In this document: positions 1 through 64,000 of the stretch, piece by piece
How positions within the stretch are numbered: the stretch's first letter is position 1
How the letters are laid out: every line of letters begins with the position of its first letter
Source of the DNA: Aquificaceae bacterium
GTDB lineage: Bacteria; Aquificota; Aquificia; Aquificales; Aquificaceae
Length of the DNA: 64,000 bases
Reading direction: 5' to 3'
Assembly: GCA_027079305.1 (NCBI GenBank)
Contig: JALWVU010000073.1
Span: forward strand, 1-64,000
Program-made: the position numbers and the translations under genes
Notes under the pieces: model-generated
The model's input: the letters and a program-made list of their open reading frames with translations, nothing else
Database searches by the model: none
What the model was told of the DNA's origin: nothing

Positions 1-2
1 TT

Positions 3-246
3 TTCTTCAAGGTAACCCCCGAGTCCCTTCTGGGGATAGGGGGTAGTAGCTGTGGGTTGAGCCTGAGGACTGTAGAATCTAATCATCTGAACACATTTTG
101 TTCCTGATTTGCAGTTCTCAGGCACCTTTTCTGAGAAAAACCTTGACTTTGTAGATTGCCTGCTGTGTGCTTATGGTGAAGGGAGCAGGGTAGTTACCTT
201 TGATAGGGACCTGATGAGGTGTCTAAATATACGTTTCGACTTCTGA
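3..246 (+). pseudogene. Decayed VapC-like PIN-domain toxin, partial at left edge
   Basis: Two adjoining reading frames read as consecutive parts of a small PIN ribonuclease toxin. The frame from base 3 to the stop at 105-107 gives a middle part containing GLSLRTVESNHLNTF. The frame from base 91 to the stop at 244-246 gives EKNLDFVDCLLCAYGEG and VVTFDRDLMRCL, matching the PIN C-terminal pattern in which an acidic residue in a D-F-x-D stretch is followed by a T-F-D-x-D/L strand. Joining them needs a frameshift near bases 90-105, so the copy cannot be translated intact. The N-terminus lies outside the window and no antitoxin is visible. The family call rests on pattern recognition of a short, damaged sequence; a real short ORF in the second frame alone is the main alternative. 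Confidence 0.45.
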
Positions 247-254
247 GATGACAA

Positions 255-926
255 CTAAGATCTAACCCTGAAAATCAGAACCACCTCTCCCTTGACGCTC
301 TCTCTGCCTTCGAGCTCCCCTAATACCTCCGAGAGGGTTCCCCTCAAATACTCCTCGTGGATCTTGGTGAGCTCCCTCGCAACGCAGACACCGACCTCTC
401 CGAACACCTCCCCTATGAGGCGGAGAGTCTTTAGAACTCTTTTAGGAGATTCGAAGAGGACGAATGTCGTATCCTCGCAGGCCTTCAACTCTTCAAAGAA
501 ACCCTTGGTGCCCTTTTTTGGGGGAAAGCCGAGGAACATGAACCTGTCCGTGGGAAGACCCGAGCCGACGAGTGCGGTTATCACCGCGGAGGGGCCCGGG
601 AGGACCTCGACCCGGATACCTTCCTCCACGCACCTTCTTATCAGCCTGTATCCAGGATCGGAGACCGCCGGCGTCCCCGCGTCCGATACAAGGGCAACGT
701 CCTCCTTCTCGAGTATTTTGAGTATCCTCGGTATCTGCTTCTCCTCCTTAGGCTCGTAGTATGGTATGAGCTTCTTCCCCTTAATTTCGTAGTGATTCAA
801 AAGAATCTTCGTCCTCCTCGTGTCCTCGCAGGCTATGTAGTTTACCTCCTTCAGAACCTCCAAAGCTCTCAGGGTTATGTCTTTCAGGTTCCCTATGGGG
901 GTCGGGACCACAAAGAGCTTTCCCAT
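255..926 (-). CDS. rsmI: 16S rRNA (cytidine1402-2'-O)-methyltransferase
   Basis: RsmI uses S-adenosylmethionine to methylate the ribose of C1402 in the 16S rRNA decoding centre. The protein opens with MGKLFVVPTPIGNLKDIT, the family's hallmark N-terminus, followed by ACEDTRRTKILLNHY, VSDAGTPAVSDPGYRLI and LPGPSAVITALVGSGLP, the tetrapyrrole-methylase-fold SAM motifs. The frame stays open further upstream, but the ATG at 924-926 is preferred because it begins the conserved N-terminus and lies one base after the stop of cysM. At about 223 residues it is somewhat short of the usual 270-290, lacking the extra C-terminal domain. It is the last gene of the leftward encapsulin-cysM-rsmI operon. Confidence 0.93.
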   Translation of the reverse strand: MGKLFVVPTPIGNLKDITLRALEVLKEVNYIACEDTRRTKILLNHYEIKGKKLIPYYEPKEEKQIPRILKILEKEDVALVSDAGTPAVSDPGYRLIRRCVEEGIRVEVLPGPSAVITALVGSGLPTDRFMFLGFPPKKGTKGFFEELKACEDTTFVLFESPKRVLKTLRLIGEVFGEVGVCVARELTKIHEEYLRGTLSEVLGELEGRESVKGEVVLIFRVRS

Positions 927-927
927 C

Positions 928-1881
928 TCACTCGAAGAGGGCTGTTGTAAGATACTTCTCCCCACCGTCGGGGAAGACGGTTACTATAACTCCTTTCTCT
1001 CCCCTTTCGGTCATCTCCCTCGCGAGCTTTATGCAGGCCCAGAGGGCAGCACCCGAGGACTGACCCACGAATACAGCCTCTTCCTTCACCAGCTTCCTCG
1101 CCCACTCGTAGGCCTCTTCGGTCTCTACAAATATGGTTCTGTCGAGGAAGTTCTCATCGAAGATACCCGGCTTTATGGAGCTCTCTATGTGCTTGAGTCC
1201 CTCTATACCGTGAAAGGGGTAGGCGGGCTGGACGCCGATCACCTGAATGTCCGGATTGTATACCTTTAGCCTTCTCCCCGTTCCCATTATGGTTCCTCCC
1301 GTCCCTATCCCCGCAACGAAGTGGGTGATCCTACCCTCGGTCTGGTTCCATATCTCTATCCCCGTCGAGTAGAAGTGGGCCTTCCAGTTGGCGGGGTTGT
1401 TGTATTGATCGAGATAAACGTATTTATCGGGATTCTTCTCAACGAGCTCCCTAACAAAGAGTATGGCTCCGTCCGTCCCTTCGAGGGGATCGGTCAGATA
1501 CACCTTCGCCCCGTAGGCCTGGATTATCCTCTTCCTTTCCTCGCTCACGTTCGCGGGCATGGCGAGCTCCACGGGGACACCCAGAGCAGCACCCACCATG
1601 GCCAGAGCTATTCCCGTGTTTCCGGAGGTGGCGTCTATGACTACCTTTCCCTCCTGTATGATCCCCTCCTTGAGCGCGGTTAAGAACATCGACAGAGCCG
1701 GCCTGTCCTTTACCGAGCCTCCCGGATTGAAGCCCTCGAGCTTTGCGTATATCTCTATCTCGGGGGATATGTCTTCAGGGATGACCTTCTTTATCCTTAC
1801 GAGGGGGGTGTTGCCGACGAGGTTGAGTATAGATTCCCTGGCCTTCCGGTAGGGTTCATCGTGCTCCCCGAGGATCCACAT
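928..1881 (-). CDS. cysM: Cysteine synthase, PLP-dependent (CysM/CysK type)
   Basis: This is an O-acetylserine (or O-phosphoserine) sulfhydrylase making cysteine from sulfide in the cytoplasm. Visible motifs are the PLP-lysine loop GGSVKDRPAL (about residues 54-63), the substrate loop SGNTGIAL, the phosphate-binding GTGGTIMGTGRRLK and the C-terminal QSSGAALWA. At 317 residues with a C-terminus ending KYLTTALFE, it looks more like CysM than the shorter CysK, but the acceptor substrate cannot be fixed from sequence. It sits 10 nt after the encapsulin gene and directly before rsmI. Its C-terminus shows no encapsulin cargo-loading peptide, so co-transcription does not make it an obvious cargo. 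Confidence 0.93.
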   Translation of the reverse strand: MWILGEHDEPYRKARESILNLVGNTPLVRIKKVIPEDISPEIEIYAKLEGFNPGGSVKDRPALSMFLTALKEGIIQEGKVVIDATSGNTGIALAMVGAALGVPVELAMPANVSEERKRIIQAYGAKVYLTDPLEGTDGAILFVRELVEKNPDKYVYLDQYNNPANWKAHFYSTGIEIWNQTEGRITHFVAGIGTGGTIMGTGRRLKVYNPDIQVIGVQPAYPFHGIEGLKHIESSIKPGIFDENFLDRTIFVETEEAYEWARKLVKEEAVFVGQSSGAALWACIKLAREMTERGEKGVIVTVFPDGGEKYLTTALFE

Positions 1882-1891
1882 CTATACGATT

Positions 1892-2743
1892 TTACTTCCC
1901 CTTCCCTATCACCAGTATGGACCCCGGCCTCTTTATTCTCAGGGCCACCATCTCTAAGACCCTGAAGAGATGGTTCATGTTGGTGGACTCCACGTAGGCG
2001 ACCGATATGTCTTGGGCTATGACGAGGTCGAAGTTCTGAGGCCCCGCGGAGACCAGAAGTGCTTTGTTCTCGGGGATTATGGGTGTCTGGAGGACGTCTT
2101 TCACCACCTTCTTTATCTGCTCTATCTCTAAGAGGCCCGTGTTGTCGTGCATCCTGTTCAGGAGGAAGTACTGCTTAGGGTTCACGACAAGGTAGTAGTT
2201 CCCGTAGAAGCCCTGTTCCACGAGCTTGGATATTCCCTCTATCACATCCGTGAAGGCGTTTCCGACCTGAGTCCAGTCGCTCATGGACATGGTGTTTATA
2301 CCTTCCGCGGTCATCAGACCCTCGAGTCCAAGGTTTTTATTCCCAAGAAGGATCAGAGTATCCTCAGCTATCGCGGTTGCCACCGCCGCAGCCACCGCGT
2401 TGGAGGTGTCTATGGGCATGTTGAACTGCCTGAAGTATTCGAGGTCCCTCCAGGATATGACGAAGTCCTTGTATATGGTGGGTATGGGTATGTGCTTCCT
2501 GACTCCGGTTCTGATAGGCTCGCAGGTCTCGTATTCCTGCCCGGGCTTTATCTCACAGACCCCCGGCTCCATCCCGTATATGACATCGTAGGAGACCATC
2601 TGGTGCCCGGGACCTATTGGCCCCATAACGGGGACGAACCTCCTGCAGACGAGGGTCTCCCTCGCAACGCTTACGACAGCCTTGTCTATCTGCTCCCACT
2701 CCTCCGCGGTAAGGGGCGCTTCGTCTCTTCCCAGAAAGTCCAT
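1892..2743 (-). CDS. enc: Family 1 encapsulin shell protein (linocin M18-like)
   Basis: This is an HK97-fold protein expected to self-assemble into a protein nanocompartment. The N-terminus MDFLGRDEAPLTAEEWEQID closely parallels the Thermotoga maritima encapsulin N-terminus, which holds the cargo-binding region, and the body contains YYLVVNPKQYFLL and FDLVIAQDISVAYVES, matching the family's A-domain and E-loop regions. The length, about 283 residues, is near the family norm of 265-280. The ATG at 2743 is preferred over the one at 2749 because a GGGGG Shine-Dalgarno core then has 7-nt spacing and the N-terminus aligns with relatives. Neither cysM, rsmI nor the divergent neighbour encodes a ferritin-like, DyP peroxidase or hemerythrin cargo. 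The cargo is therefore unknown. Confidence 0.92.
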   Translation of the reverse strand: MDFLGRDEAPLTAEEWEQIDKAVVSVARETLVCRRFVPVMGPIGPGHQMVSYDVIYGMEPGVCEIKPGQEYETCEPIRTGVRKHIPIPTIYKDFVISWRDLEYFRQFNMPIDTSNAVAAAVATAIAEDTLILLGNKNLGLEGLMTAEGINTMSMSDWTQVGNAFTDVIEGISKLVEQGFYGNYYLVVNPKQYFLLNRMHDNTGLLEIEQIKKVVKDVLQTPIIPENKALLVSAGPQNFDLVIAQDISVAYVESTNMNHLFRVLEMVALRIKRPGSILVIGKGK

Positions 2744-2775
2744 TCTCATTCCCCCTTTAGTAAATACTTTCCCTA

Positions 2776-2781
2776 ATTATA
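2776..2781 (-). promoter_or_regulatory. Probable -10 box of the encapsulin-cysM-rsmI operon
   Basis: Read on the minus strand this is TATAAT preceded by TGC, an extended -10 arrangement, about 33 nt before the encapsulin start. No convincing -35 hexamer is present. It lies in the 100-nt divergent gap shared with the metallo-hydrolase gene, whose own weak -10 candidate TAAAAT is at 2826-2831 on the plus strand. Confidence 0.4.
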
Positions 2782-2850
2782 GCAGGCTTTATGACAGCAC
2801 TCATCGGATGCTTTGGGTTCCGGGATAAAATAAACTCGGAGGGTTGAGGG

Positions 2851-3750
2851 ATGAGGGCATTACTTCTTCTCCTGATCTTTATATCACTTGTCTTCTCCAT
2901 GGACCTTAGGAAGGTAAGGGACAACCTCTACATGGCTCAGGGTGTAAACCAGCTTCCATCGAAAGAGAACAGGGGTTTCATGTCCAACGCCTACGGCCTG
3001 CTCACAAAAGAAGGCTGGATAGTGGTGGATGCCCTCTCGAACCCAGAGCTAGCGAGGGAGTTCATAAAGGAGCTCAAGAAGATCAAAGACGCTCCGATCC
3101 TTTACGTGATCATAACCCACTACCACATGGACCACTGGTTCGGAGCCTCAGCCTTTAAAGAAGCGGGAGCGAAGATAATAGCCCACAGGAACCTCAAGGA
3201 GTTCTACGACTCCGGTGAGGCGGATATGGTCCTTGAGGGCGTCAAGAAATCCTTCCCAGGAGTCTTCGACAATGTCAGGCCCGTTCCCCCGGACGTTGTG
3301 GTGGACAGCAGGGTAAAACTTAGGGTAGGAAAGAAGAAGATAGAGATAATACCGATGACGCCGGCCCATACGAACACCGATCTGGTCGTATTCGTGGACG
3401 GGATGCTCTTTACGGGAGACCTGACCGCCAACGAGAGGATACCCTTCATGGGGGACAGGAACGTCTACTCTAAAGGCTGGGTGGAAGTTCTCGATAGGAT
3501 GATCAGGCTCAGGCCCAAGCTCGTTCTCTCCGGACACGGGGATCCGGGAGGCGTAGAGGTTATAAAGTGGACGAGGGATTATCTGGTTTTCGTCAGGGAG
3601 AAGGTGAGAAGGCTAAAGGACGAGGGACTCTTCGTGGACGAGATAAGGGAGGCTTTGAAGGATACTCCCTACAAGAAGTATCCCATGTATGACGTTTTCC
3701 ATCTGAGGAACGTATACAGCGTTTTCAACGAACTCGACATGGAGCTGTAA
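2851..3750 (+). CDS. Secreted metallo-beta-lactamase-fold hydrolase
   Basis: A signal peptide (about residues 1-16, MRALLLLLIFISLVFS) precedes an MBL domain with the metal-binding motif HYHMDHW (about residues 90-96), a later histidine in PAHTNTD, the aspartate of FTGDLTANE and a terminal SGHGDPGG. All ligands for a dinuclear zinc site are present, so the enzyme should be active in the periplasm. The protein resembles the SoxH and quinoprotein-relay branches of the fold; the substrate (a thioester, sulfur compound or other) cannot be told from sequence. An SD-like GGAGG lies upstream. It is followed by phhB after one base, suggesting a two-gene unit. Confidence 0.85.
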   Translation: MRALLLLLIFISLVFSMDLRKVRDNLYMAQGVNQLPSKENRGFMSNAYGLLTKEGWIVVDALSNPELAREFIKELKKIKDAPILYVIITHYHMDHWFGASAFKEAGAKIIAHRNLKEFYDSGEADMVLEGVKKSFPGVFDNVRPVPPDVVVDSRVKLRVGKKKIEIIPMTPAHTNTDLVVFVDGMLFTGDLTANERIPFMGDRNVYSKGWVEVLDRMIRLRPKLVLSGHGDPGGVEVIKWTRDYLVFVREKVRRLKDEGLFVDEIREALKDTPYKKYPMYDVFHLRNVYSVFNELDMEL

Positions 3751-3751
3751 G

Positions 3752-4048
3752 ATGGAAAAACTGAGCCCGGAGGAGATAGAGAGAAGGCTTCAAGAGCTGG
3801 AGGGCTGGGAGCTGGAAGGGAACTTTATAGTCAAGGAGTTCAACACGAAGAACTGGAAGACCACCATCTTCGTGGTAAATACGATAGCGGGCCTTGCGGA
3901 AGTTCACTGGCACCACCCCGATCTGGAGGTGGGCTTCAAAAGGGTCAAGGTTAAGCTCACAACCCACGAGGCGGGAGGGCTTACAGAGAAGGACTTCAAC
4001 CTGGCAAAGGAAATAGAAAGGGCTGTGGAAGAGGTCCTGAAACACTGA
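3752..4048 (+). CDS. phhB: Pterin-4a-carbinolamine dehydratase
   Basis: This small PCD/DCoH protein (98 residues, normal family length) has the active-site histidine cluster in EVHWHHPDLEVG (about residues 51-62) and the C-terminal TTHEAGGLTEKDFNLAKEIE. The family dehydrates 4a-hydroxytetrahydropterin and, in bacteria without phenylalanine hydroxylase, may serve molybdopterin or other pterin metabolism. No aromatic hydroxylase gene is in the window, whereas a molybdopterin enzyme lies 3.7 kb downstream; a link is only suggestive. It starts one base after the upstream hydrolase stop and ends 16 nt before reverse gyrase. Confidence 0.92.
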   Translation: MEKLSPEEIERRLQELEGWELEGNFIVKEFNTKNWKTTIFVVNTIAGLAEVHWHHPDLEVGFKRVKVKLTTHEAGGLTEKDFNLAKEIERAVEEVLKH

Positions 4049-4052
4049 AAGT

Positions 4053-4058
4053 TATAAT
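4053..4058 (+). promoter_or_regulatory. -10 box immediately before reverse gyrase (leaderless)
   Basis: TATAAT ends 6 nt before the rgy ATG at 4065. With the usual 6-8 nt from -10 to start site, transcription would begin at or next to the ATG, and no Shine-Dalgarno sequence is present. No good -35 hexamer is visible. Confidence 0.5.
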
Positions 4059-4064
4059 TTCCCT

Positions 4065-7000
4065 ATGAGCCTTCTGATAATAGAGAAGGGGTGCCCCAAC
4101 TGCGGAGGGGCTATAAGCGACGAGAGGCTATCGAGGGGTCTTCCCTGCTACAGGTGTTTGCCCGAACCTGCGGAGGATGTCTGCGGAGCTTTAGAAGAAA
4201 GGAAGAGCCTTAAAGAACTTTCTTCCTTCTGTGAGACCGAAAGGGCTCTTTCCGAGTTTGAACGTTTCTTTGAAAGAGCGGTAGGTGCTCCCCCCTGGAG
4301 CCTCCAGAGGCTCTGGGCAAAGAGAGTTTTAATGGGGCAGTCCTTTGCGGTGGTGGCTCCGACGGGTGTCGGAAAGACCACCTTTGGTTTCGTTGCCTCC
4401 CTCTTCGTAAAACCGAAGGTCCTTCTCATCTTCCCCACGAGGATACTGGCAAACCAGGCGGGAGAGAGGCTGGGGGAGCTTTCCAAGAGGCTGGGGATAG
4501 AGAAGAAGATCCTCGTCTACGAGTCCAAGAAAAAGGTCAGGGAGAGGTTTCTGGAAGGAGACTTCGAGATTCTCTGCGGGACCAACATGTTCCTCCACAA
4601 GAACTTCGAAAACCTGAAGAGGTTCACCTTCAGCCTGATATTCATAGACGACATAGACTCCTTCCTCAAGCGCTCCAAGAACGTGGACAACCTCTTCAAG
4701 CTCCTCGGATTTACCGAGTCCCAGATAAAGCTCGCTCTCAAAGAAAACAAGACCGACAGAGACTGGGAGAAACTCTCTCAGATAAGGAAGAAGAAAAGAG
4801 ATACGGTCCTCGTGGTCTCCTCCGCGACTTTAAAGCCTAAGGGGAACAGGGTCTTCCTCTTCAGACACCTCCTTGGCTTCGAGGTCCAGAAGGCGGTAAC
4901 GACCGTGAGGAACATAGTGGACGTGGCGGAACCTGTTAAGGATCTGGAGGAAGCCCTTGAGCGGTCCGCTGAGCTTATAAAGAAGCTGGGAAAGGGAGGA
5001 CTCGTTTACCTCTCGGTCTTCTACGGCAAGGAGAAGGTTCAGGAAGTGGTTGAGTTCTACAGGAGAAAAGGTATAAAGGCTGTAAGCTACCTCGACTACA
5101 AGCCCGAAGAGCTCTACAGGGTCCTCGAGGAGGGGGAGTTCGATGTGGCGGTTGGAATATCCCACCTCACCAATCCCCTCGTGAGGGGCCTCGACCTTCC
5201 CCACGTGATCCGCTACGCGGTATTCTTGGACCCTCCGAAGCACATCTTTCCCACACAGCTCTCCCTCCAGCCTTCGCTTCTGCACTCACTGCTTTTGACG
5301 CTACTGAATCTCTTTGATGAGAAGGACCGCCTGAAGGCGGTGGAGTACGTGAGCTACCTGAAGAGATACCTGACTCTGAGGGAGGAGCTCCTGGACAGGT
5401 ATCCGAGGATAAAGGAAAGGGTTCAGGAGATAAAGGAGTTCTTAGAAAGATTCCTCACAGACGAGGAGTTTCTAAGGAAGATAGAGGAGTCCGAAGACAT
5501 CTCCCTTGTCCACAGGGATGGACAGCTCTACATGGTCGTGGGGGACGCAAACTCCTACATACAGGCTTCGGGAAGGACCTCCCGCTTCATAGCGGGCGGT
5601 ATGACCAGGGGACTTTCCATACTCTTCTACTCGGACCCAAAGGCCTTCAGATCTCTCAGGAGACGGCTTTCCGCCTACTTCATGCAGTCGGACGTGGAGT
5701 TCAAGTCTTTGGAGGAGATAGACCTCGAAAGGCTCTTGAAGGAGATAGATGAGGACAGAAGAAGGGCAAAACTCGTCCTCGAGGGAAAGATAGTTCAGAG
5801 GATAAAGGATCTCTTCAGGACCACCCTCGTTGTTGTGGAGTCCCCCAACAAGGCGAGGACCATAGCGGGCTTCTTCGGAAAGCCCCAGCTTAGGCTGATA
5901 GAGGACAGCATAGCCTACGAGGTTCCCCTCGGGGAGAGGCTCCTGGTGATAACCGCCTCCCTCGGGCATATCTTAGACCTGACGACCGATAAAGGATTCT
6001 TCGGTGTTCTCACGGAAGACTCCAGGTTCATCCCCGTTTACGACACCATAAAGAGGTGTAGGGAAAAAGGCCTCCAGCACACGGACTTGGAGTATCTGAA
6101 GAAAAAGTGCAAAGGTAAGGTGGAGGACAAGCTTGGTATAGTGAACGCTCTGAGGAAGGCTGGATACGAGGTAGACGAGGTCTTTATAGTGACAGATCCC
6201 GACGCTGAAGGGGAGAAGATAGCCTACGATCTTTTCCTCCTTCTGAGACCCATGAACGTGAGCATAAGGAGGGCGGAGTTCCACGAGGTCACGCCCAAGG
6301 CCTTTACGTCCGCGATCGAAAGCCCGAGGGAGTTCGACATAAACCTTGTTAAGGCCCAGATAGTGAGGAGAGTCCTGGACAGGTGGGTGGGCTTCACCCT
6401 CTCGAGGGTCCTCTGGAAGGTCTTCAGCAGGAACTGGTTCTCCGCGGGGAGGGTTCAGACCCCCGTTCTGGGATGGGTGATAGAAAGGTATGAGAAGTCT
6501 AAAGATAAGAAAGGGGAGGTCGTCTTTGAGGTAAACGGCCAGACCTTCAGGGCGGAGATAGAGGATCTGGATGTGGCCAGGAGCGTATACGAGGAGCTTG
6601 AGCTTGCGAGAGTCTACACCCACTCCCCTCAGGAAACGGAGAAAAAGCCCCTCCCTCCCTACTCCACCGACACAGTTCTGGAGGACGCGAGTGAGTATCT
6701 GCATTTGTCCGCCCAGAAGACGATGAAGCTCCTCCAGAGTCTGTTTGAGGCGGGGCTGATCACCTACCACAGGACCGACTCCACCCGCGTCTCGGAGGCG
6801 GGAAGGTATCTGGTGGCAAAGCCCTACGTGAGCGAGAAGTTCGGCGAAGAGTATTTTTATCCGAGGTCGTGGGGCAAGGGAGGAGCCCACGAGTGCATAA
6901 GGCCCACAAGGCCCTTGGAGCCCTCCAACCTCAGGTTCATGATAACCGCGGGCCTGATAGACCTCGAGGATCCCCAGAACGCCCTTAAGCTCTACGAGCT

Positions 7001-7562
7001 GATTTTCAAGCGTTTCATCGCTTCCCAGATGAGGCCCGCGAAGGTAAAGACCGAAAAACTCCACTTAGAGCTCCCCTACTACGACTGGGAGGAGGAGATC
7101 GTTACTGAGGTCATAGAGCACGGCTTCGATCTGATGTTCCCCACCTTCAAGGTCTTTGAGAAAGGAAGGGGGTTTGACTTAAAACCCGTAGAGTTCAGGG
7201 AGGTTCCCAAGGTTCCCCTCTTCACCCAGGGGACACTAATACAGGAGATGAAGAGGAGGGGACTCGGGAGACCCTCCACCTACGCCCACATAGTTCAGAC
7301 CCTCTTGGACAGGGGCTATGTCAGGGAGGTAAAGGGAAGACTCGTCCCTACGAAGATGGGTATTCAGGTTTACAGCTACCTTAAAGAGAACTACCCCGAT
7401 TACGTGAGCGAGGAGCTAACCAGGAAGCTGGAGGAAGCGATGGACAGGATAGAGAGGGGGGAGCTCGACTACACGGAGGTTCTCAGATCCGCCTTCAAGG
7501 TCAGAGAGATCCTCGATAGGCTCGGTGAGGTGGAGGCTCCCGAGAGGTTCTACTATGAGTGA
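4065..7562 (+). CDS. rgy: Reverse gyrase
   Basis: ATP-dependent type IA topoisomerase that introduces positive supercoils, found almost only in hyperthermophiles and extreme thermophiles. In order: N-terminal zinc finger with CPNCGG and CYRC (residues about 10-30); SF2 helicase with Walker A APTGVGKTTFG (Lys104), FIDDIDSFLKR as the DEAD-equivalent, VVSSATLKPKG and the RecA2 motif QASGRTSRF; then topoisomerase IA with VVVESPNKARTIAGFFG, ITASLGHILDL, the acidic DPDAEGEK motif, and the catalytic tyrosine Tyr901 in GLITYHRTDSTR. The length of 1165 residues is normal and every key residue is present. It is preceded by a -10 box but no ribosome-binding site, suggesting a leaderless mRNA. A 35-codon ORF overlaps its stop. 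Confidence 0.98.
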   Translation: MSLLIIEKGCPNCGGAISDERLSRGLPCYRCLPEPAEDVCGALEERKSLKELSSFCETERALSEFERFFERAVGAPPWSLQRLWAKRVLMGQSFAVVAPTGVGKTTFGFVASLFVKPKVLLIFPTRILANQAGERLGELSKRLGIEKKILVYESKKKVRERFLEGDFEILCGTNMFLHKNFENLKRFTFSLIFIDDIDSFLKRSKNVDNLFKLLGFTESQIKLALKENKTDRDWEKLSQIRKKKRDTVLVVSSATLKPKGNRVFLFRHLLGFEVQKAVTTVRNIVDVAEPVKDLEEALERSAELIKKLGKGGLVYLSVFYGKEKVQEVVEFYRRKGIKAVSYLDYKPEELYRVLEEGEFDVAVGISHLTNPLVRGLDLPHVIRYAVFLDPPKHIFPTQLSLQPSLLHSLLLTLLNLFDEKDRLKAVEYVSYLKRYLTLREELLDRYPRIKERVQEIKEFLERFLTDEEFLRKIEESEDISLVHRDGQLYMVVGDANSYIQASGRTSRFIAGGMTRGLSILFYSDPKAFRSLRRRLSAYFMQSDVEFKSLEEIDLERLLKEIDEDRRRAKLVLEGKIVQRIKDLFRTTLVVVESPNKARTIAGFFGKPQLRLIEDSIAYEVPLGERLLVITASLGHILDLTTDKGFFGVLTEDSRFIPVYDTIKRCREKGLQHTDLEYLKKKCKGKVEDKLGIVNALRKAGYEVDEVFIVTDPDAEGEKIAYDLFLLLRPMNVSIRRAEFHEVTPKAFTSAIESPREFDINLVKAQIVRRVLDRWVGFTLSRVLWKVFSRNWFSAGRVQTPVLGWVIERYEKSKDKKGEVVFEVNGQTFRAEIEDLDVARSVYEELELARVYTHSPQETEKKPLPPYSTDTVLEDASEYLHLSAQKTMKLLQSLFEAGLITYHRTDSTRVSEAGRYLVAKPYVSEKFGEEYFYPRSWGKGGAHECIRPTRPLEPSNLRFMITAGLIDLEDPQNALKLYELIFKRFIASQMRPAKVKTEKLHLELPYYDWEEEIVTEVIEHGFDLMFPTFKVFEKGRGFDLKPVEFREVPKVPLFTQGTLIQEMKRRGLGRPSTYAHIVQTLLDRGYVREVKGRLVPTKMGIQVYSYLKENYPDYVSEELTRKLEEAMDRIERGELDYTEVLRSAFKVREILDRLGEVEAPERFYYE

Positions 7563-7662
7563 TGTTATTGCGCTAATCCTCTTCATAGGAGCTCTCCACG
7601 GTGTTCTGTTTATCTACTGGAAGGGTATGAAAAAGGCAAGGGAGAACAAGCTGAGTAAATAA
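7555..7662 (+). CDS. Small single-pass membrane peptide (35 aa)
   Basis: The ORF encodes MSDVIALILFIGALHGVLFI followed by a positively charged tail (YWKGMKKARENKLSK). The hydrophobic stretch at about residues 4-21 with a downstream Lys/Arg-rich segment fits one transmembrane helix with the C-terminus inside. Its ATG overlaps the reverse gyrase stop by 8 nt (ATGAGTGA), typical of translational coupling, and it ends with TAA 53 nt before the molybdoenzyme gene. No family is recognised. Chance occurrence is possible at this length, but the start overlap, sensible composition and position argue for a real gene. Confidence 0.5.
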   Translation: MSDVIALILFIGALHGVLFIYWKGMKKARENKLSK

Positions 7663-7715
7663 GGGTTAACATTCCTGATATAGGTCATAAATTCAAAGAC
7701 AAAGGAGGGAAAGCG

Positions 7716-10331
7716 GTGGGAATAACAAGGAGGAGTTTTCTAAAAGGTATAGGAGCTTTCTCAGCTCTCGCCTCCCTCGGGGGACTCAGCGAGATAGCGA
7801 GGGCTTCCAAGAGGGTCAAGCCCTTTAGAGAGGGCGAGGTCAGATACTTCCATTCCACCTGCAAGATGTGCGTGAACTTCTGCGGTATCAAGGTTAAGCT
7901 CCAGAACGGAGTGATAAGGGCTATATACCCGGACGAGAGGAGGGTGGACTTTTACAACATAGGCAACTGCCCTAAGGGAGTTTCCGGACTCTTCAACACC
8001 TACAACCCCTATAGACTAAAGAAGCCTCTCAAGAGAACGAATCCAAAGAAGGGTCCCAACGAGGACCCAAAGTGGGTCGAGATAAGCTGGGAGGAAGCCT
8101 TTGACATAGTTGCCCGGAAGCTGAAGAAGATAAGGGAGGAAGACCCGAGAAAGCTCGTATGGCACCACGGACACGGGAAGTATCTCCTCGACGACGAGTG
8201 GATGAAGGCCTTCACCTCGGCCTTCGGGACGCCCAACATGGTTCACAGGACCACCACCTGCGAGGCGGCGAAGCACGTTGCGGACGAGCTCACCTGGGGA
8301 GGGCACGAACCGTTGCCGGACCTCGAATACTGCAACTACCTGATAAACATGGGAGGGAACTACTTCGAGGCGGACCAGTGGGCGAGGTGGCTCGACCACG
8401 CGACCATATTCGCAAAGGAGAGGGGTATGAAGCTCGTGAGCGTGGAACCAAGGCTCAGCAACCTAGCCGCCAAGGCTGACGAGTGGATCCCCATAAGGCC
8501 CGGTAAGGACGTCCTCTTCCTCCTCGCCATGGCGAACGTCCTGATAGAGAAAGGATACGTGGACGGAGAGTTCCTCATAAATTACACGAACGCCTCTTAT
8601 CTTGTTGGTCCAGATGGAAAGTTCCTTAAAAACGACAAGGGCGAACCCCTCGTCTGGGATACGAAAACCGACTCCCCCAGACCTTACGTTGAAGGTGTGA
8701 AGCCCGCTCTCGAGGGGAGCTTCAAGATCGGAGGTAAAACTTACAGGACCGCCTTCCAGGTTCTGAAGGATTACGTAAAGGATATAACACCCGAGAGTGT
8801 TGCAAAGGAGTGCGGTGTCCCCGCTGAGCAGATAAGGAGGATAGCGGTAGAGTTCGGCGAGAACGCCCGGATAGGCTCAACCATAGTTCTTGATGGTAAG
8901 AGGCTGAGATACAGACCCGTCGCCATATACACCTTCAGAGGACTGGCGGCGAAGGAGTACGGAGCTCAGAACTGCAGATCCGCTCTGATAGTCATGCAGC
9001 TGGTGGGAGCACTGGACGCGGTGGGAGGCTTCCTCCTCCACAAGCCAGGAAAGAGATCCTACATGAAGCCTTCCAAATGTGAGTATCCGCCCCAGAGGGT
9101 TGACCTCAAGAAGAGCGTCTTCCTACCCCATGCCCATCACGACGTAGCCCAGCAGGTGATGTTCACCCTCCTGGATCCTAAGAAATACGGACTCGAATAT
9201 GAACCCGAGATGCAGATATTCTTCGCCACCAACAGACCCTTCTCCACCTCAGACGCAAAGAAGCAGTTTGAGGCTCTGAAGAAGACCTTCAACGTGGTCA
9301 TAGACATATGCATGACCGAGACCGCCTGGTATGCGGACATAGTATTTCCGGACAGGACATACCTTGAAGCCTTCGGATACTACAGCGGGAGGTGGACACC
9401 TCACGCCCGCTACCACACCCTCCACTACCCGATAGTAAACCCCTATAGGATACCCTACCAGAACCTTGAGATAATGTTCGAACTCTCAAAGAGAGCGGGA
9501 TTTTACGACGAGTTTCTGGAAAAGATAAACGAGAAGTTCAAGTTCAAAAACCCGAAGTTCGTCAAAGGTAGGGATTACACAGCGAGGGACGCCTTTGAGA
9601 TACTTTGGAGGAACAAGGCAAAGGAGCCTCTGAAGGAGGGGATGAAGAGAGGCTTCAAGGGAAGGCTCGTGAGCGTGGAGGAGAGGTACTTGAGCGGTGC
9701 TGAGAAGGTCTTTAAAGGTCCAGGAAAGCCCAAGATACACCTCTACTGTGAGGAGCTCGTCCGGACAGCGGACAGAGTCGTCCAGATTATGAGAGAGCAT
9801 AAGAAGGTTAGAGAGGTCTTCAAGGATTGGTACGAACTCGGGGACTCAGAGGTGGAGGACTTCATCAGGATGAAACTCTCTCCTCTCCCGAGGAAGGAGC
9901 ACGCCTATCCCACTCCTCACAGGAAGGCAAAGGACTTCCCTCTATACCTCATAACCTTCAAGAGGATGTACAGGAACCAGAGCGGTTACTGCAACGTCAA
10001 CCCAATACTCAACCAGGTAGCCCACAACTCGGATCACAACGAGGTCTGGATAAACCCCAAAACTGCCGAGGAGCACGGCATAAGGGAGGGAGATATGGTG
10101 GTGGTCGAGTCAAGAGTGGGAAAGGTTAAAGGCATCGCCAAACTGACCCACGGGATAAGACCTGATACGGTAGGGATATCTTACCACTACGGGCAGTGGG
10201 GCGGTGGTTATCCCGAGTGGGCGAGGAAGGGAACCTGGGTGAATCAAATACTCGAGTATCACCCGGACCTCGTTTCGGGGATGAACAGCTTCAACGACAC
10301 AAAAGTGAGAATCTACAAGGCGGAGGGGTAA
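7716..10331 (+). CDS. Tat-exported molybdopterin oxidoreductase, catalytic subunit (DMSO reductase family)
   Basis: A Tat signal (RRSFLKGIGAF, residues 5-15) precedes the [4Fe-4S] motif Cys49-x2-Cys52-x3-Cys56-x28-Cys85 and the Mo-bisPGD core. Cys182 in HRTTTCEAAKHVADELTWG is the likely molybdenum ligand. The cofactor-binding C-terminal domain is seen around NPILNQVAHNSDHNEVWINP and the GISYHYGQWGGG region. At 871 residues it fits the polysulfide/thiosulfate/tetrathionate/arsenate group; the substrate cannot be assigned. The start is GTG at 7716, with AAAGGAGG 7 nt upstream. It heads a gene set with an Fe-S subunit, a diheme cytochrome and a TorD chaperone, so it acts in the periplasm, with electrons passing via the cytochrome or an unlinked quinone subunit. 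Confidence 0.92.
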   Translation: MGITRRSFLKGIGAFSALASLGGLSEIARASKRVKPFREGEVRYFHSTCKMCVNFCGIKVKLQNGVIRAIYPDERRVDFYNIGNCPKGVSGLFNTYNPYRLKKPLKRTNPKKGPNEDPKWVEISWEEAFDIVARKLKKIREEDPRKLVWHHGHGKYLLDDEWMKAFTSAFGTPNMVHRTTTCEAAKHVADELTWGGHEPLPDLEYCNYLINMGGNYFEADQWARWLDHATIFAKERGMKLVSVEPRLSNLAAKADEWIPIRPGKDVLFLLAMANVLIEKGYVDGEFLINYTNASYLVGPDGKFLKNDKGEPLVWDTKTDSPRPYVEGVKPALEGSFKIGGKTYRTAFQVLKDYVKDITPESVAKECGVPAEQIRRIAVEFGENARIGSTIVLDGKRLRYRPVAIYTFRGLAAKEYGAQNCRSALIVMQLVGALDAVGGFLLHKPGKRSYMKPSKCEYPPQRVDLKKSVFLPHAHHDVAQQVMFTLLDPKKYGLEYEPEMQIFFATNRPFSTSDAKKQFEALKKTFNVVIDICMTETAWYADIVFPDRTYLEAFGYYSGRWTPHARYHTLHYPIVNPYRIPYQNLEIMFELSKRAGFYDEFLEKINEKFKFKNPKFVKGRDYTARDAFEILWRNKAKEPLKEGMKRGFKGRLVSVEERYLSGAEKVFKGPGKPKIHLYCEELVRTADRVVQIMREHKKVREVFKDWYELGDSEVEDFIRMKLSPLPRKEHAYPTPHRKAKDFPLYLITFKRMYRNQSGYCNVNPILNQVAHNSDHNEVWINPKTAEEHGIREGDMVVVESRVGKVKGIAKLTHGIRPDTVGISYHYGQWGGGYPEWARKGTWVNQILEYHPDLVSGMNSFNDTKVRIYKAEG

Positions 10332-10334
10332 GGA

Positions 10335-11021
10335 ATGAAGCTGGTCAGAGTTATAGACACAAAGAGGTGTATCGGATGCAGGGCGTGCGTTGCGGCCTGT
10401 ATGGTTGAGAACTTCTACAACCCCGGGGATCCCTGGAACTTCGTGGTTGAATACGAGCAGGGGGAGTTCCCTAACGTGAGTAGGGTCTTCGTCCCGATGA
10501 ACTGCATGCACTGTGAGAATCCACCCTGCCAGAAGGCCTGCGATTACGTGGGCGCCCACGCCATATACAAGAACGAGCTCGGGGTCATCCTGATAGACTA
10601 CGACAAGTGCATAGGATGCAGATACTGCATAGCGGTTTGTCCCTACGGCGCTCCCCAGTATGTTGAAAAACTCGGCCCCCTTTTCCCCAACGAATCCTTC
10701 ACACCCTACGAGAGTATACCGGAGGAGAACAGGCACGAGGTTCATAGGTTCAGGCCGAACATAGTTACCAAGTGCACCTTCTGCTGGCACAGGATAGAGA
10801 AAGCTATAAAGGAAAAGAAGGAGCACCTCATGGGCATCCATCCCGAATACACTCCCGCCTGCGACCTCGTGTGCCCGGTGGACGCCCGCTTCTTCGGGGA
10901 CATAGAGAATCCGGAGTCAAAGGTAGCCAAGATAGTTGGGAAGAAGAAGGCTACCCAGCTCAAGAAGGAGTTCGGCACGAGACCCCAGGTCTACTACATA
11001 CTTGAGGGAGGTGATTACTGA
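10335..11021 (+). CDS. Four-cluster ferredoxin-type electron-transfer subunit of the molybdoenzyme
   Basis: This 228-residue subunit has the DmsB/PsrB-type arrangement of four cysteine groups: CIGCRACVAAC (about 16-26), CMHCENPPCQKAC (about 57-69), CIGCRYCIAVC (about 94-104) and CTFCW with a distal CDLVC. It should bind four [4Fe-4S] clusters and carry electrons to or from the molybdenum subunit in the periplasm; it has no signal of its own and would be co-exported through the Tat signal of its partner. It starts 3 nt after the catalytic subunit and its stop overlaps the cytochrome start by one base. Confidence 0.92.
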   Translation: MKLVRVIDTKRCIGCRACVAACMVENFYNPGDPWNFVVEYEQGEFPNVSRVFVPMNCMHCENPPCQKACDYVGAHAIYKNELGVILIDYDKCIGCRYCIAVCPYGAPQYVEKLGPLFPNESFTPYESIPEENRHEVHRFRPNIVTKCTFCWHRIEKAIKEKKEHLMGIHPEYTPACDLVCPVDARFFGDIENPESKVAKIVGKKKATQLKKEFGTRPQVYYILEGGDY

Positions 11022-11356
11022 TGTGGTTTTTTGCACTCGTTCTGTTCCTTTTTTCAAGCGGATATACTCAGGAGTTCAAGAGTCTGGAGGAGATAGCCAA
11101 ACTGATAAGAGAAGGGAAGATAAAGGTGGGTAAGGACTATACAATGTCCTTCGGTGGAAGGTTCCACAACACACACACCAAGGTGATAGGGATGGACTGC
11201 TCCGCCTGCCATGTAAATAAATACCCTGAGGATTTCCTCTACATAAGGAGATACAAAGTTCCCGTCAGGGGTGCTCCCGGTGTCGTGGACAGGAGCATGT
11301 GTATAAGCTGTCATAAGGGAGGTAAGGTAGCAACCCAGTGGTATACGGCGAGATGA
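11021..11356 (+). CDS. Small periplasmic diheme cytochrome c of the molybdoenzyme cluster
   Basis: An N-terminal signal sequence (MWFFALVLFLFSSGYTQ) is followed by two haem c motifs, CSACH and CISCH, with extra histidines (FHNTHTKVIGMDCSACH) that could supply distal ligands. The protein is 111 residues. It overlaps the Fe-S subunit stop by one base and its own stop overlaps the chaperone start (ATGA), so it belongs to the same operon. It stands where most relatives encode an NrfD/PsrC membrane anchor, suggesting that this enzyme exchanges electrons with the soluble or membrane cytochrome pool. Confidence 0.82.
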   Translation: MWFFALVLFLFSSGYTQEFKSLEEIAKLIREGKIKVGKDYTMSFGGRFHNTHTKVIGMDCSACHVNKYPEDFLYIRRYKVPVRGAPGVVDRSMCISCHKGGKVATQWYTAR

Positions 11357-11991
11357 CGGAGGAGCTTAAAGAGAACGCGGAGTTGAGGAGCAGACTATAC
11401 TGGATCCTAAGCAGGTTCTACCTTGAAAGACCGACCTACCAATTTCTGTTATCTCTGAAAGAGAAGCTGAACGGAATAGAAGACTCATCGGAAGGTGTTG
11501 AACTTATAAGAGAGAGCCTTAAAGGAGACCTTCAAGAGCTTAGCGAGAGGCTCGGTGTAGAGTTCACGAGGCTCTTCAGAGGTGTTAAGGAAGGTTACGG
11601 ACCGCCTCCCCCTTACGAATCCGTTTACATGGGTGAGGGAAGGGTTATAGGGGAGGCAACCCTTGAAGTCATGAGGTTCTACACGGAGTGCGGTCTCGGT
11701 CTTATGGAGGACATAGAGGATCCTCAGGACTACATAGGCGCGGAGCTGAGGTTCATGTCCCTTCTGATTTACAGAGAGTTGGAGAAATGGGAAGAAGGTA
11801 AGGAAGAGGAAGCTCTCAGCATCGTGAAAAAGGAGATCGAGTTTTTGGAGAAACATATGCTCAAGTGGATCCCAAGGTTCTGTGAAGTTGTCAAAAGTGA
11901 AAGCGGGGAGGATTTCTACAGAGGTGTAGCCGTTCTCACCGAAGAGGTGCTCAGCTCAGATTACGAGTTCTTAAACTCTATCACGAAGTGA
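11353..11991 (+). CDS. TorD/DmsD-family molybdoenzyme maturation chaperone
   Basis: All-helical cytoplasmic chaperone of about 212 residues. Recognisable are the early LYWILSRFYLERPTYQFLLSLKEKL stretch, LGVEFTRLFRG, PPPYESVYMGEGRVIGEATLEV and the C-terminal FLEKHMLKWIPRFCE, matching the TorD motif of E-x3-F-LxxH-x-x-x-W. Such proteins hold the Tat-signal catalytic subunit until the cofactor is inserted. The ATG at 11353 overlaps the cytochrome stop and is preferred over GTG at 11338. Its last 31 bases overlap the 3' end of the oppositely oriented sensor kinase gene. Confidence 0.85.
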   Translation: MTEELKENAELRSRLYWILSRFYLERPTYQFLLSLKEKLNGIEDSSEGVELIRESLKGDLQELSERLGVEFTRLFRGVKEGYGPPPPYESVYMGEGRVIGEATLEVMRFYTECGLGLMEDIEDPQDYIGAELRFMSLLIYRELEKWEEGKEEEALSIVKKEIEFLEKHMLKWIPRFCEVVKSESGEDFYRGVAVLTEEVLSSDYEFLNSITK

Positions 11992-13739
11992 GCACCCTTC
12001 TCAGAAGGCAGGGCCCTTATACTCCAACCGTGGTCCTCCACTATCCTCTTGACCACAGCCATCCCGAGCCCCATGCCCTTGGGGTTGCTCGAATAATAGG
12101 GTATGAACACCTTCTCCAGCTCCTCTTCTTTAAGCCCCTTCCCATCGTCATAATAATCGAGTCTGCCGTCCTCCACCTTTATCTTCACGTTTCTGGCACC
12201 CCACTCCAAGCTGTTGTTTATCAGGTTGTAGAAAAGCTCCCTCAGAAGGGAGTAGTCTCCCTTAACCACTTTATCTCCTTCCAGATCTATACTTATACCC
12301 GCGGAGGAATAAAGTTTTTTAAGGTCTCCTATAACCTGGGAAATCCTCACATCACTTAATCTGATCTCATTTCTCGGCGAGAGATGTTTGAACTGGTTCA
12401 CAAGATCGCTTATCCTGTCTATCTCTTTGAGGATAAGTTTTACTATCTCTCTGAATTTCTCCGCGTTTAATTTACCTTCCTCCACATACCTTGTGAGTCG
12501 CTCAAGGTTGAGCCTTATAGGAGTTAGGGGGTTCTTTATCTCGTGAGCTATCCTCTTTACCGCCTCCTGCCAGGTTTTAAACCTCTCGGCGAGAACTATG
12601 GAGCTTACGTCCTCCACTATGTATATCTCATCCTCGCCCCCCTTAATCTTCTCCAGCCTGTAGTTATCGTTCTCTCTGACGAGCTTCTCCACCTCTTCGG
12701 GATCTTTTATGTCACCGAACATATCAACAAAGGTCTGGTTTGCTCTCCTTTCGGAAGGGCTGACATAGAGAACCGCCACGGGAAGGGCGTCGAGGAGCCT
12801 CTCCAGAGTATCCCTTTCCCTCTGGAGCCGGTCATACATCTCCTTGAGGTTCTCCTTCATCTTCCTGAAGGATTTGAAAAGTTCCTCTATTTCGTCCCCT
12901 GTCTTCTCCTCCTCCACTTCTATATCCAAATTCCCCCTCGCTATCCTCATAGCCTTGTCCGAGAGCTTCTCTATAGGCTCGCTTATGTGTCTGGCTACGA
13001 GCATTCCGAGCCATACGGTTGCAAGCAATGTTATTAGCGCGATGAAGACTATGAAGAACACGAAGATTCCGGTTATTATGTCCCTCGTCTTCACAAAGGC
13101 CCTTACGTCAAGGGCAAGCTCTCCGAACTCGGAAATGTCCCTTATGAGCTTCAGGTCCTTGCTCAGGATAACCTTGTAGTGCTCCCCGTTTACGTTCAGA
13201 CAAAGGGTATAGCTGAACTCACCTTCGGATACCTCGAAATCGCATTCGGGAACCCTGACCACACTCTCGACTTCCTCCAGCCTGTTTACCTCTTCGAACA
13301 GACCTGCCTTAAGAAGAGCGGTAAGGATGTTCCTGTAGCTGTCTACCCTCGAGAGCTCGGAATTGTATAGGTTCCTGTATACCCTCTCCGCGGAGCTGGA
13401 CAAAGCGTGGGTTTTGGAGCTTATGTATGTCTTTGTGGACTGAAGGATCACCACTATGGAAACCACGTTCAGGAGCAAAAGCGGTATGAATAGATAAAGG
13501 AACAATATATTCGCCAGTTTTCTCCTGAGGATGTTCCTTCTCTTTCCGAGGTATACCTTTATGAGTTTACGCAGTATTACAGCGGTTACGACTATCAGGG
13601 CTATCAGGTCTATGTTTATAGCAAGGAGCAGAACGTAGTAGTTGGCGTAGGGCAGGTTTCTGAGGTTGTTTATAAAGGCGATGTTTATGCCTACTACGGC
13701 GATTATTAGGAAAGCTATTATCAGAAGCTTACGTTTCAC
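11961..13739 (-). CDS. NtrY-like membrane sensor histidine kinase
   Basis: This is a 592-residue kinase with transmembrane helices near residues 5-25, 35-57, 75-100 and 220-248, an extracytoplasmic sensor segment at about 102-218, a HAMP domain (about 250-300), a short PAS-like domain (about 305-380), a HisKA domain with the phosphoacceptor His399 in RIAHEIKNPLTPIRLNLERL, and a HATPase with NLINNSLEW, DDGKGL and GMGLGMAVVKRIVEDHG. The four-helix N-terminus and H-box sequence match NtrY. No response regulator lies beside it. It starts inside phoU's last codons (11-nt overlap), so a role in phosphate or nitrogen sensing is plausible but not shown. Confidence 0.9.
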   Translation of the reverse strand: MKRKLLIIAFLIIAVVGINIAFINNLRNLPYANYYVLLLAINIDLIALIVVTAVILRKLIKVYLGKRRNILRRKLANILFLYLFIPLLLLNVVSIVVILQSTKTYISSKTHALSSSAERVYRNLYNSELSRVDSYRNILTALLKAGLFEEVNRLEEVESVVRVPECDFEVSEGEFSYTLCLNVNGEHYKVILSKDLKLIRDISEFGELALDVRAFVKTRDIITGIFVFFIVFIALITLLATVWLGMLVARHISEPIEKLSDKAMRIARGNLDIEVEEEKTGDEIEELFKSFRKMKENLKEMYDRLQRERDTLERLLDALPVAVLYVSPSERRANQTFVDMFGDIKDPEEVEKLVRENDNYRLEKIKGGEDEIYIVEDVSSIVLAERFKTWQEAVKRIAHEIKNPLTPIRLNLERLTRYVEEGKLNAEKFREIVKLILKEIDRISDLVNQFKHLSPRNEIRLSDVRISQVIGDLKKLYSSAGISIDLEGDKVVKGDYSLLRELFYNLINNSLEWGARNVKIKVEDGRLDYYDDGKGLKEEELEKVFIPYYSSNPKGMGLGMAVVKRIVEDHGWSIRALPSEKGAHFVIEFKNS

Positions 13740-14397
13740 CTTCCCCCTTTATCCTGTGGTGTTTTACCATCTCACCTTCCGCCCAGTATATGGCCATCTC
13801 CGCTATGTTCTCCGCATGGTCCGCTATCCTCTCGAAGTGTCTCGCAACAAAGGAAAGGTGTATCACCCTCTTTATGTTCCTCGGATCCTCCATAACGTAG
13901 GTTATCAGTTCCCTCTCGAGCTGGTGGTAGAGCTCGTCTATCATGTCGTCCTTCTCGATGATCTTCTTCGCCAGCAGTGTGTCCCTCTGGAGAAAGCAGA
14001 TAACGCTGTCGTTCACCATCTCCTTGACCGCTTCCGCCATGAGGGTCAGGTTCACGTAGGGTTTTAAGGGTGGTTCCTGAGCTAAAAATATAGACCTCTC
14101 CGCTATGTTCTCCGCCTCGTCCCCCATCCTTTCGAGGTCCGAAACCATCTTGTATATGCCCATCACGAGCCTGAGGTCCGAGGCTTCGGGCTGGTAGAGG
14201 GCGAGCATCCTTATGCACCTTCTCTCTATCTCCACCTCGAGGGCGTCTATCTCGTCGTCTCCCTTTATGATCTCCTCCGCGAGCTCCACGTTCTGCTCGT
14301 TTAAAGACTTTATAGCTTTGTCTATCGCCCCCTGGACGAGCTTGGCCATCTTTACGACGAGTTCCTTCGTCTCTTCAAGTTCGTCGAAGAACTTCAT
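13729..14397 (-). CDS. phoU: PhoU phosphate-signalling regulator
   Basis: This 222-residue helical protein has two PhoU repeats, each with the metal-binding E/D-x3-D signature: DLRLVMGIYKMVSDLERMGDEAENIAE (about 77-103) and VARHFERIADHAENIAEMA (about 185-203). PhoU restrains the Pho two-component kinase and the Pst transporter when phosphate is sufficient. No pst genes are nearby; instead it lies 10 nt after deoC and overlaps the kinase gene by 11 nt, which raises the possibility that this kinase takes the PhoR role here. Confidence 0.93.
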   Translation of the reverse strand: MKFFDELEETKELVVKMAKLVQGAIDKAIKSLNEQNVELAEEIIKGDDEIDALEVEIERRCIRMLALYQPEASDLRLVMGIYKMVSDLERMGDEAENIAERSIFLAQEPPLKPYVNLTLMAEAVKEMVNDSVICFLQRDTLLAKKIIEKDDMIDELYHQLERELITYVMEDPRNIKRVIHLSFVARHFERIADHAENIAEMAIYWAEGEMVKHHRIKGEGET

Positions 14398-14407
14398 GGG
14401 GAATAAT

Positions 14408-15055
14408 TTAACCGCCGACCGACTCCCTGTAAATATCGAAACCGCTGCTCGTTCCTATCCTGTCCGCCCCGGCCTCTATCATAGCGAGGGTGGTCTTAAG
14501 GTCCCTTATCCCTCCCGAGGCTTTTACCTTTATCCTTCCCCCTCCTGCCTCCTTCAGAAGCTTGACGTCATCGAGCGTAGCCCCCTTGGGACCGAATCCC
14601 GTGGAGGTCTTCACAAAGTGTGCCCCGGCCTCGATACAGATCTCGACCGCCTTCCTCTTTTCCTCGTCCGTGAGATAGCAGGTCTCTATTATCACCTTGA
14701 CGGTCGCTCCCGTCTCCCTCACGATGGACTTTATCTCCTCCTCCACGTAATCGAACCTCCCGCTCTTGAAGGCGGAGATGTTCATAACCATGTCTATCTC
14801 CTTTGCCCCTTCCTCCACAGCCCTAACAGCCTCGTGGATCTTCACCTCCTTGGTGCCCAGACCCAGGGGGAAGCCCACCACGGAGCAGACCACAATCTCG
14901 TCCCCGGCTATCTCGCTCGCAAGCTTTACGTGGCATGGATTGACGCATACAGCGTAGAAACCTATGTCCCTCGACCTCTTTACGAACTCTGCCACCTCCC
15001 TCTCCGGGCGGTCGGGCTTCAGGATAGAGTTGTCTATGAACCTCCTTACGTCCAT
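14408..15055 (-). CDS. deoC: Deoxyribose-phosphate aldolase
   Basis: Class I aldolase splitting 2-deoxyribose-5-phosphate into glyceraldehyde-3-phosphate and acetaldehyde. Key features are the N-terminal DNSILKPD, CVNPCHVKLA, VVGFPLGLGTKEVKIHEA, the catalytic region KVIIETCYL, the Schiff-base lysine in HFVKTSTGF and the phosphate-binding KASGGIRD and GTSSG. The length of 215 residues is typical. It overlaps the nucleoside phosphorylase gene by 10 nt, forming a deoxynucleoside salvage/catabolism pair. Confidence 0.96.
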   Translation of the reverse strand: MDVRRFIDNSILKPDRPEREVAEFVKRSRDIGFYAVCVNPCHVKLASEIAGDEIVVCSVVGFPLGLGTKEVKIHEAVRAVEEGAKEIDMVMNISAFKSGRFDYVEEEIKSIVRETGATVKVIIETCYLTDEEKRKAVEICIEAGAHFVKTSTGFGPKGATLDDVKLLKEAGGGRIKVKASGGIRDLKTTLAMIEAGADRIGTSSGFDIYRESVGG

Positions 15056-15990
15056 TCTCTTAGTCTCCTCAGAGCCTTCAGAGCCACTTTCGCGGCGAGC
15101 CTGATGCTCCCCCTGTAGTTCCCGAGGAACTCATCTTTTGGTCTGCTGGCTATCACAGGACACACAGCTCCCGCCCTGTGTCCGAGGGGAAGCATAAGGT
15201 GTAGCAGGAAGCTCGCCTCCATCTCCATGTTCTCCGTCTTGAGATCCCCCAAGGAGAGCCCTGATATGTGAAGATCGAGATCGGGGATCGTGGGAGGGAC
15301 CCTCGAGACGGACCTCCCCTGGTTGGCGAAGAAGCCCGAGTTGGAGACGGTTATCCCTCTCACATAAGGCGCCCCAATATCCTTTGCGGACTCTTCGAGG
15401 GCCCTCACCACTTCGGGGTGAGCTTTTGAGGCATAGGGGAAGATCTTCCTCTTGAACCTGGAGTTCTGACCGATAAGGTTCTCTATAAGTTCCTTGGCTT
15501 TATTCTCGAGGAGCTCACAGTTCTCGTCGGGGTATGGAGCCTCGTAGAAGAGTCCCGTGTTGTCGAGCCCGAGGGCGTATTCGGTGATAACGAGCGTTCC
15601 AAGATCTCTGTCCTTCTGGAGTCCTCCCGAGGTTCCGACCCTGATGATGTTTATAGTTGGAATACTTTTCTTTCTCTCCATCCTCTCGAAGTCTACCTCG
15701 TGTAGAGCCACGATCTCATTCAGGACTATCTCGAGGGAGGGTGTTCCCATCCCAGAGGTGGTTATGGAGATCCTCTGGCCCCAGTCGGTGTATCCTGTGA
15801 TCGTCCTGAGGCCTCTGTGCTCCACTCTGAGCTCTATATCCTTTAAGAACTCCTCCGCTATGAAGTCTACCCTCTCGGGATCTCCTACTATTAGTAAGTC
15901 CTCCGAAAGCTCTCCCGGAGCGAGCCTGAGGTGGTAGACCTTTCCGTTCACGAGGGGAAGGTCGGGCGGATGGAAGGGCTGTTCCCTCAT
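15046..15990 (-). CDS. udp: Nucleoside phosphorylase (uridine/purine phosphorylase family)
   Basis: NP-I family phosphorylase of 314 residues, cleaving a nucleoside with phosphate to base and (deoxy)ribose-1-phosphate. Visible motifs are LIVGDPERVDFIAEEF, the phosphate-binding IIRVGTSGGLQKDRDLGTLVIT, NSGFFANQ, and the ribose-binding ENMEMEASFLLHL. The pairing with deoC supports uridine/thymidine-type use, but base specificity is uncertain. The start codon at 15988-15990 lies only 23 nt from the divergent def gene. Confidence 0.88.
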   Translation of the reverse strand: MREQPFHPPDLPLVNGKVYHLRLAPGELSEDLLIVGDPERVDFIAEEFLKDIELRVEHRGLRTITGYTDWGQRISITTSGMGTPSLEIVLNEIVALHEVDFERMERKKSIPTINIIRVGTSGGLQKDRDLGTLVITEYALGLDNTGLFYEAPYPDENCELLENKAKELIENLIGQNSRFKRKIFPYASKAHPEVVRALEESAKDIGAPYVRGITVSNSGFFANQGRSVSRVPPTIPDLDLHISGLSLGDLKTENMEMEASFLLHLMLPLGHRAGAVCPVIASRPKDEFLGNYRGSIRLAAKVALKALRRLREWT

Positions 15991-16000
15991 TCTTTAAAAC

Positions 16001-16006
16001 TATATT
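16001..16006 (+). promoter_or_regulatory. Probable -10 box of def (leaderless)
   Basis: TATATT ends 7 nt before the def ATG at 16014 in a 23-nt divergent gap, and no Shine-Dalgarno sequence is present. The gap must also hold the start region of udp on the other strand. Confidence 0.38.
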
Positions 16007-16013
16007 ATTGTCT

Positions 16014-16529
16014 ATGGTGAGAGAGATAGTAACCTACCCCGCGGAGGTGCTCACCAAACCCACAGAAAAGGTGGACTGTGTGGACAGGGAGATAGAAAGG
16101 CTTGTAAAGGACATGTTCGAGACCATGTATCATGCGGAGGGTGTAGGTCTTGCTGCAAACCAGATAGGTGTTCCCCTGAGCGTGATGGTGATAGACACAT
16201 CTCCGAAGGAGGACGCCCCCGATCTGAAGCTGGTCCTCATAAACCCCGAGATCGTCAGCTCGGAGGGAAGGATAAAGTATAAGGAGGGTTGCCTCTCCTT
16301 TCCGGGTCTGAGCGTGGAGGTGGAGAGGGCGAGAAAGGTAAGAGTTAAGGCCCTGAACGAGCACGGGGAGCCTGTGGAACTCGAGCTCGAGGACTTCCCC
16401 GCCATAGTCTTCCAGCACGAGCTGGACCACCTTCAGGGCATAACCTTCATAGACAGGCTGAAGGGGTGGAGGAGGAGGATGGCCTTGGAAAAATACAGAA
16501 AACTCCAGAGGGAAGCCCAGAAGGTATGA
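16014..16529 (+). CDS. def: Peptide deformylase
   Basis: Removes the N-formyl group from new proteins. All three family motifs are intact: GVGLAANQIG, EGCLSFPG (metal-ligand Cys) and QHELDHLQG (two metal-ligand His and catalytic Glu). The length of about 171 residues is normal. ATG at 16014 is chosen over the in-frame TTG two codons earlier because it begins MVREIVTYP, the usual N-terminal start, at leaderless distance from a -10 box. Its stop overlaps the radical SAM gene start in an ATGA. Confidence 0.96.
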   Translation: MVREIVTYPAEVLTKPTEKVDCVDREIERLVKDMFETMYHAEGVGLAANQIGVPLSVMVIDTSPKEDAPDLKLVLINPEIVSSEGRIKYKEGCLSFPGLSVEVERARKVRVKALNEHGEPVELELEDFPAIVFQHELDHLQGITFIDRLKGWRRRMALEKYRKLQREAQKV

Positions 16530-17473
16530 GGACGCAGACGAAGCCCTATTTTTCCTTAAAAGACTACTTCCTGAGCAGATACGGGAAGAGGGTCCAGAAG
16601 ATAACGGTAGCCCTTCCCTTCACCTGTCCCAACAGGGACGGGAGTAAGGCCTGGGGCGGGTGCACCTTCTGCTCCGAAGGCTCCAAGCCCTCCATGCTCG
16701 ACCCGGAAGTCCCCCTGAGGGTTCAGATATCCCAGGGGATAGAGAGGGCAAGGAGAAAATACGGCGAAGATATACTCTTCTTCGTTTACTACCAGTCCTA
16801 CACCAATACCTACGCGGATCTGGAAACCTTGAAGAAGGTCTACGACACAGCCTTGGAGTTCGAGGGGGTCGTGGGCATAGACGTGGGGACGAGGCCCGAC
16901 TGCGCCCCCGAGGAGGTTCTGGATCTCCTTGCGGGCTACGCGGAGAAGGGGCTCGAGGTATGGGTCGAGTTCGGCCTCCAGTCCGCCAACTTCGAGACCC
17001 TCAAGAGGATAAACAGGGCCCACGGGGTCTCCGACTTCGTGGACGCGGTCCTCAGAGCTAAGAAGAGACCCCTGAAGGTCTGCGCCCACATAATAATAGG
17101 CCTTCCCCACGAGAGCAGGGAGGACGTGATAGAGACCGCCAAACTCCTCGCATCCCTCCCGATAGACGGGGTTAAGATCCACCCCCTCCACGTTATAAAG
17201 GGGACGGTGATGGCCCTTCAGTATGAAAGGGGAGAGTTCGAGACGCTGTCTCTGAAGGAGTACGCTGAGCTCTGCGCGGACGTGATAGAGATCCTTCCCG
17301 AGAACGTGGTGATCCACAGGGTAACGGGGGAGGTGGACGAGGAGAGGCTGATAGCCCCCGACTACTGCTCTCCGAAAAGAAAGAACCTGGTCCTCCAGAA
17401 AGTAGAGGAAGTTTTAAAGAAAAGGGGATCCCACCAGGGGTCCAACAGGAAAGCCCTCAACAGGGTAGTATGA
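16526..17473 (+). CDS. Radical SAM protein, TIGR01212/YhcC family
   Basis: About 315 residues. The [4Fe-4S]-SAM site is CPNRDGSKAWGGCTFC, the long-spaced Cys-x11-Cys-x2-Cys form typical of the YhcC/TIGR01212 family. FFVYYQSYTNTYADLETLKKVY, GTRPDCAPEEVLDLL, VWVEFGLQSANFETLKRINR and HIIIGLPHESREDVIETAK follow in family order. Family members remain poorly characterised; some are tied to tRNA modification. The start is the ATG overlapping the def stop; it ends overlapping the CDF gene (ATGA). The tight def-radical SAM-CDF arrangement indicates one transcript. Confidence 0.88.
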   Translation: MRTQTKPYFSLKDYFLSRYGKRVQKITVALPFTCPNRDGSKAWGGCTFCSEGSKPSMLDPEVPLRVQISQGIERARRKYGEDILFFVYYQSYTNTYADLETLKKVYDTALEFEGVVGIDVGTRPDCAPEEVLDLLAGYAEKGLEVWVEFGLQSANFETLKRINRAHGVSDFVDAVLRAKKRPLKVCAHIIIGLPHESREDVIETAKLLASLPIDGVKIHPLHVIKGTVMALQYERGEFETLSLKEYAELCADVIEILPENVVIHRVTGEVDEERLIAPDYCSPKRKNLVLQKVEEVLKKRGSHQGSNRKALNRVV

Positions 17474-18639
17474 GGAAGGAGCACTGGGCCTTAGTCTCTC
17501 TGTTTCTTAACCTCCTCCAGTCCGCCCTGAAGTTCACCGCAGGACTCCTCACGGGAAGCCTATCCCTTCTCGGTGAGGCGGTTCACTCCCTCTCGGACGC
17601 CTCCGCCTCCGTGATAGCCTACCTCTCCATAAAGTTCTCCGAGAAGAAGCACCGCAGGTTCCCCTACGGCCTCTACAAGCTCGAGAACATAGGGGCGATA
17701 GTTATAGCCTTCTTCCTAATACTCGCAGGCTACGAGATAGGCCACAGGGCCCTCAGCGGAAAGGTGGAGATAGACAGAGAACACCTCCCGATAGGCGTAG
17801 GGGTTGTGGTCTTTTCCCTCGTAAGCTCTTTAACGCTCTCCTTCTTGGAGAGAAGGGCGGGCAGGAGGCTAAACTCCCCTACCCTCGTAGCGGACTCCTA
17901 CCACACCTTAACGGACGCCTTCGGCTCTCTGCTCGTTCTGATCAGCCTCTCTTCCGCCTACCTTGGATACAACTACGACAGATACTTCGCCCTCGCGGTG
18001 GCGGGGCTCATAATCTACACCGCCCTGGGGCTTCTGAAAGAACAGGTGGGAGCCATCCTCGACATCTCCGCGGACGAGGAGACGGTGGAGAGGATAAGGG
18101 AGATAATCCTGAGCTTTCCCGAAGTCGAGAGCATAAAAAGGCTTCTTGTGAGAAGTGCGGGAGGGAAGCTCTTTATAGACGCAGAGATACTTTTAAGGCC
18201 CGGGAGCTTCATGAGGAGCCACGCGATCGCGGACGAGATAGAGAGAAAGATAGCGAAGGAGATAGAGAACGTGGAGATGGTCTTCATACACTACGAGCCT
18301 GCGAGGGAGGAAAAGCTCAGGATCGCTGTCTTCTCTGGGGACGGGGAGGCCCTGTGCAGGGACTTTTCCAACGTCAGGAAGATGTACATCTTCGAGGAGA
18401 GGAGCGGGAGTCCGAAGGTAAAGGAGGTGAAGGTAAATTCAGAGGAGGAGGTAGCCAAGCTCCTCGTGAGGGAGGGAGTGGACATAGTCATATGCGGGCA
18501 CCATCCCGAGAGCTCAAAGGCCAAGTGGATCCTCCACAGGAACGGGATCTTCGTCTGGGAGACGGACAGGGAGAACATCTACGAGGCCCTCTCCGAGGTC
18601 TCAAAACTGAGGCTCGACGGATCAAAGAAAGAGCGATAG
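17470..18639 (+). CDS. Cation diffusion facilitator with C-terminal NifX/NifB-like domain
   Basis: The N-terminal part (about 1-200) is a six-helix CDF exporter with the HxxxD metal sites HSLSDASAS and ADSYHTLTDAFGS, followed by a cytoplasmic cation-efflux domain (about 200-275). It then continues past the usual end with about 100 residues (from about 280: KLRIAVFSGDGEALCRDF, EEEVAKLLVREGVDIVICGH and WILHRNGIFVW), which read as a dinitrogenase iron-molybdenum cofactor domain (NifX/NafY type). The family exports Zn, Fe, Mn or Co; the extra domain could sense or bind a metal cofactor. The 3' end overlaps the opposing DUF554 gene by 18 nt. Confidence 0.88.
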   Translation: MRKEHWALVSLFLNLLQSALKFTAGLLTGSLSLLGEAVHSLSDASASVIAYLSIKFSEKKHRRFPYGLYKLENIGAIVIAFFLILAGYEIGHRALSGKVEIDREHLPIGVGVVVFSLVSSLTLSFLERRAGRRLNSPTLVADSYHTLTDAFGSLLVLISLSSAYLGYNYDRYFALAVAGLIIYTALGLLKEQVGAILDISADEETVERIREIILSFPEVESIKRLLVRSAGGKLFIDAEILLRPGSFMRSHAIADEIERKIAKEIENVEMVFIHYEPAREEKLRIAVFSGDGEALCRDFSNVRKMYIFEERSGSPKVKEVKVNSEEEVAKLLVREGVDIVICGHHPESSKAKWILHRNGIFVWETDRENIYEALSEVSKLRLDGSKKER

Positions 18640-19278
18640 GATCAGGGGAACCAGGAGGTTCACGCTCTTTACCTCCTTTAAAAGCCCCCAGAGCTTGAGG
18701 GCTATAACCACCATTATCCCTCCCCCTATGAAGAGGCTGTTTGCCATCGACTGGGGATCTAAGAACTCCCCGAAGAAGAAAGCCAGGAGCGTTATGCTCC
18801 CCTGAAAGATCAGGACGAAGAAGGCGGAGAAGAGGACCCCCCTTCCGAGGGAGGAGGAGAGGATTATGGAGGAGAAGCCGTCCATGGTCGCCTTGGAAAG
18901 TATTAGGGAGCTGTCCCCCTTTGTTCCCTCGAGTATGCATCCGAGCAGGGTCATGGGACCCACGGTAAACAGAACTGAGGAGGTTACGAAGGCGTTGGTG
19001 AAGTCCGCCCCTCCCCTCGAGAGCTGTTCCACCCTGCCCTCCAGGTCGAGCAGATACCCGACCGCGGTCCCGAAGAGGATTATGAAGAAGACCTTTAGAG
19101 TCTCAGGTTTGTTTTCGAGGATCAGCTTGACCCCCAGGAGGAAGGTAAAGAGGCCTATCCCGTGGATCACTCCGTCCCTGAGCTTCGGGTTTATGAACCT
19201 CGCCCCTTTGAGGCCCAGGAGGCTTCCGAGGATAACGAGGACGAAGTTTACGAGGGTCCCGAAGCCGGGAAACATCAC
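18622..19278 (-). CDS. DUF554 integral membrane protein (YdfK/YqgA family)
   Basis: This 218-residue polytopic membrane protein starts MMFPGFGTLVNFVLVILGSLLGLKG, the DUF554 N-terminal signature, and contains FVTSSVLFTVGPMTLLGCILEG and DGFSSIILSSSLGRGVLFSA, both conserved in the family, across about seven hydrophobic segments. The family has no settled function; transport is usually suggested. Its start overlaps the end of the glycosyltransferase gene by 4 nt, so the two are co-transcribed leftwards. Confidence 0.87.
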   Translation of the reverse strand: MMFPGFGTLVNFVLVILGSLLGLKGARFINPKLRDGVIHGIGLFTFLLGVKLILENKPETLKVFFIILFGTAVGYLLDLEGRVEQLSRGGADFTNAFVTSSVLFTVGPMTLLGCILEGTKGDSSLILSKATMDGFSSIILSSSLGRGVLFSAFFVLIFQGSITLLAFFFGEFLDPQSMANSLFIGGGIMVVIALKLWGLLKEVKSVNLLVPLILSLFL

Positions 19279-20489
19279 CCCTTTTCTTCCTGCTGAGCCT
19301 GGGCCTGTTGCTGGGCCTGGGAGACTATATCCTTCATCATGTTGTAGAGGAACTCTCCCCTGTCGTCCACCCTGTATCTATCTACCACCGCATTCTTGGC
19401 CCTCTCCCCTATCTCCTTAGCCTCCTCCAGGTTGTCCAGGTAGTAAAGGACCTTTTCTTCTATGTCCGCCCTGTCGAGGGGCATGTATGGAATTACCTCT
19501 TCTCCCGGGGTGAGGAAGCCGGGCAGAGTTCCCCTGTAGTCTATCATCGGTGCGCTTCCCATCGCGGAGACCTCGAGGGGGGTGAAGCCTATTCCAGAGG
19601 GGACCGTGTGGGGGAAGCTCATTACGGTTATGTAACTCTTTCCGTAAATCTCCAGAAGCTCCTCGTAGGAGTTCACCTTGATGTTCTCGTGGTCCTCTTT
19701 GAGCTCCCCCTGATACTCACCTACCACCTTCAGGTTTATCCCCTCGAGGAAGTTTATCAGATACCACCTCTTCCTCATGGTGGCGTATATGGCGGTGTCG
19801 TTCAGGAGTCTCAGGAAGGCTTCCTCGTTTTCCTTCCTCCACTTCTCGAACTCCTGCTGGATCTGGGGGTTGAAGAGCCCGAGGACGTAGTTGAGGGCGG
19901 TTATGGAGTTAACTTCGGGGTTCCTGAACATGAACTCCCCCGTCTCTATGAACAGAGGAAATATGCTCTCAGGAAGGTTCTTCTGAACCGAGTCAACTAT
20001 TATCTGGGGGTCTATCAGGGGGCCCAGAAAGGCTATGTCTATCTCCCTCTCACCCTGGGGCTGTGGAAAAAGGGAGAAGTCGAGGAAAGGAGTTAGATAG
20101 CTTATGTTCTCGATCCCGAGCATCCTGAGGCTGTCCGCATACCTTATGTCCGTGATCAGAGCCACCAGGTTCCTGTGCTGGAGGCCGTATAGGTTGGGAA
20201 AGTGTAGGAGGGGGTCTTCGGTGAAGAAGGAAAAATGAACGAAGCCGAAGATATCGTATAGGGGCGTTTTCTTCCCCTCCTGCTCCCCTATTATTATCCC
20301 CATGGCGTTGAGGTCCATGGTGAAGGCGGGCCTGAACTCCTGAAGCTCCTCCACCGCCTTCTGGACATTCTTAGGATCGAGCTCTATCTCCCTTATCTCC
20401 ACCCCCCTCTCCTTCAGGTATTCGATCATAGCCCCAATGTGCTTCAGACTTCCCTGGATCTCCCCCACCTTGAAGAAAGCCAATCTCAT
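19275..20489 (-). CDS. CgeB-like/GT-B glycosyltransferase-like protein
   Basis: The protein has 404 residues, with an N-terminal Rossmann-like half (MRLAFFKVGEIQGSLKHIGA) and a C-terminal half with FTPLEVSAMGSAPMIDYRGTLPGFLTPGEEVIPY and a run typical of the family-1 glycosyltransferase C-domain (EEAKEIGERAKNAVVDRYRVDDR). FGFVHFSFFTEDP, YADSLRMLGIENISYLTPF and DIAFLGPLIDP resemble CgeB/DUF3880-type transferases. Donor and acceptor are unknown. It ends in an unusual Gln/Ala-rich tail (QAQQQAQAQQEEKG). It overlaps both neighbours by 4 nt. Confidence 0.68.
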   Translation of the reverse strand: MRLAFFKVGEIQGSLKHIGAMIEYLKERGVEIREIELDPKNVQKAVEELQEFRPAFTMDLNAMGIIIGEQEGKKTPLYDIFGFVHFSFFTEDPLLHFPNLYGLQHRNLVALITDIRYADSLRMLGIENISYLTPFLDFSLFPQPQGEREIDIAFLGPLIDPQIIVDSVQKNLPESIFPLFIETGEFMFRNPEVNSITALNYVLGLFNPQIQQEFEKWRKENEEAFLRLLNDTAIYATMRKRWYLINFLEGINLKVVGEYQGELKEDHENIKVNSYEELLEIYGKSYITVMSFPHTVPSGIGFTPLEVSAMGSAPMIDYRGTLPGFLTPGEEVIPYMPLDRADIEEKVLYYLDNLEEAKEIGERAKNAVVDRYRVDDRGEFLYNMMKDIVSQAQQQAQAQQEEKG

Positions 20490-22993
20490 GGTTTCTCAAT
20501 TATAAAGGATTTCTCCTCGTCCATGAGCCTCTCCTTTATCTTCTCTATCTCCTTTCCGAGCCCCTTGCCCCGTAGGCCTTTCTCCTTCAGTTTCTCTATA
20601 GTTTCCTTGGGAACCTTCACGAACCTGAGCCTCTCAAGGTATAACCTGACCTTGTCCTGGAGATCCTCCTCGGTCATGAGCATAAGAAGGAGTGATGTAT
20701 GAACACCTTTGAGTGCCCTGTATACCTCCGAGCTTCTCCGGGCCTTCCTGAGACCCTCCTTGAGGAGTTCCAGCCTTCTGTAAACCTCCTCTATGGACTC
20801 CCTTACCCAGGCGGGAGCTGATACCTCCCCGAGAAAACCCAGGCTCACCTCTGGCTTTACGCTCGAGAGCAGGAGCATCAGGAAGACCCATCCGTAGTCG
20901 AGCCTCTCGGAGGGGAACTCCAGGGAGTGCCAGTCCACGACCCTCTTGAGCTTCAGGAGCCTGTCCTCGAGGGCCTGTGTCCACTGGAAGCCCTTAACAA
21001 CGTGCTCGAGAACCTTATACTTCCTGTATAGGGAGAGTATCTCCAGGAGCCTCTCCTCCCTCAGGGCGAGCCTTATCTCGTTGGTTATCCTCCCCCTCGG
21101 GGCCTCCTCCAGGAGCCCTAAGTTCACCGCCTGCCTGAGCAATCTCTCCGTGCTCTTGGAGAGCTTAAAGCCGAGCCTCCCTGCGAACCTGAGCGCCCTC
21201 AGGATCCTCACGGGATCCTCTATGAAGCTGACGGGGTGTAAAACTCTGATTATCCTGTCCTTTAGATCCCTTATCCCTCCGAAGTAGTCTATGAGCGTTC
21301 CGAAGTCCTCCGGGTTCACGGAGACGGCCATCGCGTTTATGGTAAAGTCCCTCCTTATCAGATCCTCCTTGAGGGAGGCCCTCTCGACCTTGGGGTAAGC
21401 CCCGGGCCTTGGGTATGTCTCCCTCCTCGCGGTGGCGAACTCTATCTTCAAAGCTCCCACCTTCAGGTGGGCGGTCCCGAACTCGGGAAAGGGATGAACT
21501 TCTACGCCGTGTCTTTTAGCAAGCTCCTCCCCCACCTTTATGGCGTCTCCCTCCACCACGAAGTCGAGATCCCAGACCTCCTTTCCGAGGAGTATATCCC
21601 TGACCACACCGCCGACTATGTATACCCTGAAGCCGAGAGACCGTGCTATATCACCCACTTCCCTCGATACGGACTCTAAGTTCTGAGGGACCTTTATCTT
21701 CCTGCGGGTGGCCTTCAGCTCCCCGAGATCCTCCTTCATCCGGTGAATTATGTCGAGCCTCGTTACCACACCTACAACCACGCCTTTATCCACAACCGGG
21801 ATTATCTTCTGGCCGAACTTGGTCAGGATCTCCTCCGCCTCCCAGACGGGAGCGTCGGGCGGGAGACTCACGAAGTCTCTGCTGGCGAAATCGCCCACTG
21901 GCTCTTCCGGATAGAGCTTGGAAATTTTGATGAGGCTCTTCTTGGAGATTATCCCCACCAGATTCCCCTCCCTGTCGATGACGGGAGCGTTGGCGAAACC
22001 TCTTTCCGAAAGCTCCGCCAGAGCATCCCTCACAGAAAGGTGTTCGGAAATTAAAAAGGGAGGGGAGTTCATTATGTCTCCCACCTTTATCTTGGGTGGA
22101 CTGATACCTCTCAAGAGATTTATGAGAAGGTTCTTTACCCTCTGAGCGGAGACGTTTTCAAGTTTGACAGCTCCCGCCTCGGGGTGTCCTCCTCCTCCCA
22201 ACTGCTGGAGGATTTTCCCCATGTCTATGTCCTTTGTCTGGGACCTCCCAAAAACGTATGTTTTTCCTTCCGCCTCAATTATCACAAAGAAGGCGTCTGC
22301 CTCCTTTAGGTCCTTCACTTCGTAAAGCAGGGTGTTTACATCAGGTTCGTATTTCTCCAAAACCGCTGTAGCCAGAGCCACCTCTCTGCCCTCTATAAAG
22401 ATCTTCTCCACCGAAGACAGGATCTTTCTCACCACCTCTATCTGTTCTTTCGTGAAGGTCTCGAGCATGTATCTCCTTATAGTCCTGAGATTAGCCCCTT
22501 TCGAGATGAGCCAGGCGACCGCTCTCAGGTCCCTCTCGGTGGTCCCTTCGAAGGTAAAGTTTCCGGTATCTTCGTATATACCGAGGGCAATAAGCGTAGC
22601 CTCCTCCGGTGTTATGTGAACCTTCTTTTTCATAAGCTCTTCCACAACGAGGGTGGTAGCCGCACCTACCTTCTCAACCTTACCCTCGAAATCCACCACA
22701 TCTCCGGAGGGATGGTGGTCGTAAACGATTATCCTCCTTACTCTCTCCTTGGGGACACCCTCGGGGAAGTATCTCGTATCGGTGAGAAGGAGATCGAACT
22801 CCTCTGGAAAGGTCTCGGTGATCTTAAAGAGATGCTTGAAGTCCTTGAAGACCTCTCCCGCCCTCTTAGAGAGGTATTTAGGCTTCAGAAGACAGGCATC
22901 CGAATAGAGTTTCTGAAGAGCCAAGGAAGAAGAGAGGGCATCTAAATCCGCCCCTTCCGCGAGGACTATCAGCTTTCCACATCCCTCGTCCAC
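20486..22993 (-). CDS. DHH-CBS-tRNA nucleotidyltransferase fusion (CCA/A-adding type)
   Basis: The 835-residue multidomain protein has an N-terminal DHH/DHHA1 phosphoesterase-like region (about 1-300) with DHHPSGD and GGGGHPEAGAVKL, two CBS domains (about 308-425: VGDIMNSPPFLISEHLSVRDAL, then VGDFASRDFVSLPPDAP), and a class II nucleotidyltransferase core (about 450-620) with YIVGGVVRDILLG, the catalytic DLDFVVEGDA, RRDFTINAMAV and DPVRILRALRFAGRLGF. Aquifex aeolicus has a similarly built A-adding enzyme paired with a separate CC-adding enzyme, so A-addition to tRNA 3' ends is the best guess. A start at GTG 22993 gives the full DHH fold. Confidence 0.88.
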   Translation of the reverse strand: MDEGCGKLIVLAEGADLDALSSSLALQKLYSDACLLKPKYLSKRAGEVFKDFKHLFKITETFPEEFDLLLTDTRYFPEGVPKERVRRIIVYDHHPSGDVVDFEGKVEKVGAATTLVVEELMKKKVHITPEEATLIALGIYEDTGNFTFEGTTERDLRAVAWLISKGANLRTIRRYMLETFTKEQIEVVRKILSSVEKIFIEGREVALATAVLEKYEPDVNTLLYEVKDLKEADAFFVIIEAEGKTYVFGRSQTKDIDMGKILQQLGGGGHPEAGAVKLENVSAQRVKNLLINLLRGISPPKIKVGDIMNSPPFLISEHLSVRDALAELSERGFANAPVIDREGNLVGIISKKSLIKISKLYPEEPVGDFASRDFVSLPPDAPVWEAEEILTKFGQKIIPVVDKGVVVGVVTRLDIIHRMKEDLGELKATRRKIKVPQNLESVSREVGDIARSLGFRVYIVGGVVRDILLGKEVWDLDFVVEGDAIKVGEELAKRHGVEVHPFPEFGTAHLKVGALKIEFATARRETYPRPGAYPKVERASLKEDLIRRDFTINAMAVSVNPEDFGTLIDYFGGIRDLKDRIIRVLHPVSFIEDPVRILRALRFAGRLGFKLSKSTERLLRQAVNLGLLEEAPRGRITNEIRLALREERLLEILSLYRKYKVLEHVVKGFQWTQALEDRLLKLKRVVDWHSLEFPSERLDYGWVFLMLLLSSVKPEVSLGFLGEVSAPAWVRESIEEVYRRLELLKEGLRKARRSSEVYRALKGVHTSLLLMLMTEEDLQDKVRLYLERLRFVKVPKETIEKLKEKGLRGKGLGKEIEKIKERLMDEEKSFIIEKP

Positions 22994-23003
22994 AGTAATT
23001 AAT

Positions 23004-23363
23004 TTAAATCTTCACCGCAAAGCCCCGGGCAACCACTCTGGTGTGCATGCTCCCTTCCTCTACATCTACGGTTAGTTCGAATATGGCGTTTGCTCCCATA
23101 CTCTTTGCCTTTTCCTTAAGCTTCTCTACAGTATCCTCCTTAGCTGACTCAAGGGAATAGTCTCCCTCGGCGGGCATAACGGAAGAGCTCTCTATGTAGC
23201 CCACCGTCTCCTTGACTTCGAGTCCGGGAATCTCCTTGGCTGTAAACACTAATACGCTCTCCGCACCGGAATCTTCTCTTCTTATAAGTCTGCTCCTCGC
23301 ATAGAATATGGAAGCGGCGGAAAGTAACAACACCCCAACAGAGGTCTCAAGGATCATAGCCAA
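23004..23363 (-). CDS. YbjQ-like (DUF74/heavy-metal-binding fold) protein with N-terminal membrane segment
   Basis: The protein has 119 residues, a hydrophobic N-terminal segment (about 3-22) and then a YbjQ-type domain recognised by KEIPGLEVKETVGYIESSSV, DTVEKLKEKAKSMGANAIFEL and the closing beta strand TRVVARGFAVKI. Domain relatives form pentamers and are annotated as possible heavy-metal binders; the function is unproven. The membrane anchor is an addition to the basic family. It is 10 nt upstream of the nucleotidyltransferase gene, reading the same way. Confidence 0.7.
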   Translation of the reverse strand: MAMILETSVGVLLLSAASIFYARSRLIRREDSGAESVLVFTAKEIPGLEVKETVGYIESSSVMPAEGDYSLESAKEDTVEKLKEKAKSMGANAIFELTVDVEEGSMHTRVVARGFAVKI

Positions 23364-23445
23364 TCCCTCCCTTCTTCTCGGTTTGAGATTATTTTAATCG
23401 ATTCCTCCCGCAGGTCAAGTGTGGACACATCGCCAGTTAGATGAT

Positions 23446-23605
23446 TTACAATAAATCTCATAAAGTGCCCGGAGTGCGGAAAAGGCCAAGAGGATAAGCA
23501 TAGATTAAGATGCACGCACACGTTGAGAGTAAAAACAAAGACATATGGATACTTTCCGCGGTAGCGGAACTGAAAGATGAAACGATAGTTTACGGACTTT
23601 ATTAG
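23446..23605 (+). pseudogene. Remnant of an IS1-like transposase
   Basis: One frame gives a zinc-ribbon-like INLIKCPECGKGQEDKHRLRC (from about 23448), like the InsA N-terminus of IS1-family elements, without a start codon. A second, overlapping frame (23510-23605) gives HVESKNKDIWILSAVAELK, resembling the InsB segment that follows the first catalytic acidic residue (V-x-S/A-K-x-x-x-x-W-I/L). Only these pieces survive, fused by a large internal deletion. The identification rests on short motif similarity. The rest of the 264-nt gap shows nothing else. Confidence 0.35.
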
Positions 23606-23627
23606 GTGTATATGAGGAAGTTGAAGT

Positions 23628-24281
23628 ATGAGTGTTGTTGCGGTAGTGGGGACAGTTTTACTCCTCTTTATAAGTTCATGTTCCTATGTTGCGGGTGAAG
23701 CTGCATCCAACTACACAGCTTCCGGAGGACGGACATTCAGCTATGTTGAAAACAGACCACTTTCTTCAACTTTGGCTGGCCACGGAACCGCCATCGGGGT
23801 GGGGATGATACTTAACTCAATAGCAGGTATGTGGGCTGTTCAGGAGGAACTCAAAGACAAAAGGAAACTTGCCTTTGACTGCATGATGAAGGGCGGGAGC
23901 GAAGAAGACTGCAAGATAGAGGCTTCCCACAGGGAAAGGATAAAGAGGATATACTTTCTATCCCTCAACTCCGGGCAGTGCACCAAATCTATATGGAATC
24001 CGTTTGCGGCATTTAATAAGTGTTATGACGAGGCTTTCAGTGATCTGGAGTCCCTTACTTATGGTAAAAGTCTTGAAGAGGCTCTATATCAGGTTTATCA
24101 CGATGATAAGCTGATAGACTGTATGCCTGATCCTCTGGACTATAAAGAAAACACTGATGAGCTGAAAACAATTTACTTTAAATGCAAGCAAGAGGCGGAA
24201 AAATTCGCCTCTAAGGAGCTGGCTAATATAAAAGACAAGGTTAGAGAGTATGCTTCTAAGAAAATTCAGGAAAGTCGCTAA
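23628..24281 (+). CDS. Unrecognised putative lipoprotein
   Basis: This protein of 217 residues matches no family I know. The N-terminus MSVVAVVGTVLLLFISSC has a hydrophobic core ending in a plausible lipobox (ISSC), so it may be a lipid-anchored exported protein. Residues about 50-72 (GHGTAIGVGMILNSIAGMWAV) form a glycine-rich second hydrophobic stretch. The C-terminal half is charged and helical with six spaced cysteines (FDCMMKG, EDCKIEA, GQCTKS, NKCYDEA, LIDCMPD, FKCKQE), which could form disulfides in the periplasm. An SD-like GAGGAAG lies 8 nt upstream. Base composition is more AT-rich than its neighbours, and it follows a transposase remnant, consistent with acquired DNA. Confidence 0.6.
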   Translation: MSVVAVVGTVLLLFISSCSYVAGEAASNYTASGGRTFSYVENRPLSSTLAGHGTAIGVGMILNSIAGMWAVQEELKDKRKLAFDCMMKGGSEEDCKIEASHRERIKRIYFLSLNSGQCTKSIWNPFAAFNKCYDEAFSDLESLTYGKSLEEALYQVYHDDKLIDCMPDPLDYKENTDELKTIYFKCKQEAEKFASKELANIKDKVREYASKKIQESR

Positions 24282-24285
24282 GAAG

Positions 24286-24453
24286 ATGAAGATAGTGCAG
24301 GCTCTTGAGGAAGCTATAAGGATGTGGATAGACAAGGGAAGAGGAAACATACACAAAGCTCCCCTCACCCACAGAGCCCTTGTCCCTCTCCTCTGGACGA
24401 ACGGATTAAAAATTCCCCTCCACATAGAGCTTCTGCACAAGTCAAGCCCGTAG
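24286..24453 (+). CDS. Possible small protein (55 aa), unknown
   Basis: An ATG 4 nt after the lipoprotein stop opens a frame MKIVQALEEAIRMWIDKGRG... ending ...IPLHIELLHKSSP. There is no clear Shine-Dalgarno sequence, but the spacing suits coupling to the upstream gene. No family is recognised. It may be a chance ORF in a loosely constrained region. Confidence 0.28.
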   Translation: MKIVQALEEAIRMWIDKGRGNIHKAPLTHRALVPLLWTNGLKIPLHIELLHKSSP

Positions 24454-24563
24454 ACACTCTAATCTGAACTCTCAAGAAACTTTTTCCCCTTTTTAAAAAG
24501 TTACTTCCCAACCTGATCTTCCTGTGCGATGCTGGTCTTACCTGCAACAGGCCCCTGAATTTT

Positions 24564-24650
24564 CCCTGTCCGAGTAAGGTGACTTTGTGTGTGCCATAAG
24601 CCGGGGGAGAGTTGACAGGGGAAGCAAGGAAAACTCAAAGACCTTATGGC
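24564..24650 (+). other. Interleaved inverted repeats, possible structured RNA
   Basis: CCCTGTC (24564-24570) pairs with GACAGGG (24614-24620), and GCCATAAG (24593-24600) pairs with CTTATGGC (24643-24650). The order A-B-A'-B' is that of a pseudoknot. A competing helix is also possible: AAGGT-GA-CTTTG (24576-24587) against CAAAGACCTT (24636-24645). The segment is non-coding in all frames, lies upstream of the glnB sigma-54 promoter and so would need its own promoter or read-through from the small upstream genes. I match no known RNA family. The gap 24454-24807 otherwise holds only the regulatory sites listed separately. Confidence 0.3.
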
Positions 24651-24664
24651 GAACTATCCAAGCA

Positions 24665-24700
24665 TGTTTACAAATTAACAAAAATGTAAACAATTTTACA
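24665..24700 (+). promoter_or_regulatory. Two tandem TGT-N10-ACA sites (NifA-type enhancer pattern)
   Basis: TGT-N10-ACA occurs at 24665-24680 and again at 24685-24700, exactly 20 nt apart, i.e. two helical turns on the same face. Within them is also a perfect inverted repeat TGTTTACA (24665-24672)/TGTAAACA (24685-24692). They lie about 70-105 nt upstream of the sigma-54 -24/-12 element, the usual distance for an enhancer-binding activator. NifA or a related AAA+ activator is the natural reading; the exact protein is not in the window. Confidence 0.55.
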
Positions 24701-24767
24701 TAAAGAGGGCGTAAACTGGGTTCCTCCCGATACTAAAATCTACATATGTTCCGGCACTTTTCACCTT

Positions 24768-24783
24768 TGGCACGACAATTGCA
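24768..24783 (+). promoter_or_regulatory. Sigma-54 (RpoN) promoter of glnB-glnA-amtB
   Basis: TGGCACGACAATTGCA matches the -24/-12 consensus TGGCACG-N4-TTGCA at every defined base, with GG at 24769-24770 and GC at 24781-24782, 12 nt apart. Transcription would start near 24794, giving a leader of about 14 nt that still contains the AGGAGG (24795-24800) of glnB. This makes the operon dependent on an enhancer-binding activator and responsive to nitrogen. Confidence 0.9.
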
Positions 24784-24792
24784 AAAATATAA

Positions 24793-25146
<354 letters not shown>

Positions 25147-25167
25147 AAATTTAAAGGAGGTGCAGGC

Positions 25168-26577
25168 ATGCCTAAGTATACGCCCCAAGAGGTTCTTAGC
25201 CTGATCGAGCAGGAAGGGGTTCAGTATGTGGATCTGAGGTTTTCAGACCCCTTCGGTCAGTGGCAACACCTTACCATCCCCGCCTACGAGATTTCCGAGG
25301 ACACCTTCGAGAACGGAAGGGGTTTTGACGGATCCTCCATAAGGGGATGGCAGTCTATAAACGAGTCCGACATGCTCGCCAAGCCCGATCCCAACACCGC
25401 CTTCATAGATCCCTTTATAGAGCACAAGACACTCGTGATGATATGCGATATATATGATCCCGTTACAGGTGAGAGATACGGAAGGGACACAAGATACATA
25501 GCCCAGAAGGCGGAGCAATACTTAAAGCAGACCGGTATAGGCGATACCGCCTACTTCGGACCCGAGGCGGAGTTCTTTATACTCGATTCGGTAGAGTTCG
25601 GAACCGCAGCTAACTACTCCTTCTGGAGAGTAGACTCGGAAGAGGGCTGGTGGAACAGGGAGATAACCTCTACCGGATACAAGATACCCCACAAGAGAGG
25701 ATACTTCCCCGCACCGCCTCTCGACAAGATGATGGACATAAGGAACGAGATGGTATCCATACTTTCCGAACTCGGCATAACCGTTGAGCTCCACCACCAC
25801 GAGGTCGCCACCGCGGGACAGGCGGAGATAGACATAAGGTTCGACTCCCTCGTAAACCAGGCGGACAAACTCTTCCTCTACAAGTACGTGGTAAGGAACG
25901 TGGCCGCCAAACACGGCAAGTTCGCCACCTTTATGGCCAAGGTTCTTCCCAACGACAACGGTTCTGGAATGCACACCCACTTCTCCATATGGAAGGGAGA
26001 TGAGCCTCTCTTCGCAGGTTCCGGATACGCAGGACTCTCCGAGACAGCCCTTTATGCCATCGGCGGTATCCTAAAGCACGCAAGGGCGCTGGTAGCCCTC
26101 ACCAACCCCACCATAAACTCCTACCACAGGCTTGTTCCCGGATTCGAAGCACCCGTAAGGCTCGCCTACTCCGCAAGGAACAGATCCGCCGCCATAAGGA
26201 TACCCATGTATTCCCAGTCTCCTAAAGCCAAGAGGATAGAGGTAAGGTTCCCGGATGCCACCTCCAACCCCTACCTCGCCTTCAGCGCCATACTGATGGC
26301 TGCTATAGATGGAATAGAGAACAAGATCGATCCCGGCGAGCCCTTCGACAAGGACATCTACTCCCTACCTCCCGAAGAGCTGGAAGGAATACCCCAGCTC
26401 CCCGGATCCCTCGAGGAGGCCATAAACGAGCTGGAGAAGGACTACGAGTTCCTCCTCAAGGGCGGAGTCTTCACCGAGGAGTTCCTCCAGCTCTGGATCG
26501 AGACCAAGAGGGAGGAGATAGACCAGCTCAGGTTCACTCCTCATCCTCTCGAGTTCGAGCTCTACTTCGATATCTAA
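25168..26577 (+). CDS. glnA: Glutamine synthetase type I
   Basis: ATP-dependent ammonia assimilation: glutamate plus ammonia to glutamine. The 469-residue GS-I beta type shows the N-terminal beta-grasp [17 protein letters not shown], the latch [10 protein letters not shown], catalytic [21 protein letters not shown], the ATP-binding [20 protein letters not shown] and the adenylylation loop [11 protein letters not shown] with Tyr398 conserved, so control by adenylylation is possible. An AAAGGAGG ribosome-binding site lies upstream. The gene is second in the sigma-54-driven operon, 21 nt after glnB. Confidence 0.98.
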
Positions 26578-26587
26578 GCTTTAAAGA

Positions 26588-26607
26588 ACCCCGCCTTCGG
26601 GCGGGGT
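26588..26607 (+). terminator. GC-rich hairpin between glnA and amtB
   Basis: A perfect 8-bp stem (ACCCCGCC/GGCGGGGT) closes a TTCG tetraloop, 10 nt after the glnA stop. Only a weak T-rich tract (TCATTTC) follows. It probably attenuates or protects the glnBA transcript, so that amtB is expressed at a different level, rather than acting as a full terminator. Confidence 0.6.
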
Positions 26608-26632
26608 CATTTCAACACAGGAGGGAAAAGAG

Positions 26633-27910
26633 ATGAGGCGCGCATTTTCCTGGACGATATTGCCCCTGCTGGTGGGCTTTATCCCTGCCTTTGCGGGAGA
26701 GGCAAAGCTTGACACCGGGAACACCGCCTGGATGCTCACAGCCTCCGCTCTGGTTGTGTTCATGACCATACCCGGCCTTGCTCTCTTTTACGGAGGACTC
26801 GACAAGAGGAAGAACATCCTGAATACCATAGCTATGTCCTTCGTTGCCTTCGCAATAGTTACGCTAACCTGGCTTATAGTGGGATACTCGGTAGCTTACG
26901 GGGATGACATAGCCCAGTTCATGGGCAATCCTACCCAGTATCTCTTCGGTAAGGGAATTACGGGGATAAACGCTGACACTGGATACCCCGCCCTTCTGGA
27001 TCTCATGTTCCAGCTCACCTTTGCCACCATAACCACCGCTCTCGTGAGCGGCTCACTCGTTGGCAGGATGAAGTTCTCCGCCTGGATAATCTTCTGTATC
27101 CTCTGGAGCGTGATCGTATACGCTCCCATAGCCCACTGGGTCTGGGGTGGAGGTTTCCTGAGCAATCACGGCGCCCTTGACTTCGCCGGTGGAACGGTCG
27201 TTCACATAAACGCCGGTATCGCGGGACTCGTTGCTGCTCTTATACTCGGTAAGAGGAAGGAACCCCAGCTCATACCCAACAACGTTCCTCTCGTAGCCCT
27301 CGGTGCGGGAATCCTCTGGTTCGGATGGTTCGGATTTAACGCAGGTTCCGCCCTCGCTGCGGACACCATAGCTGTATACGCCATGACTAACACGACTGTG
27401 GCAACCTCTTCCGCTCTACTCGCCTGGATGTTCGTCGAGTGGCTCCACGCAGGCAAGCCCACCGTTGTGGGAATATCCTCCGGTATAATAGCCGGTCTTG
27501 TTGCTATAACTCCCGCAGCAGGTTTCGTAAACCCCGTAGGAGCGATCTTCGTCGGAGCCATAGGGGCTGTGTTCGCCTACTTTGCGGTGGCTAAAGTCAA
27601 GCCCGCCCTCGGATACGACGATGCCCTTGACGTGTTCGGAATACACGGTGTTGCGGGAATAGTGGGAGCTATACTTACCGGTGTCTTTGCGGATCCCGCG
27701 GTGAACGAGAGCGCAGGACTCCTCTACGGCAACCCCGCGCAGGTTCTCGTGCAGATAGAGGGTGTTATAGCTACCCTCGTATACTCGGGAGTTCTGACCG
27801 CGATAATAGTGTTCATCGCCAAAGCCCTGACCGGTCTAAGGGTTAAGGAGGATGAGGAGATAGAAGGTCTCGACAGCTCCCAGCACGGGGAGAGCGCCTA
27901 CAACTTATAA
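26633..27910 (+). CDS. amtB: Ammonium transporter
   Basis: This Amt/MEP/Rh channel of 425 residues has a signal-like first segment (LPLLVGFIPAFAG) and eleven hydrophobic helices. Landmark stretches are NTAWMLTASALVVFMTIPGLALFYGG, the region FAGGTVVHINAGIAGLVAALILGKR with the first pore histidine, and DALDVFGIHGVAGIVGAILTGVFA with the second. The C-terminal tail (LRVKEDEEIEGLDSSQHGESAY) is the type regulated by PII docking, matching its operon partner glnB. An AGGAGG lies just upstream. Confidence 0.97.
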   Translation: MRRAFSWTILPLLVGFIPAFAGEAKLDTGNTAWMLTASALVVFMTIPGLALFYGGLDKRKNILNTIAMSFVAFAIVTLTWLIVGYSVAYGDDIAQFMGNPTQYLFGKGITGINADTGYPALLDLMFQLTFATITTALVSGSLVGRMKFSAWIIFCILWSVIVYAPIAHWVWGGGFLSNHGALDFAGGTVVHINAGIAGLVAALILGKRKEPQLIPNNVPLVALGAGILWFGWFGFNAGSALAADTIAVYAMTNTTVATSSALLAWMFVEWLHAGKPTVVGISSGIIAGLVAITPAAGFVNPVGAIFVGAIGAVFAYFAVAKVKPALGYDDALDVFGIHGVAGIVGAILTGVFADPAVNESAGLLYGNPAQVLVQIEGVIATLVYSGVLTAIIVFIAKALTGLRVKEDEEIEGLDSSQHGESAYNL

Positions 27911-27916
27911 AAGGTC

Positions 27917-27952
27917 GGAGGCTCAGTCCTCCGCTCCGCTTTTCCTCTTTTT
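27917..27952 (+). terminator. Hairpin with T-rich tail after amtB
   Basis: GGAGG (27917-27921) and CCTCC (27928-27932) form a 5-bp stem with a 6-nt loop, followed within 10 nt by TTTTCCTCTTTTT. It is a modest rho-independent terminator; partial read-through into the porin gene 33 nt downstream is likely. Confidence 0.5.
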
Positions 27953-27984
27953 AATTCTTAAAAACTTAAGAGGAGGTGAAGATT

Positions 27985-29004
27985 ATGAAGAAGAAGCTCT
28001 TGCTGACAGCGGTTTTCGCCCTTGCGGGAAGCTCTTTCGCTCAGGAGAAGGAGCTAACTTTAAAGATCTCCCAGCCCCTTGAGCTTTACGGGGGTGTGAG
28101 TGCAGGTTACTTCTACACCACCAACGAAGGGAACGACAGCGCCCAGGATGCCTTCCAGGTGACCAACGCCATCGTAGGTCTGAAAGGTGAGGTGGGTGAA
28201 ACCATAAAAATGGGCTTTGACCTTGCGGTGGGTCAGAGCTTTTTGGGAACTGTAGACTCACCCTTGAACGGCTCACAGGGACAGACGGATAACTTCGGTA
28301 TAGTATGGGGATACGTAACCCTCAAGCCCATCGATAAGCTCAGCCTCGATGCGGGATTACTTACAACCAACATAGGATATGAGATAGCGGACACCTACTC
28401 CAACCCCAACGTAACCTTCGGAGCTGTCTGGGGAGCACAGCCCTTCATCTATCCTGGTGCAAGGGCAAGCTTCGATCTCACCGATGCCATCAGTCTGTAT
28501 GCGGAATACAACAAGGAATATGGCGGTGATAACTTTGCGGTTGGGTCCCTCGGCGAGATAGCGGGAATATCTTACGGATTGACCTACTTTGACTACAACG
28601 ATGTTACCGATCCGAATATGGTAAACAAGAACCTCGTTGATATAGTTCTCGGATACTCCATAGGTGGCATAGACGTCGGGCTTAACGCGGACTACCAGTG
28701 GCTCGATGACTCTTCAAAAGCTCCCGGTCAGGACGACAGCGGTTACGGAGTGGCGGTTTACTTTACTCCTAACATGGGAAATGTCTCCCTTCCCATCAGG
28801 CTCGAATACTTCGATAGCGGGAACAGCGGTATATACATAGACGAGAAAGGATACACGCTTACTGTGACACCCACCTTCAAGCCCAGCGATAATACCTTCA
28901 TAAGGGGAGAGGTCGTTTACGTATCCGCGGACAATAAGATATTCAAAAACGGCCAAAAGAAGGATAAGACCACTCTCTCGGTGGAACTCGGCTTTACTTT
29001 CTGA
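27985..29004 (+). CDS. Outer-membrane beta-barrel porin (BBP2/OmpL-like)
   Basis: A signal peptide ([19 protein letters not shown]) precedes about 320 residues of alternating-hydrophobicity strands rich in Gly, Tyr and Asp, such as [29 protein letters not shown] and [21 protein letters not shown], and a C-terminal phenylalanine strand ([10 protein letters not shown]) typical of outer-membrane barrels. It resembles the putative beta-barrel porin-2 group. ATG 27985 is preferred over GTG 27976 because AGGAGG at 27971-27976 then has ideal spacing. Its place after amtB suggests a role in uptake of a nitrogen source, which is inference only. Confidence 0.78.
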
Positions 29005-29027
29005 GCCCTGCACCCGTTTGCGCCCTT

Positions 29028-29050
29028 GCCCCCCTGCGGGGGCCTTTTTT
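29028..29050 (+). terminator. Rho-independent terminator of the glnB-glnA-amtB-porin operon
   Basis: The 6-bp stem GCCCCC/GGGGGC with loop CTGC is followed directly by CTTTTTT, 23 nt after the porin stop. It is the clearest terminator in the window. Confidence 0.85.
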
Positions 29051-29060
29051 ATATGTGAGC

Positions 29061-29066
29061 TAATAT
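29061..29066 (+). promoter_or_regulatory. -10 box of the HAD phosphatase gene (leaderless)
   Basis: TAATAT ends 6 nt before the ATG at 29073, just after the preceding terminator; no Shine-Dalgarno sequence lies between. Confidence 0.42.
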
Positions 29067-29072
29067 TAAAGC

Positions 29073-29825
29073 ATGAGAGGGATCAGGGGGCTACTCTTAG
29101 ATCTGGACGGCGTCCTGTATGTGGGGGAAAAGCCTATTCCCGGGGCTGTGGAAGCTCTTACAAAGCTCAGGAGCAGATTCCAGATCAGATTCATAACCAA
29201 TACCACCAGGAAACCCAAGAGAAAGGTTGTGGAAAAACTCAGGTCCATGGGATTTGAAGTTTACGAGGAGGAGGTCTTTACAGCCCTAGGTGCGACCGCG
29301 GAGTTTCTGAGAAGAAAGAAAGCCAGAGGATACTTTCTACTTACCGATGAAGCCATGGAAGAGGTAAGAGATCTTGCAGGAGAGCCTCCCGACTACGTTG
29401 TGGTGGGAGACGCCTATAAGAACTTTACCTACGATAGATTGAATAAGGCCTTCAGGTATCTTATGGAAGGAGCGGACCTTATCACGGCGGCCAAGAACAG
29501 GTATTTCAAGGACGGGGACGGAAAACTCTCCCTCGATGCGGGGCCTTTTGTGAAGGCTCTTGAATTTGCATCGGGCAAGAGGGCTAAGGTCCTCGGAAAG
29601 CCGAGCAGGGAGTTCTTTCTGTCCGCGGTCAGGAGCATGGACTTGCTTCCGGAGGAGTGTGCGGTAGTGGGAGACGATATCGAGGCTGACGTTCTGGGAG
29701 GTATGAAGGCAGGGCTTTACGGAGTGCTGGTAAAAACCGGAAAGTTCAGAAAGGAGGATCTTAAGAAGGGAAAACCTGATCTTGTGATCGAAAGTGTGGC
29801 GGTCCTTCCCGATGTCCTCAGTTAG
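29073..29825 (+). CDS. HAD-superfamily phosphatase (NagD/HDHD2-like)
   Basis: This is a 250-residue type IIA HAD hydrolase. Motif I is [19 protein letters not shown] (nucleophile and acid/base Asp), motif [11 protein letters not shown], motif III with [11 protein letters not shown] and motif [30 protein letters not shown]. The C2-cap sequence between residues about 80 and 180 fits the NagD/LHPP/HDHD2 branch. The substrate is unknown, probably a small phosphomonoester. It stands alone with its own promoter and overlaps the end of rpmA on the other strand by 8 nt. Confidence 0.86.
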
Positions 29826-30108
29826 CCTTCCCGTTTCCGTTGAGGGCTTCCCACTCTTCAGGGGTGAGAACGCTGACCATCTTCTTCTTCCTTCTGTTTT
29901 CGAAGTGAACGTATCCGTCCACGAGGGCAAATAGGGTGAAGTCAGATCCCATCCCTACATTCTTGCCCGGGTAGATCTTCGTTCCCCTCTGCCTGACGAG
30001 TATGTTGCCCGCCTTTACGAACTGGCCACCGTATCTCTTAACCCCTAATCTTTTAGAATGACTATCCCTTCCGTTCCTCGTAGAACCACCGCTCGCCTTC
30101 GAAGCCAT
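29818..30108 (-). CDS. rpmA: 50S ribosomal protein L27
   Basis: 96 residues with the L27 signature [24 protein letters not shown] near the N-terminus and [21 protein letters not shown]. The N-terminus reaches the peptidyl-transferase centre in the ribosome. The protein begins [12 protein letters not shown] with no sign of the cleavable extension seen in Firmicutes. It lies 2 nt after rplU, the usual L21-L27 pairing. Confidence 0.97.
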
Positions 30109-30110
30109 CC

Positions 30111-30410
30111 TTAAACCTCCTTTATCTCTTTAATTAATACCTCTGTGTAGGGCTGTCTATGCCCCTTCCACCTCTTGTAGTTTTTCTTGGGTCTGTACTT
30201 GAATACCGTTACCTTCTTACCCCTTCCGTGGGACAGGACTTCCGCGATCACCTTTCCTTTGTAGAACTCTAAGTTCCCGTCGTCCTTCCTGACCATTATG
30301 GGTTCGAACTCCACCGTCGATCCTTCCTCCGCCTGGATCTTCTCTATCCTCAGCTTGGTTCCCGGCTCCACCCTATACTGCTTTCCTCCTGTCTTTATGA
30401 CCGCATACAT
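30111..30410 (-). CDS. rplU: 50S ribosomal protein L21
   Basis: 99 residues beginning [25 protein letters not shown], the L21 signature, and closing with the [24 protein letters not shown] tail. The frame is open further upstream, but the ATG at 30410 has AGGAGG at 6-nt spacing and gives the standard N-terminus; the ATG at 30416 abuts the SD sequence. Confidence 0.97.
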
Positions 30411-30440
30411 GACCATCCTCCTGAAAGGTTTGGACCTAAT

Positions 30441-30446
30441 ATTATA
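30441..30446 (-). promoter_or_regulatory. -10 box of the rplU-rpmA operon
   Basis: On the minus strand this reads TATAAT, preceded by GG and lying about 31 nt before the rplU ATG, a normal leader with an SD site. The -35 region would fall within the end of the TolC-like gene and is poorly conserved. Confidence 0.5.
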
Positions 30447-30450
30447 CCAA

Positions 30451-31683
30451 TTAAAGGCCAAGAATCCTCTTTATATCCGCCACGAGGGCGTTGTAGTTGT
30501 ATATGGATTGAAGGTAGAGAAGCTTTGCATTCTCGTAATTTCTCCTCGCCTCCAGAAGCTCTACCTGAGATCCGACACCCTCTCTATACCTCTCGGTCGC
30601 ATTTCTCAGAGACTCCTCCGAGGCAAGTAGTGCATCCTCCCTCGCAAGCAGTTCCTCTTCGAGAGCCCTGAGCTGAGAGAGCAGGGAGTCGAGCTGGTTC
30701 AGGAGTTCCTTCTCCTTGAACTTTATCTCCTCACTGATCTTGAGCTCTTCGAGCTTCTCCTGCATCACCCTGGCACCGCGCTTCTGACCTTCGAAGAGGG
30801 TAAAGTCCAGGTTGAGACCAAAGCTGTATCCGCTTCTGGTATCCTCCACAAGCCTACCACCCCTGAAGTCCATCACGTTCTCCACATTGTAGTTGGCAAA
30901 GAAGGAAAGCTTCGGGTAGTAGTCCGCCCTTTTCAGGTTCACACTCTCCCTCCTGACCAATAAGGTCCTCTTCAGCACCAGAAGGGAGGTATTTCTTTCC
31001 AGAAGGAGCTTCTTCGGATTTTCCACACGGAAGGATACTTTCCTCAAATCTCCCTCAAGCTCTACATCCTCCGTGATCCCAAGCAGATTCTTGAAGGAGT
31101 TTAGGGAGGTTCTGTAATCGCTCTCAGCCTTAATCAGGTCCGCCCTTGCCTGACGGAGCTGGGCTCTGGCCCTGAGAAACTCATACTTTGGAACTATACC
31201 TTCTCTATACTTTTCCTCCACCAGTCTAAAGAAGTTTTCCCAGTATCTAAGGGATCTTTCCTTCTCCTTTAAAACTTCCCTCTTGAGCAGGACAGCCCAG
31301 AAGAGCTTTTCCACCTCCGCTTTCAGGCTAATCCTCATATCCTTCAATACCGCCTCTTGGAGTTCCCTGCTCCTCTTGGCGAGCCTTATGGCGTCCCAAA
31401 CGCTTTTATCAAAGATAGATTGTGTAAGTGTGAGCCTAAGGAGATACTTGTTCTCCGGAACGAAAGAGGATATGTAGTTGGGATCCCACTTTGTATATCG
31501 GGCGGAGAAGGTAATAGCGGGCAGAACGCTACCTCTGATCTCTTTGATTCGCTCTTCCACCTTCCTCAGGTCTATCTCTGTCTTTACGCTGTTTATGTTC
31601 CTCTTCAGGGCCAGCTCTATCGCCTCCTCGAGAGTAAGGGAGTAAGAGAAGGTGAAAAGGAGAAGGATTAGAAGGAACCTCAT
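30451..31683 (-). CDS. TolC-like outer-membrane efflux protein
   Basis: 410 residues with a signal peptide (MRFLLILLLFTFSYS) and two OEP repeats of long coiled-coil helices, each opening with the family pattern (LTLEEAIELALKRNINS near residue 17; later VNLKRADYYPKLSFFANYNVE). The heptad-rich segments around 110-190 and 320-390 fit the periplasmic alpha-barrel. It forms the outer-membrane exit duct for the pump whose adaptor gene overlaps its start by 4 nt. Confidence 0.88.
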   Translation of the reverse strand: MRFLLILLLFTFSYSLTLEEAIELALKRNINSVKTEIDLRKVEERIKEIRGSVLPAITFSARYTKWDPNYISSFVPENKYLLRLTLTQSIFDKSVWDAIRLAKRSRELQEAVLKDMRISLKAEVEKLFWAVLLKREVLKEKERSLRYWENFFRLVEEKYREGIVPKYEFLRARAQLRQARADLIKAESDYRTSLNSFKNLLGITEDVELEGDLRKVSFRVENPKKLLLERNTSLLVLKRTLLVRRESVNLKRADYYPKLSFFANYNVENVMDFRGGRLVEDTRSGYSFGLNLDFTLFEGQKRGARVMQEKLEELKISEEIKFKEKELLNQLDSLLSQLRALEEELLAREDALLASEESLRNATERYREGVGSQVELLEARRNYENAKLLYLQSIYNYNALVADIKRILGL

Positions 31684-32732
31684 CTCTCCTTCACCCTAAG
31701 GCCTTCCTTCAGGAACATGAGGTTTTCAACGACTACCTTGTCTCCCCTCTTCAGATCCCCGAGCACTATGAGAGTGCCTTCCTCATGGCCCACAACCCTA
31801 ACCGGGACACGGACCGCCCGTGAGTCCTTCACGATCCAGAGAAAACTCTGTCCCTTAAAGAGCTGAACCGCCTGCTCCGGGATGATAAAAGCCTTTACCT
31901 TCCTGTAGCCAAATCTCGCCCTACCATACATACCCGGTCGCAGTTCCCCGTCTGTATTCCTTACTTGAGCTTTTACCGTTATCATCCTGTTCTCGTCTAC
32001 TGAGGGGGAAACATAACCCACCCTGGACCTCAGCTTTTTCCCTTCAACTAAGATCTCTACAGGCGCTCCTTTTTTTATATAAGTAGCGAGCTCCTGGGGA
32101 ACTTTAAACACGAACCAGAGGGGATCTTCCCTTACCATCTCGTAGCATACGGTAGAAGGTCCCACGAGCTCTCCCACGCTGACGAGCCTCCTGACGACGT
32201 ATCCGTCAAAAGGTGCCCTGAGCCGGGTCCTATCCAGGTCTATTCTTCTCTTTCTGACCACCGCCTTCAAACTCTCTATCTTCGCCCGCAGGGTCTCGAG
32301 CTTAGTTTTTGCCTCCTCAAACTCCTCTTTGCTTATGAGCTCCTTTTCATATAAGCGCTTCCTTCTCTGATAGATCTGAAGCTGGTTCCGGTAGCTCTCT
32401 TCCGCTTCCTTCAGCTTCCACAGGGCTTCCCTGTATAAGGTTCTGTAATCTCTATCCTCTATCTTCAGAAGTGCTGTTCCCTTCCGAACAAAGCTCCCCT
32501 CCTCTATGAGGATCTCCTTTACCCTTCCGCTCACGAGTGGTCTTACCTGGACCTTTTCAATCGCCTCCAGGTAGCCGTTGGTCTCGTATCTGAGCGTGTA
32601 ATCTACAGGCTCTACCTGTATGGTCCTTACCTCTACGGTCCTCTCCTTTGGCGTCTCCGCCCGCCTATGATCGCTACCGCAGGAAAGGGCCAGAAAGAGG
32701 AAAAGGGCAAGGATCAATGACCGGCCAGTCAT
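31680..32732 (-). CDS. RND efflux periplasmic adaptor (membrane-fusion) lipoprotein
   Basis: 350 residues starting with a lipoprotein signal (LILALFLFLALSCGS). A biotinyl-lipoyl half-motif VQVRPLVSGRVKEILIEEGSFVRKGT, a coiled-coil hairpin (about 95-165: LKEAEESYRNQLQIYQRRKRL... AKIESLKAV), the second lipoyl half RLRAPFDGYVVRRLVSVGELV and the beta-barrel domain follow. The adaptor bridges the inner-membrane transporter and the TolC-like duct. The transporter is transcribed divergently from a 21-nt gap, and no TetR- or MarR-type regulator is adjacent. Confidence 0.92.
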   Translation of the reverse strand: MTGRSLILALFLFLALSCGSDHRRAETPKERTVEVRTIQVEPVDYTLRYETNGYLEAIEKVQVRPLVSGRVKEILIEEGSFVRKGTALLKIEDRDYRTLYREALWKLKEAEESYRNQLQIYQRRKRLYEKELISKEEFEEAKTKLETLRAKIESLKAVVRKRRIDLDRTRLRAPFDGYVVRRLVSVGELVGPSTVCYEMVREDPLWFVFKVPQELATYIKKGAPVEILVEGKKLRSRVGYVSPSVDENRMITVKAQVRNTDGELRPGMYGRARFGYRKVKAFIIPEQAVQLFKGQSFLWIVKDSRAVRVPVRVVGHEEGTLIVLGDLKRGDKVVVENLMFLKEGLRVKER

Positions 32733-32746
32733 ATCGCAATTATAAT
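32717..32746 (+). promoter_or_regulatory. Promoter of the RND transporter gene (leaderless)
   Basis: A -35-like ATGACC (32717-32722; 4 of 6 consensus) and perfect -10 TATAAT (32741-32746) are 18 nt apart. The -10 ends 7 nt before the ATG, so transcription starts at about the start codon. The -35 lies inside the first codons of the divergent adaptor gene. Confidence 0.6.
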
Positions 32747-32753
32747 ACCTCTC

Positions 32754-35700
32754 ATGTATAGGTTTTTCATAAACAGGCCCGTCACAACACTCATGCTAAT
32801 GCTCACCTTCGTTCTTTTGGGACTCTACGCCTACAGAAACATACCCGTTGACAGGTTCCCGGACGTGGATTTTCCCGTGGTAAGCATAACAACAGTCTAC
32901 GAGGGGGCAAACCCCTACGTGGTGGACACGGTTGTAACGAGGGAGATAGAAGAAGAGCTTGCCTCCATAAGCGGTGTGGACTCCATCGTAGCTAAGAGCT
33001 ACACGGGTGTGTCCCGCATAAGCGTGGTCTTCGATCTGGACAAGGACATAGACGTGGCCTCCCAAGAGGTCAGAGACGCGGTCCAGAGGGCCTACAGGAG
33101 GATGCCCGAGGGAGTGGACCCTCCTTCTGTGAGGAAGCTGAACACATCCATGGCCCCCATAATGGCGGTCCTAGTCCACGGTGACGTGGACTACGGTGTG
33201 ATCTCCTACTTTGCGGACAAGGTAGTAAAGAGGGAGTTCGAGAGGGTGAGGGGAGTGGCGGAGGTTCACCTGGGCGGTTTCAGGGACAGGGTCATGTGGA
33301 TAAGGATAGATCCGGAAAGGCTCTACTCAAGAGGACTCACGGTAATGGACGTTATAGAGGTCTTCAGAAAGAACAACGTGGAGACTCCCGCGGGAAGGAT
33401 ATACAGCAAAAACAGAGAGTACGTCCTCAGGATAATGGGTAAGTTCAGGAACGCGGAGGAGATAAACAACCTGATCATCAGAGACGGGATAAGACTCAGG
33501 GACGTGGGTCACGCGGAGTTCTCCTACGACGAGAAGAGGAACACCGTCCGCTTCAACCTTAAGTCCGCTGTCGCTCTGATAGTCTACAAGGAGAGCAAAA
33601 CTAACACGGTTCAGGTGGCTGAGGGGGTGATGAAAAAGATAGAGGAGCTTAGGAAGGTGGCCCCCGAAGGTGTAAACATAGACGTGAACTACGATGCGTC
33701 TGTCTTTATAAAGAGGAGCGTGGCGGACGCCACCCACGAGATAGTGATAGGAAGCCTACTGACAGCCCTTGTGGTATTTCTCTTCCTCGGGAGCTTCAGG
33801 TTCACCCTCATCCCCGTAGTTGCCATACCCATATCTGTTCTCGGAGCGGTCTTTGTCCTATACATAACTGGGAACTCCCTTAACACACTTTCACTTCTGG
33901 CCCTCGCTGTCGCTGTCGGGATAGTGATAGACGACGCGATAGTGGTCTTGGAGAGCATATACAGGCGAAACGAGGAGGGTTTGAAGGGCAAGGAAGCGGC
34001 GATCGTGGGAACAAGGATAGTGGTCTTTGCCCTCCTTTCTTCCACAGCCTCTCTGATAGTCATCTTCCTTCCCATACTTTTCCTGAAAGGTCCGATAGGT
34101 GTCTTCTTCGGTGTGTTCAGCTTCACGCTGATAACCGCTATAGCCATATCCTTCCTCGTTTCCGTGTCCTTCACACCGATGCTGTCCGCAAGGCTTGTGA
34201 GAGCTGGAGAGAGGAATCCCTTTATGAGAGCCTACGGTAAGTTCGAGGAGGTCTTCGATAAGGCCCTCAGATGGTCTTTAAACCACAAGTTCGTGGTCCT
34301 CATACTTTCATTCTCGACCGTTCTCGTCGGGGTTCAGCTCGCCAAGATCACAAAGAAGGAGTTCTTTCCGGTGGTGGACGAGGGGAGGTTCATAATAAGG
34401 TTCGAAACACCCTTGGGATCCTCTTTCGAGTTCACCAACAGGAAGGCACGGGAGATAGAGAGGGTCCTCGTAAGCAATCCCTACATTCTCCGATACGGGA
34501 TGGCGGTAGGAGAGGGGCTGATAAGCCCGACCGTAAACGGTGGTATGTTCTTCGTAACTCTTAAGGACAGAAGGGAGAGGCCCCACCAGAAGGTAGTTAT
34601 GAACATGATCAGGGACGAGCTGAGAAAGATAAAAGATGTCAGGGCCTCGGTTGAGGTTCCCTCAGTTGTGGGAGCGAGGGGAGGAAGACAGACGGACATT
34701 CAGTATGTTGTCCGGGGAGATTCCTTGGAGGAGCTCGCAAGAATAGCGGACTCCCTCGTCTCCTTTCTGAAAGAAAGGGGAGGTTATGAGGATATAGATA
34801 CGGACATAAGGATAAACCAGCCGGAGATAAGGATAAGGGTGGACAGGGACAGGCTTAGGGAGCTGGGGCTGAACGTGGAGGACGTGGGGAACACCCTGAC
34901 CGCCCTTTTCGGAAAGCTCTGGGTAGGAACCTACGAACTCGGCTCAGAGAGCTACAACGTTTACGTCAAAGCGGAGGAGAAGTTCCTGAGAACTTACGAG
35001 AACCTGAAGAAGGTCTTCCTCAGGGCCAAGAACGGAGAGCTCGTTCCGATAACCTCTGTGATCGATTACGAACTCAAGCCCGGCTACACGGTCATAAACA
35101 GGTTCAACAGACAGTACTCTTTCATACTCTTTGCAAACCTCAGAGACAAGTCCCTGGGTGAGGCGGTGGAGGAGATAGAGGGATTCTTAAAGAGAACCCT
35201 CCCGCCGGGATACACCTTCGAGCCTACGGGACACACAAAGGAGTTTCGGAGAGCCTTTGCGGGACTCTCCCTCGCGCTCCTTGTGGCGGTAGCGGGAGTT
35301 TACATGATCCTCGCTTCCCTCTTTGAAAGTTTCGTTCATCCCCTCACAGTTATGCTGACACTTCCCTTGGCCATCTCAGGTGTCTTCGGTCTCATATACC
35401 TGACCGGCGGAAGCCTGAACATTCCCTCTTACTTCGGAATAATACTTCTGATAGGTTTGGTAGCCAGAGATTCGGTCCTCTTCATAGAGAGGATAGTTCA
35501 GCTCCGCAAAGAGGGAGAAAGCGTAAGGGATGCCATAATGAAGGCGAGGAGAGAGAGGCTAAGACCTATACTGATGACAACCCTGACCATAATGTTCGCC
35601 CTTCTGCCGGTAGCCCTGGGACTTACGGAAGGATCCGAGCTCAGACAACCCCTGGCGGTTGCGGTGATAGGCGGTCTGACCACAGCCCTGCCCCTGAGTC

Positions 35701-35765
35701 TTTTCGTTATACCCGTGGTGTATGAGCTTTTCGAGAAGCTCAGAGGTATCCGAACTCCCCGCTGA
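32754..35765 (+). CDS. RND-family efflux transporter (AcrB/HAE1-like inner-membrane pump)
   Basis: 1003 residues with the RND layout: TM1 (RFFINRPVTTLMLMLTFVLLGLYAYRNIPVDRFPDVDFPVV), a large porter domain, TM2-6 (from about 325, IVIGSLLTALVVFLFLGSFRFTLIPVVAIPISVLGAVFVLY), the TM4 proton-relay signature ALAVAVGIVIDDAIVVLE with two aspartates, a second porter domain, and TM8-12 ending with EGSELRQPLAVAVIGGLTTALPLSLFVIPVVYELFEKL. The acidic TM4 pair indicates proton drive. The HAE1-like TM4 favours organic substrates over the heavy-metal group. With the divergent adaptor and TolC-like genes it completes a tripartite pump. Confidence 0.95.
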   Translation: MYRFFINRPVTTLMLMLTFVLLGLYAYRNIPVDRFPDVDFPVVSITTVYEGANPYVVDTVVTREIEEELASISGVDSIVAKSYTGVSRISVVFDLDKDIDVASQEVRDAVQRAYRRMPEGVDPPSVRKLNTSMAPIMAVLVHGDVDYGVISYFADKVVKREFERVRGVAEVHLGGFRDRVMWIRIDPERLYSRGLTVMDVIEVFRKNNVETPAGRIYSKNREYVLRIMGKFRNAEEINNLIIRDGIRLRDVGHAEFSYDEKRNTVRFNLKSAVALIVYKESKTNTVQVAEGVMKKIEELRKVAPEGVNIDVNYDASVFIKRSVADATHEIVIGSLLTALVVFLFLGSFRFTLIPVVAIPISVLGAVFVLYITGNSLNTLSLLALAVAVGIVIDDAIVVLESIYRRNEEGLKGKEAAIVGTRIVVFALLSSTASLIVIFLPILFLKGPIGVFFGVFSFTLITAIAISFLVSVSFTPMLSARLVRAGERNPFMRAYGKFEEVFDKALRWSLNHKFVVLILSFSTVLVGVQLAKITKKEFFPVVDEGRFIIRFETPLGSSFEFTNRKAREIERVLVSNPYILRYGMAVGEGLISPTVNGGMFFVTLKDRRERPHQKVVMNMIRDELRKIKDVRASVEVPSVVGARGGRQTDIQYVVRGDSLEELARIADSLVSFLKERGGYEDIDTDIRINQPEIRIRVDRDRLRELGLNVEDVGNTLTALFGKLWVGTYELGSESYNVYVKAEEKFLRTYENLKKVFLRAKNGELVPITSVIDYELKPGYTVINRFNRQYSFILFANLRDKSLGEAVEEIEGFLKRTLPPGYTFEPTGHTKEFRRAFAGLSLALLVAVAGVYMILASLFESFVHPLTVMLTLPLAISGVFGLIYLTGGSLNIPSYFGIILLIGLVARDSVLFIERIVQLRKEGESVRDAIMKARRERLRPILMTTLTIMFALLPVALGLTEGSELRQPLAVAVIGGLTTALPLSLFVIPVVYELFEKLRGIRTPR

Positions 35766-36090
35766 GGTCCTCCCTCACCTTTATCCACTTGGGAAAGAAC
35801 CTCTCAGGCTCTTTGATGGGAAACTCGAAGTCCTCGAAGCCCTTCTCTCCTCCGCAGAACCTGCTCCCCACAGCCCTGAACTTGATGAATACCTTTACAC
35901 CGTCCACCTCTTCCTCCACGTCGTAATCCTCCACGTTCTCCACCAGCTTCGCCCTGAACCTCTTGGCTATCAGACAGCTGAACTTGAGAGTTGGATACAG
36001 AGCTATGGCTTTACCTTCCCTCTTAGCCCTTTCGAGGAGCTTTAGGTCTATGTCGAGTTTCGGCCTCCTGAGGAGAACACCCGCTACCAT
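35740..36090 (-). CDS. Conserved-looking hypothetical protein (116 aa)
   Basis: No family recognised. The sequence is a compact alpha/beta mix beginning VAGVLLRRPKLDIDLKLLERAKREGKAIALYPTLKFSCLIAKRF and ending WIKVREDLSGEFGYL, with no signal or membrane segment and two cysteines (FSCLIA, RFCGGE). It starts 3 nt after the amino-acid permease, and its 3' end overlaps the RND gene by 26 nt. It probably belongs to the leftward chemoreceptor-permease transcript. Codon use matches its neighbours, which supports real coding. Confidence 0.65.
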   Translation of the reverse strand: MVAGVLLRRPKLDIDLKLLERAKREGKAIALYPTLKFSCLIAKRFRAKLVENVEDYDVEEEVDGVKVFIKFRAVGSRFCGGEKGFEDFEFPIKEPERFFPKWIKVREDLSGEFGYL

Positions 36091-36093
36091 GGC

Positions 36094-37377
36094 TCACCCC
36101 CTCTCGGTTATAATACGCCTGCTTACCCTCCTGTAAAGGATCTCGAATAGAATTACACCGCATACTATACCGATCACGGTAAAGAAGGACCACCTGTTAC
36201 TTTCCCACTGGTAAAGCATTATCGTGGCCAGGACCGCAAGCATGACCATGAGACTGAATGCTATAAAGGCTCTGTTCCCTCCGGTTATGTGTGAGAGCCT
36301 GTAATGGGAGAGGAGAACGAAAACGTATATGACAAGGAAGACCGTGCTTATCAGGTTAGCTATGCCGTTCAGATCGAATAGGAGGGCAAAGAGCAAACTA
36401 AGAACCGCGGTAATGTATAATCCCTCCGGCGCCCTGAACCAGACCTTCCTTTCGAAAATCCGCGGGAGCTTCCCTTCCTTGGCGAGGGCGTAAGAGATGT
36501 TGGCACCTCCGTATAGGGTGGCGTTTATAGCGGAAGCGGTGGAGAAGAGAGCGCCGAGGGACACGAGGGTAAAGCCGAGCTGACCGAGAAAGGGTCTTGC
36601 CGCCTCCGCAAGGGCGTATTCCTTTGCCCTTACAAGACCTTCCGCCCCCAGATTTCCCAAAGCGGTCAGGGAGACGGAAACGTAAACGAGAGCGACTACC
36701 GCAAGGCTCAGGTATATGGCCCTGGGAACGTTTTTCTCAGGGTTCTCTATGTTCTCCGAGGCGTTGGTTATGAGACCGAAGCCCATGTAGGTCAGGAAAA
36801 GAACCGTGGAGGCATATACCGTGTTCTTCAGATCGATGGGATCTAACGAAGGCATTACGTTTTCCGGTTTTACGCTCCACACACCGAGCACAACAAAGAA
36901 AAGTAGTATGGAAACCTTGATGAGAACTATCCAGAACTCCGCCCTGCCCACCGCCTTGGAACCGAAGAAGTTGAGTGCTGTAAAGATAGAAAGGACCGCG
37001 GTTTCCACAAGGGAAAGTCTTAGGTATGTTATATCAGCTCCGATAAGAGCCAGGAAGTAGCCCCCGAAAGCTTTAACGAAGAGTGATATGGAGATCACGT
37101 AGCTGAGCCAGAGCAGGATTGCGAGGCTTCCGGTCAGAACGTTATCCCCAATACCCCTCACCACAAACTCTATAGGTCCCGCGTTGGAGACGAAGGCGGA
37201 CCCCAGCTTTGCGTAGGAGTAGGCTATCAAGTAAGCCAAGAGTGCGGCGAGTAAGAAAGCTATCGGCAGGTTCCTCCCACATATCTGTGCTCCCACCCCC
37301 AGTATGGAGAATATCCCCGCCCCTATCATGGTCCCAACACCTATGGAGGTAGCCTCCAAGAGTCCCAGCTTCCTCAT
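36094..37377 (-). CDS. APC-superfamily amino-acid permease
   Basis: 427 residues and about twelve hydrophobic helices. The N-terminal LGLLEATSIGVGTMIGAGIFSILGVGAQICG is the APC TM1 signature with the unwound GxG segment; FLTYMGFGLITNASENIENPEKNVPRAIYLSLAVVALVYV is the TM6 and conserved acidic loop E-x-x-x-NP-x-x-x-x-P-x-A-I. Substrate specificity is unknown. The start codon directly follows the chemoreceptor stop, suggesting coupling of uptake and chemosensing. Confidence 0.88.
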   Translation of the reverse strand: MRKLGLLEATSIGVGTMIGAGIFSILGVGAQICGRNLPIAFLLAALLAYLIAYSYAKLGSAFVSNAGPIEFVVRGIGDNVLTGSLAILLWLSYVISISLFVKAFGGYFLALIGADITYLRLSLVETAVLSIFTALNFFGSKAVGRAEFWIVLIKVSILLFFVVLGVWSVKPENVMPSLDPIDLKNTVYASTVLFLTYMGFGLITNASENIENPEKNVPRAIYLSLAVVALVYVSVSLTALGNLGAEGLVRAKEYALAEAARPFLGQLGFTLVSLGALFSTASAINATLYGGANISYALAKEGKLPRIFERKVWFRAPEGLYITAVLSLLFALLFDLNGIANLISTVFLVIYVFVLLSHYRLSHITGGNRAFIAFSLMVMLAVLATIMLYQWESNRWSFFTVIGIVCGVILFEILYRRVSRRIITERG

Positions 37378-39399
37378 CTAAACCTCGAACCTCTTCATCT
37401 CCTTCTCTATACTCTCGGTGCTCCTCGAGATCTCGGTGATGTTGTCCCTTATTATATCTATCGCCCTGCTCTGCTCCTCCATGGCGGTCGCTATCGAGTC
37501 TATGGAAGAGGAGACCTCCTTCACCACCTCCTCTATGCGTTCATAGCTCTCCACCACGTGCTCCGCGGAGGCCTGACCCGCCTCCACCGTGTTCGTGGCC
37601 CTCTGGAGTAGCTCCGCTATCTCCTTGGCCGCCTTGGCGGAGAGCTCCGCAAGCCTTCTCACCTCGTCCGCCACCACCGCAAAGCCCCTTCCCATCTCAC
37701 CTGCCCTCGCAGCCTCTATGGCCGCGTTCAGAGCCAGAAGGTTCGTCTGCTCCGCTATGGTGATTATGGTCTCGGTTATGGAGGAGACCTCCTTGCTCAC
37801 CTCCACTATGTCCCTCATGGCTGTGTGCATCACCTTAACCCTGTCTTTCCCCGTGTTTATGGCCTTCTCCATGTCGAGGGCCTTGTTCTTGGCCTTCAGG
37901 GTTTCCTCCGCTATCTGCCTTATGGCCTCTGAGGTCTCGTCCACGGAGGTGGTTATGCTCGCTATGTTGGAGGTAACGTTCAAGACATCCTCCTTAAGCT
38001 TACCTAAAAGGGAGCGCAGGCTCTCGATGGAGGAGTTCACGTATTCCGCAAGGTCCTTAAGGTCTCCCTCGTATTCTCCCTCTATCTTCACCTTCAGGTT
38101 CCCTTTCGAGACCGCCTCGAGGGATCTTCTGACCGAGTCCATGGCTCTCTGGAGATTGCTAAGGGCCGTGTTTATGTTATCCACGAGGGCCTTTATGTCT
38201 CCCCTGAAGTCCCCCTCTATCCGTTGGCCGAAGTATCCGAGGGCAACCTTTTCCATAACGTGGCGGATGGCCTTGAGAGCGGAGTCTATGGACCTGAACA
38301 TGTCCGCCATAGCCTTCTCAAGGAGGTCGAACTCGTCCCCCTTGCCCCTATCGGGACTTCTTCCGAACTCCATGCTCTCCGCGACAGCCACCACGTCCCC
38401 GACAACCTCCTCTATCCTCTCCCTCACATTCCTGACAACCCTGTATACTGTGCATACAGTCACAGCTACCATCATCAGTGACAGGAAAGCTATAAGTAGA
38501 AGCCTTGAAAGAGCTGTATAGCTTAATCTGTTAGCAAACCCTTTTATGTCCGAGAGCATGAAGTCCTCCATCTCCTTCATCAGGTCTATCTTCTTCGTCT
38601 GGATCCTGAACCACTTTTCAGGATCAACACCGTAGCCTCTTTCTCTGGAGAGGGCGAGCCTTTCGAGGTCTTCCGCATCCCTGAACTCGGGCCTGTTTTT
38701 TATGTCTTCAAACCGCTCTATGTAAGGAAGGGGAGCTATCTCCCTAAAGGAGTTCAGGTGGGCTTCCCCGGCCCCCGTGATCTTCATGAAGGTCTTGAGC
38801 GTGTCCCTGTCGAACCTGTCCTGGGCAAAGACCACGCTAAGGAGCGCCCTCTTTATGCCCTCCAAGTCCTTGGTCATTGAGAATTCCCTCAGGGCCGTTA
38901 TCCGAAAGCTGAAGTCAGTCTCCTTGGAGTAACCCGCCATCAGACCAATAAGAGCTATAAGCTTCCTGTTCAGCTCAGTGTAGAAGGAGACCACCTCCTT
39001 CTTACTTATGGAAAGGCTGTCCACTCTATCCCTTATGTCTCCGAGCCCTCGGAGCATCTCCTCTATGGAGCTGAGGAGTTCGGAAAGTCTTTCATCCTCC
39101 ACGTCTTTTGGGAGGGAGTTCCTGAAGGTCTCCACCGCGGAATCGGTGGAGGATCTCTGATTTTTCAGAGCGGAGGAGAACTTCTTACCTTTGCTTCCTA
39201 TGAAGCCCGCGCTCATCCCCCTCTCCTTCTGAAGCTCGTGAACTAAGTAGGAGGCGGACCTGACGATATCCGCTATCTCCTCTATCCTCTTGGAGGATCT
39301 GAACTCCCCCCAAAAGTAGAGACAGATCCCTACAGCCAGCAGGATCATGAAACCGGTGGGCAACAGAGTCCCCAGAACTATCTTTCCGCTTACCCTCAT
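37378..39399 (-). CDS. Methyl-accepting chemotaxis protein with NIT sensor domain
   Basis: A 673-residue receptor: TM1 (about 8-30), an extracytoplasmic NIT (nitrate/nitrite-sensing) domain recognised by [19 protein letters not shown] and [15 protein letters not shown]2 (about 296-320), two consecutive HAMP-like segments (about 320-440), then the cytoplasmic coiled coil with the hairpin tip [42 protein letters not shown]. The tip sequence should recruit CheA/CheW. NIT domains in other receptors bind nitrate or nitrite, so nitrogen-oxide sensing is likely but unproven. No flagellar or che genes are near. Confidence 0.93.
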
Positions 39400-39443
39400 C
39401 TTTCCCCTCCTCAGATGTTCTTATTCTAATCGGCAACACATAG

Positions 39444-39449
39444 TAAAAT
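39444..39449 (+). promoter_or_regulatory. -10 box of tpiA (leaderless)
   Basis: TAAAAT ends 7 nt before the tpiA ATG at 39457, and no Shine-Dalgarno sequence is present in the 57-nt divergent gap. Confidence 0.42.
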
Positions 39450-39456
39450 CTTTCCC

Positions 39457-40197
39457 ATGAGGCTCATAGCAGCCAACTGGAAGATGCACAAAACCGTTTC
39501 TGAAACGGAGGACTACATAAGGAGGTTCCTCAAGTTTGTGGAGCATCCCGAGAGCAGGGAGATACTCCTGTGTCCTCCCTTCACCTCCCTCTACGTGGCG
39601 GGGAAGCTCCTCGAGGGGACGGGTGTGAAGCTGGGAGCCCAGAACTGCTTCTACGAAAGGAAGGGAGCCTTCACGGGGGAGATCTCCCTGCCCATGCTCA
39701 AAGAGCTGGGATGCTCCTACGTCATAGTGGGCCACTCGGAGAGGAGGCACATATTCGGTGAGAGCGACGAGATGATAAACAGGAAGCTTGTCGCCTGCCT
39801 GGAGGAGGGGATAAGGCCTATACTCTGCGTCGGGGAGAAGCTCGAGGACAGGGAGGCGGGCATGACCTTCAAGGTGGTCGAGACCCAGATAAGGCTCGCC
39901 CTCTCGGGGATAGAGGAGCACACGGACAAAATAGACATAGCCTACGAGCCGGTCTGGGCGATAGGAACGGGAGTCCCCGCCACACCGGAGGACGCTGTGG
40001 CTGTCCACAGGTTTATAAAGGAGCTTTTAAGGGGTCTGAATCCCAGGTCCGAGGGCAGGACGAGAATCCTCTACGGGGGGAGCGTGAAGCCCGAGAACGC
40101 CTCCGAGTTCATGAAGCACTCGGAGATAGAGGGCCTCCTTGTGGGCGGGGCCAGCTTAGACCCTGAATCCTTTGCGAAGATCGTATACTCCTTTTAG
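39457..40197 (+). CDS. tpiA: Triosephosphate isomerase
   Basis: TIM-barrel enzyme interconverting dihydroxyacetone phosphate and glyceraldehyde-3-phosphate. Active-site elements are NWKMHK (Asn and Lys), the electrophilic His in VIVGHSERR, the catalytic Glu in AYEPVWAIGTG and the phosphate-binding ILYGGSVKPENA and GLLVGGASLDPESF. The length of 246 residues is typical. Its last 42 nt overlap the 3' end of the opposing LptF/G gene. Confidence 0.98.
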   Translation: MRLIAANWKMHKTVSETEDYIRRFLKFVEHPESREILLCPPFTSLYVAGKLLEGTGVKLGAQNCFYERKGAFTGEISLPMLKELGCSYVIVGHSERRHIFGESDEMINRKLVACLEEGIRPILCVGEKLEDREAGMTFKVVETQIRLALSGIEEHTDKIDIAYEPVWAIGTGVPATPEDAVAVHRFIKELLRGLNPRSEGRTRILYGGSVKPENASEFMKHSEIEGLLVGGASLDPESFAKIVYSF

Positions 40198-41229
40198 AAG
40201 ATAAAGAAAGTAGACCCCGTAGCCGAAGAGGGAGTAGGCGGGGGGTAGGTTTGCTTTATCCGCGAGGAGCTTGGGACTTATGGCCAGAAGCCACCCGATT
40301 ATCAGATAGATCAGGAAGGACACGGAGCCTACCTTAAGGCTCCTGCGCTTTAGAACCTGCCTCATCATAGGAAGGGCAACGAAAAAGGGAAGAAAGGACA
40401 TACCTCCCCTGTGGATTAGCTCCGAGAGATACCTGTCCGTATCGAGACCAAGCCTGGAGCCTTTCAGGTATAAATTAAGCAGGGAGGAAGCCCTCACATG
40501 CTCTATCTTTTCTGCAAAGAGCCCTATCTCCTTCACACCTATCTCCACCCCGAGGGAGAAGTTGGAGAGGTTTCTTACAAAGTATCCCTCCTCGAAGTTG
40601 TAAGCGGATCCCCTGTCCACCCTTATCACGTTCCCCCTCCAGCTCCCGCTCCTTCCCTCCACCACCTCCAAAACCTTACCTTCTGCAGAGGTCTTCAGCA
40701 TGAAGAGTCCCGCAAACCTTCCCGTTGAAACATCGAGGCTGTCTATGTATACAAAGTATTTGCTCTTCCCTGTATCCTTTACGAACCAGAAGCGCTCTAC
40801 AAGTCGCCCCACCTCCTGCTTCTTCTTGAAGGTCTTCTCCACATACCAGAGTCTTTTAAACATTCCCGGAATGAAGCTTTCGTTCAGAAGCAGAAGGAAT
40901 GAGGACAGAAAGAACACGCCCGCGATCAGCACCGCCGTGAACCTCAGAGGTGAGATCCCGAAACTCTGAACGGTCAAATCCATATTCCTGGAAAGGATCC
41001 TTTTAAAGAGCAGGAGAAGAGAAACGTTCACGACGATCGAGGAGAGGACATAAAAGCCTACAGGAATTAAATAGATCACGTATTCGATCACCACCCTGAG
41101 CGATTTCTCCTTGAAGCCGAAGAAGAAGTCAGTCAGGCTGTAAAGGATAACGAGCGTCATGGAGGCCAAGCTGACCGAGAGGAATATTTTCAGATAGCTC
41201 ACGGAGAGGTATCTGTCGAGGATGTTCAT
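40156..41229 (-). CDS. LptF/LptG-family lipopolysaccharide export permease
   Basis: 357 residues. N-terminal helices carry NILDRYLSVSYLKIFLSVSLASMTLVILYSLTDF, the YjgP/YjgQ signature (permanent IL-x-RY-L opening); a periplasmic jellyroll-like middle (about 130-265) and three C-terminal helices (SFLPFFVALPMMRQVLKRRS) complete the family layout. It would work with LptB and a second permease to move LPS to the cell surface; those genes are not here. The start at 41229 is chosen because any earlier in-frame start would lie within the divergent tRNA gene. Confidence 0.85.
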   Translation of the reverse strand: MNILDRYLSVSYLKIFLSVSLASMTLVILYSLTDFFFGFKEKSLRVVIEYVIYLIPVGFYVLSSIVVNVSLLLLFKRILSRNMDLTVQSFGISPLRFTAVLIAGVFFLSSFLLLLNESFIPGMFKRLWYVEKTFKKKQEVGRLVERFWFVKDTGKSKYFVYIDSLDVSTGRFAGLFMLKTSAEGKVLEVVEGRSGSWRGNVIRVDRGSAYNFEEGYFVRNLSNFSLGVEIGVKEIGLFAEKIEHVRASSLLNLYLKGSRLGLDTDRYLSELIHRGGMSFLPFFVALPMMRQVLKRRSLKVGSVSFLIYLIIGWLLAISPKLLADKANLPPAYSLFGYGVYFLYLLKGVYDLRKGFRV

Positions 41230-41235
41230 GTGGTA

Positions 41236-41241
41236 TATAAT
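41236..41241 (+). promoter_or_regulatory. -10 box of tRNA-Ser(GCU)-thiE
   Basis: TATAAT lies 11 nt before the mature 5' end of the tRNA, giving a very short 5' leader. A weak -35 (CTGTCG, 41213-41218) sits at 17-nt spacing inside the divergent gene. Confidence 0.55.
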
Positions 41242-41252
41242 TTTAAATCTCA

Positions 41253-41343
<91 letters not shown>

Positions 41344-41355
41344 AAGGAGGAAACT

Positions 41356-42003
41356 ATGAACCTTTCCATATATCTCATAACGGACGATAAATACTTCAAA
41401 GGCAGAGACCTCCTCGAAACCATAGAGAGGGCCATAAAGGGAGGAGTGACCGCGGTCCAGTATAGGTTCAAGGACAAGAGCACCAGAGAGATGTTCGAGG
41501 AGCTGGTGAAGCTGAGGGAGCTGACGAGGAGCTACAGCGTGGACCTTGTGGTGAACGACAGGGTGGATCTGGCGCTTGCGGTGGAGGCGGACGGGGTCCA
41601 CGTGGGCAAGGAGGATCTGCCCCCGGAGGCGGTCAGGAAGGTAGCGGGAGATAAGCTCTACGTGGGCTACACCGCCAACAGCCTCGAGGAGCTTAAGAAA
41701 GCTCAAGATCTTCCCGTAGATTACATAGGCTTTGGCTCCATATATCCCACCACGACCAAAGAGAACTACAAGCTGGTGGGTGTGGAAGCTCTCAGGGAGG
41801 CTGTTAGGATCTCCGAGAAGCCCATTGTCTGCATAGGGGGCATAATGCCCTACAGGGTGGCGGAGGTGGTAAAGGCAGGTTGCAGGAACCTGGCCATCTC
41901 CGCAGGGATACTCGGGTTTGAAGACGTGGAAAAGGCGGCGAGTGAGATAAGGAGGGCCTACAAGAACACCTTAAAACAGCTCATGCTCCTCGGACAGATA
42001 TGA
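41356..42003 (+). CDS. thiE: Thiamine-phosphate synthase
   Basis: Joins the pyrimidine diphosphate and thiazole phosphate to make thiamine phosphate. 215 residues with the TIM-barrel motifs YLITDDKYF, AVQYRFKDKS, VVNDRVDLALAVEADGVHVGKEDLP, YIGFGSIYPTTTKENY and IVCIGGI. The frame is open back into the tRNA, but the ATG at 41356 has AAAGGAGG immediately upstream, starting at the tRNA CCA. It is therefore read from the tRNA promoter after processing. Confidence 0.95.
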   Translation: MNLSIYLITDDKYFKGRDLLETIERAIKGGVTAVQYRFKDKSTREMFEELVKLRELTRSYSVDLVVNDRVDLALAVEADGVHVGKEDLPPEAVRKVAGDKLYVGYTANSLEELKKAQDLPVDYIGFGSIYPTTTKENYKLVGVEALREAVRISEKPIVCIGGIMPYRVAEVVKAGCRNLAISAGILGFEDVEKAASEIRRAYKNTLKQLMLLGQI

Positions 42004-42015
42004 GGGAGGTGTGCC

Positions 42016-42495
42016 ATGCCTCTGAAGGTGGGGGATAAGGCTCCGGGCTTCACCCTGAGGGATTACGAGGGAAGAGAGTTCAGTCTGGAGGGCCTTGAAG
42101 GCTATAAGCTCCTCGTCTTCTACAAGGTCACCTGTCCCACCTGCCAGCTCACACTACCCTTCGTGGAGAGGATGTTCAGGGCCTACGGAGACAGGATCCA
42201 CTTCCTCGGCGTGGTCCAGGATCCGGCGGAAGAGGCGAGGAAGTTCGCGGGAAATTACGGTCTTACCTTCCCACAGCTGGTAGACGCTCCGGACTACAAA
42301 ACTTCCGTGGACTACGATGTGATGGTCGTTCCCACGATATATTTGATAGATCCCGAGGGAAGGATAGACTTCGTGGAGGAGAGCTTCGTCAAGGCCTCCC
42401 TCGAGGAGCTGAACGAGAAACTTGCCAGGATGGCGGGAAGGGAGGTAAACCCCCTCTTTGAGGATGTGAGCGTCCCAGCCTTCAAAGCAGGCTGA
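42016..42495 (+). CDS. Peroxiredoxin/TlpA-like thiol protein
   Basis: A 159-residue thioredoxin-fold protein of the AhpC/TSA-Redoxin type: LKVGDKAPGFTLRDYEGREFSLEGLEGYKLLVFYKVTCPTCQ carries a CPTC pair at about residues 38-41, and VVPTIYLIDPEGRIDFVEESF is the cis-Pro strand. The CxxC pair suggests thiol-disulfide exchange as in TlpA/ResA, though no signal peptide is present, so a cytoplasmic reductase or peroxidase role is more likely. It is 12 nt after thiE with a GGGAGG site. Confidence 0.8.
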   Translation: MPLKVGDKAPGFTLRDYEGREFSLEGLEGYKLLVFYKVTCPTCQLTLPFVERMFRAYGDRIHFLGVVQDPAEEARKFAGNYGLTFPQLVDAPDYKTSVDYDVMVVPTIYLIDPEGRIDFVEESFVKASLEELNEKLARMAGREVNPLFEDVSVPAFKAG

Positions 42496-42507
42496 AGCTC
42501 CAGGAGC

Positions 42508-42526
42508 AGGCGCTAGGTTAGCGCCT
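42508..42526. terminator. Perfect hairpin between two converging genes
   Basis: AGGCGCTA and TAGCGCCT form an 8-bp perfect stem around GGT in the gap between the peroxiredoxin (ending 42495) and recG (ending 42526). Its last base touches the recG stop. No T tract follows on either strand, so it would act as a weak bidirectional terminator or as an mRNA end-protecting hairpin. Confidence 0.5.
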
Positions 42527-44895
42527 TAGGCTATGTAGCTGAGATCTAACCTGCCCCCGTAGCGGTAAAGGAGCATCTCCTTGAGTTCTGGATAGTTTTC
42601 GAGCCTCGGATCTTCCTCGAGAAGTCTTTGTGCGTCCTCACGCGCCCTCTGGAGCACGGCCCTGTCCTTAGATCTTGCGAGGTTGGCCACGTTGAAGCCG
42701 AAGTATCCGGACTGGGAGACTCCGAGAAGCTCTCCGGGACCTCTGAGTTTGAGGTCCATCTCCGCCACCTCGAAGCCGTCGTTAGTCCTGACGAGCACCT
42801 TCAACCTCCTTATGGCCTCCGCGTCCGTTTTCCTCAGGCTGTCCGGGACCACCAGGTAGCAGTAAGAAGACCTGTCTGACCTTCCCACCCTTCCCCTCAG
42901 CTGGTGTAGCTGGGCGAGACCGAACCTGTGGGCCTCCTCAATTATCATCAGCGTCGCCTCCGGAACGTCTATGCCTACCTCCACCACGGTGGTGGAGACG
43001 AGCACATCTCCCTCCTTCTTGAACCTCTCCATAACCTCCTGCTTCTCCCTGTCGCTGAGCCTCCCGTGGAGTAGGAAGATCTTCAGATCGGGCAGGAGCT
43101 CCCTCCACCTCTCGAACTCCTCCTTGGCGGCCTTTAGCTCCACCTTCTCCGACTCCTCTATCAGAGGGTATATCACGTAGACCTTGTTTCCTTTAGAGAC
43201 CTCCTCCCTGACAGCCTTCAGGAGCTTTTCCCTTTCGCTCTCGAAAAGAAGCAGAGTCCTTATCCTCTGCCTTCCTGGAGGCATCTCATCTATAACCGAG
43301 ATGTCCAGATCCCCGTATACGGAGAGGGCCAGGGTTCTCGGTATGGGTGTGGCGCTCATGACGAGGCAGTGGGGGTAAAGCCCCTTTCCCTTCTCCAAGA
43401 GGAGCTTCCTCTGGAGGACTCCGAACCTGTGCTGTTCGTCTATTATCACGAGGCCGAGCCTTTGGAACTCCACCTTCTCCTGTATGAGGGCGTGGGTCCC
43501 TACAACTATTTTTATGTTCCCATCCCTTATGTGCCTGTGGGCACTCATCTTCTGGGCGGGCGTCAGGCTCCCAGTGAGTAGTCCCACCTCTATCCCCTCC
43601 CTCTCGAAGAACTCCCTGAACTTTCTGTAGTGCTGCTGGGCGAGGATCTCGGTGGGAACCATGACAGCCACCTGGTATCCCTCCCTGACCGCAGCGAGAG
43701 AAGCACCGATGGCCACCACCGTCTTACCGCTCCCCACATCCCCCTGAAGGAGCCTGTTCATGGGGTGTTCCCTTTTCATGTCCGCAAGGATCTCCCTCAG
43801 AACCCTCCTCTGGGCGCCTGTGAGTTTGAAGGGGAGCTTTCCCTCGAACTCGATGATGAACCTGTCGACTGAGACCTCTATCCTGGGTGCCCTTTCCCTC
43901 TGGGTTTCTTTCTTCTTGAGCAGGAGGGAGAGCTGGAAGAGGAAGAGGTCGTCGTAGATCATCCTCTCGTGGTAGGGATCCGTAAAATCGTTCAGTCTCT
44001 TCAGATCCGCACCCTCGGGCATGTGGAGGAATAGAACGCTCTCGTCGAGGGGAGGGAGCTTTCTTTCCTTGATAATTTCTTCTGGCAGGTAGTCGGGCAG
44101 GTAGGGAACCGCCCTCTGGACTATCCTCTGTAGAGCGGACCTTATCCTGTTCTGCCTTGTTTTGGAAGAGATCTTCGTTATCTCTCCTTTACTCCTTATG
44201 TAGTAGATGGGGAAAATCCTTCCGAACTCTCCCTCCTTGAGAAGCTCGGGGTGGACGATATACTTCTTACCTCTGAAGCTCTTTATCTTTCCGAGGATCA
44301 CAACCTCCCTGCCCTTCCTGTATAGGGCGGGGAGAAAGTCCGCTTTCTTGTATCTGAACTTGAGGCTTATTTCCTCCGATCCGTCTGTGCACACAACCTC
44401 CGCGGTGTAGCTCCCCTTGTTTATCTTTCTTACCTCCTTCACCTTCAGCTTCAGAACCACTTTTTCGCCCACCTTGGCGAGCCTTATGGAGCTAAGGGGT
44501 CTCCTGTCCTCGTATCTGAGGGGAAAGTAGAAGAGTGCGTCCAGTAGGGTTTTCAGCCCGAGGGACTTTAGCACCTTGAGTTCCTTTGTATCCAAAAACT
44601 TTAGCCTGTCCAGAGGGATCTTGAAGTCCTTTAAACTTCTTTTCTGGACTCTTTTTACCCTCCTTCTTTCACCGCTGTAGGTTTCCAAGAATCTCTTCAG
44701 CTCAAGAATGATCGCCTTCTTCTTCTCCAAAGGCATTCTGTCGAGGGTCTGAAGGTTCTCCAGCAGGTTCTCGGGCAGGCTGTCCCTCAGCTGGTTGTAG
44801 AGGTAGAGTCCGATTCCGAAACCTCTCCTTAACTTTATGGCTCCGTTCTCCAGAAGGCCCTGGAGAAAATCCAGTATCTTTTTATGGTCCTTCAT
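42526..44895 (-). CDS. recG: ATP-dependent DNA helicase RecG
   Basis: 789-residue branch-migration helicase that reverses stalled forks. It has a family N-terminal extension (about 1-100), a wedge/OB domain (about 115-260) with ALFYFPLRYEDRRPL, then helicase motifs: Walker A RLLQGDVGSGKTVVA, Walker B VIIDEQHRFGV, motif III VMSATPIPRTLALSVYGDLDISVIDEMPPGR, VSTTVVEVGIDVPEATLMIIEEAHRFGLAQLHQLRGRVGRS. DEQH rather than DEAH is normal for RecG. It starts 1 nt after tamB's stop. Confidence 0.97.
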   Translation of the reverse strand: MKDHKKILDFLQGLLENGAIKLRRGFGIGLYLYNQLRDSLPENLLENLQTLDRMPLEKKKAIILELKRFLETYSGERRRVKRVQKRSLKDFKIPLDRLKFLDTKELKVLKSLGLKTLLDALFYFPLRYEDRRPLSSIRLAKVGEKVVLKLKVKEVRKINKGSYTAEVVCTDGSEEISLKFRYKKADFLPALYRKGREVVILGKIKSFRGKKYIVHPELLKEGEFGRIFPIYYIRSKGEITKISSKTRQNRIRSALQRIVQRAVPYLPDYLPEEIIKERKLPPLDESVLFLHMPEGADLKRLNDFTDPYHERMIYDDLFLFQLSLLLKKKETQRERAPRIEVSVDRFIIEFEGKLPFKLTGAQRRVLREILADMKREHPMNRLLQGDVGSGKTVVAIGASLAAVREGYQVAVMVPTEILAQQHYRKFREFFEREGIEVGLLTGSLTPAQKMSAHRHIRDGNIKIVVGTHALIQEKVEFQRLGLVIIDEQHRFGVLQRKLLLEKGKGLYPHCLVMSATPIPRTLALSVYGDLDISVIDEMPPGRQRIRTLLLFESEREKLLKAVREEVSKGNKVYVIYPLIEESEKVELKAAKEEFERWRELLPDLKIFLLHGRLSDREKQEVMERFKKEGDVLVSTTVVEVGIDVPEATLMIIEEAHRFGLAQLHQLRGRVGRSDRSSYCYLVVPDSLRKTDAEAIRRLKVLVRTNDGFEVAEMDLKLRGPGELLGVSQSGYFGFNVANLARSKDRAVLQRAREDAQRLLEEDPRLENYPELKEMLLYRYGGRLDLSYIA

Positions 44896-44896
44896 A

Positions 44897-47800
44897 TCAG
44901 AAGTCGAACTTCCTGATGAACCTTAATTTTATCTCCGAGGATCTGTCGGAAAACACCCTGCCGTAGAAGGAGAAGTTCCTCGATATGGAGAGGGATCCTC
45001 CGTAGTAAGTCGCCCTCGGATCCTTCAGGGTGCTCTGCTGATACTCTATGGCGAAAGCTCTGGCTATCTTCTTCCTCACGTTCACACCGAAGCCTATCTC
45101 TCCCTGACTGCCCGTCTGGGTGGAGAAGGATATCTCCACACCGAGAAGGCTCGCCAGACCACTCCTCACGTTTCCTATGTAACCCAGCTGTTTGAACAGG
45201 GCCTTGGCGACGGGTATAACACCCTCCGCGGTGCTACCTATTATGAGCTTTGTAAGAAGCTCCTGGGTGCTTCTGGGCGGTTCGGACCATACGACGACCT
45301 GAGGATCCTCCAGATCCCCTCTGACCTTAAGGAATATGCTCAGCTCATCTCCGGGACTGACGAGGGTTATGTCCACCCGCGTGCTCTCCCCCTCCACATC
45401 CCTGAGGGAGCTTATCGTTCCACCCTTGACGAAGAAGGTCCTTCCGAAGTACTTAAGCTCGCCCGAGAGAAGCTCTATCTCCACACCGTAGCGCGGGTCA
45501 GCGGAGCTTCCGGATACCCATCCCCGTATATTGGCGTATACGTGTCCTTCAGGAAGGGTTATCTTGATAGGCTTCTCGCTCTCAAATCTGATATCCAGCT
45601 CAACCGCGGGAGCTTTGGACTTTCCCTTTTCTCTCTTCTCAAGCCTGCCTATCTCTACATCACCGCTCAGCAGGGCATCGAGCCTTACCTTTACATCCTT
45701 CAGATCCTTCACGTCCACCCATCCTTCAGAGCTGATCCTTAGGGACAGGTTAAGACCTTTACTCCTATACCTTACGGGTAAGTCTCTCGATACGAGGTAT
45801 ACGTAGTAGTCCTTTAGATTCACAGTTCCCACATTCGCGGAGAGTCCCGAATCCCCCCTCCAGAGAGTTATGAAGGCACCGAGGCTACTTCCGACAGCGT
45901 TAAGATCTATCCAGGCTTCGAGGGGAAAGGAGAAGAACCTCGAGTAGGTGATCACCTTCCCCGCGTTTCTCAGCTCCAGCTTGAGTTTACCATCCTTGTA
46001 GGAAAAGGAGTATCTGAGCTTTCCCTCCGCCTTGCCCCCGAGAGGGGTGGCGATGAAGAAGGAGAGTCTCTCAAGATCCACTATTCCCCTTGACAGGAAG
46101 GAGATCCCTTCCGAATATATGATGTCAAGGTCTCCCTCAAGGGCACCTTCGAACGATCCCTTCCACAGGAACTTCCTTTCCTTCAGGTCGAGGAATCCCT
46201 TCCTCTGGGAAAGCCTTACCGCGGGTCTGTCCATAACATAAACGTTGACAGCCCCGACTTCTAAGGAGGCCTTTTCCATATTACCTTCCAACTTTACCCC
46301 ACCAAGGCTAACTCTGAAGGCACCCCTCTCGTATACAGCGGGATCTATCCTCAGCAGGTATCTGTCCTTAAAGTATTCTCCCCTTCCGGTAAGTCTCAGA
46401 GGTTTTCCGATCTTACCCAGCTCCGCACTCCACACGATCTTGCCCCTTTCGGGTGATCCTTCTAAGTTGAACAAGAGGTTAACACCCTCGAGGCTCAGGC
46501 CACCCTTCGTGGAGAGAACTTTACTGTCCATGTTGAAGGTGTAATCCCCCTCGAGCACATCGCCCGCTTTGTAGCTCCCCTTAACCGTATCTCCTGCCAG
46601 CTTACCGTCGAGCGTGGCTTCAGGCATCTCCTTAGAAAAAATTTCAAGATCTTTCAGGTTCAGAGTATAGCTACCTTCCAGTCTCTTACCCTTGGAAACA
46701 CTCAGCTTCCCTGAAAAGCTTCCCCTCACACCTTCCCTGTTGAATCCGCCGGAATATACCCGAATGCCGAGGGTAAAGCCTTTCCCGGTATGGGAAAACT
46801 CCACCCTACCCTTGTCTATCCTAAGATCCAGTCCGTAAACCTTCCTCCTCAGGTCCTTCAGATCGGTTATGGACAGAATACCGCCCTTCAGATCTCCCTT
46901 AACGTATCCCGAAAAGCCCTCACCCCTGTAGAGAAGTTCTATCCTGTCCCCGTAAAGGCTCAGCTCGTAGGAGCCGTCCCCCACCGGGAAGTTGGAGTAG
47001 CTCAGATCCCTGAAATTTCCCTCCCCCTCAAGGCGGAGACCTCCCATGTATGCAACCCTGCCCCGGTAGTATAGACAGAGGGAGAGGGGACCCTCAGCCC
47101 AGAAGAGCCTCTCAAGAACCAGTTTTCCTTCGAAGCCTTCCTCGGTAAAGTTTCCGGATACCTCCAGATAACCGGGATCTGATGCGCTGAGGTATATATC
47201 TCCCTTCCCGTCCTGAAGATCGTAGCGAAGCTTCAGAACACCACTTTCAAAGTAAAAGTTCTCCACACTTAGGGAGTCCGCCCGGACGGAGAGTTGAAGG
47301 CTGGATTCTTCAAAGTCATAGAACACATCTCCCCTCACCCACCCGAATACCAGGTAAGGGATGCGGAGGAGTTTCGAATCCACGGGGAACCTGTCTACCT
47401 CTGCCCTTAAGTGCATCTTCGGAGATAGAGACAGCTCGTATCTCATGGAGGTAGTCTCGTTCCATACCCTGCCTCTCAGGTAGGCCTCTCCGCCGAAGAC
47501 TATCCTAAGATCGGAGTCCGTCCTAACATCATCGAGAGTTATCCTGTCTTCCACCCCCACCTTCTCTGTAAAACCCCTCAGCTTCAGGGTAAGGCCCTCG
47601 TAGTCGAGCCTGCCGGATCCGCGCAGTCCTATCGGAGCTACGCTTACAGCTCCCCTTCTTATCCCCTTCACCTTCCCCTCCAGGGTAAAATCCGCCTTAA
47701 GGTCCGCCTCCCGTATTCTCCCGCGGATATCAAACTCGAAGAGGTCAGACCATACTCTTGCCCTTTCCACGGAGATAGACTCCTTCCGGAGATAAGCCCT

Positions 47801-48277
47801 CTCCAAGGAGACGAAGGTGATAAAATTCTCCGCATGAATCTCCGCGTGACCCTTCAGTTTCCTGTCCCTCAGCACCACGTTCTTGAGAAGAACGGACACC
47901 GCCTTATTTCCGACTATAGTTATGAGGAACTTTCCCACACGGATCTCGGACTCTTTCAAGAACTCGGGCACGGGGATCTTAACCGGTCCTCCCCCTCCGG
48001 TTTTGGAACCCTCACCTACAGATATGAAAGCTCCCTCGGAAAGGGATACCTTCAATTTATCCTCGTAAGATAGGGATAGGTCCTTCAGGGATAAAAACAC
48101 ATACCTACCACTCAGGGGCAGGTAAACGTATAGGTTGCCTACACTTAAATTGAAGGGAGATATCCGAAAGGAGACCTCCTTTACACCGTATAGAACTTTT
48201 TTGGATATCAGATAGGGCTTCAGAAATAAGAAGTATAAGGTGAGGAGGAGAAGGAGGAGGAAGGCGACATAGCGCAT
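44897..48277 (-). CDS. tamB: TamB-like translocation and assembly module protein (DUF490)
   Basis: This 1126-residue protein has an N-terminal membrane anchor (VAFLLLLLLTLYFLFLKPYLI) and then a very long run of short beta strands (AsmA/TamB-type beta-taco) that spans the periplasm. The C-terminal DUF490 region is clear from SADPRYGVEIELLSGELKYFGRTFFVKGGTISSLRDVEG and DPQVVVWSEPPRSTQELLTKLIIG, followed by the last strands (QGEIGFGVNVRKKIARAFAIEYQQS). The family carries phospholipids or assists outer-membrane protein assembly. No TamA/Omp85 gene is adjacent. It is co-transcribed with the regulator upstream and recG downstream. Confidence 0.9.
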   Translation of the reverse strand: MRYVAFLLLLLLTLYFLFLKPYLISKKVLYGVKEVSFRISPFNLSVGNLYVYLPLSGRYVFLSLKDLSLSYEDKLKVSLSEGAFISVGEGSKTGGGGPVKIPVPEFLKESEIRVGKFLITIVGNKAVSVLLKNVVLRDRKLKGHAEIHAENFITFVSLERAYLRKESISVERARVWSDLFEFDIRGRIREADLKADFTLEGKVKGIRRGAVSVAPIGLRGSGRLDYEGLTLKLRGFTEKVGVEDRITLDDVRTDSDLRIVFGGEAYLRGRVWNETTSMRYELSLSPKMHLRAEVDRFPVDSKLLRIPYLVFGWVRGDVFYDFEESSLQLSVRADSLSVENFYFESGVLKLRYDLQDGKGDIYLSASDPGYLEVSGNFTEEGFEGKLVLERLFWAEGPLSLCLYYRGRVAYMGGLRLEGEGNFRDLSYSNFPVGDGSYELSLYGDRIELLYRGEGFSGYVKGDLKGGILSITDLKDLRRKVYGLDLRIDKGRVEFSHTGKGFTLGIRVYSGGFNREGVRGSFSGKLSVSKGKRLEGSYTLNLKDLEIFSKEMPEATLDGKLAGDTVKGSYKAGDVLEGDYTFNMDSKVLSTKGGLSLEGVNLLFNLEGSPERGKIVWSAELGKIGKPLRLTGRGEYFKDRYLLRIDPAVYERGAFRVSLGGVKLEGNMEKASLEVGAVNVYVMDRPAVRLSQRKGFLDLKERKFLWKGSFEGALEGDLDIIYSEGISFLSRGIVDLERLSFFIATPLGGKAEGKLRYSFSYKDGKLKLELRNAGKVITYSRFFSFPLEAWIDLNAVGSSLGAFITLWRGDSGLSANVGTVNLKDYYVYLVSRDLPVRYRSKGLNLSLRISSEGWVDVKDLKDVKVRLDALLSGDVEIGRLEKREKGKSKAPAVELDIRFESEKPIKITLPEGHVYANIRGWVSGSSADPRYGVEIELLSGELKYFGRTFFVKGGTISSLRDVEGESTRVDITLVSPGDELSIFLKVRGDLEDPQVVVWSEPPRSTQELLTKLIIGSTAEGVIPVAKALFKQLGYIGNVRSGLASLLGVEISFSTQTGSQGEIGFGVNVRKKIARAFAIEYQQSTLKDPRATYYGGSLSISRNFSFYGRVFSDRSSEIKLRFIRKFDF

Positions 48278-48281
48278 AAAC

Positions 48282-48920
48282 TCATTCTATTCCGTGCATC
48301 TTCAGGTTCTCCTTTATCCTGTGCAGAAGCTCAGCGGGGTTCTTTATGGGATAATCAAGCTCCTCGACCACCTCTTCCGCCTTCCTTCCCTTTATCATCA
48401 CACCAGAGAGTTTCTCCTTTATGTCCTCCGCGGACTGGATCGGAAAGTCTGTTCCTTTTATCCTCTTCAGAACCATGTAGGCCCAGGGTATGTCGAGGGC
48501 CTCAGCTGCCTGAGTGCAGTATTCGAGGAATATCTTAGGCTCTTCGTGCCCCTCTTTGACCAGTTTGTAGGCGAGCTTGGCTATCCCTCCCGCGGTGTGA
48601 ACCCTGAGCTCCTTCTTCTCCTCCTGGGTAAGCTCGTCGATGTGCTGGATCTTATACATGGCGAGTTCGGGATCCGCTCTCAGGATATTACGGACCGTCT
48701 GCTTGGTAAGACCAACTATCTCCGCTATCTCCTCCTCCGTTTTGAGATACTCCTCCCTCAGAACTACAGCGAAGGAAGCTCTTGCCAGCGAGGGAAGCCA
48801 GGTAAGGGTCTTGAACTCCGCGAGCTTTTGAAGACCCCCCAGAAGATCGATGGACTTGAGGAACACCCTCGTAACCAGAGGCTCCACATCAACTTCTACG
48901 GGTTGAAGTTCTATGACCAT
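48282..48920 (-). CDS. HTH regulatory-domain protein (near-KaiC-type family)
   Basis: 212 residues. A central block (about residues 38-82: TLTWLPSLARASFAVVLREEY, then KTEEEIAEIVGLTKQTVRNILRAD) is a helix-turn-helix segment that I associate from memory with a family of probable regulators found beside KaiC-like genes in archaea and Aquificales; the rest is helical. No KaiC is in the window. It leads the leftward tamB-recG transcript and has GGAGGG upstream of the ATG. Its DNA target and signal are unknown. Confidence 0.6.
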   Translation of the reverse strand: MVIELQPVEVDVEPLVTRVFLKSIDLLGGLQKLAEFKTLTWLPSLARASFAVVLREEYLKTEEEIAEIVGLTKQTVRNILRADPELAMYKIQHIDELTQEEKKELRVHTAGGIAKLAYKLVKEGHEEPKIFLEYCTQAAEALDIPWAYMVLKRIKGTDFPIQSAEDIKEKLSGVMIKGRKAEEVVEELDYPIKNPAELLHRIKENLKMHGIE

Positions 48921-48960
48921 TTTGCACCCTCCTTATCTTACTATTTTAATTAATAGTCCT

Positions 48961-49668
48961 ATGATAATCCTCTTAGACTACGACGGAACCTTAACACCGA
49001 TAGTTCCAAAGCCCCGGGAGGCAAAGATAGATCCAGAGAGGAAAGCCTTTCTGGAAAGACTTTCCAAAAGGCACAAGCTCGGGATAGTCACGGGTAGAAG
49101 CTTCGACAGCTTTAGGGAGGTCTTCGGAGATATACCAGAAACCATATACGTTGCTACATCCCACGGTGCAAAGGTATACAAGGGAGAGAAACTGATAGAA
49201 GACTTTACAAAGTGCCAGCTCCCGGATCTGAAAGAGCTGGAGGACAGACTCAAAAACCTGAAGGGAACCTTTTTAGAGAAAAAGGACGGATGCTTTGCAC
49301 TACACTACAGGGAGTACGAAGGGGACGAAAGAAAGATCAAGGAGATCTTCTACGACTTTGTCAAGAAAAACCCGCCTAAGAAGATAATAGAGGGGAAGAA
49401 GATACTCGAGGCCATCTACGGGGACTTTGATAAAGGAACCGCGGTAGAAAACATCCTCAAGGTTGTGGACAGAAAGCGGGAAGAGGGCCTCCTATACATA
49501 GGGGACGATACGACCGACCTCTACGCCCTTAGGAAGGCAAAAGAGCTGGGAGGCAGGGCTATCTTCGTGGGGACAGATAAACCTCCCGAAGCGGACCTCC
49601 TCCTTAAGGATGTAGACGACGTATACGAGTTCTTAGCTACCCTCAACGAGACTGCTGATCACAAGTAG
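48961..49668 (+). CDS. otsB: Trehalose-6-phosphate phosphatase-like HAD protein
   Basis: 235 residues. The N-terminal HAD motif is ILLDYDGTLTPIVPKPREAKIDPE, with LGIVTGRSFDSF, ATSHGAKVYKG, FALHYREYEGDERK, DKGTAVENILKVV and the metal-binding GDDTTDLYALRKAKELGG in the order typical of OtsB. The product releases phosphate from trehalose-6-phosphate, or possibly from a related glucosyl compatible solute. The ATG at 48961 begins the conserved part; an A/T-rich -10-like sequence lies just before it with no SD. It overlaps the 3' end of treT by 36 nt, tail to tail. Confidence 0.87.
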   Translation: MIILLDYDGTLTPIVPKPREAKIDPERKAFLERLSKRHKLGIVTGRSFDSFREVFGDIPETIYVATSHGAKVYKGEKLIEDFTKCQLPDLKELEDRLKNLKGTFLEKKDGCFALHYREYEGDERKIKEIFYDFVKKNPPKKIIEGKKILEAIYGDFDKGTAVENILKVVDRKREEGLLYIGDDTTDLYALRKAKELGGRAIFVGTDKPPEADLLLKDVDDVYEFLATLNETADHK

Positions 49669-50838
49669 GTAGTCCCTAAGATGTCTCGTTATCAGGAAGC
49701 TGTGTTTTACCCTCTCGCGGGCGTTCCTGCCCATCTCCTTCCTCCTCCTCTCATCCGCCAGAAGCTGTTTTATCCTGAAAGCCGCGCCCTCTATGCTATT
49801 GATCAGATAGCCCGTTATGCCGTTTATAACCTGCCTTCTTATACCGCCTATGTTGCTACCTATAACGGGCTTCTCCTTCCACATGGCCTCTGAAACCACG
49901 AGGCCGAATCCTTCCCTGAGGGACTTCTGGATCACGACGGTCGCTGATCTCTGAAGGGCGTTTATCTCCATGTGGCTGTTGGGAGGCAGGTTCAGAACGA
50001 ATATGTCCGGATCGTCTCCTTTGGCTTCCAGAACCTCCCTGTAGACCTCCTCGCCCTCGGGATCGTCGCTGGCGAAGGATCCTGCGAGAACGAGCTGGCA
50101 GTCGTATCTCTTCTTGACCATACGGTAGGTCTCTATCACACCCAAGGGGTCCTTGAGCCTATCGAAGCGGGAAACCTGAAGGAGTATGGGCCTCTCCGGA
50201 TCTATACCGAACTTATTAAGAACGTAAGATACGTAATCCTCCTTAAGCTCCCTGTTTTTCTCGTGAAGGGGATCTATAGAGGGGGGTATCACAAAGGCGG
50301 GTATCCTGACCCCCTCCCTTACGAACTCGGGTATGTGAAAGATGCTCGCATCGTATCCGTTCACGAACATCTCCAGGAACTTCCAGGTCTCTTCGTCGGG
50401 GGTGGAAACGTCTATATGGCATCTCCATATCCACTTTTGTCCTCTTTTCCTTTTAACTATTAGGCCTAAAGGCTGGGGGTCGTGGATAAAGACAACGTCG
50501 AAAGGATCCGTATCCACGTAAGAAATGTTCTCGTAGGTATACTTCATGTAGGTGATAACATCTTCGTGGGTGAGCCTCTCCTGTCCGGGAAGGTGAAGGA
50601 GGTTGTGAATCTTCTTGGTAACCTTGAAAAACTCGAGATCGCCCTTTATGACCTCCCAGTGGGTCTCTATACCCAGCTCGTTCATAAGGGGAACCATCCT
50701 GTAGAGGATCTCAGCGACTCCGCCTCCCAATTTGGTAGAGTTCACGTGCAGAACCTTTACACCTTTCAGCTTCTCCGCTACCTTCTGAAGCTCTAAAAGG
50801 GCTCCCTCCTCTATAAACTTGGCGTATTCTTCAAGCAT
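49633..50838 (-). CDS. treT: Trehalose synthase, TreT-type glycosyltransferase (GT4)
   Basis: 401 residues of GT-B fold. The N-terminal LHVNSTKLGGGVAEILYRMVPLMNELGIETHWEVIKGD is the characteristic TreT opening; FIHDPQPLGLI, WRCHIDVSTPD, LLQVSRFDRLKDPLGVIETYRMV and SLREGFGLVVSEAMWKEKPVIGSNIGGIRRQVI (donor site with E-x7-E) follow. TreT joins NDP-glucose to glucose to give trehalose directly, which does not need OtsB; the coexistence may mean two routes or a different acceptor. Starts 3 nt after the DUF5752 gene. Confidence 0.88.
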   Translation of the reverse strand: MLEEYAKFIEEGALLELQKVAEKLKGVKVLHVNSTKLGGGVAEILYRMVPLMNELGIETHWEVIKGDLEFFKVTKKIHNLLHLPGQERLTHEDVITYMKYTYENISYVDTDPFDVVFIHDPQPLGLIVKRKRGQKWIWRCHIDVSTPDEETWKFLEMFVNGYDASIFHIPEFVREGVRIPAFVIPPSIDPLHEKNRELKEDYVSYVLNKFGIDPERPILLQVSRFDRLKDPLGVIETYRMVKKRYDCQLVLAGSFASDDPEGEEVYREVLEAKGDDPDIFVLNLPPNSHMEINALQRSATVVIQKSLREGFGLVVSEAMWKEKPVIGSNIGGIRRQVINGITGYLINSIEGAAFRIKQLLADERRRKEMGRNARERVKHSFLITRHLRDYLLVISSLVEGS

Positions 50839-50841
50839 CTT

Positions 50842-51456
50842 TCAGCTCTCCGAAAGTATATCTAAGATCTTCTCCCTGACCTCATACAGGCTCGAGGCCA
50901 TCAGATCTATCTTCTCTATCTTTTCAGCCTTTTCCTTCTCACCTATCTCCGTCAGCCAGCGGGAAAAGTCATTCACAGGCTCCCCGTGGTAGAGCCTGGA
51001 GGTAACCAGATGGTAAAAGAGGGACCGCACACCCACCTTCTCCACACCTTCCCTGAACTCCTTAATATCCTTTGCCTTTATACCCAGATCTACCGTTCTC
51101 CTGACCGCCCTTATAAAGTAGAAGGGTTTGCATATCTTCTCCACTCCCCCGATCTCCGAGTGTAGGATATCGAGCATCTTCTCCCTCATGTCCTCTATAC
51201 ACACACACTCTAAGAGATCGAGGGCGGAGAACTTCTCCGCAAGGACCGGAAAGCCATTCTCCGCAAGCCAGTAGGCGAAGCTGTTCCCGTAGTCCGTTGG
51301 GAGGAAGTGATACTCGAACATATTTCTGTAAAGATGGTAGTAGATGGTGTCCTCGTCCACCTCCCTCAGGGCTCTCGTAAAGGAGGCAAGGGTGTTCACC
51401 TTTATGCCCGTATACTGGGCTGTCCAGAGTTCCGCCCTAAAAAGAAACTCAGCCAT
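50842..51456 (-). CDS. DUF5752-type helical protein with internal duplication
   Basis: 204 residues made of two similar halves, about 7-98 and about 112-201. Both contain G-I-K ... F..(R/E)..(R/E)-V ... -(Y/F)-Y-H-L, then N-(S/D)-F-x-x-W-L-x-E, and both end in R-E-K-(M/I)-L-D-I-L. All-helical, no signal or membrane segment. I recall the DUF5752 family beside trehalose and glycogen-type genes; its function is unknown. It leads the two-gene transcript with treT, so a role in trehalose handling or regulation of TreT is a reasonable inference. Confidence 0.75.
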   Translation of the reverse strand: MAEFLFRAELWTAQYTGIKVNTLASFTRALREVDEDTIYYHLYRNMFEYHFLPTDYGNSFAYWLAENGFPVLAEKFSALDLLECVCIEDMREKMLDILHSEIGGVEKICKPFYFIRAVRRTVDLGIKAKDIKEFREGVEKVGVRSLFYHLVTSRLYHGEPVNDFSRWLTEIGEKEKAEKIEKIDLMASSLYEVREKILDILSES

Positions 51457-51489
51457 ATAATAATGTTAAACTTGAAAGGGAGGTAAGTA

Positions 51490-51960
51490 ATGCTTAAAGA
51501 AGGCGACAAGGCGCCCGACTTCTGCCTTAAAGGTATAGACGAGAATGGAGAAGAGAAAGAGTTCTGTCTTAAAGACTTTAAAGGTAGCAGGCTGATTCTA
51601 TACTTCTATCCCAAAGACGACACGCCCGGATGCACCACCGAGGCCTGCGATTTCAGAGATAACCTGAACGTCCTGATAGAGAAAGGATACAAAGTTGTAG
51701 GTGTTAGCCCAGACAGCGTGAGCTCCCACAGGAAGTTCAAAGAAAAATACAACCTCAACTTCCCGCTCCTTAGTGACCCGGACAAAAAGGTGGCGGAGGC
51801 TTACGGAGCCTACGGAGAGAAGAAGATGTATGGAAAGGTTACCAAGGGCATAATAAGATCCACCTTCCTTATAGACGAAGAGGGGAGGATAAAGAAAGCA
51901 TGGTACAACGTAAAGGCGAAGGGGCACGTGGAAAAGCTCCTGAAAGAGCTCGAGAGCTGA
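51490..51960 (+). CDS. bcp: Thioredoxin-dependent peroxiredoxin (Bcp/PrxQ type)
   Basis: 156 residues with the PrxQ signature FYPKDDTPGCTTEACDFRDN: the peroxidatic cysteine is the C of PGC (about residue 48) and the resolving cysteine is five residues later. RSTFLIDEEGRIKKAWYNVKAKGH is the C-terminal strand. Reduces hydroperoxides using thioredoxin. GGGAGG lies 6 nt before the start. Its last 61 nt overlap the start of nth in another frame. Confidence 0.94.
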   Translation: MLKEGDKAPDFCLKGIDENGEEKEFCLKDFKGSRLILYFYPKDDTPGCTTEACDFRDNLNVLIEKGYKVVGVSPDSVSSHRKFKEKYNLNFPLLSDPDKKVAEAYGAYGEKKMYGKVTKGIIRSTFLIDEEGRIKKAWYNVKAKGHVEKLLKELES

Positions 51961-52586
51961 AGGAAAAGGCGGAGAAGATAATAGAAAGCTTAAAAAAGCT
52001 ATATCCGGACGCCCGTCTGGAATTGGAGTTCGATAACGCCTTCGAGCTCCTCATAGAGGCCATACTCGCCGCCCAGGAATCAGACAAAAAGGTGAACGAG
52101 CTTAGAAAGAAGCTTTTCAAAAAATACAGAAATCCTGAGGACTTTCTCAGGGTTCCCCTGGAAGAACTGGAAAGGGACATAAGCTCTGTAAACTTCTATC
52201 GCAGGAAGGCAAAGCTTATAAAGAAGTGCTGTGAGGCCCTTGTAGAGAAGTTCGGAGGGAAGATCCCAAGAACGGTGGAGGAGATGGTGAAGCTCCCCGG
52301 TGTGGGCAGGAAGACCGCCAACATGGTTCTGGGTGGAGCTTTCGGACTCCCTGCCATAATCGTGGACAGACACGTGCTCAGAGTGTCCCAGAGGATAGGA
52401 TTCACTCAGGAGAAGGATCCGGATAAGGTAGAGTTCGAGCTGATGGAGATAGTCCCTAAGGAGAACTGGACCACCTTCTCCTTTTTGCTTCTCAATCACG
52501 GTAAGAACATGTGCACCGCAAAGAACCCGAGATGTGAAGAGTGCCCCATATGCGATCTGTGTGATTCCTGCAAGGTAAAGTTATAA
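51900..52586 (+). CDS. nth: Endonuclease III (DNA glycosylase/AP lyase)
   Basis: The HhH-GPD repair enzyme removes oxidised pyrimidines. It has the helix-hairpin-helix VKLPGVGRKTANMVLGGAFG with the catalytic Lys, the catalytic Asp in IIVDRHVLRVSQR, and the C-terminal [4Fe-4S] motif Cys-x6-Cys-x2-Cys-x5-Cys in CTAKNPRCEECPICDLC. The only usual start codon in frame is ATG 51900, which gives a basic 20-residue N-terminal extension and a 61-nt overlap with bcp; the conserved region begins around ELKEKAEKIIESLKKLYPDA. Coupled translation with bcp is likely. Confidence 0.95.
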   Translation: MVQRKGEGARGKAPERARELKEKAEKIIESLKKLYPDARLELEFDNAFELLIEAILAAQESDKKVNELRKKLFKKYRNPEDFLRVPLEELERDISSVNFYRRKAKLIKKCCEALVEKFGGKIPRTVEEMVKLPGVGRKTANMVLGGAFGLPAIIVDRHVLRVSQRIGFTQEKDPDKVEFELMEIVPKENWTTFSFLLLNHGKNMCTAKNPRCEECPICDLCDSCKVKL

Positions 52587-52614
52587 TGTCCGAAGTATAT
52601 TTGAAAGGGGAGAG

Positions 52615-53802
52615 ATGATAAGGAAAGTTCTTTTCAAGGATCTTGATGTAAACGTTGTAAACCTTGGGAACATACTCGAGGAGGCAAGGAAGAGTAGTCT
52701 AACAGGATTTTTCAGAGTCACCTATTGGAACAGGGACGACTTCCTTATATTTGTGGACGGATACCCGGTAAAAGTCATAAGCGTTCATCCGGATGGCAGA
52801 AGGCTGGCGAGTCCGCCGGATGCTTTCAAGCTTGAAGAGAGGGAAGGAACCGCCACCTTAGTCGAGTGTTCTCTCGACGACTTGGTGGGATTCCAGGAGT
52901 ATCACCACGATCCGGGTAGGTCGGGAGCACTCTTCCTGTTTCCTCTGGGAGCAGTCGTTCAGGAGCCTACCTCTCTCAGTTTCCTTGATGTAAACAAAGA
53001 GTTCGTGCTCGCCCAGAAGAGCCACCTGAGCGGTTATATGGCTCTATACACAAGGGAAAAACTCATCGGAATGGTGATCTTTCAGGAAGGCAATCCAGTA
53101 GCGGTATTCGGCGGTAACTCCTCCTTTGGATCCCAGGCGATAGATTACATAAACGCCAACCTGGTTCTTACAAAGAGCTTCATGTCCATGTATACACTCG
53201 AGTATGAGATCCTCAGTTTCATGTATTCGATGCATTCGGACAACCTCAGGCTGGTAAACTCTACCTTCTCCGTCTTTCAGGAAGCAAAGGAGTTCATAGA
53301 ATCCGGGAAAAGGAACGCCCTTGTAGTTATAGAGGGAGGAGGAATATACAGATACGACTTTTTCTTCAGGGGACAGCAGATAGAGAGGCTGGTTAAGGAA
53401 AAGGGCTTTTTTGTAAACGATGAAGATCTTATAGGAAAGTTAGCGGTCAAGGTAGAGAACATGCCGGACAGAAACATAAAGGTTTACGAAATCGCCCTGA
53501 TAGAGAAGCCTCAACCTATAGAGATCAGAATAGAGGGAAGCGGTCAAGAGGTTTCCTCTGAAGGAGGCTATATACCGGCGGACAAGGTGGGGGAGATAAA
53601 AGCGCTATTTATAAAGGAGCTTGGACCTGTGGGCAAGCTGGTATGGAACAAGACCTTAGGGGATATGGGATTTAAAGAGGACACCATGGGACCCGCTCAG
53701 ATGAGGATGCTGATAGACAGACTCATGAAGGAATTTCCAGAAGAGGAGCTTGCCAATGAATTTACCGAAAAAATAAAGGAAATTCTGCCCGATATAATGT
53801 AG
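52615..53802 (+). CDS. DUF4388/PatA-N-like protein of an MglA-Roadblock cassette
   Basis: 395 residues, cytoplasmic. The N-terminal part (LGNILEEARKSSLTGFFRVTYWNRDDFLIFVDGYPVKVISV) resembles the DUF4388/PATAN domain seen in GTPase and two-component networks. A second such unit appears around LAQKSHLSGYMALYTREKLIGMVIFQEGNPVAVFGGN. The C-terminal 80 residues (ADKVGEIKALFIKELGPVGKLVWNKTLGDMG) form a separate helical domain. Followed after 12 nt by the Cache-HAMP receptor, then Roadblock and GTPase genes, it is probably a scaffold or adaptor in that pathway. Exact biochemical role unknown. Confidence 0.6.
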   Translation: MIRKVLFKDLDVNVVNLGNILEEARKSSLTGFFRVTYWNRDDFLIFVDGYPVKVISVHPDGRRLASPPDAFKLEEREGTATLVECSLDDLVGFQEYHHDPGRSGALFLFPLGAVVQEPTSLSFLDVNKEFVLAQKSHLSGYMALYTREKLIGMVIFQEGNPVAVFGGNSSFGSQAIDYINANLVLTKSFMSMYTLEYEILSFMYSMHSDNLRLVNSTFSVFQEAKEFIESGKRNALVVIEGGGIYRYDFFFRGQQIERLVKEKGFFVNDEDLIGKLAVKVENMPDRNIKVYEIALIEKPQPIEIRIEGSGQEVSSEGGYIPADKVGEIKALFIKELGPVGKLVWNKTLGDMGFKEDTMGPAQMRMLIDRLMKEFPEEELANEFTEKIKEILPDIM

Positions 53803-53814
53803 AGGAGGTTGCAG

Positions 53815-54930
53815 ATGGTAGGGAGGTATTTCAGAAACGCGTCCCTGATAGAGAAGTTTGTGATCCCCAACGTAATCATACTTGTGGTGCTGATAGTTGC
53901 CATAGGTGCCATAAGCTATGCACTCTTACAGCAACAGCTAAAAAAACAGGCCAAAGACAGCCTCAACAACGGATATAAGCTCTTTAATCAACTCGTTAAA
54001 GAGAGGGAGAGTTCGGGACTCGCCATAGCATACTTAGTTAGCTTAGATCCAGATGTTAAAAAGGCTCTTGCGAAAAGAGATAGGAAGCTCCTCTACAAGT
54101 ATGTGAAGGTCAGAGCTGATCTTGAAATGCTCACAGGTATATACGATTTAAGGCTCCACTTTCTCACACCCCTTGCGGTTTCTTTCTTCAGGACATGGAA
54201 CCCCGAGAGGTTCGGAATAGACGTATCCAAGTTCAGAAGGGTCATAGTCACCGTTGCCCAGAGGAGGACGCCTCAGAAGGGTATAGAGGTAGGACTGAAG
54301 AGAACAATAGTTACCGGAGCCTACCCAGTTCTTGACGGAAACGAGTATCTGGGAGCGGTAGAGCTGATAACACCCTTCAATCCTATACTTGATCAGCTCA
54401 AGGACCTGACGGGAATGGACACGGTAGTTCTTATAAACAGGAGGGCAGCCACCCACGCGGAGTGGGTCGCAAAGGCGGAAAGGATAGGAGATTTCTTCCT
54501 TTACTATGAGACTAACCCTGTTTTAAGAAACCTTATGCTCCAAGCTAAGGACAAACCCGAGACGGTTCTGATAGTCCAGAACTACGCGGTGATGGCCAAA
54601 CCCATATTCGATTTTTCCAGGAGGAACATAGGATACCTGATCCTCGGATACGACCTGACTCCGATAATAGACTCCTACAAAGAGCTTGGTATATACATAC
54701 TCATGTTCGTTTTCATAGGTCTCGTGATAAGCTTCTTTGTTTCATACATGATATTCAAGAAATACGTTGAGGAGCCTATAAACACGCTTATAGAGCATAC
54801 AGAAAGGATAAGCATGGGAGACGTGGACCAGAAGATACCTATACAATCGAAAGATGAAATAGGTAGGCTTGCGGAGGCTTTCGATAGAATGAGGATAAGC
54901 ATAAAGAAGGTTATGGACCTACTCAAGTGA
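53815..54930 (+). CDS. Cache-HAMP transmembrane receptor without output domain
   Basis: 371 residues: TM1 (about 15-38, VIPNVIILVVLIVAIGAISYALL), an extracytoplasmic region of about 240 residues with the double-Cache-type pattern (SGLAIAYLVSLDPDVKKAL, GAYPVLDGNEYLGAVELITPFNPILDQL), TM2 (about 287-310, YILMFVFIGLVISFFVSYMIF) and a HAMP domain (EPINTLIEHTERISMGDVDQKIP ... DEIGRLAEAFDRMRISI). The protein ends directly after HAMP: no kinase, MCP or cyclase domain. The start is ATG 53815 with GAGGAGG at proper spacing rather than the in-frame TTG. The output is presumably passed to the Roadblock/GTPase pair encoded next. Confidence 0.85.
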   Translation: MVGRYFRNASLIEKFVIPNVIILVVLIVAIGAISYALLQQQLKKQAKDSLNNGYKLFNQLVKERESSGLAIAYLVSLDPDVKKALAKRDRKLLYKYVKVRADLEMLTGIYDLRLHFLTPLAVSFFRTWNPERFGIDVSKFRRVIVTVAQRRTPQKGIEVGLKRTIVTGAYPVLDGNEYLGAVELITPFNPILDQLKDLTGMDTVVLINRRAATHAEWVAKAERIGDFFLYYETNPVLRNLMLQAKDKPETVLIVQNYAVMAKPIFDFSRRNIGYLILGYDLTPIIDSYKELGIYILMFVFIGLVISFFVSYMIFKKYVEEPINTLIEHTERISMGDVDQKIPIQSKDEIGRLAEAFDRMRISIKKVMDLLK

Positions 54931-54981
54931 GGCTTGATGAATATGGAAGGGAGAGTATCATTTATTTAGGAGGAGGGAAGT

Positions 54982-55473
54982 ATGGAACTCGACATTGTCC
55001 AATACGAAATAGACGAAGAGGTTGAAAAGGAAATCATCAATGCCCTTAAGAATTTTGTCGCCAGGACGGACGCGGACCTGGTTATACTTTCGGATGATGC
55101 GGGAAGGATAATCTCCTTCTACGGTAAGAACTTAGATGAAACGCAGGCGGAGTTCCTGGCGAGCATAATAAGCGGTATATTCGGGGCCGCCTTCGAAATG
55201 GCTAAGATGGTCTCCCAGGAAGATCTCCTCGATGCTATCCAGTATGAGAGTAAAAAGCAAAATGTGGTGGTCAAGGCGGTAGGCGACAGATTTTTAGTGG
55301 GCGTTCTCTGTCCGAAGAACGTAGCCCTTGGAACGGTCAGGCTGTTCCTGAAAGAGCTTGCGGAGGAGCTTAACAGGATATTCTCCTCGGTAAAACCCAA
55401 ACCCTCCAAGCTGATAAAGCTATCACCCGAGGCAGTTGAGGAGAAGCTCAACAAGATACTGGGGGCAACATGA
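54982..55473 (+). CDS. Roadblock/LC7-domain protein (MglB-like)
   Basis: 163 residues with a Roadblock fold: ALKNFVARTDADLVILSDDAGRIISFYGKNLDETQAEFLASIISGIFGAAFEMAKMV, a central strand NVVVKAVGDRFLVGVLCPKNVALGTVRLFLKELAEELNRIF and a charged C-terminal helix. MglB-type Roadblock proteins act as GTPase-activating partners of MglA. Its stop overlaps the GTPase start (ATGA), strong evidence for a paired complex. Confidence 0.88.
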   Translation: MELDIVQYEIDEEVEKEIINALKNFVARTDADLVILSDDAGRIISFYGKNLDETQAEFLASIISGIFGAAFEMAKMVSQEDLLDAIQYESKKQNVVVKAVGDRFLVGVLCPKNVALGTVRLFLKELAEELNRIFSSVKPKPSKLIKLSPEAVEEKLNKILGAT

Positions 55474-56033
55474 AGCTCAAGGTAGTGTACTTCGGGGCTT
55501 CCCTTGCAGGTAAAAGCACAAACGTTAAGGTTCTTTACGAGAAACTGAGCCAGAGAGGTATAACTAAGGGGGATTATATCTCCATGGAAACTGACGAAAA
55601 CAGAACGCTCTTTGTAGAGATGTTCCTGAGCTCTATAAACATAGACGGTGTGGATATAGATATAAAAGTTCTAACGACTCCAGGCCAGTTCAGACTGCAT
55701 CCCCTCAGAAAGGTGATAATGAAGGGTGTAGATGGCCTTGTCTTTGTAGTAGACAGCTCCAAAGAGAGGGAAAACATAAACTTCCTCGTTCTGAGGGAAA
55801 CCGCCGCGGTCCTGAAAGAACAGGGCTTTGACCTCTACTCACTCCCCGTTGTGGTCCAATACAACAAAAGAGACCTGCCGGATGCTCTCCCGATAGATGA
55901 ACTCCAGCCTGTCTGCAATCCTTGGGGAACAGAATACATCGAGGCTGTTGCTACGGAAGGCAAGGGTGTGGTGGAAACCTTTCAGGCCATAGTGAAAAAA
56001 ATACTCCTTGAGAAAGCCCTTGCTAAGAAGTGA
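55470..56033 (+). CDS. MglA-like small Ras-family GTPase
   Basis: 187 residues with G1 YFGASLAGKSTNVKVLYEKL, G3 TPGQFRLHPLRKVIMKGVDGLVFVVDSS (TPGQ as in MglA and Arf rather than DTAGQ), G4 QYNKRDLPDALP and a G5-like EAVATEGKGVVETF. Prokaryotic MglA GTPases set polarity or gate motility and type IV pili. The first gene context here, with its own transmembrane Cache-HAMP receptor, suggests the GTPase is the output switch of an environmental sensor. A hairpin terminator follows. Confidence 0.92.
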   Translation: MKLKVVYFGASLAGKSTNVKVLYEKLSQRGITKGDYISMETDENRTLFVEMFLSSINIDGVDIDIKVLTTPGQFRLHPLRKVIMKGVDGLVFVVDSSKERENINFLVLRETAAVLKEQGFDLYSLPVVVQYNKRDLPDALPIDELQPVCNPWGTEYIEAVATEGKGVVETFQAIVKKILLEKALAKK

Positions 56034-56057
56034 TTTAAGCTTTTTTAAGCTCCGCAT

Positions 56058-56098
56058 GGGAGATTAGAAACTCCCTATCTCCCGCATACGTCTTTTAG
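56058..56098 (+). terminator. Hairpin terminator after the MglA-Roadblock cassette
   Basis: GGGAGAT (56058-56064) pairs with ATCTCCC (56077-56083) across a 12-nt loop; TCTTTT follows at 56091-56096. It lies 24 nt after the GTPase stop and immediately before the first CRISPR repeat. Confidence 0.5.
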
Positions 56099-56099
56099 C

Positions 56100-56260
56100 T
56101 ATGTCCTCACTTTCAACTCCACCCGGCACATTATATTCGCATTCTTAACACCATAATAAAGACCATCCAATCCGATTTCAACTCCACCCGGCACCGTTAA
56201 GGTATTTGCCATTATCAATGGTAAACTCATATCCAATCCGATTTCAACTCCACCCGGCAC
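56100..56260 (-). CRISPR. Three-repeat CRISPR array with one degenerate terminal repeat
   Basis: Two identical 30-nt repeats occupy 56165-56194 and 56231-56260. A third copy at 56100-56129 keeps only the 19 bases TTTCAACTCCACCCGGCAC (56111-56129) and diverges over its other 11. Spacers are 56130-56164 (35 nt) and 56195-56230 (36 nt). Read on the minus strand the repeat contains GGAGTTGAAA, like the GTTGAAA ends of many thermophile repeats, and the damaged copy is then the last, trailer-end one, so I infer leftward transcription from a leader right of 56261. The adjacent cas6 and cmr genes are the likely partners. Confidence 0.88.
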
Positions 56261-56539
56261 CCCAAACGAGCGGTTTAATAATATAAGCTACTTCAACAAC
56301 TTATACAACTCCCTGTATCCGCAAATGAAGTTAATTTCCGAAAACTGCCGGTCCTGCAAAAGACCTTAAAATTTGGCCCATTTAAAACCTTGTGTATCAA
56401 CCGGTCCAGAAAGGTGTCATCAAAGCATCAAGACATCAAGGCATTTTGATGCACTGTAAAACTCTCTTACCTATTCCCTTGCCAAGGAGCCGGCAGGCCC
56501 TTTCGTCCTGCTGTAAAATTTTATACCATAGATTCCGTG
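56261..56539. promoter_or_regulatory. Non-coding gap between CRISPR array and cas operon (leader and promoter region)
   Basis: This A/T-rich stretch, on present evidence, holds the leader of the leftward array and the promoter of the rightward calp-cas operon. Visible elements are a cluster of three CATCAA motifs (listed separately), a small inverted repeat GCAGG (56493-56497)/CCTGC (56507-56511), and a -10-like TATACC at 56522-56527, about 12 nt before the first gene. No gene is supported in it. Confidence 0.45.
56418..56452. repeat. Three CATCAA motifs at 8-nt period plus an inverted copy
   Basis: CATCAA begins at 56418, 56426 and 56434, an exact 8-nt spacing, and TTGATG follows at 56446-56451. 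GCATCAA (56425-56431) and TTGATGC (56446-56452) form a perfect inverted repeat. The block lies about 90-120 nt before the first gene of the calp-cas operon and about 160 nt from the array, where an operator or leader element would be expected. Confidence 0.5.
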
Positions 56540-56968
56540 ATGAGGGGGTTAAAAGAGATATACAGACAGATAATAGAGGAGCAGGAATACAAGTTTTTGG
56601 GGTTCTTTGATCATGAAAGTCTAAAGTTCCTTGAAGAGCTTCTTGATACCGATCTGGGTATAAGGGGGAGGAAAGAAGTCGGCAAAGAGCCGAGAAAGGG
56701 AAGGCCTTTCATAGGCAGGAAAAGGGGAAATTCCCTTGAGGTGTGTTTTCTTACAAAGGAAAAAAGAAAGTACAGGATTAGTCTTGATCCATGTGAGAAG
56801 AAAGATACCTCATGCTCATGGATGGAAAGTGTATCTTATGTCTTTTACGACAGGAAGAGGGGTTACGGGAGGTTTTTATTAAAGGATTTCGGAGAATTGA
56901 ATTATACCCTGTGCGGAAGGTGTGAGGATTTGGAAGTTATTGACAAACTTAGGGTCTTTGAAGTATGA
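56540..56968 (+). CDS. Unknown protein heading the calp-cas operon (142 aa)
   Basis: Not recognised. It is a charged, soluble protein: helical N-terminus (MRGLKEIYRQIIEEQEYKFLGFFDHESLKFLEELLDTDLG), a strongly basic linker (RGRKEVGKEPRKGRPFIGRKRG) and a beta-rich C-terminal half with five cysteines (VCFL, DPCEKK, TSCSW and LCGRC). Its stop overlaps the start of the sigma-factor gene (ATGA), so the two should be co-translated. Start ATG 56540 is taken over GTG 56537. It may be an accessory regulator of the sigma module, an effector, or a nucleic-acid-binding protein judged by the basic linker; none of these is shown. Confidence 0.75.
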   Translation: MRGLKEIYRQIIEEQEYKFLGFFDHESLKFLEELLDTDLGIRGRKEVGKEPRKGRPFIGRKRGNSLEVCFLTKEKRKYRISLDPCEKKDTSCSWMESVSYVFYDRKRGYGRFLLKDFGELNYTLCGRCEDLEVIDKLRVFEV

Positions 56969-57642
56969 AGGATGCGCTTATAGCTCTTGCTGAGGGCAGG
57001 GAAGACATACAATTTAGGACCTTCTTACTCAAAGAAATACAGTCTGTTATCCGTGAGAATGAATTAGAGGAGTTACTAAAAAGGCGCTTGGGGGATGATT
57101 ACGCTGAAGAGGTTCTTGCGGATTTCAGACTAAGGGTTTTCCTCATGGTGAGATCTGGCAAGCTGGAAGAGAAAGAGTTTATAAGCAGGTATTATGTGAG
57201 GAAGATGATTCGTTCATGTGCGATAGACATCCTGAACGGGGACTCCAAACTCAACTTTGTGAGCGTAGAAGGTCTCAACTACGAAAACGATGAAGGAGAC
57301 GTTGTGAGCTTTGAGGAAAATATAGCGGTAGAAGAGGATAAAGACCTGCAAATAAGCGCAGAAGATCTCTTTGATGAAATCGTGAGCAAGCTATCGGAAA
57401 AGGAAAGGAAGGTTATGTGCTACTACCTGTATAAAAGCCTATACTCAAAGGAGATCCCCTTAGAGGGCATTTCCAAAGCCAACCTCTATAAAATTTGGGA
57501 AAGACTAAGAAAGAAGATAGCCAGTGAAATCTCTTATATGCCCTCCGAGGAAGAGTTCAGGGAGTTTGCGGAAAGATTCTTGTCAGAAGTTTGCGGCAAG
57601 GAGGGTTATTCAATTAAGGAGCGTGGAAAAGATGGGAAGTAA
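56965..57642 (+). CDS. calpS: CalpS-like ECF-type sigma factor
   Basis: 225 residues. A region-2-like segment (about 40-92) reads GDDYAEEVLADFRLRVFLMVRSGK followed by SRYYVRKMIRSCAIDIL, matching the ECF pattern of acidic start, L/F-rich helix and a final A-I-D-x-L helix. A region-4-like segment (about 133-188) has DLFDEIVSKLSEKERKVMCYYLYK, KEI, then ISKANLYKIWERLRKKI, a helix-turn-helix. Followed by CalpT- and CalpL-like genes it matches the sigma factor released by the type III CRISPR protease system of Sulfurihydrogenibium. Divergence from standard ECF factors is high; the assignment draws on context as much as sequence. Confidence 0.8.
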   Translation: MKDALIALAEGREDIQFRTFLLKEIQSVIRENELEELLKRRLGDDYAEEVLADFRLRVFLMVRSGKLEEKEFISRYYVRKMIRSCAIDILNGDSKLNFVSVEGLNYENDEGDVVSFEENIAVEEDKDLQISAEDLFDEIVSKLSEKERKVMCYYLYKSLYSKEIPLEGISKANLYKIWERLRKKIASEISYMPSEEEFREFAERFLSEVCGKEGYSIKERGKDGK

Positions 57643-58423
57643 ACTGCAGGAGATCCTATACAGGAACTACGAAGAGAGCCTCGGAGAAGAACTTATAGAG
57701 GTTAAAGAAAAAGAAAGGAAACCCTCAAGAGAGGGGCAAGTAAGGCTCTTCTTCATGACACCTCCTGAGTTTGTTCTCGTTCTCAAAAAGGAGGGAGACT
57801 TAAACGTCATAGTTCCACTTACAAGTTACCTTCAGCTTGCTATCACAGATAAATATCCACCGCTCATAAAGTGGAGAGGTTTGAATTTGGTTCCTCTACC
57901 CTTCTGGGTTTACGTAAATGAAAAACTCCTCCAAAAATACTCGGTTCCCGTTTTCAAGATCAGAAAACTTGATCCAATAAGAGAATATGTCAAATCCGCA
58001 AGAACGAAAGGAATAGGTGAGTGGAGGGAGAAGTTCATCAGAAAAACCGCAGAGAGGTTTAGGGATCTGAACCTTTCCAGCATTATCTACGAAGTTGTGC
58101 GTGAAGAGGAAGGAAAATCAGGTGTAGTGGTCAAATTCCCGACCGCACTAAAAGAAGAGATAGAAAGGAGAAGAGAGCTTGCCCTCGCCGCACAACCTGC
58201 AAGCTATATGAGAGGGAGTAATTGGCTCGGTGTTGTGGAAGAAGATAAGTTGATACTTTACCTGCCCGAAGATTACCTTGGTAAAAAAGTAGCCATCTCC
58301 TTAGGTGATAAGGTCATATACGAAGGGGTAGGCAAACAAAAAATAATTATTGAGGATATTCCAAAAGTTTCCTCTTACACCTTCTTGGAGGAGGATCTAA
58401 ATGTTCAGGTTCTCGGCGATTGA
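57632..58423 (+). CDS. calpT: CalpT-like anti-sigma factor / CalpL substrate
   Basis: 263 residues. No strong family motif by eye; identified by position between sigma-like and Lon-SAVED genes, with the length of the known CalpT. The N-terminal domain (about 36-110: VRLFFMTPPEFVLVLKKEGDLNVIVPL, PPLIKWRGLNLVPLPFWVYV) is beta-rich, then a helical segment (about 112-183) and an Ala-rich stretch ELALAAQPASYM (about 182-193), followed by a small C-terminal beta domain (about 198-263). In the studied system CalpT holds the sigma factor until cut. The ATG at 57632 overlaps the sigma stop by 11 nt; the longer open frame upstream is in the sigma gene. Confidence 0.76.
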   Translation: MGSKLQEILYRNYEESLGEELIEVKEKERKPSREGQVRLFFMTPPEFVLVLKKEGDLNVIVPLTSYLQLAITDKYPPLIKWRGLNLVPLPFWVYVNEKLLQKYSVPVFKIRKLDPIREYVKSARTKGIGEWREKFIRKTAERFRDLNLSSIIYEVVREEEGKSGVVVKFPTALKEEIERRRELALAAQPASYMRGSNWLGVVEEDKLILYLPEDYLGKKVAISLGDKVIYEGVGKQKIIIEDIPKVSSYTFLEEDLNVQVLGD

Positions 58424-59867
58424 ACCGGAGCACTTTAAAGGTCTTCTCAGTAGCGGTAAACTGGATGAGGACTTGGACGAGATTTTTGAGCAGTTCTGGG
58501 AGCTGAGTTCTTTTAGTCAATTTGAGTTGATCAAATATGTAAAGGAAAAGGGTATCAATCCAAGCCTTGGTGTTCTTTCCTCGGTATTTGACATTTCAGA
58601 AGAGGAAGCCAAAAAATTTCTAAGAAACCCTTACAGGGAGTTTTACGTTCCCGTAGTTGGGCAAGAGAGTAAACTGGTAAGAGGTCTCTCTGTAAAGGAT
58701 CTTGATAGCATCATTACCAATCACGACCACCTTAAAAGCTCCATGGAGGTTATAAGGGACTTTCTCGGCAAAGGGTTTGCCCTCTTTTTTGATGAGGAGT
58801 TTAGCGGTGAAAGTTATATGCTTCCTGCGGTTGTCAGCTTATACGTTGAAAACCCACCTAAGGATGCGGTCTTTACAGGAAAGATAGACAAAGAAGGTAA
58901 CATCTATGAGGTGAACGGTATACCCAAAAAGAGGGCTTTGGCAAAAAAACACAACCTTAGACTGATTGAACCCTCATACCTTGACAATGTCCAAACCCTT
59001 AAAAACTGGCTTGATGCGGACAGATACGACGTTCCCCTTTTTATAACCAAAAGCAAAGAAAATTACGAAGGAGAACTGAAGAGCCTTTACTCTCACCTTA
59101 CCTTTGATAATCCGGAAAGGACTTTGGAACTCCTTGAGGTTCTAAACGGCATACCAAAAGAGAAACTTGTTATACCTACAGGTCAGATACCTCCAGAGGA
59201 ATCAGCATGGGAGAGCATAGTTAGAGAGTTCTATAAGAGAATCAAAGAGATAGAAAAGGCTTTGGGGGGAAGGGAAGTTTGGCATATGGCTATAAACGGG
59301 GCAAGTGCCCTCGCCTTTTCCTTGGGGGCGGTATTCGGAAGCCAGAAACCTTTTGTCTTTTATCATTTCCAGAATAAAGCTTACAAACCTATAAAGGTAG
59401 ATAATGTAAGGATCCTGAAGGAAAGACTTAAAGAATACAAGCACATAGACTACACCGTTGAGGGAGATGGTGACGAACTTGCAGTAGCCTTTGCCATAGC
59501 CCACCACGAGTTGCAGGCAAGCGTTAAAGAGTTCATGAAGGAAATAAACCCTACAATCCTTGTGATACGCTACAAAAAAGCAGGTCATGTGCCCGTTGAA
59601 GATATCTTTGAGGTGGCAAGAGAGAGTGCAAGCCTTATACAGGATATAAGGAGTAAAAGGGATTACAAGAGCTTTCACTTCTTCTTTTCCACACCTGTGG
59701 CTATCGCCTTTATGGTAGGTGTAGCTTTCGGATACTACAACCAAGGCTATGTCTACAACCTCCAAAGGGGGCAAGGTGAAAGCTACGTAAGGGTAATAAG
59801 CTTTGAAACTATAAGAAAAATCAGAGAGGAAGGGGATGAGGTTTCTGCTGAAGCTCAGAAACGTTGA
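58401..59867 (+). CDS. calpL: CalpL-like Lon-SAVED protease, cyclic-nucleotide activated
   Basis: 488 residues. The Lon-type protease part (about 75-205) contains EEFSGESYMLPAVVSLYVENP, with Ser138 as candidate nucleophile, and AVFTGKIDKEGNIYEVNGIPKKRALAKKHNLRLIEP, with Lys176 or Lys177 as the dyad lysine; this parallels the Lon order S...TGEI...GG-x-K. The C-terminal SAVED domain (about 290-470) shows WHMAINGASALAFSLGAVFG, ELAVAFAIAHHEL, ILVIRYKKAG and FFFSTPVAIAFMVGVAFGYYNQG. No AAA+ ATPase domain and no clear N-terminal transmembrane helix are present. Predicted to sense cyclic oligoadenylate (cA4 in the relative) and then cut the CalpT-like protein. Overlaps both neighbours (23 and 32 nt). 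Confidence 0.88.
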   Translation: MFRFSAIEPEHFKGLLSSGKLDEDLDEIFEQFWELSSFSQFELIKYVKEKGINPSLGVLSSVFDISEEEAKKFLRNPYREFYVPVVGQESKLVRGLSVKDLDSIITNHDHLKSSMEVIRDFLGKGFALFFDEEFSGESYMLPAVVSLYVENPPKDAVFTGKIDKEGNIYEVNGIPKKRALAKKHNLRLIEPSYLDNVQTLKNWLDADRYDVPLFITKSKENYEGELKSLYSHLTFDNPERTLELLEVLNGIPKEKLVIPTGQIPPEESAWESIVREFYKRIKEIEKALGGREVWHMAINGASALAFSLGAVFGSQKPFVFYHFQNKAYKPIKVDNVRILKERLKEYKHIDYTVEGDGDELAVAFAIAHHELQASVKEFMKEINPTILVIRYKKAGHVPVEDIFEVARESASLIQDIRSKRDYKSFHFFFSTPVAIAFMVGVAFGYYNQGYVYNLQRGQGESYVRVISFETIRKIREEGDEVSAEAQKR

Positions 59868-60552
59868 CGGCTCGCATGTTAGAGTAGGGATAGACTACAG
59901 GAGAAGATTTATATCTCTTCTAAAGAGAATATTAAGAGAGGAATACGAAAAAAAGAGGACAAGACCTTACGCCTTTGCGGTTTACTTCGGCAGGGAGGCT
60001 AAGATAGGAAAGGATTTCGTGGAAGGTGTGAGAAATATAAACTTCAGATTCTCAACGGGAGACAGCCTTTTGGCAGTTAAGTTCTACAACGGGGCGCTAA
60101 CCTTAAAAAAGCAAAGAGCTTCCCACAGCATAGGTGAGGGGAAATTTATTGTGGGATGGATAAAACAGGAAAGGGAAAAGGAACTTACGGGGGTGTTCAA
60201 AACTCTATCACCTGTAATTGTAGAGCGTATAGGTTTTTCTTCCCGAAAGCCCACGGATAGGTATGTAATCCCTTCCGAAGAGGGGTTTGAGGAGTCCATG
60301 CTTGAAAATATTTTAAGGAGATACAGGAACGTGAAGGGGAAGGACTTAAAAGTAAAAAAGTTCGCTTTTGAAGGTCTAAAAATAAAGGAAGAGTTCATTA
60401 AACACTACGGCGGGTATCTGAGGGGATTTATAGGAAAGTTCAAAATAGTGTCAGATTCCGAGGAACTACTGCGTTTTATATATCAGTATGGTCTCGGTCT
60501 CAGGACCGGCCAAGGCTTCGGATATCTGGAGGTGGAGGATGGAGAAGCTTGA
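59836..60552 (+). CDS. cas6: CRISPR-associated endoribonuclease Cas6
   Basis: 238 residues of two ferredoxin-like folds. The C-terminal glycine-rich loop LGLRTGQGFGYLEVE is the diagnostic Cas6 motif. N-terminal MRFLLKLRNVDGSHVRVGIDYRRRFISLLKRIL fits the family start. Cas6 cuts the pre-crRNA in the repeats. The catalytic residue (often His or Lys) cannot be fixed by eye; H117-like SHSIGEGKF near the middle is a candidate region. The start overlaps the protease gene by 32 nt and its end overlaps cmr1 by 14 nt. Confidence 0.88.
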   Translation: MRFLLKLRNVDGSHVRVGIDYRRRFISLLKRILREEYEKKRTRPYAFAVYFGREAKIGKDFVEGVRNINFRFSTGDSLLAVKFYNGALTLKKQRASHSIGEGKFIVGWIKQEREKELTGVFKTLSPVIVERIGFSSRKPTDRYVIPSEEGFEESMLENILRRYRNVKGKDLKVKKFAFEGLKIKEEFIKHYGGYLRGFIGKFKIVSDSEELLRFIYQYGLGLRTGQGFGYLEVEDGEA

Positions 60553-61540
60553 GTATGAGATTGAGTTTATAACACCTGCGTTTATCGGAGGAGCGGATCA
60601 GCAGGCGGAACTGAGACCCGCAAGTTTTGTAGGACTGCTGAGGTGGTGGTGGAGGGCTTTAAAGGGATGGAGGAAACCAGAAGACTTGTTAAATGAGGAA
60701 AGTGAAATATTCGGAGGTGCGGGGGACAAGGGAAAGGCGGGTAAGGTTTGGTTAAAAATAAAAGATAAAGATATCGAAGTTGGCAAAGATATAAAGGGAG
60801 AAAACGGTCTTGAGTGGGGATATAACAAGCGTCTTGGTAGGCTTGATGGTAAGCACGCAGGAATAGGATATTTGTTCTTCTCGGTGTTACTTCAAAGGAG
60901 GGACTATTTAAAACCTGAAGGTAGGTTTGTGCTTGAGCTTGTAGGTAAAAAAGAATATCTTGCGTATGCAACAGCAAGCCTCTGGGCTTTGTCAATCTTC
61001 GGTGGCGTAGGTACGAGGGCGAGGAGAGGTGGCGGAAATATCCGAGTTGTAAACTCTCAAGAAAGTTTTATGGATATGGTTCCTAAAGAACCTTTCTCCG
61101 ATTGGTTAAGGTCTCAGTATGAAAAAGCGCTAAGCTTGGTTCAAGGAAAGGGTTTGATAAAAAGCGTATATGTCAGCAAGCGAGCGTTTAACAACTGGGT
61201 GGAAGCTCTAAACGACATAGGAAAAGCCTTTATGGAGTATAGAACCAACAATAAGCACCGCATATTTGATATGGGAGCTTTCGGACTTCCCATAAGACAC
61301 AGGGGAAACATTTTTCTAACACCTCAAAATCACAATAGGAGAGCTTCACCTCTAATATTCAGGACTATAAGGGTAAGAAATAGATACAGATGGATGGTCG
61401 TTTGGTTAGACGGACCATTTTTGCCCAGAGGTGAGAAGCTGAGATTTAAAAGAAAGCTGGGTAACGTAAACCTAAAACCTATAGAAGAATTCTTGAGCAC
61501 TTTGGATGCTCAGAAAATTGCCTTTAATCAAGGAGGTTAA
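60539..61540 (+). CDS. cmr1: Type III-B RAMP protein Cmr1
   Basis: 333 residues. The N-terminal EYEIEFITPAFIGGADQQAELRPASFVGLLRWWWRALKGW is the Cmr1 hallmark (LRWWWR). GYLFFSVLLQRRDYLKPEGRFVLELVG, ASLWALSIFGGVGTRARRGGGNIRV is the glycine-rich RAMP loop of the family. Cmr1 caps the 3' side of the Cmr effector and contacts target RNA. The ATG at 60539 is chosen because it starts the conserved region and lies inside the end of cas6. Confidence 0.94.
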   Translation: MEKLEYEIEFITPAFIGGADQQAELRPASFVGLLRWWWRALKGWRKPEDLLNEESEIFGGAGDKGKAGKVWLKIKDKDIEVGKDIKGENGLEWGYNKRLGRLDGKHAGIGYLFFSVLLQRRDYLKPEGRFVLELVGKKEYLAYATASLWALSIFGGVGTRARRGGGNIRVVNSQESFMDMVPKEPFSDWLRSQYEKALSLVQGKGLIKSVYVSKRAFNNWVEALNDIGKAFMEYRTNNKHRIFDMGAFGLPIRHRGNIFLTPQNHNRRASPLIFRTIRVRNRYRWMVVWLDGPFLPRGEKLRFKRKLGNVNLKPIEEFLSTLDAQKIAFNQGG

Positions 61541-61543
61541 TCT

Positions 61544-63289
61544 ATGAACCTGCTAATTTTCACCTTCTCACCTGTTCAGGGGTTCATACAAAAATCAAGG
61601 AAACTCAGAGATCTCTTTAGTTCAAGCTATATGCTCTCATACATAACTCAGGAGCTTGTTAAGTATGCAGAGAACCTCGGAGCTTCAATAATATATCCAG
61701 TGATTTCCGAAGATTCCTCAGACAAACTTACCGCCAACTATCCCAACAGGTTCGTAGCTAAGGTAGAAAAAGATATATGCGGTGAGTTGGCAAAGAGGTT
61801 TGAGGAAATCTGGGAAGAAATATATACCTTTGTAGCGAACGAGCTCGGTCTCGAAGGGAAACTAAGGGAGCAGTTTTTCCTTCATACAAAACACTACTTC
61901 AAACACTTTTGCCACGCTCAGCCTTTGGGTGAGGATTACGGAGAAATTTACGACCTTGCAGAGAGGTATCTTGGGGCTAAGAAGAGCTTTAGACCGTATT
62001 ACGGACTTGAGGATGGCTATAGGTATACTTCCGAGGACGGAGAAGAGAAATATCCTAACGGCTGTTATCTGTGCGGTGAGCTTCCCGCTCTGGCGGTGGA
62101 TTGGAAGGAGTTTCTGAAAAAGCTTCCGAAGAAATACAGATATGCCCTTGGAGATAAACCTCTTTGTGGTGTCTGCACTACCAAAAAGATGTTTCCTTTT
62201 TATCTTAAGAAAGCTAAAAAGTATAAGGTTCCGACCTTTCCCAGCACGAAGGACCTCGCTTGGGCAAATCTTAAGGAGAATCTAAAAGGTGCTCCTAACG
62301 CGGGTGAGATCCTTTATTTAGTAAACACTATAGAGGAAAACTTTGATAGGGAAGACATAAGAGAAATAAACGCAGACTTTCTTGATCCTGAAGATGTAAA
62401 GGATATGAAGAAAGAGACAAATCTGGAGGACAAAGAATTTTTTGAAAAACTCCTAATAGAGCTGGAAAAGCTTTACGAAGATTTTGGTTTCAAAAAGCCC
62501 AAAAATTCCTATTTCGCCATCCTCATGGCGGACGGGGACAATATGGGAAAGTGGCTCGGTAAAGACGACTCTTTGAGAGGTATGAAGTTAACAGAGAAAT
62601 TCCACAGTGAATTTTCGCAGGCGGTTTCAAGCTTTGCCAAAAATGTAAAGGAATACGAAGATAACCTGTGGCTCAGCGTAGTTTATGCGGGTGGGGACGA
62701 TGTGCTTGCGGTTATGCATCCTTCAAAGGCTCTGGGGTTTGCGGACTCTATAAGGAGGAAATACAGTGAGTTTATAACGAGCAAAATCAAAGGTCTTGCA
62801 AGCGAACCTACCATGAGTGCAGGAATCGTGATAGCCCACGAGAAGGAGAACTTAACTTTTGTCCTTGATGAAGTTAGGAAAGCGGAAAAGCTCGCAAAAG
62901 ATAGTGGTAGGAACAGGGTATGCATAAGTGTCATTAAAAGATCGGGTGCTCCGAGGTCTGTGGTCTTGAAATGGAACGAACTTGAAATTGTAAATAGACT
63001 TGTGGAGCTTTTCCCTAAAGAAAAACTTTCCTCTACTCTCGCCTACGCCTTGGGACAAGAGCTTGAAGGTTTGGACCGCAGTGAGGAGCTATTTTTTCCG
63101 GTTGTAGCGGTTATCAGGAGAACGATCCGCAGGAAGAGCACGCTTTCGGAAGGGGAACTAAAGGATCTTATGGATTTGATTGAGCGCTTTATATCTCAAA
63201 GGGATGATTTCGGAGATCTGCTAAACATCCTTTATATAGCCCGCTTCCTGAGTCAGAGGGAGGAAACAAATGAAACTGTATCTGCTTGA
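61544..63289 (+). CDS. cmr2: Cas10/Cmr2 cyclic-oligoadenylate synthase lacking the HD domain
   Basis: 581 residues. It begins directly with the first Palm-like domain (LLIFTFSPVQGFIQKSRKLRDLFSSSYM), so the N-terminal HD nuclease of typical Cas10 is absent. A zinc site is formed by CYLC (174-177) and CGVC (208-211). The second Palm has YFAILMADGDNMGKWLG and the intact catalytic GGDD at residues 383-386 (VVYAGGDDVLAVM). Prediction: no DNase but active synthesis of cyclic oligoadenylate when target RNA is bound, supplying the signal for the Lon-SAVED protease. Confidence 0.95.
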   Translation: MNLLIFTFSPVQGFIQKSRKLRDLFSSSYMLSYITQELVKYAENLGASIIYPVISEDSSDKLTANYPNRFVAKVEKDICGELAKRFEEIWEEIYTFVANELGLEGKLREQFFLHTKHYFKHFCHAQPLGEDYGEIYDLAERYLGAKKSFRPYYGLEDGYRYTSEDGEEKYPNGCYLCGELPALAVDWKEFLKKLPKKYRYALGDKPLCGVCTTKKMFPFYLKKAKKYKVPTFPSTKDLAWANLKENLKGAPNAGEILYLVNTIEENFDREDIREINADFLDPEDVKDMKKETNLEDKEFFEKLLIELEKLYEDFGFKKPKNSYFAILMADGDNMGKWLGKDDSLRGMKLTEKFHSEFSQAVSSFAKNVKEYEDNLWLSVVYAGGDDVLAVMHPSKALGFADSIRRKYSEFITSKIKGLASEPTMSAGIVIAHEKENLTFVLDEVRKAEKLAKDSGRNRVCISVIKRSGAPRSVVLKWNELEIVNRLVELFPKEKLSSTLAYALGQELEGLDRSEELFFPVVAVIRRTIRRKSTLSEGELKDLMDLIERFISQRDDFGDLLNILYIARFLSQREETNETVSA

Positions 63290-64000
63290 ACCTTACGATG
63301 TTCTGAGCTTCGGAGGGCTTAAGAACTTTTCCGCAGGTGAGAGCCACATTCAAAAAAGCTCCTTCCCCCCGCCGATAATGAGGTTCTTTCCGTATTTTAG
63401 GAAAGTCTATTCGATTCTACTGGTAAAAGGTAATGAAGCCTACCTTCCTGCCCCTGCGGACTGCCTTGTGCCGAGAAAGGGAGAAGAAGGGGATCCGATA
63501 ATAGCACCTCTCAAGTTTCCGCCCGTTCTGGAGGAGGAAAAACCTTACGAGCCTGCAAAGGGGTTTGTTTCTGTAAGAGATTTCGTAGAAAGGTATGCCA
63601 ACGGAAAGGGGAAATTTGCTCTTAAAGAACTGAGTGAGTTCTTAAACACGGAAATGAGGGTTGGGGTAAAGCTGAGCGTTTCCTCAAGAACCTCTGAGGA
63701 GTCAATGCTCTACTCTCAAGACTTTCTGAGGTTTAAGGAAGATACGTTTTTGGGAATACTCGCCTCGGAAGCGGACAGACTAAAAAGCCTTAACAAGATG
63801 GGGGGAGAGGGAAAACTTGCAAAGTTAAAGGGAAAGAAGGACTTGGCGGAGTTCTTTAAGAAGAAGCTGACATTGAAGAAAGGAAATATCTATAAGCTCT
63901 ATCTTCTTTCCCACGCCTTCGTTGAGGGAGGAATTGAAAAGGGGAAAGTGATCAAGATTGAAGGTAAAGAGTTTAAGGTTCTGTGGCTACATAGCGCTGG
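63270..64000 (+). CDS. cmr3: Type III-B RAMP protein Cmr3, cut by window end
   Basis: The frame opens MKLYLLEPYDVLSFGGLKNF, then SAGESHIQKSSFPPPIMRFF, the Cmr3 N-terminal pattern (E-P-x-D-V-L near the start), and stays open to the last base, about 243 codons. Cmr3 binds the crRNA 5' tag and Cmr2. ATG 63270 has GGGAGG upstream and overlaps the cmr2 stop by 20 nt. The remaining cmr4-6 genes should lie beyond the window. Confidence 0.9.
   Translation, partial: MKLYLLEPYDVLSFGGLKNFSAGESHIQKSSFPPPIMRFFPYFRKVYSILLVKGNEAYLPAPADCLVPRKGEEGDPIIAPLKFPPVLEEEKPYEPAKGFVSVRDFVERYANGKGKFALKELSEFLNTEMRVGVKLSVSSRTSEESMLYSQDFLRFKEDTFLGILASEADRLKSLNKMGGEGKLAKLKGKKDLAEFFKKKLTLKKGNIYKLYLLSHAFVEGGIEKGKVIKIEGKEFKVLWLHSA

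Follow-up and report, generated by a model that had tools for sequence, protein, structure and literature searches.

What is understood of transmembrane HAMP receptors normally comes from the kinases, cyclases or chemotaxis modules that are fused to them. To our knowledge, the output of receptors that end at the HAMP domain is generally unclear, and the upstream inputs to bacterial Ras-like GTPases are mostly unknown outside Myxococcus and the conservons. The window analysed here, a 64,000-nucleotide stretch from an Aquificaceae bacterium (phylum Aquificota, genome of 2.01 Mb), raises both questions at one locus: on what does a receptor without an output domain act, when its gene lies beside the genes of a Roadblock protein and an MglA-type GTPase? 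All four ORFs are intact on the + strand, and the features are as follows.

52615..53802, + strand: gene1, an ORF for a 395-aa predicted cytoplasmic protein with three tandem alpha/beta units and a C-terminal four-helix domain
53578..53784, + strand: A5 domain (a label coined in this analysis, after alignment, for the C-terminal four-helix domain of gene1), gene1 residues 322-390, four helices with the motif GPVGKxxWxK...EIPEE
53803..53808, + strand: AGGAGG, read from the sequence as the receptor gene's ribosome-binding site
53815..54930, + strand: receptor, 371 aa, with TM1, extracytoplasmic dCache_3, TM2, HAMP and stop (from Pfam and hydropathy)
53944..54660, + strand: dCache_3 sensor domain (PF14827)
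54775..54906, + strand: HAMP domain (PF00672)
54853..54927, + strand: conserved last 25 residues of the receptor (DEIGRLAEAFDRMRISIKKVMDLLK), common to receptors with other sensor domains
54982..55473, + strand: Roadblock/MglB homologue with a C-terminal extension, 163 aa (PF03259; match to M. xanthus MglB)
55470..56033, + strand: MglA-type Ras-like GTPase, 187 aa, with G1 GASLAGKS, Arg in ENRTLF, G3 TTPGQ and G4 NKRD

The gene1-receptor gap is 12 bp and the receptor-Roadblock gap is 51 bp. The ATG at 53815, behind the AGGAGG, was better placed as the receptor start than the TTG at 53809. The preliminary description had reported Roadblock and MglA-type GTPase genes that overlap by ATGA, and the coordinates, Pfam and the PDB bore this out. 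Pfam matched the Roadblock protein as Robl_LC7 (3.8e-8) and the GTPase as Ras (1.4e-10). The best PDB relative of the former was M. xanthus MglB (2.5e-10), and those of the latter were MglA of T. thermophilus (2.6e-38) and of M. xanthus (1.4e-37).

The receptor showed the complete architecture of a HAMP-ended receptor, with two TM helices, an extracytoplasmic sensor, HAMP and a stop. Hydropathy placed the hydrophobic helices at about residues 11-40 and 287-318, and Pfam matched dCache_3 (4.1e-23) and HAMP (1.9e-12). The HAMP match ended at residue 364, 7 residues before the stop, in agreement with the initial claim that the receptor stops right after HAMP. That claim would have to be dropped if a frameshift after 54930 hid an output domain, and none did: the 51-bp gap held no output domain in any frame, and all 13 relatives with a readable receptor end stopped after the same ...IKKVMDLLK/R residue. 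The mean pairwise identity among 10 orthologues was 91% for HAMP plus tail, 94% for the last 25 residues and 70% for the sensor domain. Nothing beyond the missing domain itself speaks for a former kinase or chemoreceptor whose output was removed by a frameshift or truncation. The shared stop and tail, the empty gap and the best-conserved tail rule it out, because a decayed kinase would not have its stub as its best-conserved part, and we put its probability at practically nil.

The same tail and stop were found on other receptors. Several relatives carry a second gene1-receptor pair downstream, whose receptor joins a Tll0287-like sensor (3e-29) with CxxCH to HAMP. The Tll0287-like domain is a c-haem Cache, and a HAMP-bearing member binds NO (PMC12889525). 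The dCache_3 and c-haem Cache domains alternate on a constant HAMP end, beside a homologous gene1. In addition, minimal HAMP-ended proteins of 122-137 aa end at HAMP and have no sensor domain. Thus, the sensor part of HAMP-ended receptors is exchanged (dCache_3, c-haem Cache or none), and HAMP and the tail are kept. The minimal proteins favour the view that the receptor mainly brings gene1, Roadblock and MglA to a site on the membrane or to a pole and that the ligand matters little, as does the observation that localisation is how MglA/MglB systems act (M. xanthus, PMC2907295). However, the receptors of the window and of many relatives retain a complete sensor domain (Pfam E 1e-23 to 1e-30), the exchange of sensor domains suggests that sensing matters, and HAMP is a known relay domain. 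We consider it unlikely that the receptor is mainly an anchor, and we prefer a receptor that passes on a signal.

The genomic neighbourhood of the receptor was compared across relatives. The four-gene linkage was strongly conserved in Aquificaceae. The order gene1-receptor-Roadblock-mglA recurred in all loci of relatives that were long enough, other genera had the order Roadblock-mglA-gene1-receptor, and in three loci of close relatives (L005, L006 and L008) the GTPase pair was flanked by two gene1-receptor pairs. Within Aquificaceae, the mglA orthologues adjoined a gene1 homologue or ran into a contig end, and the presence of an mglA orthologue agreed with that of A5 apart from the contig-end cases. 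No kinase or chemotaxis gene was conserved beside the locus across genera. The neighbourhood check proposed in the preliminary description therefore came out in its favour, as did its statement that there is no kinase or chemotaxis output, since none is on the receptor either. The HAMP-ended receptor operon is real and conserved, and it is more general than its first description had it.

The AF2 model of gene1 (25-sequence alignment; mean pLDDT 90.3, pTM 0.74) consisted of three alpha/beta units, a poorly ordered linker at residues 310-317 and four helices at 322-390 (322-336, 339-351, 360-371 and 377-390). No Pfam or NCBIfam model matched gene1 above cut-off, and a profile search of the PDB found no relative. 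A Foldseek search against the PDB and viral structures returned only sliding clamps (TM about 0.1, rmsd near 19), which we rejected as an artefact of the repeat pattern. Gene1 had first been called DUF4388-like. PF14332 (DUF4388) did not match gene1 over cut-off, and DUF4388 was matched by 2 of 15 gene1 relatives (best E 0.007). In a profile-profile alignment (hhalign) with true DUF4388 proteins, residues 11-55 were in register at an E of 0.046 and a probability of 1.1. Gene1 may be related to DUF4388, but the support for the first assignment is weak. The A5 domain is separable, and also occurs alone in other proteins. A homologous C-terminus was found in a Hydrogenothermaceae-like adaptor, at an hhalign probability of 98.9 and an E of 3.7e-17. 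The A5 domain of gene1 is fast-evolving, with a mean identity of 47%, compared with about 90% for the HAMP tail, Roadblock and MglA.

An unbiased Pfam search of the window's genome found seven HAMP domains over cut-off. Three of these were protein-terminal, with 51-56 residues from the HAMP start to the stop, and all three adjoined the genome's only two A5 proteins. The survey was extended to 136 Aquificota genomes, in which a tail and an A5 on the same strand and within 3 kb were counted as a pair. The HAMP-tail profile gave 120 matches at E <= ~1e-16, none of them in an open frame longer than 384 aa; the E cut was drawn by frame length, between 1.1e-16 and 3.1e-16, once the list had been seen. 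With this profile, which was built from A5-linked members, an A5 was found within 3 kb of 100 of the 120 tails, and a tail was found near 87 of the 100 A5 matches. Tail and A5 occurred together in 77 genomes, singly in 7 and not at all in 52; because the genomes are related, the Fisher value of 4e-29 cannot be read as a true probability. The tail/A5 gene order was split 47 to 40, so the pairing is not explained by a single inherited layout. Some of the 20 tails without a nearby A5 lay at contig ends and others adjoined unrelated genes. One such exception was small HAMP-ended proteins encoded next to what is probably a nitrite/sulfite reductase-like gene (named by eye).

The survey also bears on whether HAMP contacts bring the receptor together in trans with chemoreceptors or histidine kinases, the linkage to the GTPase being incidental. 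Long-frame HAMP proteins, with which such contacts could form, exist in the window's genome. However, A5 was near none of the 28 weaker HAMP matches among those listed, which were mostly in long, kinase- or chemoreceptor-sized frames, and the genes conserved with the receptor across genera are gene1, Roadblock and mglA rather than any of the kinase or chemotaxis type. We regard such joining as very improbable.

Sister families carry A5 in other contexts. In a Hydrogenothermaceae-like operon, a minimal TM-HAMP protein of about 130 aa and an A5 protein were accompanied by Roadblock and DUF4388 proteins and by a second Ras-like GTPase, a distant one. The A5 protein had no Pfam match; in its model, a long disordered linker (pLDDT below 50) joined the A5 helices to an N-terminal Roadblock fold that resembled MglB (Foldseek TM up to 0.79, probability 1.00). 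A third family, Desulfurobacteriaceae-like, had a true DUF4388 domain (1.6e-13) N-terminal to A5, with a c-haem Cache-HAMP receptor beside it. The receptor-A5 pair was thus found beside two different GTPase modules; as a counterpoint, the Desulfurobacteriaceae-like pair has no adjacent GTPase gene. In the window's genome, contig C75 encodes a GTPase, a DUF4388 protein and a Roadblock protein that share 72, 47 and 58% identity with their counterparts in the Hydrogenothermaceae-like operon, and contig C1 encodes two minimal HAMP proteins and an A5 protein with no adjacent Roadblock or GTPase gene. The operon appears to be split between these two contigs, which would account for the A5-HAMP pair without a GTPase neighbour.

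Given these pairs, we weighed whether the HAMP end acts directly on Roadblock or MglA, and gene1 is an effector or scaffold apart from this. The receptor and Roadblock genes are adjacent, and the HAMP tail, Roadblock and MglA are all highly conserved, whereas gene1 is variable; with a near-fixed tail and a fast A5, the tail could contact Roadblock or MglA. However, HAMP-ended proteins pair with A5 both on contig C1 and in the Desulfurobacteriaceae-like family, where no Roadblock or GTPase gene adjoins, and we find direct action decidedly unlikely. Because A5 pairs with receptors away from GTPase genes, gene1 is a likelier direct contact of the HAMP end than Roadblock. The preliminary description had HAMP signalling to the Roadblock/DUF4388 proteins; a recurrent genomic partner does exist, but it is narrowed to the C-terminal four-helix domain of gene1, and the direct Roadblock contact loses ground.

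We propose that the locus encodes a one-way chain from the dCache_3 receptor to gene1, acted on in trans through A5, and on to Roadblock and the MglA-type GTPase, a reading that we hold to be probable by a modest measure. A homodimeric receptor would sense an outside ligand beyond the inner membrane via dCache_3, and the ligand-induced change would pass through TM2 to the HAMP dimer at the end of the protein. In place of a fused kinase, the HAMP end would act in trans on gene1, probably via A5. Gene1 may in turn tune the Roadblock (MglB-type) protein or hold it at the membrane, and the Roadblock protein would set the GTP/GDP state or the position of the MglA-type GTPase. We infer the physical contact, the direction of control, the GTPase output and the ligand; A5 is the candidate contact because it is linked in three settings and is fused to a Roadblock fold or to DUF4388. 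It is also quite possible, if short of probable, that A5 represents a new class of HAMP output, which couples exchangeable sensors to Roadblock/GTPase modules and has two parallel uses in Aquificota, each with a different family of GTPase. A phylum-wide partner domain would offer a testable answer to the output of HAMP-ended receptors and a candidate path by which a signal from outside could reach a bacterial Ras-like GTPase directly. The recurrence of the sensor-partner pairing across the phylum suggests a way for bacteria to connect surface sensors directly to small GTPases. The proteins all derive from thermophiles, so structural and biochemical work should be practical.

We found no description of HAMP paired with Roadblock, MglA, PATAN or small GTPases in the open-access literature. 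The best PDB relative of the receptor's HAMP was Af1503 (2l7h, 1.2e-8). Af1503 of Archaeoglobus provided the prototype HAMP structure and, like the window receptor, spans the membrane and lacks an output domain (PMC3585426); no tie of Af1503 or other output-less HAMP proteins to a GTPase or adaptor was found in the literature examined. The NO-binding sCache_heme (Tll0287/DUF3365) protein of P. azotoformans has two TM helices and HAMP (PMC12889525, in which the word GTPase does not occur). The downstream receptor of the relatives resembles it, with an sCache_heme sensor and an end at HAMP, whereas the window receptor has dCache_3 and, by count, no cysteine.

The operon is a variant of prokaryotic sensor-GTPase operons with a putative signalling function, and A5 is a candidate new HAMP output domain. 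The nearest system in logic is the actinobacterial conservons CvnA-D, receptor-GTPase operons with a Group 2 MglA (PMC4316618, PMC13343842). The conservon CvnA has a histidine kinase-type module and an LPxR tail, whereas the window receptor ends at HAMP, and the third conservon protein is CvnC, whereas that of the window is gene1, without a recognised family. The Group 2 MglA has GTPGQ and the G4 motif NxFD, in contrast to TTPGQ and NKRD in the window; GTPGQ is carried by MglA Groups 2-5 (PMC4316618). Group 1 MglA is marked by an Arg finger in G2, TVPGQ, a gene coupled to mglB and MglB-stimulated GTP hydrolysis (PMC4316618). In the window GTPase, the Arg of ENRTLF aligned with MglA next to the conserved Thr of G2, the intrinsic finger position, and this motif was kept in the full-length orthologues save one divergent sequence (L072), in which it was not found. 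G3 was TTPGQ throughout the orthologues, with Thr, Pro, Gly and Gln kept and the Val of TVPGQ replaced by Thr, and the gene is coupled to an MglB/Roadblock gene, as in Group 1. The G1 and G4 motifs were likewise kept in the orthologues. By these criteria the GTPase appears Group 1-like, except for T in place of V in TVPGQ.

According to the passage of PMC4316618 that cites Makarova 2006, PATAN/DUF4388 genes occasionally neighbour Group 1 and 5 MglA genes. The gene1 units and PATAN/DUF4388 have the same beta-alpha-beta-beta-beta order and a G-x-nG motif, with a marginal sequence relation; unlike PATAN/DUF4388 proteins, gene1 has three units and A5. The MglA/MglB polarity module of Myxococcus xanthus and Thermus thermophilus, with a Group 1 MglA, resembles the window in its homologous, adjacent GTPase and Roadblock genes and in the kept position of the intrinsic Arg finger. 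MglA of Myxococcus receives its inputs from Frz, RomR and others whose genes lie elsewhere (PMC4316618), whereas the window operon itself encodes the receptor and gene1. By analogy with the Myxococcus work, type IV pili would be a plausible target among surface machines, and the window's genome has two PilT-family ATPases over cut-off. A plasmid search for mglA relatives returned a single match, in Deinococcus.

Directly after the mglA-type GTPase gene, the window carries a CRISPR-like short array (56100-56261), in which a 31-nt repeat with the core TTTCAACTCCACCCGGCAC occurs three times at a spacing of 65-66 bp. In relatives, the same position is occupied by a second pair of partner-protein (gene1) and receptor genes or by a leuA/citramalate-synthase-like gene. 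The window also contains the following feature:

56965-63289, type III CRISPR cassette: HTH protein, CRISPR-T-like protein, SAVED-Lon protease, Cas6, Cmr1-like protein and Cas10

The SAVED-Lon protease gave a match at 7e-144, and the cassette resembles the CalpS/CalpT/CalpL sigma-factor signalling set.

The mglA orthologue of another genome, G001 (L073:5997-6565), lies in two frames with a break at about 6.4 kb, a split that we attribute to a frameshift or a sequencing error. Two further Ras-like GTPase loci were observed in one genome (L030:8455-9384 and L029:8057-11186); one includes a Roadblock gene and adjoins an M17 aminopeptidase, and the second has a LapA/TPR protein on one side and, on the other, a 471-aa protein matching DUF4388.

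On contig C1 of the window's own genome (about 34.2-35.7 kb; L077:5235-6666), two minimal TM-HAMP proteins of 125 and 127 aa are encoded in tandem. Their genes overlap that of a protein with A5, the four-helix domain, and a PilB-like ATPase gene adjoins them. Small HAMP-ended proteins of about 150 aa, with no A5 nearby, were found at four loci (L121, L122, L123 and L129). These proteins neighbour a large reductase-like gene as well as a small protein with CxxCH, possibly a further haem- or redox-linked context for HAMP-ended proteins.

Follow-up and report, generated by a model that had tools for sequence, protein, structure and literature searches.

The Calp module within a type III-B CRISPR operon of an Aquificaceae bacterium appears to consist of four genes. 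We favour a reading, built on conservation and profile comparisons, in which its first gene, X, encodes a MazF-like protein, probably zinc-stabilised, that pairs with the sigma factor CalpS (S) and the anti-sigma factor CalpT (T) and would be released as a co-effector. Calp is already known as an example of CRISPR immunity that works through transcription, and X, rather than the order of the operon or a missing helix in the protease CalpL (L), is the real lead at this locus.

A Calp module precedes the cmr genes of a type III-B operon

The window analysed is a stretch of 64,000 nucleotides of contig JALWVU010000073.1. All of the open reading frames named in the initial annotation at 56540-63289 were present, with the X-S-T-L genes followed by cas6-cmr1-cas10/cmr2-cmr3 (Table 1). 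The open reading frames and domain searches confirmed that the genes for an ECF-like sigma factor, a linker protein and a Lon-SAVED protein lie directly ahead of cas6-cmr1-cmr2-cmr3. Downstream of cmr3, the contig encodes cmr4-6, a CARF-TM effector and then type I cas genes with cas1, such that cmr1-6 and a Cas10 carrying GGDD identify the system as type III. Domain searches gave no match to an HD domain in the window cas10/cmr2. The chain of gene overlaps that had been described largely held (X/S, 4 nt as ATGA; T/L, 23 nt; L/cas6, 32 nt; cas6/cmr1, 14 nt), but the S/T overlap is not 11 nt: it is 8 nt if T starts at the ATG at 57635 and 29 nt with the GTG at 57614. A 3-nt gap separates cmr1 from cas10, while cas10 and cmr3 overlap by 20 nt.

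Table 1. Features of the CRISPR array and Calp-Cmr operon in the window.
Feature	Position	Strand	Remarks
CRISPR array	56109..56261	-	3 repeats, spacing 65-66; handle ..GTTGAAA; divergent from operon
CRISPR leader-like region, 267 nt	56262..56528	.	blastn; operon begins at its far edge
Gene X, 142 aa	56540..56968	+	probable zinc-binding MazF/PemK-like protein; conserved fourth gene of Calp loci
CalpS-like ECF-type sigma factor S, 225 aa	56965..57642	+	
CalpT-like anti-sigma factor T, 262 aa	57635..58423	+	MazF-like N-terminal part without catalytic Arg
CalpT linker ELALAA, residues 181-186	58175..58192	+	CalpL predicted to cut here, leaving an ssrA-like C-degron
CalpL, Lon-SAVED protease, 488 aa	58401..59867	+	catalytic S138/K177; SAVED at ~residues 265-470
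cas6	59836..60552	+	
cmr1	60539..61540	+	longer start at 60488
cas10/cmr2, 581 aa	61544..63289	+	cyclase motif GGDD present
cmr3	63270..64000	+	runs on to contig position 64199

The orientation of the array was inferred from the GTTGAAA repeat end and the position of the leader. Several further copies of the leader-like region, 85-87% identical and each adjoining repeats, were found in the genome by blastn. The array region gave no match to phages. Inspection upstream of X revealed no shared CalpS promoter motif; the region in question here is the CRISPR leader.

The homology to the Sulfurihydrogenibium CalpS/T/L set that had been proposed was supported, placing a Calp module inside the III-B operon. 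Another Aquificaceae MAG encodes a CalpL that is 96% identical to that of the window. One genome encodes a CalpL 100% identical to the solved protein 7qda over the 203 residues compared, and we take this genome to be Sulfurihydrogenibium sp. YO3AOP1, the source of 7qda; its gene order is X-S-T-L-cmr1-cas10-cmr3-cmr4-cmr5-cmr6.

Gene X is encoded directly ahead of the sigma gene

Among 136 Aquificota genomes, profile searches identified X homologues in 54, and CalpL-like sequences are present in 62. All 55 Aquificota loci whose upstream sequence is long enough have X immediately ahead of the sigma gene (55/55). Where 450 nt or more precede S, X is found no more than ~60 nt upstream of it (49/49; at one of these loci the longest open reading frames overlap by 61 nt), and six further loci agree (6/6). 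The homologues at L066, L067, L068 and L070 had been missed by too strict a search. Of the 37 CalpL loci that extend far enough upstream, 34 show the full X-S-T-L order. L215, from a MAG that is 62% complete, encodes CalpL without S, T or X. The association of X with S persisted whether CalpL was of the standard or the Crn2-fused class, whether or not cmr genes were nearby, and where S-T-L was divergent from cas10. X was not found in viral contigs or plasmids. Two copies of X are present at L051, L053, L081 and L133. Thus, the extra first gene noticed in the initial annotation is real, but it is no local oddity, since it precedes S at every suitable locus examined.

X is a probable distant relative of MazF/PemK

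X had no direct match to Pfam, NCBIfam or PDB families, and neither X nor its homologues matched PF02452. When X was compared with 20 Aquificota PemK proteins by hhalign, the alignment scored 32.3 (P=3.6e-5, probability 71.5%, 79 columns); none of 400 column shuffles reached this score (best 15.1), and 14 unrelated families scored at most 21.3. In this comparison, which at the level of residues is a profile alignment, R55-P56 of X falls on MazF R25-P26 and T72 falls on T48. In MazF, R25 and T48 are reported to be catalytic, and some MazFs carry Ser in place of the Thr (PMC7354611); R25/P26 are reported to be important (PMC8634880). The near-invariant residues of X are R55, P56, T/S72, C85, C92, C125 and C128: Arg and Pro are present in 57/57 sequences, Thr or Ser occupies the T72 position in 57/57, and the four cysteines, a probable zinc site, are present in 56-57 of 57. 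X is accordingly best described as a probable distant MazF/PemK relative, and we call it MazF-like rather than a MazF because the similarity is profile-profile only and PF02452 does not match.

No similarity between X and T was detectable by hhalign, and an AlphaFold model of X made from two sequences had a pLDDT of 38. PDLC01080 ("C3a162"), a PADLOC model of unknown function, detects the X homologue in the 7qda-matching genome at E=2e-60 and, weakly, one divergent X at 2e-7; it does not detect the window X.

CalpL and CalpT retain features of the published module, beside a weakly sigma-like CalpS

The window CalpL is a fusion of Lon and SAVED, as had been proposed. Its SAVED domain matched Pfam PF18145 (E=3e-25) and an NCBIfam model (E=9e-31), the whole protein matched PADLOC Lon-SAVED models at E-values down to 2e-159, and comparison with solved SsCalpL (7qda/8b0r) gave E=4e-30 with residues 37-457 aligned. 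S138 and K177 align with the Lon Ser-Lys dyad S152/K193 of SsCalpL, and among the more than 50 CalpL aligned both are kept in every sequence that has residues at these positions. H345, R361, K364 and H392 (SsCalpL numbering), which have been tested as ring-nuclease residues of CalpL (PMC11417357), are kept in nearly all standard-class CalpL; the window equivalents H322, R337, K340 and H369 are all conserved. CalpL was not found in viral contigs, plasmids or phages.

Four or five genomes encode a second, ~560-aa class of CalpL, accompanied by an X-S-T set of its own wherever the contig is long enough. The C-terminal domain of the long CalpL at L126 and L129 matches AcrIII-1 (6scf), STIV B116 and the Csx1-Crn2 fusion (8y7f). 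In the five aligned sequences of this class (5/5), H345 is replaced by Gln and K364 by Pro, and H392 is deleted, as if the ring-nuclease activity of SAVED had been handed to the fused Crn2/AcrIII-1-type domain; a sixth long sequence, L053, is a different, T-L-joined open reading frame.

S belongs to the same gene family as the sigma gene of the 7qda-matching genome. It matched the NCBIfam sigma70-ECF model TIGR02937 at E=1.8e-6 (27.7 bits versus a curated cut-off of 42.9) and the PADLOC "HTH" model at E=9e-86, and in hhalign comparisons with the phylum's alternative sigma factors it outscored 300 shuffles. The AlphaFold model of S had a pLDDT of 65, and its Foldseek matches were non-significant (E>=0.8), the leading ones being mostly sigma factors.

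T matched PADLOC CRISPR-T (E=4e-27) and Unk_02 (E=5e-78). Its hhalign score against PemK was 20, which 1 of 400 shuffles reached, and was weaker than that of X against PemK; T keeps the Thr/Ser of the MazF catalytic pair and has lost the Arg. CalpT23 has been reported to be MazF-like (PMC9704534). The conserved Ala-rich linker noticed in the then unclassified protein corresponds to ELALAA at T residues 181-186, where the cut is predicted to fall after A185 or A186. Of 50 T proteins, 26 have LAA in this linker, and none has it elsewhere. The window linker would leave 76 C-terminal residues, compared with a predicted 75 in the Sulfurihydrogenibium protein, which agrees with the 10-kDa fragment described in published work. 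Read by hand in the host sequence, where ARAGORN called no tmRNA gene, the tmRNA tag ends in EVALAA. Because the CalpT linker resembles this tag, a cut in it would yield an ssrA-like degron.

A model for the Calp response and the contribution of X

Since CalpL conserves the residues on which cA4 sensing and proteolysis depend, this locus is best read as responding to infection through transcription; to this extent the earlier proposal that infection is answered by re-programming transcription stands. As Cas10 has GGDD, cA4 can in principle be made. We envisage that recognition of phage RNA would lead the Cmr complex to make cA4, as the GGDD motif and knowledge of the family suggest, and that cA4 would assemble CalpL via SAVED and switch on the Ser138-Lys177 Lon protease, as in published homologues with the same conserved residues. 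CalpL would then cut CalpT within ELALAA, so that the new C-terminus would be an LAA resembling ssrA, and host ClpXP-type proteases would remove the N-terminal CalpT piece, a clearance already proposed in published Calp work, such that CalpS would be freed. X probably binds the CalpS/CalpT portion of the complex and, after release, would act as an RNase or RNA-binding co-effector.

How X contributes could be read in several ways. X might lack RNase activity and serve the sigma factor in a structural or regulatory capacity, as a chaperone, a co-anti-sigma factor or a co-activator that binds RNA polymerase, which we regard as quite possible, if somewhat short of an even chance. The X gene invariably sits immediately ahead of S, in many cases overlapping it by ATGA, and it is missing along with S at L042 and L223, where T-L pairs are intact; furthermore, published CalpT is itself a MazF-like fold serving as an anti-sigma factor (PMC9704534, PMC11417357). 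However, the equivalents of the MazF catalytic pair are kept in every X (57/57), while CalpT lost the Arg. This same retention, the distant MazF match and the adjoining MazF-like CalpT without Arg would also suit an X that is a MazF-type RNase toxin in its own right, with CalpT as both antitoxin and anti-sigma factor and a CalpL cut freeing toxin and sigma factor. The strict co-conservation of X with the Calp genes is in keeping with such a toxin, a scenario that we consider rather unlikely. In the co-variation of distances among X, S, T and L, partial correlations change between subsets and were given no weight. Finally, X starts at the CRISPR leader edge in this genome, as would a leader-proximal CRISPR gene hitch-hiking in the operon and unrelated to Calp function, but X tracks S across differing Cas contexts, and every intact X lies beside S except where a contig ends. 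Such hitch-hiking was already disfavoured and is very improbable.

For the MazF-like partner of S and T that we favour, an RNase-type effector held by CalpT is plausibly the form that X takes. The most specific version, in which a zinc-stabilised MazF-family RNase is kept inactive by a MazF-like CalpT that is itself catalytically inactive, and RNase and sigma factor are freed together by a single CalpL cut, is an unlikely elaboration. If X were indeed an RNase held by CalpT, the early idea of CalpT as a toxin and the anti-sigma model that came later would be reconciled. In vitro, published Calp reactions proceed without X, which counts against X as a component; since X precedes every sigma gene examined, the 7qda-matching locus included, the published reconstitutions may lack a component.

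Comparison with known systems

With MazF/PemK toxins (PF02452), X shares the aligned R-P and T/S positions, and CalpT is MazF-like as well. X differs from these toxins in falling below Pfam detection, in its four conserved Cys and in its N-terminal helical stretch. The best solved-structure match of the window CalpL is AcrIII-2, a viral SAVED ring nuclease (9r8s; PMC12751052; E=1e-47), through its SAVED domain; unlike the window CalpL, AcrIII-2 is a stand-alone viral protein without Lon.

The closest comparison is with the Calp system of Sulfurihydrogenibium sp. YO3AOP1 (7qda, 8b0r; PMC11417357, PMC12751052), which has the same families, order and III-B context. Its CalpL shares the Lon dyad and cA4 ring-nuclease residues with the window CalpL, to which it is ~26% identical, and its CalpT linker reads HVAST where that of the window reads LALAA. 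Two features put forward as novelties do not survive this comparison: the 7qda-matching genome has an operon that likewise places S-T-L in this order ahead of its cmr genes, and the N-terminus of its CalpL is equally non-hydrophobic, so neither the order nor the lack of an N-terminal membrane helix is new. Indeed, hydropathy revealed a strongly hydrophobic helix at the N-terminus of none of the standard CalpL examined. We found no mention of X in the Calp literature searched, which did not include the first descriptions of 2023 and 2024. The Sulfurihydrogenibium system was published as tripartite, yet X is also present at its locus.

Gene content around the Calp operon

Gene X is duplicated in tandem ahead of the sigma gene in four loci of a single genus (L051, L053, L081 and L133). 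Locus L042 carries CalpT, cas6 and a CalpL with 96% identity to that of the window and has neither X nor CalpS, with unrelated genes upstream; this absence could reflect loss, insertion or mis-assembly. The second Calp locus of genome G123 (L223) reads T-L-cas10, without S or X.

The CARF-transmembrane protein encoded after cmr6 is probably a second cOA effector of the window's Calp/cmr operon. CARF-transmembrane genes adjoin Calp in other genomes too.

Several more copies of the CRISPR leader-like region occur in the genome (85-87% identity), every one adjoining repeats. The copy at L003 ~15216-15400 has a small ribbon-helix-helix-like ORF on its far side.

Coordinates of the features discussed
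Feature	Position	Remark
CRISPR leader-like region	window 56262-56528	~267 nt
CARF-transmembrane protein	L003:6264-7214 (contig C73 66264-67214)	directly 3' of cmr6
Second-class CalpL	L123:2293-3975	
Second-class CalpL	L124:336-2018	
Second-class CalpL	L126:7952-9643	
Second-class CalpL	L129:7729-9426	
Second-class CalpL	L130:1655-3358	

A CalpL class with a possible ring-nuclease fusion

A second class of CalpL, whose genes are preceded by X-S-T wherever the contig extends far enough, combines Lon, a degenerate SAVED domain and a C-terminal PF08960 domain (Crn2/AcrIII-1-type ring nuclease); this last domain was demonstrated in L126 and L129. All five members have lost the ring-nuclease residues of SAVED. 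This class is possibly a self-limiting protease-ring nuclease fusion. The ring-nuclease papers that we searched contained no description of it.
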